The translations under genes and the position numbers were made by a program. A DNA stretch of 20,340 bases, from positions 3,486,323-3,506,662 of the forward strand of contig FN649755.1 of assembly GCA_000310025.1 (NCBI GenBank). Direction: 5' to 3'. Under the pieces are notes generated by a model, which did not search any database, had not been told where the DNA came from, and saw only the letters and a program-made list of their open reading frames with translations. How positions within the stretch are numbered: position 1 is the stretch's first letter; each line of letters begins with the position of its first letter. Below are positions 1 to 20,340 of this stretch, piece by piece. The stretch is from Ectocarpus siliculosus. Its lineage: Eukaryota; Sar; Phaeophyceae; Ectocarpales; Ectocarpaceae.

Positions 1-183
1 GGGAGAAGAGCAAGACGGAGCAGAATCATCGCCGTACAACCAGATTTTCATATGCCCGCCATCATCACCTTCACTTTCGCCTCTCCAGAACGATCACGGC
101 TTCCTCCCCCCCTAGATCTCCGTAGATCCGTATCTAGCGCTCAGTTTACCTAACAGGGGTGCTCATGTATTGCCTCAGTCGTC

Positions 184-345
184 AGTAAAGAATTTCCATT
201 GGTCAGTAGTCGGTCACACACACACTAATAGAGGCGGTGCTTGCTGGGGGGTTTTCAGCAATGAAAATGACGTTGGTAAAGCGGTCAGCCGGTTGCGTTA
301 GCGCGCTCGATGCACATAAATAAATAAATACACACACACAACAAA
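184..345. repeat. Two copies of the 'GGTCAGCC..CGGTCGATGC..CACACA' repeat family
   Basis: Positions 184-235 and 272-345 share the core with copies at 2493-2556, 2836-2895, 3129-3180 and 3225-3287. The run atttccattggtcag occurs at both ~192 and ~3221. The rest of 1-378 holds no exon I can support; if exon 10 is real it lies within intron 10. Confidence 0.6.
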
Positions 346-378
346 CGCAACCCTAACCTTGACTCAACATGCACTCAC

Positions 379-483
379 AATGCTGAATAAGCTGGACGCC
401 ACCGGCCCCAGTCTGAACCCCGCGTCTTCGCCGCTGGAAGCCGCCGCCCCGCTTTTCTTGCTCGATTGCTCCCGCGTGATTCT
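379..483 (-). CDS. EXO84: Exo84 exon 10 (probable)
   Basis: Acceptor caccgccgcag|AGAATC, donor AGCATT|GTGAGT, 35 codons, phase 0 at both ends and in phase with exon 9. It encodes a Ser/Lys/Ala-rich piece and then GFRLGPVASSLFSI. Without splicing it stops four codons later. Family similarity is weak, so support comes from splice sites and phase. Later exons would lie left of the window. Confidence 0.4.
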
Positions 484-3400
484 CTGCGGCGGTGTTCCGT
501 CGTCCAAGCGTTCCGTCGCAGTGTTCCGCCACACGATCCGCCGTAGCGTTCCGAAGCGTTCCGTCGTCGAAACGAACCGCCAAAGCGTTCCGTCGTTAGT
601 GTTCCATCATAGTGTCCCGTCGTAGCGTTCCGTCACAGCGTTCCGCCACACGTTCCGCCATAGCGTTCCGTCGATGAAGCGTTCCGTCGTCGAAGCGTTC
701 CGTCAAATCGTTCGTGTCAGAGTGGGTGGGCGGGGTCAGTTGGTAATACGAAGTACTGGCGTACCAAGTGTGTTTCTTATGCTCCCATTCGGGTTGCCAG
801 CGGGTAGCCGTGGGAGAAATAGACCAACGTTAGCAGTACGGTACTAGGTATACAGTTAGCAACGGCGACCCAGAAACACACCTTGTAAGAAACAGTAAGA
901 AACAAAGGCTCAGACTTTGGCAAATAAATGAGAAAAACGACTACGAGACACACCTCAGCCGTGGATCCTACACATAACTCTATATAATATGTCATGATCT
1001 ATGCTCGACGGTGGTGACGAACTAAGAAATTAAAGCCTCGACCCCAATGATGTTTCTCAAGCGCGAGTGCTAGCTGTACCGTACCGAATACCGTATACCG
1101 TAGGAGGCGGAGAGATTGCAGCCCCCCTAGACCGACTTTCAAAGATCGATTGCTCCAAAACCAAGCAGGTGCGGAAAGAGCCCGATACATTTACGAGACC
1201 ACAAATTGGTGCTCAAGTTAAATCAATGTTCTTAAGGCTCAATCTCTGGAATTCTTAAGCGCGCGGGCGCGTTCTGTACATGCTTTACCACGGGTCGGAG
1301 TTCCTACCGGGCAGACACGCTGTGAGCGATGATTAAAGGTGAAAAAAAAAAAAAAGGATACCGAAGAGCACGTTCCGATGGCCGAGAATTGAAGCCCCAC
1401 CTGAGGACCCATCGTGATCGCCCTGATCTGCCTTCCCATGAGCACCGCGTATTGGTCGATCTGCTGGTTGACCCACACCACCAGCCTGCAGAAGGGAGCC
1501 GTCCCGCAGTCCTTAACCCCTTGATACACCTGTCGGCATCAGCGGTAGAGTTAGCGTTAGCGTTAGCGTTAGCCTTAGCGTTACGTGAGGGTTAGCCTTC
1601 ACGTCGATGATGGCGTTAGGCTTCACGTTAGCGCAAGCAAAAGTGTCGGTGTTAGCCGAAGCAAAAGCCTCAGCGCTAGGCTTAGCGTTAGCGCTAGCCG
1701 GAGCGGGAGCGTTTGCCTTAATCTCGGCGCTAGTGCAAACTTAGCGATAGAGCTAGCGGTGCGCTAGGGGTAGCGCTAGAATTACCAGCGCTAGCGGCAT
1801 GCTACGGTTAGCGCTAGCGTTCTGCTAGGGATAGCCTCAACATCGTCGAAGGTGTTAGCGTCAGGCTTGGCGTTAGGCTTCGCGCTAGGCATGGCGTTGG
1901 GCTCAGCGTGAGGCTTAGCGCCAGGCTTAGCGTGAGGCTCAGCGCCAGGCTTAGCGTGAGGCTCAGCGCCAGGCTTAGCGTGAAGCTTAGCGTTAGGCCT
2001 GAGCGATGGCGGTTGGCACGGCAGTCAGCAGCGCTACATGTAGATACTTCGTGCCTCTATGCGACGTCATGTCTTCGCTTGCTCTCAAAGCCGAAATGGC
2101 GTTCCTTCGCCAAAAGGTAAGGCCGCTCGACTGCTCTCTAGCTGTGTCATTATCTGGTGGGCAAAACATCCTGTTTGAATGCTCTACCGTCACTGTGCTT
2201 CAGTGTGGTGCCATCTCTTCGCGTGCTCCTAAGCCGAAATGACGTTGCTGTTGGAAAGCTCTATCACGCTAGCTAGGTCGCTAGGCCGCTCCCCCGGCTT
2301 TTGCCTTCACCTGGTAGTAGGCGGTAGACTTTCCGGTCTTGATGGATCTTCGCTCGTGGATCCTCGCGGACTTGCAGAACAGTTTCAGGAACGCCGACAC
2401 CGCGTCCAACACCTTCCCGACAACAGACGGTGTGGGAGGGAAAAAAAACGTTGAAGGGGGACGAATAGACAGCTGACGGTTGACGATTGTCGTTGGTCAT
2501 TCGGCCAGCGCGTTCGATGCTAGTGAAACAAAAACTAAACACGCACACACCCTGTGGGCTCGCTAACGTGTGTTCGTGCTTGATATTACAGTAGATACGA
2601 GACTGGCGTATGTTCATTGGGCACCCTGTTTGGCTGACCTCCGCTCGTGAATCCTGGCAACACCGCGTCCAAAGCCTTTCCGACAACAAGCGGTGGTGTG
2701 GGGGGCGAAAATAATGTGCGACAGGGACACACACACAGGTATGAACACGACGACAGTAGGGTGTGGGGGCAAACTAGTGTTTAAAACGGACACAGGCGCA
2801 AGCACACCAACAGGCTGGCAACTGACGAGTTTTTTCATGGTCAGCCCGTTAGCGCGGTCGATACAATAAAAAATAACACACACAAACACACACACATACA
2901 CAAACACACAAACACACACACACACACACACACACAGAAACACTCACACACACACACATACACACACACACACACACACACGTGCGGATTTCTTCTGTTA
3001 TTGCTACGGCATCTGTCTTTATTGCGGAGAGTAGCGTAGACCGCCCCCATGACGCTCGGTGACAGGGTCCCGAATCGTGGCCTATAGAAGCAACATTGTG
3101 TTTTTATACCACGCTGAGACTGACGTCTTTTCATTGGTCAGCCTGTTAGCACGGTCGACGCTAATAAGAAAGACACACTCTGGGAGCTCGATAGCTCCGC
3201 AGTGTGTTCGTACTTAGCGCATTTCCATTGGTCAGCCAGCTATTAGCGCGGTCGATGCGACCAATTTAAGAAACACCCACACACGCCGGAACAACGCCTC
3301 GCCTCAACGCTAGCGAGTGCCACAGGAACATGCCACGCATACCGTAGGCTGCACAAGCCGTACTTGTCCGAAGAACGTTTCCGATGGGACCCTCACGTGA

Positions 3401-6400
3401 GAAATGGGGTCCGCGGTAACCTCTACAAGCCTACGCCTGACCATGGCGCGTTTCTCGTGCCTATCCTTCGTTTGTTATACCTATCCGAAGAACGTTTCTC
3501 ATACCTGGCACGATAAAGTTCTTTCAAGCAAATGTCCGAAGAACCTTTCTTATTCCTATCCCAACAAGGCTTCCTATACCAATCCGAACAACGTTCTTTT
3601 CTTATACCTGTCCGAAGAACGTTTCTCATACCTTGCCCGAGAAAGTTCGTTCAAAGCAAATGCCCGAAGAACCTTCTTATTCCTATCCGAACAGCGCTTC
3701 TTATATACCAATCCCAACAAAGTTATTTTCTTCTTGTACCTGTCCGAAGAACGTCTCCGATAGGACCCCCACGTAAGAGAGGGGGTCCGCGGTAACCTCC
3801 ACCAGCCTGAGGGAACGCCTGATCATGGCGCTTCTCTCCCCGACGAAGAAGATGGCCGCCTTCTCGCTCTCGCCCAGGGAGATGAGGAGGGCGAAGTTGC
3901 TCTTGTGCTCACGGAACCCCCACACCTGTGTTTTTGGTTTGACAATGTAACCGTAATGAGTGGTATGCCGAAAGCGTGGCTTTTTTCTGTTCAGGGATGC
4001 ATTGCTGGGTAGTGTTGGCGAATGTAACCGTAACTAATTCATGCACGCGGGGCAATTGCTTTTTCAGGATACTGTGCGCATGTATGAACGACTACCAGAG
4101 GCTGCAGCGCGGCAACCGCAACAGCAACAAGCACAACAAAAACATCGACCCTTCCCGAGACCTTCCGTCAGAACGACGTCAGCAGGAACATCATCAACAC
4201 CACCACCGCCCACAGCGCAGCAACAACAAAAACAGCACGACCCACGACACCGCAGCAACAACGGCACGACCGCAGCAGCAGCGGCGGCAACAACAGTGAC
4301 CCCAACAACAGAGCAACAGCAGCAAGCAGAGCCGGAACAACAACAACATAGACCCCTACCCGAAACCTTCGCTCTCACCGTCAGCGTGTTCGCCGCCGAA
4401 ATCTCGGCCAGCAGGCGCTCCGCCATCCCCGCAGCCATCGTCTCGACCTTCTGGAAGATTCTCTCCACCCCACGCCCCAAGTTGGTCGCGTTCTGAAGGT
4501 TCGCTGAGAAATCTCGGACCCTCCGGATCAAGGTGGCCGCTTCCTGGTGTTTTCGCTCCAGCAGCAGCTCCTCCAACTGCAAAGAACGAAAAACATCAGA
4601 GAGAGAGATAAGAAACGTGCAATGTCACTGCTTCCTCTGGTGCATTCCCTCCACCAACAGCTCTTCCAAACTGCCAAGAACGAAAACATCAGCGAGACTT
4701 AAGACACGTGCAATGTTCTGTTTGACCACGGGTTCGGGAGACCCTAGATGGAAGAAATGTTGTGCGTGTGAGCGCTGAAAAAACTACGGGAAAAAAAAGC
4801 AAAACCAGTCGCTGCTTCCTCTGGTGCTTTCGGCCAAGCAACAGCTCTTCCAACCGCAGGAAACATCATCATCAGAGAGAGAACAGAAACAAGCATGTCG
4901 CTGCTTCCTCTGGTGCTTTCGGCCAAGCAACAGCTCTTCCAACCGCAGGAAACATCATCATCAGAAAGAGAACAGAAACAAGCATGTCGCTGCTTCCTCT
5001 GGTGCTTTCGGCCAAGCAACAGCTCTTCCTACCGCAGGAAACATCGTCATCAGAAAGAGAACAGAAACAAGCATGTCGCTGCTTCCTCTGGTGCTTTCGG
5101 CCAAGCAACAGCTCTTCCAACCGCAGGAAACATCATCATCAGAAAGAGAACAGAAACAAGCATGTCGCTGCTTCCTCTTGTGCTTTCGCTCCAGTCGTAG
5201 CTCTTCCAACTACATCAAACTTCGTAATCGGAAAGAGAACAGAAAGGTGGAATGTTGTGTGTGGCCACGGATCGGAGACCTCCCATACGCAAAAAAATCT
5301 TCGTTTGTGAGCGCTGATTTGAAGTGATAAAACAAAACACAAATTTCGCTGCTTCCTCTGGTGCGTTAGGTCCCGCAACAGCTGTTCCAACTAGAAAAAA
5401 AAAAAAAGTCGTCAGCACAGAGAAAATAAGAAACGTGCGTTGCTTTCTGGTGCTTTAGCTTCGGCGTTATGCTAGCTTTTCCCTTTTCCAACTGCAGAAA
5501 ACGTGATCAGAAAGAGAATAATAAACGTTTAGTGTCCCTGCTTCTAGATGCTTTAGCTCGAGCAACGAACGGCTTCCAGCTCTTCCCAACTACAGAAACC
5601 ATTAGCAAACCGAGAACAGAAACATGCCCACGGTACACACATCAGGAGAGGGAGCAGAATCGTACCCGATTTCATATGCCAGGCACAGCACCAGAGTTCC
5701 GGGCCAAAGCTCTCGGGCAAGGAGGATTGCGAGGGTTAACATTACCGAGGTAGCACACTCTGCTGGGCACTAAAAAAAAAAGCGAAGAAAAACATGCGCG
5801 AGAGATTTTAACTTTTTTCTCACCTCTATCGGTGCTTGATCCAGCCACTCCGGCAGCTTGAGTCCTCTTGACGTCGAAGGTCCGTCTCCCTGAAACGGAC
5901 AGCCAACGACCAAGCCAACAGACGCAAAAAACACAACAGAAACCAAGACATCACCTGCAGAATGCCGACATGAGATGAGCCAACAGATGCAAAAAAAAAG
6001 ACGGCCATACTCCTACTTCAAGAACAAGAACCAAAGAACACCAATACACAACCTGTATCACAGGTGATGAAACAAATACATGTCACAGAATGAGACCAAC
6101 TGGCATAAAACCAAGACACAGCCTGCGGAAAGCCAAGTGCTTACTACACGCGCGGTATTCACGCTCACGTCTTCATCGTCCTCCTCTGGGCTGGCCGCCG
6201 CCGCCGCCGCCACCGCACGGGAGTTCGATCGTGCCGCCGGCGTTTTTTCCGCCGGTTTAACGGTTTCAACCAGGTGAACACCTCGAAACGACTGAAACGC
6301 CGCACAACAGCACGGCAAGTGGTGGGACGTATGTAGGCCGGTTGGTGTGCGTATGTGTACCGAAATACTGCATGAGATTTTCGTATCCATATTATTGTTT

Positions 6401-9400
6401 TTTGTGCTTCAGTTTGGTGTCTTGCAAGACGTCCCAGCCATTCGTTCATTGGTAAATTTCATGTCGACATGGAGCTGTGACATTCATGCATCTCAAGCGG
6501 CAACACGGCAGGGCTGCACCAGTTGTCGTCAACACAAGCGAAGTGTGAAAGCCAACGTTCGCATTCGATACTTGTACTCTTTCGCAAGATGAAGACAAAA
6601 AAAAGAAGAAAAACGTAGGTACCAAAATTCCGTGCCCAACTGAGGGCCAACGGTCCATGGCATTGGCACTGCGGTGTAAGAGCAGGAACACAGACGTAGC
6701 CTGATACAAGCATAGGCTTGCGTTTGAGGGGTTTGTCATCCGGTCGCCTTGCCCATTGACAAAAAAAAACTGCGCAAAAACCTGGGCTACTGCCGGCGAA
6801 CTATCTCGCACTTGTGTTCGCCACATCCGGCAGAGACGCTCAGCAACAGTGGCAGAGAGCAGCGGCAGCAACAGCAGCAGCTACCAGGGTATAGCAACAA
6901 CAACAGCAGCAATCACAACAACAGCTGTTAACAACGACAGATCAAGATCGACATGAAGACCTACGGCATAAACGACGATAACACAGCAAGAACAACAACA
7001 GCAGCAGACATTGCGGCAGATGGAACGACAACGCACCACGAACAATGTCAGGCGGGCAAAATTGACCGGCACGTACGGAATAATCAAGTCGTTCTACATA
7101 TTGAATAAGGCGGGTGCACTGAATAGGGCGGGTGAACCGGTCTGGCGCATACCCGCCGAATATTGGGCCTACGGCTGCACGCGCAAGGCTATGGCGGCAG
7201 ATCCCAGAAGGTGGTTCAGCGTCTGGAGGTCGATTTCCATGCTGCGGATCAGCAAACACGTATCGACAGCACAGCGACAACAAGACCAAAACCAGAAACA
7301 CGTGTCTGTTCTACATGCAATACCTGCAAGGTTACGGCGGTAGATCCCAGGAGGTCTTTCAGCGTCTGGAGGCCGGCTTCCATGCTGCGGATCTCCTCCG
7401 TGGCGTGCATGAACGCCTGGTAGTTGCGGACAACTTCGGCCCTCAAAGCCGACTCTGTTTACGAAAGCGGCGGCAACACAGGTGTACGATCGCGCCTTGC
7501 CTGTTTATCATTTTCGCAACAGCAGGGGTTTTCGCCACATGGCACCAGGCGTGCAGAAACGCCTGGTAGCTGCGGAAAAATTCGACCCTCAAAGCCGACT
7601 CGGTTTACGAAAGAGGCAAACAACAACAACAACCACCACAACACAAGTGTCGATGATCGCGCTTCGCCTGATGTTCTTTGCCGCAACACAGCAGGGATTC
7701 TCGCCAAGTGGCAAAAGGCGTGCAAAAGAGCCTTCCAGTTGCGGGTAATCTTACCCCTCAAAGCCGACTTGCTATTAGCCCTCTTTTCAAACTATAAATG
7801 GGCACGAGAGAGGCAGCGACAGCACAAAATGTCGATGATCTCGCTGTGCCTGGTACAGTGTTCTTCGTCACAACACGGCTGGGATTTCGGTACATCCATG
7901 GCACAATATCCCCCACAACAGCTGAATAGAAAACCGGTGCGGTAGCTGCGAGAAACCTTAGCTCTCAGGCTCTTACAGCCAGCCGGTTCTGTTTCATGAG
8001 TGATGCACACCGTAACAAAGAACATACCATACCATAAACAGTTATACACAAACGCAATGTTGGCGGTATTTGACCAAGGTGATGTTGCAGGTAAATAGTT
8101 AGTTCACTTGGGAGAGGGCGAGAAAAAGTGGCAAGTCCAAGTGCTTGGAGTACTAAATCCCCTTAGAGGCGCGCCGAGAAAGGTACACATAGAGCAGTCG
8201 GTAGTGGTGCCTGCTAAAGGCGGCGCAGAGCAAGGGATTTGACCAGCAGCTAGTGCGCACTCGGCACCGCTGTCCAGATCATGAGACAACTTTGGGTATT
8301 TTATCTGCTACACGTCAAGCGATTTCAACGCCCTATGTACGGGGCGACCGGCCGTATTTATTGTACGCATTCATGGGCGACTGTCCGTGTTTGTTGCGGC
8401 CTTTGGGTTTTCATGATCGAGGGCCGACAGCATAGCTCCTGTTTCTAGGCTCTACAGGCGTCTGCACACAGCAGTGCCAACATGACGGCATCGCTACTGC
8501 TGCTGGGTACGAGTGCGTCGGCCGCGAGCAGCAGTGTACCTACAGCACGTACAAAAAGGAAACACACTCACCTGTCTGGCGCTTGAGTCCTTCCAGCTTT
8601 TCCACCCTGGATATCAACAAGCATGATGGGGGCAAAAGGAGCAAGCAGAGGCGAGGGATTGATGCGAAAAGGGAGGTGCCAACTTTTCAGCTGTGCTTGT
8701 TGGTGCGAATCGTAGACTACGGACTGCCTACGCGAAGACAGCAGTGTAGGTTATATTTTCGAAAAATGAGCAAGCAAGGGAACCCTAACCCTAAACCCCA
8801 ACCTACACGATCCTATACTTTATCCGGTATGTTTGCTTGCGAAGAATAAACCTGCCTAAACTACTGATCTGAGAGCAAAGATTGGGTTGCACGTATATAA
8901 GCATGCAGAGCTGCCATGGCGCCGAAGAGTCAGCAACATGCACTCCTCACAACAAATAACGACTTGCTCGGTTCTGCTGCGTGGTATCGTGCACTTGTTT
9001 GTGCCGATTGACATCAGACCCTCTTGTGAAATCATAGCACGAGTGAGCATCACTTCACCGGTGCAGGCTCATAGACTACAGCAGTTGCACGCAGGCTCAA
9101 GAGCACCGCGATCTACGGGTATAACTGAAGAATGTGTCCCAACATTGATTTATCTTTCTCCATCCGCAATTTCCATTTCCAATCGAAAACTGCTACACTC
9201 CGCCAAACAGATGTGCCACACCTGTGCAATATTCACGGGAGCCATGCAGCAGTTGCACCGCAAGAACTGCCATGCCTTGCGTTCTATCCATACTACAGTA
9301 CAGTACATGTAAAAAGAATCTCTACCCCAGTAGCTACGTTGCACAGGAAGAGATTCTCCGTGCTGTGGGTGTATCCACCGTGCGCAATGTATCTCAGCGA

Positions 9401-9630
9401 CGACAGCTGGCCTATTGCTGCCACTGTGCAATGCCTACGTCTACACCTCCCCCGCACTCTTTCTCTCTCTCTCTCTCGCCACACCTGTGTGCCGCGTGAC
9501 TAGCCTCGCGTTGCTCGAAGAAGCCCTTGGCGTACTCTCCGGCATCGAACTGAGAGTCTTCGAAGAAGCTCACTAAGTCAGGGTCGGCTACCGACTTGAG
9601 CCACCGCTTGTCTTTTCGGCCAGACGACAT
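379..9630 (-). CDS. EXO84: Exo84/EXOC8-like exocyst subunit, split gene, 10 exons seen, 3' end probably beyond window
   Basis: Exons 9630-9485, 8606-8572, 7454-7324, 6291-6169, 5889-5824, 4576-4379, 3925-3740, 2412-2311, 1485-1401 and 483-379 all have GT donors and AG acceptors. Exons 1-8 join in one frame of 329 codons without a stop. Exo84 is a subunit of the exocyst, which tethers secretory vesicles to the plasma membrane. Family marks, from memory of plant and animal Exo84: FDAGEY near residue 31; the Vps51/Exo84 N-terminal coil with VVRNYQAFMHATEEIRSMEAGL near 69-90; an acidic Ala-rich linker (125-145); LPEWLDQAPIELEELLLERK at the start of the Exo84 C-terminal domain (about 157-176); ALLISLGESEKAAIFF (245-260); and, in exon 9, LVVWVNQQIDQYAVL. 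No PH domain, as in animal EXOC8, is visible. Usual length is 700-750 aa, so about half is present. Exons 8 and 9 do not join in phase. Identity is secure in the N-terminal half and less so after exon 7. Confidence 0.85.
494..712. repeat. Minisatellite, ~15-16-bp unit GCGTTCCGTCGTCGAA, abutting exon 10
   Basis: At least a dozen imperfect units (core GCGTTCCGTC or GCGTTCCGCC) fill the end of intron 9. The last unit runs straight into the exon 10 acceptor, so the splice site's upstream sequence is itself a repeat unit. The remainder of the intron (713-1400) is unstructured to my eye, apart from an A13 run near 1341. Confidence 0.75.
1401..1485 (-). CDS. EXO84: Exo84 exon 9 (frame does not match exon 8)
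   Basis: Acceptor ctcccttctgcag|G, donor CCTCAG|GTGGGG. With one leading base it encodes LVVWVNQQIDQYAVLMGRQI, matching the family pattern LVxWxxxQxxxFAxLVKR. That frame needs two bases from the exon before it, but exon 8 ends in phase 0. A missed microexon, another donor, or a sequence error would explain it. Confidence 0.55.
1549..2005. repeat. TTAGCG-type minisatellite in intron 8
   Basis: It starts as perfect GTTAGC hexamers (1551-1574), becomes degenerate, and ends (1860-2000) as an alternating 24-bp unit, GGCTTAGCGTGA then GGCTCAGCGCCA. The plus-strand translation is a (RLSARLSV)n string, a by-product of the period rather than a gene. Confidence 0.8.
2068..2254. repeat. Short duplication in intron 8, period ~144 bp
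   Basis: The segments 2068-2111 and 2212-2254 share catNtcttcgcNtgctc and aagccgaaatg, about 80 percent by eye. Nothing coding was seen here. Confidence 0.5.
2311..2412 (-). CDS. EXO84: Exo84 exon 8 (boundaries less certain)
   Basis: The likely acceptor is gtcgggaag|GTG behind a T/C-rich tract; the donor is TACCAG|GTGAAG. 34 codons in phase 0 give VLDAVSAFLKLFCKS.. and end GKSTAYYQ, which sits where plant Exo84 has a ..AYSS.. stretch before LVTW. An alternative acceptor lies inside at ctgttctgcaag. Reading through the donor hits a stop at 2283-2281. Confidence 0.5.
2628..2715 (-). repeat. Decayed copy of the exon 8 acceptor edge inside intron 7
   Basis: On the minus strand this repeats the real sequence around 2335-2440: the T/C tract, the ttgtcgg(g/a)aag acceptor, TTGGACGCGGTGT and the ATTCACGAGCG stretch. 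About 30 nt in the middle of the exon piece are missing. The distance from the real boundary is about 265 bp. Confidence 0.65.
2873..2983. repeat. (CA)n microsatellite
   Basis: About 110 bp of CA dinucleotides with occasional CAAA, CATA and CTCA interruptions, in intron 7. It forms the tail of one copy of the GGTCAGCC-type repeat. Confidence 0.9.
3363..3735 (-). repeat. Array of exon 7 donor-edge copies in intron 7
   Basis: The exon 7 end plus donor (ACGTTCTTCGGACAG|GTACAAG) recurs as ACGTTCTTCGGACAGGTATAAG at about 3602-3625 and as a variant at about 3478-3500, with a ~125-bp unit between. Position 3363-3448 is a longer copy, carrying ~75 nt of the exon tail (compare 3751-3830). Shorter half-units with the core TTCTTCGG/TTGTTCGG fill the gaps. 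Confidence 0.75.
3740..3925 (-). CDS. EXO84: Exo84 exon 7
   Basis: Acceptor aaaaacacag|GTGTGG, donor GGACAG|GTACAAG, 62 codons, phase 0. ALLISLGESEKAAIFFVGER followed by SAMIRRSLRLV and LSETFFGQ mirrors the Exo84 order: a Leu-rich LxRLG helix, then xLFLxxR, then a VFF segment. The last ~75 nt and the donor are repeated downstream in intron 7. Confidence 0.8.
4115..4350. repeat. CAA/CAG-rich tract with an exon 6 donor-edge copy, intron 6
   Basis: An irregular CAN triplet tract reads as poly-Gln or poly-Cys in shadow frames. Positions 4150-4190 resemble the exon 6 donor region at 4352-4390: both carry a CGTCAG..CCGA(G/A)ACCTTC arrangement about 200 bp apart, followed by a CAA-rich stretch. A further pair, aatgtaaccgtaa, lies at ~3945 and ~4020. 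Confidence 0.55.
4379..4576 (-). CDS. EXO84: Exo84 exon 6
   Basis: Acceptor cgttctttgcag|TTGGAG, donor CTGACG|GTGAGA, 66 codons, phase 0. LEELLLERKHQEAATLIRRV continues exon 5 as in Exo84 C-terminal domains; the rest is helical (RGVERIFQKVETMAAGMAERLLAEIS). The acceptor edge is the founder of the long 89-bp array in intron 5. Confidence 0.8.
4618..5625 (-). repeat. Array of nine exon 6 acceptor-edge copies filling intron 5
   Basis: Copies begin near 4625, 4809, 4898, 4987, 5076, 5165, 5346, 5438 and 5531; five starts (4809 to 5165) are exactly 89 bp apart. Each, on the minus strand, repeats the exon 6 acceptor region: GA-rich lead, TTTCCTGC-like tract, TTGGAAGAGCTGTTG, then CACCAGAGGAAGC. 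The genuine edge is at 4576. Two similar ~95-bp spacers (about 4711-4808 and 5250-5345) interrupt the array. Confidence 0.9.
5824..5889 (-). CDS. EXO84: Exo84 exon 5
   Basis: Acceptor tccgtttcag|GGAGAC, donor ATAGAG|GTGAGA, 22 codons, phase 0. It ends with LKLPEWLDQAPIE, the start of the Exo84 C-terminal domain (family form: xxWxxELPExLDxLLAER). Confidence 0.75.
5905..6160. repeat. Small duplications in intron 4
   Basis: agccaacaga(c/t)gcaaaaaa occurs near 5913 and 5977, and accaagaca followed by cctgc(a/g)gaa(t/a)gcc near 5941 and 6110. These are weak, local repeats in a 279-bp intron. Confidence 0.4.
6169..6291 (-). CDS. EXO84: Exo84 exon 4 (acidic linker)
   Basis: Acceptor gcgtttcag|TCG, donor GAAGAC|GTGAGC, phase 0 to phase 0, 41 codons. 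The product is a Lys/Pro then poly-Ala then PEEDDED linker, as expected for the disordered segment between the two conserved Exo84 regions. Low complexity means no direct family match. Confidence 0.65.
6860..7020. repeat. CAG/CAA triplet-rich tract in intron 3
   Basis: Irregular CAG, CAA and AAC triplets. The rest of intron 3 (6292-7323) shows no exon; it also holds the exon 3 edge copy listed separately. Confidence 0.6.
7186..7250 (-). repeat. Copy of the 3' part of exon 3 in intron 3
   Basis: About 65 bp match the exon 3 tail at 7327-7394 at roughly 85 percent by eye, including TCTGGAG, CCATGCTGCGGATC and GGATC(T/C)ACCGCC equivalents. The offset is 141 bp. The copy lies on the donor side, outside the exon. 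Confidence 0.8.
7324..7454 (-). CDS. EXO84: Exo84 exon 3 (core of N-terminal coiled coil)
   Basis: Acceptor gtaaacag|AGTCGG, donor TTGCAG|GTATTG. The 43 whole codons include EVVRNYQAFMHATEEIRSME, which matches the most conserved Exo84/Vps51-type segment (family form: YxxYxxFIxTSxEIxxLE). Both edges of this exon are copied into the adjoining introns. Confidence 0.85.
7480..7990 (-). repeat. Three tandem copies of the 5' part of exon 3 in intron 2
   Basis: Copies at about 7549-7616, 7717-7775 and 7934-7980 repeat the exon 3 start and acceptor (real: 7402-7466). Shared parts include ccctcaaagccgact, gtagNtgcgg and ggcgtgca. The intervening sequence is also repeated (gtgtcgatgatcgcg.., cagcagggNttNtcgcca), giving a unit of ~150-200 bp. 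Similarity falls with distance from the real exon. Confidence 0.8.
8333..8396. repeat. Short tandem pair in intron 2
   Basis: Two ~30-bp units share gggcgac(c/t)g(g/t)ccgt(a/g)TTT. The remainder of 7990-8571 holds no feature I can support. Confidence 0.4.
8572..8606 (-). CDS. EXO84: Exo84 exon 2 (35-nt microexon)
   Basis: Acceptor gatatccag|GG and donor GACAG|GTGAGT bound only 35 nt. It encodes VEKLEGLKRQT with split codons at both ends (Arg and Glu). It fills exactly the helix that precedes the ..VVRNYQAF motif in Exo84, so both phases and the family pattern support this tiny exon. Confidence 0.75.
8783..8799. repeat. Short interstitial telomere-like motif
   Basis: CCCTAACCCTAAACCCC, barely two to three units, in intron 1. 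It is too short to mean a former chromosome end. The rest of intron 1 (8607-9484) has no recognisable gene. Confidence 0.4.
9456..9480. repeat. (TC)n tract beside the exon 1 donor
   Basis: A run of CT dinucleotides immediately downstream, in transcript sense, of the exon 1 donor (GA-rich on the minus strand). Confidence 0.7.
9485..9630 (-). CDS. EXO84: Exo84 exon 1 (start codon)
   Basis: The ATG at 9630-9628 opens MSSGRKDKRW and reaches FDAGEYAKGFFEQRE, the point where Exo84 proteins begin their conserved FDAxxYV stretch. The donor is CACAG|GTGTGG; 146 nt leave phase 2 (AG), completed to Arg by exon 2. A longer in-frame start exists upstream (MHQRTLV...), but the conserved part begins after the chosen ATG. 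Confidence 0.78.
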
Positions 9631-10265
9631 GTCTCCTCTTGTTTTCACTGCTTGTCTATGGGTCAAGACGAGGACGAGTGTGCGTTGGTGCAACAGCTAG
9701 AGCAGTCGGTGGGGAGCACAACACAGGCGCCTGGCAAGCGGCTGAACAAGGGGCTGAGAGGCCCTTCGACTGAGATCTAGGAGGGGGGGGGGCACCCAAC
9801 TGGTTCTCCCGAGCGGGAACAGAAGACACCCCGCATTGGCGCACCGCGAGCGGCGAGCGACACAGCGACACCGATTCACCGTTTGTGACTCACTAGAGAC
9901 AGAGAGGGAGAGGGTAGGCGCGAATACAAAGCCTGCTGGCTCGGAACCCCATTCTGAATGCTGCACGAGCTTATTTATGTAGATGCGCCGTTACTCCTGT
10001 GTGGTGCCCGGTTAGGTTACCGAGATGCCCAAGTTGAGATGCTTCAATTTTCCCCGTCAAGCAAGGGATCTGAGCAGGGGGGCGGCTCAAAAAGCCGGCA
10101 CCGTTTTAGCATGTCAGGACAAAACAAGGCCCACCGCCGTTCTGTCGCTAATTGAACAGCATATCCTCACAGTAAATATTCAAGACCTTGCCGCGCAAGC
10201 GGGAAAAGGAAATCGAGGCAAGGGCTCTGGTTTGCTAATCAATTGTTTCGCACCGACATTTTCAG
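9631..10265. other. Intergenic region upstream of Exo84
   Basis: It should contain the Exo84 5' leader and promoter. I see no convincing TATA box or other site. A G11 run sits near 9781. Short open frames here lack family resemblance. Confidence 0.4.
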
Positions 10266-10403
10266 CCGACTACCCTCCCCACGCCGGCTGGTGCGCGGAT
10301 TAACCTCAACATTGATGTCCTTGCTGTTCCGGTGATGATTCACTTGGCTGTGGTGGCCGGACTGGAGACTGTGAAAGATGTCGGCATCGTTACGGGGGGC
10401 TAG
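10266..10403 (+). other. Coding-like island, possible terminal exon, unknown
   Basis: After an acceptor-like gacattttcag, 45 codons run to a TAG and read PTTLPTPAGARINLNIDVLA, then VPVMIHLAVVAGLETVKDVG and IVTGG. The amino-acid pattern looks more protein-like than its surroundings. No partner exon or family is recognised; it may be a fossil or chance. Confidence 0.18.
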
Positions 10404-10945
10404 ATGCTCCTGGGGCGCATGCGTGCCACCACACCGTCATCGCTTTACGACTCAGCTTCCCCACCCAGGATGCAGCCATCGGATATAGCTCAAAATCCTC
10501 CTGTTGTCGTTCTTGTATGCGCTGTTTCTGTTGTCAGTTCCTGTTTTCGGTGTTGGTGTCGATCACACCAAGTGTTGGTCATCCTATTGCTGGTTTCGAG
10601 GACGCGGCGGCCGTGGCGGCAGCGGAGGTGAGAGAGACATTGAGAGGCATATATACAGAGAGTGCCAGAGAGAGGGTGGGGGGGGGGACACGAAAGGGGC
10701 TGTCTTGAGAGCGTCCAAATTTCCCCAACGGCCGTTCACTGGACGACTTGTATACGAAAAACCGTGCTATGGCATACGTTACCAGAGGAAGCTGGCATGA
10801 GGATGAGGGCGGCTGTGAATCGAAACACACGGCGGCGGCACCGGAAAGGAGAGGGAGTCGCCTTCCAACAACGATTCCCAAACCCTCTACCACACGCGTC
10901 CCCCTTGTGGTCCCCCTCGTGTTTGTTCTCCCCTTTCCCCTACAG

Positions 10946-11110
10946 GAGAATCTTCGACTCTGTCAAGGGGGATCCGATAACGCCAGGCACGTGACGCTGT
11001 TCACGTCCGGCTTCGGTAGCCAGGTGGCTTTTGCGCTGGAGGCCGCCTTCGATGCGGTTGATATCGTTGCGAGAACTGACCCGGGAATGAGATGTTCGCC
11101 CCCGTCCTAA
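10946..11110 (+). other. Coding-like island, strand uncertain
   Basis: Behind a good acceptor-like tract (cccctttcccctacag), 55 codons to TAA include HVTLFTSGFGSQVAFALEAA. The minus strand of the same stretch is also open, behind cccgggtcag. Neither reading has a family I recognise, so this may be a decayed fragment. Confidence 0.18.
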
Positions 11111-11138
11111 GAGTTGGTCTTTGTCGTCGGGGATGGGT

Positions 11139-11545
11139 GTGCTCATATTCGCGCATGCCGTAGTCGTTAGACCAATAGCCTCGCGTCCTCACACAGCCGG
11201 GAAGGAGCGCGCCGGGTTCACACCGAACCAGGCTCTCACATCACCAAGCGCGAAGCACCGTGAGATATTCGGCGAGTCGCATGGAGGGTGCGCTGCATCT
11301 TACTAAGGGTGTTCGGCGTCTTGTGCTTGCTTCGTTGCAACGCATGACAGCTGCGAATGACTTTGGGTTATTTTCTGGTACTTCCACTTACGGAGACAGT
11401 CATAGGCACTGTGTCATTGCCTCGAGGGGGATTGACCATTTCAACACAACGTGGTGCGATCATCCCCTTTGCACGGAGTGAGTGTTCCCGATGCCGCACA
11501 TCATTATCTACACACTCGACCACCATTATGGCTACCGCAACAAAC
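11139..11545 (+). repeat. Dispersed repeat R1, copy 1
   Basis: About 407 bp align end to end with 19704-20125 in the same orientation, at roughly 75-80 percent by eye. Shared anchors are gcatgccgtagtcgtta, ttcggcgagtcgcat, agggtgttcggc, catgacagctgcg and cggagtgag. No open frame is conserved. It is likely a non-coding mobile element or part of one. Confidence 0.8.
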
Positions 11546-11579
11546 AACCAAAGGAAGAACATACGGTGACCTGGTTGTC

Positions 11580-12034
11580 CAGCTGGCAGCAAAAATCGCC
11601 ACCGGGACAGATGTATCTTGGCGTCCGCCAATCAGCTGTCTCCAGTTCACTTGGCACCTACTTTGCGTCTTGTCTATGTTCCGGTAATTTTTGAAAAACA
11701 CGCCGCTTTTCTCTGGGCGCCGCATTCGAACAAACCAGTTCATAGACCAACACACATCAGCTGGGAGCCTGCGAACTGCAAAAGGTGCATACCACACGCA
11801 CGCCCACAGCAGGATAGAACTCGCAGAGACCACACCGGTATCTCTGTGTATCAAGTCTCGCAACGCCAACCCACACTCGGCGTCGATAACGAGCGAGCAG
11901 CAGCAGCACGAAGAAGAAAAATATTGAAACACAGCGAGGAGGGAGACCATTTACCCACAACCAAGGATCCAAGCTATTCAATATCGTCTGCACGCCCGGT
12001 CCTCTCGCCAGACCACTTCAAGTAACGTGATGAT
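11580..12034 (+). repeat. Repeat R2 copy A (+)
   Basis: It starts near ccaccgggacagat, contains ggcgtccgccaatcagctg and cacgcccacagcaggataga, and ends ccacttcaagtaa then tgatga. The same order is in copy C (12504-12988); copy B is inverted between them. A near-perfect palindrome, TTGGCG-TC-CGCCAA, lies at 11618-11631. Confidence 0.8.
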
Positions 12035-12099
12035 GATGATGCTTGGGCATATGTGCTGTAGTAACTCGAAATTATATGTGTGTATGCTTGTGTGTCTGA

Positions 12100-12470
12100 T
12101 CTCCCTCCTCGCTGGGTTTCAAGGTATATCTTCGTGGTGCTGCTACTGCTGCGTGCTCGTTATTGACACCAATCGTGGCTTAACATTCCAAAACTTTGTA
12201 CACACAGAGACCGGAGAGGTCTCTGCTGGTTCTATCGTTCTGTCGGCGTGCGTGTGGTATGCGCCAGTTGCAGCTCCCGGGTTCCCGGCTGTCGTGTGTT
12301 GGTCTGTGAACTGTGGCCGTTTTCGAATGCGGTGCACAGACAAAACGGTTTAATTGCCGAATGACTCGAAAACAGATAAGAACGCCAAGCAGGCGCCAAG
12401 TGAAATGGAAGCAGCTGATGGGCGGACGCCAAGTTAATTCTACCCCGGTGGCATTTTTAGCCGCCGAGAC
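12100..12470 (-). repeat. Repeat R2 copy B (inverted, 3'-truncated)
   Basis: The reverse complement matches copies A and C from the accggg and GGCGTCCGCC start to the agcgaggagggaga stretch near 12105. The final ~90 bp with ccacttcaagtaa are absent. About 70-75 percent similar by eye. Confidence 0.75.
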
Positions 12471-12503
12471 AAATGGGTTTCACACTCGTCGCGGCGGGCT
12501 TCA

Positions 12504-12988
12504 TTGGCTGCGAAAAAAAAACACCGGGACAGATTTTTAACATGGCGTCCGCCAATCAGCTGTCTCCAAATAGTTTGGCGCCTACTTGGCGTCTCGTCTA
12601 TTTTCGATATTTTTTCGGAATTACGCCGCATCTTTCTGCACACCGCATTATTGAAATCGACCAGTTCAGAGACCGACCCACATGTCAGGCGGGAGCCTGG
12701 GCACTGCAACTGGCGCATACCCCACGCCCACAGCAGGATAGAACGAGCAGAGACCACTCTGGCCTCTGTGTGCACGAAGTTTCGTAACGTCAATCCACAC
12801 TGAGTATCGATAACGAGCACCCAGAAAAGCACTCAGAAGAGCTACAGCGAGGAGAGAAAGATCGCGCACAGACGCACACTCGATTACTTGTGTCGGGCTA
12901 CTGCAGGACACCACTGCCAGGGATCTGCGCATGCTCTATCGCGTGCACGCCCGTCCTGTCGCCAGGCCACTTCAAGTAATCTGATGAC
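12504..12988 (+). repeat. Repeat R2 copy C (+)
   Basis: It has the same order of anchors as copy A: acaccgggacagat, tggcgtccgccaatcagctg, cccacagcaggataga, gcacgcccgtcct, ccacttcaagtaa. There is a ~50-bp extra segment before the end. Positions 12989-13542 hold no gene I can support. Confidence 0.8.
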
Positions 12989-13542
12989 AATGTTCTGGCG
13001 CCTCTGCGTTGTTTTTCGCTCTCTTGACTCTATCTGTAGGTTCTTTGAAATAAACGCCCCAAGACAACCACCATCCATCACCAATCCCAAGGCGCTGGTA
13101 TCTTGACAACCCGCATGGCAGTATATTTGCAAGGTGATTTATTTCCTGCCGCGGTGACGAAACATCTGCTCTGGTGCCTCCTTTCCTTCATTTATTCATA
13201 GAGGTGAAACATTTTGAAAGCTTGCGGCCCGCGGATGAATGGGTTTCAAACGTTTGTTAGCGGGCTTCACGCGCGTAAATAAACTCCAAAAACCTCTGTC
13301 CCGGCACACAAAATATTGCCAATGAACTGTAGTGTATGTTTCTTTCGGCTGTTCAATAAAAATGTGTCCTGTCGGTAAGGCACGCATGTTGTTTGTGGTT
13401 TTCATCTTCAGGGGCCAGCCTTGCTATACGTCGTCATGAAGACAGCAGTGGTGCCTACAACACCCTGGCGCTTGTCTCGCAACTATGCACCTCGCTTCAT
13501 TTCAATCTTATACCGTTGTCTGCCTTTGGTGTGGGATTGCAG

Positions 13543-13620
13543 GAGTCCTGGAAGTATGAGACGGTGGAGAAGGAGGTCATCCTACAGGTTGTCCTCGAGC
13601 GCTTGGGCGACAGGATTTAT
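13543..13620 (+). CDS. Unknown gene, upstream exon
   Basis: Acceptor gtgggattgcag|GAG, donor ATTTAT|GTGAGT, 26 codons, phase 0 at both ends, matching the phase of the next exon across a 1155-bp intron (13621-14775). It reads ESWKYETVEKEVILQVVLER and LGDRIY, an amphipathic helix. The open frame extends upstream to about 13393, but that part looks intronic. Confidence 0.5.
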
Positions 13621-15918
13621 GTGAGTTCGGCACTAGAGGGTAGCTGGCGTCTACGCAAAACTTGTGCTATGTTCTTACGAACGGGTTTGTGAGTTTCTTT
13701 CAGGGTCGCTCTTTTGAGTTTCAACGATTGCCGTAAGGACGATAAAACCGGGTGCCATCGAAGGCGAATGATTTTTTTCTTGCCTTGCTTCTCACTCCAC
13801 GATACCGTCTCTCCGACCTGTGCGACTCCCGATGAAATAGACTCCCTCTGACGTATCCCCTGGGGCTAAGGCCATCTCAGAATACGTTCCCGGAACGGTC
13901 TTACGCAATGTTGCGGTGAATAGGCACATTTACATTCATCCCAGATCTATTGTACTACATGTGTTAGGCACAAATGCAGCAACCGGCATTCTCACGCGGT
14001 ATGTTCGTTCGCGGTTGAGACCCAGGAGTTTGGCCCTGTTCATGCCCTCACCAACTGGGTGTAGGAGTTGGCCGGGTATAACAGGGGTAGCAGCTCATTG
14101 AATACCCTGTGCCCACTTGCAAGAACCCCAGTCGCGGACTCGGGGTGGCTCATCGCATTCGGTGCACGCTTTGCGGGCTCAGTGCAACGATAAAGTTTGA
14201 TCGTGTCTATGAGCGCAACCTGATGCCATGTCTACGACCCTCCCTCCCTTTCATTTTTCTGTAAATTAGAAAACGTCCCGAGTTACCATTAGTATGTTCT
14301 AATGTCTGCACTGATCCAAGATCCGCGGACGCCTTCTGTGGTGACACGCAATCTATACCAAAGGGCCGTACACCTTTTTATAAATGGGTTAAAAACCAAA
14401 AATGAGTTGTCTACAAACTTAATCCGAGGCGCGATTTCTTACTCAAACGAGAAAAACACTGGAAGGGATACGATCGACCCCTGTATCAAGAAGGGATGAA
14501 AGCAAGCAAGGAAAAGAGAGACACTGGAGGGAAACAATATGGAAGAGGGACAGGTGGGTTGTCCAGTCTCCATACAACATCTACAACAGGCACTGGGATC
14601 CTCGAATATGCGGCGGAACTGTCGGCGGTAGCAGATTAACGTCGTCCGTATTGGCACAATGATTCGCGTGACTCCATTTTTTATGGTCTGACGACTTTAG
14701 TCCTAGGCTAACCTTTTGCACTGTGTGCTCTGTTCCGTGCTGGAATCGCCTTCCCCGAACGTCATATCTTCACAGGGGAAGGAGTTCAGTTGCGGCAAGG
14801 GCTACGGCCACGAACAGTGGTACTCTCGGGTCGCGCATTACGTCAAGATCGAGCTGGCCAAGAACAAGGTTTACATGCAGACCCACGGATCTCTTCTGGA
14901 AGAACGCTTCGCGAGGGCGGAGATGCAACACCTCAGGGACTGGTTCGTCGCGCAGAAGGGGAATTACACCGCAGCCATGAAGAAGAAAGGCACGGGCTCG
15001 GAAGGAGGCCGGATTCAGAGGTCTCCTAACAAATTCCAGCAGCTGAGGGCCCACATCTTCTCCGGCAACGCTGCTGCGAACAAGCGGAAGTTTATGCGGG
15101 AGGTTGTCAATGTTGAGAACGGGAAGCGCCCTAAGGTTGCGCCTGCAGATGCCGGTGGTGCGGCTGGTGCCTCGGGTGGTGGCGCCAGCAGTGGTCAGGG
15201 TGGGGGAAAGGGGAAGGGAAAACGGCGCAAGATGGCTAGAGCTAACGGCGGAGGTCGCGACACGAGCGGGGAATCCCAAGCGCCCGGTGGCGACGACGCG
15301 GCGGGGGAAGGCAGCGGCGGGGGAAAAAAGAAAAGTCGTCGGAAGGCAGCACCGGTGGCGATGGAGGAGGATAACCAGGAGGATCCCCCGATGGACGTAG
15401 GCGGAGATGACTGGGCCCCCTCGGAATCGGAGGACAAAGAGGAACTGCGCAGCCGAGGGGGGGCTGGTGGAGAGGGCGGTATGTCTGACGGCGACTTGGA
15501 AGACGTGGCTGACGACAGCTCACCAGACGTGGTGGAAGTAAAGCGTAAGGGTCGCCGCAGGAAATCCGAGAAGTTCGATCCGAAAAGTTTCCAGCTCGAG
15601 GCAAGGAAGGAGAGAGACGAACGTGACAAAGCGTTCACGGCCACCATGCTACAAGGTGTAGGAATGACCCTCGGCGGGCGTGGGCAGAAGGACGGGTCAG
15701 GCGCCGCCGATAGTGCCGGTGGTGCGTCTGGCGTGGATCATGGGAAGATGGAGACTTCGGAGAAATCAGTTTCCCTGCTCAGAAACAGTTTGCAAGACTC
15801 GATTTTGGCCGCAAAGGAAGGGTACGGCAGTCAGGCCGCAGTAAAAAACAAGAACAAGCTATACCAAGAAGCCGTTGCCCGGCAGGAGGCCTTGATCTCC
15901 GGAGTCGACGATGGGTGA
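13543..15918 (+). CDS. Unknown split gene, basic/acidic low-complexity, probably nuclear protein; 5' end missing
   Basis: Two exons join in phase 0: 13543-13620 (26 codons) and 14776-15918 (380 codons and TGA). The join gives VLERLGDRIYGKEFSCGKGY. I do not recognise the family. The first ~110 residues look like a folded helical domain (ETVEKEVILQVVLERLGDRI; EQWYSRVAHYVKIELAKNKV; LEERFARAEMQHLRDWF). Counting from the long exon, basic clusters like nuclear localisation signals lie near 145-155 (KGKGKRRKMAR), 184-190 (KKKSRRK) and 256-266 (KRKGRRRKSEK), separated by Gly/Ser-rich and acidic stretches (197-225, 239-255). The end is helical (VSLLRNSLQDSILAAKEGYG). It converges on a Harbinger-type transposase about 1.75 kb away; such elements often carry a second DNA-binding ORF, so it could be that partner, but no SANT/Myb signature is clear. 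No start codon exon was identified. Confidence 0.65.
14776..15918 (+). CDS. Unknown gene, long terminal exon
   Basis: Acceptor catatcttcacag|GGGAAG. It stays open for 381 codons with strong third-position G/C, far longer than chance here. The ATG at 14716 in the same frame would add 20 residues but reads through the acceptor tract, so it is probably not the start. Confidence 0.75.
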   Translation, partial: GKEFSCGKGYGHEQWYSRVAHYVKIELAKNKVYMQTHGSLLEERFARAEMQHLRDWFVAQKGNYTAAMKKKGTGSEGGRIQRSPNKFQQLRAHIFSGNAAANKRKFMREVVNVENGKRPKVAPADAGGAAGASGGGASSGQGGGKGKGKRRKMARANGGGRDTSGESQAPGGDDAAGEGSGGGKKKSRRKAAPVAMEEDNQEDPPMDVGGDDWAPSESEDKEELRSRGGAGGEGGMSDGDLEDVADDSSPDVVEVKRKGRRRKSEKFDPKSFQLEARKERDERDKAFTATMLQGVGMTLGGRGQKDGSGAADSAGGASGVDHGKMETSEKSVSLLRNSLQDSILAAKEGYGSQAAVKNKNKLYQEAVARQEALISGVDDG

Positions 15919-17672
15919 TGTCTGCCTGTCCTTGGTGTTGGTCTGACTATGTCGTGCTGCTTTCGCGTGCCAGGAAGCGTGGGTTGGTGGATGTGTTCCT
16001 CGTCGAGAGCAAGGTTAGGGGATGGTGCCTGATTGTTTATTATGTGCCTTAATCAGTAGGGGCAGGCGTAGCAGTTGGAGTACTAGCGATGGAAATGCTG
16101 TTGCATTTTCTTTTAGACATTGGCGCCGAGTGTAGACGTAAAGGGTTAAGGTCTTATCGGGCATAGGGAAGGAGCGGGGAGTCAACGGACGAACAAATTT
16201 GGAGGGGGTTACGGTGTTTGCCATTGTCACGGGGGTTGGGAGTATGATGTTTGGCGGGGGTGTGGGCTGGTGTCGGTGTGTCCATGAGAGCGTTGGCGGG
16301 AGGGTTGCTTACCTTGAGGGGAGGGTGCGCATGGTACTGTACGTCGTAGGTCCGAGGTTCTTTTTTTGCCCACATATTTGTTTTTTCTTCTTTTTTTTCC
16401 CGGTATCTAAGTAAGTGTGTGCCGGAGGACATGTATTACCTTCGGTATTCTAGGGGTTCGGAGGAGCGGGGGGGGGGGGGGCGCAGGTTTAAGCGCAGGT
16501 CTGTTGAGCTAAGGTTTCCTCGTGAGCGGCAAGGCGTGCGCGGGTTAGTCTATATACTTCACTATTTTCTTTTTCGCGTGCACTGCTTTTTCTTCTTCTT
16601 TTTCCTTTTCCTTTTTCCGGTTTCTTTTCCTGTTTCTGTTTCTTTCTCCGATAGTCTATAGGGTTGTCTCGCATGGAATGTAGAGGCGAGCGGAGTGGCC
16701 TAGACTATCTGTCGTTGACTTCTATTGGCTTGCGGATCTCTTTTTTTTTAGTTGCGATTCCTCTTGGTCGGTTGCCACTCACTAGGGATAGTAAACGAGG
16801 ACTGGGTTTTCGGAGGGTGCTTCACCTGTTACCATGTGCGGCGTTGGCGTACTTGTAGGATGTTTGGTTCGTGGATCATTGTTTGTGACGGCTACTAGTT
16901 GCAATGTCAAGACGACAGGGCGTTTTATTTCTCCAGGTGCGGACTGCGATGCGCGCCCACGCTCGAGGGCTCGGGTTTTGAAGTTTTGTTTCGCGTCCAG
17001 GAACACGAGACATCCTGGAGCTGCGTCCGTTGACTTCGACTCAATGTTGCGATTCTAGTTCAATATTTTGATATTTTCCTCGCCGTTCACCTTATCAATC
17101 CACTTGTTACTGTGCGGCCTTCGGGGTGCCCCTCCTACAACGTAATACATACGCACGTTTTCCTGTCCCGTTGTGTCGACACACATACAGTAGGGGTTCT
17201 GCAGGGGTGCAAAACGTCATGACATAAGCCCACCGTATGCATCGAATAATTGACGCCCACTCGGCCACTGTAGTCAAAAGGATTATTTTCTATTTGGACA
17301 TTCTTGGGTCTCCGTTACAACGTTGCAAGCCTACCTGATGAACACCCTAATTGTGCAACCATTCAACCGACTCGCAACGTTTGATGCTAAGGTTAAGTGG
17401 AAACACCACGCTATTGCACGACTAGCCCCAAGCTTGCCCATTCTACTCCATATCACTATACCTCCTGTCCTCTAAATGCCCAAACACTTGCTAGGGCGCC
17501 TCGACACAACGTTAACACATATGCATAGACCACTGGCATGCCATACAAGAAGTGATACACAGGCGCCCTGTCCCCTGTCCCCGTAGCCAACCTCTAGCTA
17601 AGGAAAACTTAAGGCAAAAACACACGGCTAGACATTACAGATTATAATAACCCCGCGAGTAGTCTCAGTGTA
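15919..17672. other. Intergenic region between convergent genes
   Basis: No gene was found. It contains a G13 run (about 16471), a T/C-rich polypyrimidine stretch (about 16555-16655), several T runs and an AT-rich 17050-17640. Both flanking genes end here, so it should hold their poly(A) sites; no clear AATAAA was recognised. Confidence 0.5.
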
Positions 17673-18417
17673 TCAACGCGCTGTGCCGTTGTTCCTCCTC
17701 GGAAGCCTCTCGTCTCGTAAGCGTTGTTGGTCCCTTCGCGAGCCCGGAGCTCCCCACTCCCTCCGCAGGAAATTGCGGCGGAGGTAGTCGACCATCCTGG
17801 CCCTCTCAGAATCAAGGGGGCCGGCACCCTGCGAGAGAGCGCGTCCAGTGCCGTTCCTCGTCGGGGCATTGTCGACTCCGTGGTCGGCAGGCGATTCGCC
17901 TTCGCGCATGAAGATGAAGTTGTGGAGGATGACACACGCGTTGACGATCGTTGGGCAGTGGTCGAGGTGGCAGTCCAAACCATTGAGAAGAGCACGGAAC
18001 TTCTTCTTCAGGCGTCCCACAGCATGCCCTACGCGGGAGTGCACGCTCGAATGCTTGTAGTTGAAAAATCGTTCCGCCCTGTTGTTGGGTTTCCCGATCG
18101 GCGTGCGCATCCATGGAGACTCAGCGAATGCGGAGTCCCCCAGGATGCACGCGCCGTTGGCGAACAGCCGTCTGCTGTTGACTGGCTGGGCCTGGTCCTC
18201 CTGTGCCATCTCGTAGAATGCGGTGTCCGTCAAGACCCCGCTGTCAGCGCACGCGCCTGGTGCTTCGGAGCAAAACCAGCGGAACATGCCCTCGTTGTCC
18301 ACGATTGCGAGTAGCGAAATGGAGTAGAAGTGCTTGTAGTTGTAGTACGAGGTCTGGAGCGAGTCTGGTGGCGCCAGGATCTTGATGTGACTCCCGCAGA
18401 TGGCTCCGATCACACCC
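17673..18417 (-). CDS. Transposase exon 2 (catalytic domain)
   Basis: The acceptor is TTTTCCAAACGTAG|G. It carries the whole DDE_Tnp_4-like domain and an Arg-rich tail (RRNFLRREWGAPGSRRDQQR). First catalytic position Cys, second Asp, third Gly. Confidence 0.85.
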
Positions 18418-19497
18418 CTACGTTTGGAAAACAGCGCAGGATTGTGGGACGAGGTGTGGGATGTACGAGCTTAGCAGGAGCGTGAGATAAACGCGGGTGT
18501 CCATTGATCTAAACCACCTGTTCATCTGTTGCATTCGATCAAGGTCTACAGCGGAGTATAGACGTGGTATTCGGCATGGTCCTTGTTGCGTCTTAGACAA
18601 GCTAGCCCGCGGATTTGTTTCCCAGTTACATGGCTCGTGGGTACATAAAGAGATTGGGATTATTCTCCATTGAGTGAGACGCAGGCATTCCGGGCGTACT
18701 CACCACCGACATCTAACTATCGCACAGGTGATCGACACTACGCGGGTCGGTAGAAGATTGTAGCGTGTGCGCACTTGGTAGTCGGCATGATTTGTTGAAA
18801 TTTCATGTGTGTCGTCGGATGGTGTAGGTCGCAGAGCTCAGGATGGGAGTACCCACAGGTTGACAATGTTGTACACTTATGCATGGAGCTTGGGCGAACT
18901 CCACGAGCCCGAAGTGTCCGTCCGTAAGGAGTGGTCGTTCGTGCATGCTGGAGTCGGCGATAAACATGTCCGTCTCCGTCTACCAGTGCTGAAGTCAAAC
19001 TTGGTCGACCTTGGGACTATTGAAGTCTCGACAATGGGCGCGGCCAAATCGAGAAAAATACGAACACAAACCCACCTGAGATGGTTCTCGAGCTCCCATG
19101 CTGCAGACATCTCCCGCTGCTCTCCCGGGCTAGGCCACCAGACGCATCCATCGCGAAGATACTTGTCGACCCTTCTTGCCACCTCCAGGGTCATCCGAGA
19201 TACCGTCCCCTCGGACAGGTCAAACTGAAGGGCGGTCTGCCTGACCGTGGAGTCTCCACCCAGCCGCCACATGAACACGGCTACACGCTCGCACGGGTCG
19301 AACGGCGGTCCTCTGCGACCCTTCCTGCACATGCCAGTGGTGCCGTAGAGCTTCTTCACAAGATCGGCGAAGGTCGTCTTCCTGCAGATGCGACGCAGGC
19401 GTGGGGCTAGGGGGTAGTAGCTTGAGTATGCTATTGTAGCACTCTGAATTCGGGTCATGTCAAGGTAGTCGAGAATCTGCATCCATGTGTGTTCCAT
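17673..19497 (-). CDS. PIF/Harbinger-type DDE transposase, two exons, catalytic triad altered
   Basis: Exons 19497-19076 and 18417-17673 join (CTCAG|GTGGGT ... CGTAG|GGGTGT, phase 2) into 388 codons plus stop, the usual length for a Harbinger transposase. Residues ~83-110 form a helix-turn-helix (VRQTALQFDLSEGTVSRM), then WPS, then the DDE_Tnp_4-type domain: GVIGAICGSHIKI (142-154), YYNYKHFYSISLLAIVDNEG, PGACADSGVL, ILGDSAF, FNYKHSSVHSRVGHAVGRLK, ACVILHNF. In the family the first motif is G(A/V)IDGTHI and the last is VVERAFGRLK. Here the Asp is Cys148 (TGC) and the Glu is Gly271 (GGG); Asp199 remains. It is therefore probably unable to cut DNA although frame and splicing are intact: a recently dead copy or a domesticated protein. 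Terminal inverted repeats were not found by eye. Confidence 0.88.
18418..19075 (-). other. Transposase intron, 658 nt
   Basis: Canonical GT..AG. Removing it restores ..ENHL-R-GVIGAICGSHI, the expected Harbinger order. No further open frame inside resembles a known protein. Confidence 0.75.
19076..19497 (-). CDS. Transposase exon 1 (DNA-binding part)
   Basis: It starts at MEHTWMQILDYLD and contains the helix-turn-helix and the WWPSPGEQREMSAAWELENH stretch that precedes the catalytic domain in Harbinger proteins. 422 nt, ending phase 2 at a GTGGGT donor. Confidence 0.8.
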
Positions 19498-19703
19498 GTG
19501 CGTTCTTCAGGAAGCTGTCATGAATTGGAGTTGCCGCCGCAGCTTAACTTGATGCCAACGAGCCAGGCGCAATTCAGGAAGTCAACAACAAATCAACTCT
19601 CCGCACTACGAACAAGGTCTGTTGCGACCGCCAAAATTGCCGGGACTCGAATGCCGCGAGGATCTCACCCTAGGAGTCGGGTCTAAGCGCTATGGCATCC
19701 GGG

Positions 19704-20125
19704 TGGGGGAGGGTGTAACTCATAGTCGAGCATGCCGTAGTCGTTAAACCATTGTCCTCGCATCCCTACAAAGCCGGGGCGGAGCACGCCGGGTTCTCAC
19801 CGGACCAAAAACAAATATTACGAAGCGCGAAGCGCCGTGAGGTATTCGGCGAGTCGCATCAAGGGTGCGCTGCTTCCTGCTGAGGGTGTTCGGCATCCTG
19901 TGCTTACTTCCTTGCCTACTCATGACAGCTGCGTGTGACTTGATTTTTTTTCTGGCGTGCTTTCATTTCCAGAGACAGTTGTAAGCACTGTGTAACTGCC
20001 TACCAAGTAGGGTGCTTGACCCATTTAACACTACGAGGTGCGTTTATCCCCCTCGTGCGGAGTGAGGGTTCTCCACCCCGCACAACACAATGTATCGACC
20101 ACCGTTCATGGTAGCCGCAAAAAAA
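19704..20125 (+). repeat. Dispersed repeat R1, copy 2
   Basis: Aligns over its full length with 11139-11545. It begins about 205 bp beyond the transposase start codon. A ~30-bp stretch near 19806 and the T-rich part near 19945 differ from copy 1. Confidence 0.8.
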
Positions 20126-20161
20126 TAGCGGTACCCTTAGTTGCCGAGCTCACCAAGTGAT

Positions 20162-20300
20162 CGGCTTGTTGTACAACATCGCTGACAAGTGACGAAAGCC
20201 CAACCCCGATGGCAAACGCCGGGGGGGCGGCTTGTTTTTTCTACAAGTAGAATGTTGCCAAGCGATGAAAACCCAACCCCGATGGCAAACGCCGGGGGGG
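20162..20300. repeat. Tandem duplication, unit ~66-72 bp
   Basis: 20162-20227 and 20228-20297 both start cggcttgtt and end cccaaccccgatggcaaacg followed by CC and a G run. The units differ mainly in the T-rich part. Confidence 0.75.
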
Positions 20301-20337
20301 GGGGGGGGGGGGAGGGGGGCGTCCTATGGGGGGGGGG
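20293..20337. repeat. Poly-G tracts at window end
   Basis: Long, nearly uninterrupted G runs, broken by a single A and by cgtcctat. Such tracts are prone to sequencing error and often lie at contig or scaffold ends. Confidence 0.7.
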
Positions 20338-20340
20338 AAA

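Follow-up and report, generated by a model that had tools for sequence, protein, structure and literature searches.

Tandem duplications spanning exon-intron borders in the EXO84 gene of a brown alga

The introns of the EXO84 gene of Ectocarpus siliculosus contain diverged local copies of sequences lying across four of its exon borders, namely the acceptors of exons 3, 6 and 8 and the donor of exon 7. These echoes are very probably 'mirages', that is, ordinary local tandem duplications that by chance span exon-intron borders. The term comes from amphioxus, where minisatellite-like tandem duplications of exon-intron borders are described in Adh3, globin (BflGb6, BflGb9), troponin C and PGBD5 (PMC3087553, PMC3902484); the first of these reports describes the same phenomenon, although a sequence-only reading of this DNA had known no named system for it. 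Matching rates of duplication at borders and in intron interiors, the internal growth of the exon 6 array, and the amphioxus precedent were all counted in favor of the mirage reading, under which an obscure peculiarity of lancelet genes recurs in a further eukaryote.

The window, the whole stretch of DNA analyzed, comprises 20,340 nucleotides, and the gene, its exons and the border repeats described below are given on its minus strand. A Pfam search with the protein, read by eye from the list of open reading frames (ORFs), recovered Exo84_C (8e-12) and VPS51_Exo84_N (7e-10), bearing out the earlier description of an Exo84-like gene. The exons are predictions that combine the ORF list, splice motifs and the Pfam matches, of which one covers exons 1-3 and the other exon 5 to early exon 8. 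Exon 1 (9485..9630) starts at the ATG and is indicated by the VPS51_Exo84_N match, a donor motif and a protein match to 9472-9630; exon 2 (8572..8606) is bounded by splice motifs inside the same domain match; and exon 3 (7324..7454) is placed by Pfam, splice motifs and border alignments. Exon 4 (6145..6281), drawn from the ORF list and motifs, falls outside both Pfam matches, and its frame and exact edges are tentative. Exon 5 (5824..5889) rests on Pfam and splice motifs, exons 6 (4379..4576) and 7 (3740..3925) on the Exo84_C match and motifs, and exon 8 (2311..2412) on motifs and the extension of the Exo84_C match into it. The median intron measures 1080 bp, against 562 bp in control genes of the CCT/Cpn60 family, in line with the proposal that introns have been lengthened here; local duplications are about eight times as abundant in the EXO84 introns as in the control introns, making these a stretch rich in duplication.

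Copies were sought by self-blastn and by aligning 14 border probes with the introns, each comparison being set against 300 Markov-resampled sequences. At five affected borders (the acceptors of exons 3, 6 and 8 and the donors of exons 3 and 7) the scores were reached by none of the 300 resamples, and 4 of the 12 EXO84 borders are crossed by at least 8 nt on each side. Border-spanning repeats at the exon 3 acceptor occupy 7402..7886, with offsets of ~146-181 bp (7402-7600 versus 7548-7769, E 2e-29); three copies had been proposed, and two are clear (78% and 62% identity to the border segment), while the third, reaching to ~8010, is weak (56%). At the exon 7 donor (3360..3838) several copies are present as claimed: a 103-bp segment, 3736-3838, matches 3360-3456 (83%, E 6e-24); alongside it, 3467-3625 and 3594-3757 pair with each other (E 1e-45) in a repeat that consists in part of 24-bp units and runs across the donor to 18 nt past the border. 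The single copy expected at the exon 8 acceptor (2397..2714) was likewise recovered, 2397-2447 matching 2660-2714 (80%, E 2e-5). On the donor side of exon 3 (7183..7393), the exon segment 7326-7393 is repeated at 7183-7250 in the intron (87%, E 6e-17), but the alignment ends 2 nt inside the exon edge at 7324, and hence the border itself is not demonstrated as copied. The sole match at the exon 6 donor (4340-4370 versus 4136-4165; equaled by 0/300 resamples) is wholly intronic, 9 nt off the exon edge, which rules it out as a border copy. Thus, of the six borders originally thought to be echoed, four are crossed, one falls short by 2 nt and one is not involved. The remaining eight of the 14 probes gave no match crossing a border in the border-versus-intron alignments; short intronic matches near the exon 7 acceptor, the exon 5 acceptor and the exon 4 donor were each reached by 0/300 resamples. 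All copies found lie outside the exon, as had been stated. A dispersed repeat of ~130 bp at 7050-7180 in intron 3, to which 33 of 43 listed matches belong, adjoins the exon 3 donor copy, and intron 7 sequence at ~2797-2939 also matches elsewhere.

The exon 6 acceptor presents a clear case of an intron largely built from copies of its own edge. By self-blastn and unit alignment, a tandem array at 4533..5627, with a unit of ~89 bp, consists of the true border and nine diverged copies, the number first reported, and occupies most of its 1248-bp intron. Identity to the border falls from 80.5% in the nearest copy to 63.5% in the farthest (Spearman -0.86, p 0.003, n=9, the points not being independent, as four of the nine copies are near-identical), so that the suggested decay with distance holds as a trend along this array but not strictly. 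Unit alignment shows that the four central units, c2-c5 (4808..5162), are 97-100% identical to one another and only 67-71% to the border, with the acceptor AG changed to GG, whereas the border itself pairs with copy c1 (support 0.92). Since the most similar units are those in the middle, the array grew internally and not by repeated copying off the border. No more than ~44 nt from the start of the exon is present in the copies, and this, with an 89-bp unit that is not a multiple of three, rules them out as extra alternative exons.

The sequence-only reading had suggested a recurrent event, such as tandem duplication nucleated at splice borders, that makes introns longer; R-loops or stalled RNA-processing complexes, for example, could be where the border is copied outward. 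Such a process might explain crossing copies at 4/12 borders of a single gene and the drop in identity along the exon 6 array, and CCT genes too display four such events at five borders, one of which is probably recent, given its 96% identity. Border-nucleated duplication is nevertheless not supported in the sample examined, and we regard it as quite unlikely: the exon 6 array expanded from within, and repeats overlap borders no more than other positions in EXO84 and nine CCT/Cpn60 genes of the same genome. Counting a crossing where a local duplication extends at least 4 nt on each side of a border or interior junction, 4/12 EXO84 borders are crossed (33%; 95% interval 10-65%) versus 38% of interior intron junctions, and 5/114 CCT borders (4.4%; 1.4-9.9%) versus 4.7% of interior junctions in 57 introns. 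Nor do duplicated bases pile up in the 100 nt next to borders, with 362 observed against 341 +/- 118 after rotation in EXO84 (P 0.44) and 439 against 460 +/- 149 in the CCT genes (P 0.55). As duplications strike the sampled borders at about the rate seen elsewhere in the introns, a special border process is not needed for this sample; tandem duplication across splice borders therefore stands as part of the original interpretation, together with longer introns, but nucleation at the borders does not. More generally, comparing border and interior crossing rates offers a simple quantitative test between a special border mechanism and neutral duplication seen through selection. Crossed borders are commoner in EXO84 than in the CCT genes (4/12 vs 5/114, Fisher p 0.005), which leaves something locus-specific in EXO84.

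The control is small and drawn from a single conserved housekeeping family, and its counts are compatible with an approximately two-fold border enrichment. It began with 71 exon-exon gaps in ten genes, of which 14 were dropped because their score was weak or no splice pair was consistent; of the 57 counted, 56 scored above 6 bits and one, scoring 3.3 bits, was included manually. Gene R10 yielded no introns, leaving nine genes. Several control stretches include N letters (R1 1748, R4 3035, R5 3433, R6 671, R8 100, R9 100), and unplaced duplications near exon ends (R1 10168-10248, R2 4519-4550, R5 3183-3239, R9 2831-2895, R10 8894-9059) could raise the CCT border count. The stretch preceding the window (X1), nearly all N, was left out of the count, and the exon 5 donor, where there is no duplication, was placed one base off.

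Under the mirage reading, ordinary local tandem duplications with offsets of ~24 to 380 bp would span borders by chance. After such an event only the copy joined to the remainder of the exon could be spliced with the protein unchanged, so the exon would be kept intact and every other copy would become intron. The exclusively outward direction of the copies would then follow from the need to preserve the protein and requires no border mechanism. In a toy placement model (random 40-300 bp duplications, a 600-bp intron and 200-bp exons), 41% of tolerated duplications cross a border. The extra copies would subsequently drift while selection holds the exonic part of the true border, which might keep an echo recognizable for longer: the exon-derived halves of the exon 6 copies are 71-82% identical to the border and the intron-derived halves 49-73%, the exon half being higher in 8/9. 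Arrays may later expand internally by slippage or unequal exchange.

The extra borders might instead have been retained by selection as decoy splice sites tuning EXO84 splicing. With matrices trained on CCT introns, the acceptor copy at 4670 scores 9.0 bits against 9.2 for the real acceptor, and the donor copies at 3505 and 3632 score 8.8 and 7.9 against 8.2 for the real donor. Yet the AG is lost in 4/9 exon 6 copies, their unit length does not preserve the reading frame, a reading frame extended past the donor of exon 7 ends at a stop at 3701 in the ORF list, and drift is greatest in the intron-derived half of the copies, all of which renders this proposal very unlikely.

A decayed partial copy of EXO84 on contig C4 (region 2649601-2652600), comprising exon 6 (54% amino acid identity, with a single stop) together with a piece of exon 1, has the exon 6 array in common with EXO84, which suggests that the array is older than the duplication that produced this copy. 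Its presence at a second locus, the 20-40% divergence of five of the nine copies from the border and from one another, and the resampling results make assembly error or chance similarity a practically negligible explanation for the echoes, though no difference separates c3 from c5 in the alignment, so that the assembly could have the precise number of copies wrong at that point.

Introner-like mobile elements carrying splice sites and inserted beside exons could mimic border copies, and the dispersed repeat beside the exon 3 donor copy and the intron 7 segment with matches elsewhere would be compatible with them. The border copies, however, match the adjoining exon itself. A 184-bp exon 6 border query matched this locus and the C4 copy and nothing else (two candidates), and a 3.65-kb query found no other match to the exon 3 acceptor or exon 6 arrays (40/51 candidates scored). 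These units are thus ruled out as a dispersed element, and near-identical copies spread over many genes, as expected of introners, were not seen for them; the exclusion covers these units, since the query with exons 7 and 8 was swamped by a microsatellite (40/1320 candidates scored). Overall, we consider a mobile origin extremely improbable.

Compared with amphioxus mirages, the EXO84 units are of similar size (10-160 bp in amphioxus) and span an acceptor or donor border plus some exon, with the copies lying in the intron; 5' and 3' borders are both affected, some copies retain AG/GT, and, in the exon 6 array only, central units are homogenized and boundary units are not. Unlike those mirages, the echoes here involve several borders of a single gene, most copies have diverged beyond the 81-100% reported for BflGb6, and the case is known from the sequence of one assembly. 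Our literature search, judged by titles and the starts of abstracts of mostly non-subscription papers, found no report of repeats lying across exon borders in a brown alga. Intron gain by tandem genomic duplication, in which a segment with splice-like sequence is duplicated and the region between the copies becomes an intron (PMC3443670), similarly involves tandem copies of such a segment, but the EXO84 duplications extend existing introns. It is conceivable, though rather unlikely, that border-crossing tandem duplication occurs often enough in this lineage to count among the main sources of long introns, and that there are hot genes, EXO84 among them, with at least a third of their borders hit and an array outliving gene duplication. 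Tandem repeats make up 3.35% of the Ectocarpus genome and the median autosomal intron is 524 bp (PMC12477816). Like such ordinary intronic repeats, the EXO84 echoes are local arrays in long introns, and our control introns (4.7% duplicated bases, median 562 bp) resemble that background, whereas, with the caveat that methods differ between the studies, the EXO84 introns reach 38%.

The EXO84 gene that carries the border copies (diverged local duplicates of an exon edge in the adjoining intron) lies on the minus strand of the window, which spans G000:C30:3486323-3506662; its exon edges are predicted, set by splice motifs, and the protein read by eye from these exons matches the Pfam domains Exo84_C (8e-12) and VPS51_Exo84_N (7e-10). 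Self-comparison, together with alignments of borders against introns and 300 resampled sequences for each, confirms outward copies at five of the six borders for which the sequence-only reading had claimed them; the exception is the exon 6 donor, where the match is intronic throughout. Four borders are truly crossed, by at least 8 nt on each side, namely the acceptors of exons 3, 6 and 8 and the donor of exon 7, and the exon 3 donor copy ends 2 nt inside the exon. At three further borders the border-versus-intron alignments gave short intronic matches close by, none of them crossing.

All nine copies reported at the exon 6 acceptor were found, with identities to the border from 80.5% to 63.5%. 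Their claimed decay with distance holds in that identity drops outward, but the drop is not strict. Strong splice signals are retained in some copies (acceptor at 4670, donors at 3505 and 3632), and the AG is lost in four of the nine exon-6 copies. Units c2-c5 of this array share 97-100% identity among themselves and 67-71% with the true border, which pairs with the adjacent unit c1. The array thus seems to have expanded from within while its edge units took no part, a pattern also reported for amphioxus BflGb6 (PMC3087553). Protein and nucleotide matches point to a partial, decayed EXO84 copy on another contig (G000:C4:2650696-2652590). Exon 6 is present in it at 2650721-2650942, 54% identical at the amino acid level and interrupted by one stop, and a portion of exon 1 lies at 2652412-2652590; exons 2-5, 7 and 8 had no match there at E up to 10, exon 2 being short and the exon 4 frame putative. 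Judged by these matches, the exon-6 border and array units are common to both loci, and thus the array is probably older than the duplication that gave rise to this copy. In the nine exon-6 copies identity to the border is 71-82% for the exon-derived halves and 49-73% for those derived from the intron, and in eight copies the exon half is the closer one. The selected exon side thus conserves the echo; detection should therefore be biased towards borders, which makes an absence of enrichment there more telling.

As a control we used nine CCT/Cpn60 chaperonin genes from the same genome (189 Mb in 492 contigs). A search with PF00118 gave 59 exon matches spread over ten genes, the remaining exons were added by means of a profile built from those already in hand, and usable introns came from 57 of 71 gaps. 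Local duplications were defined by self-blastn (E <1e-3, offset <1.5 kb). Requiring 4, 8 or 12 nt on each side, 5, 3 and 2 of the 114 control borders are crossed, the corresponding shares for interior junctions being 4.7%, 4.3% and 3.9%. EXO84 has four of its 12 borders crossed whichever limit is applied, and 38%, 37% and 36% of its interior junctions. Duplicated bases within 100 nt of borders show no excess over 2000 rotations in either the control (439 versus 460 +/- 149) or EXO84 (362 versus 341 +/- 118). Borders in this sample are hence hit about as often as the surrounding intron, which argues against the proposed nucleation of duplication at splice borders, although the 95% interval for control border crossing (1.4-9.9%) is wide enough to accommodate a two-fold enrichment.

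What sets EXO84 apart among the introns compared is its load of duplication: 38% of intron bases versus 4.7% in the control, four of six introns holding any duplication versus 11 of 57, and an excess of crossed borders at 4 nt (Fisher p 0.005). Coverage is 0 to 3.7% in five other 10-kb stretches, 3.4% in L001-L008, and 18% in a half-masked neighbour (X2). Sequence around window 2797-2939 also matches other contigs, so a minor share of what counts as local duplication in EXO84 may instead be dispersed repeats. The median intron measures 1080 bp in EXO84 versus 562 bp in the control; a published account gives 524 bp for Ectocarpus (PMC12477816). The control intron length, a GC content of 53% and the size of the genome might thus suit a brown alga.

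The outward position of the copies would require no directional mechanism. Were a duplicated segment to span an acceptor, the exon would stay intact only if the last acceptor were used, everything before it becoming intron; a donor-spanning duplication would be the mirror image, and one within the exon would alter the protein. When duplications are placed by a simple model, 41% of those tolerated span a border.

The sequence-only reading knew of no named system, yet tandem repeats over exon-intron borders in amphioxus Adh3 already bear the name mirages (PMC3087553), and others occur in amphioxus globin, troponin C and PGBD5 genes (PMC3087553, PMC3902484). Mirages resemble the EXO84 arrays in unit sizes, borders affected and array turnover, and the EXO84 case is of this kind. 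The CCT genes too show four border-copy events at five borders, two overlapping the border by only 4-5 nt; border copies thus seem to occur generally, at a low level, in this genome. In one (R7) an exon start is copied at 96% identity. In another (R8) a 325-bp segment that takes in a whole exon (9907-9999 in L048 minus-strand coordinates) together with its two borders recurs at 68% identity in the intron upstream of it, as a fading exon duplication.

Several minisatellites with 6-, 12- and 13-bp units lie within window 1-2000, beyond exon 8 in the same repeat-rich stretch. In the 10 kb directly before the window (G000:C30:3476323-3486322) G and C together make up no more than 2.9%, and this sequence is presumably almost all N. 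Intron 3 contains a dispersed repeat of ~130 bp (7050-7180), found on many contigs and taking 33 of the 43 matches listed, which is probably a short mobile element. Outside the EXO84 exons, a direct repeat pair (11600-11917 and 12522-12840) shows 76% identity at a spacing of 922 bp. A second pair (11126-11544 and 19703-20124, 77%) flanks on either side a minus-strand DDE_Tnp_4 transposase (17676-18470, 6e-28), which we take to be Harbinger-type.
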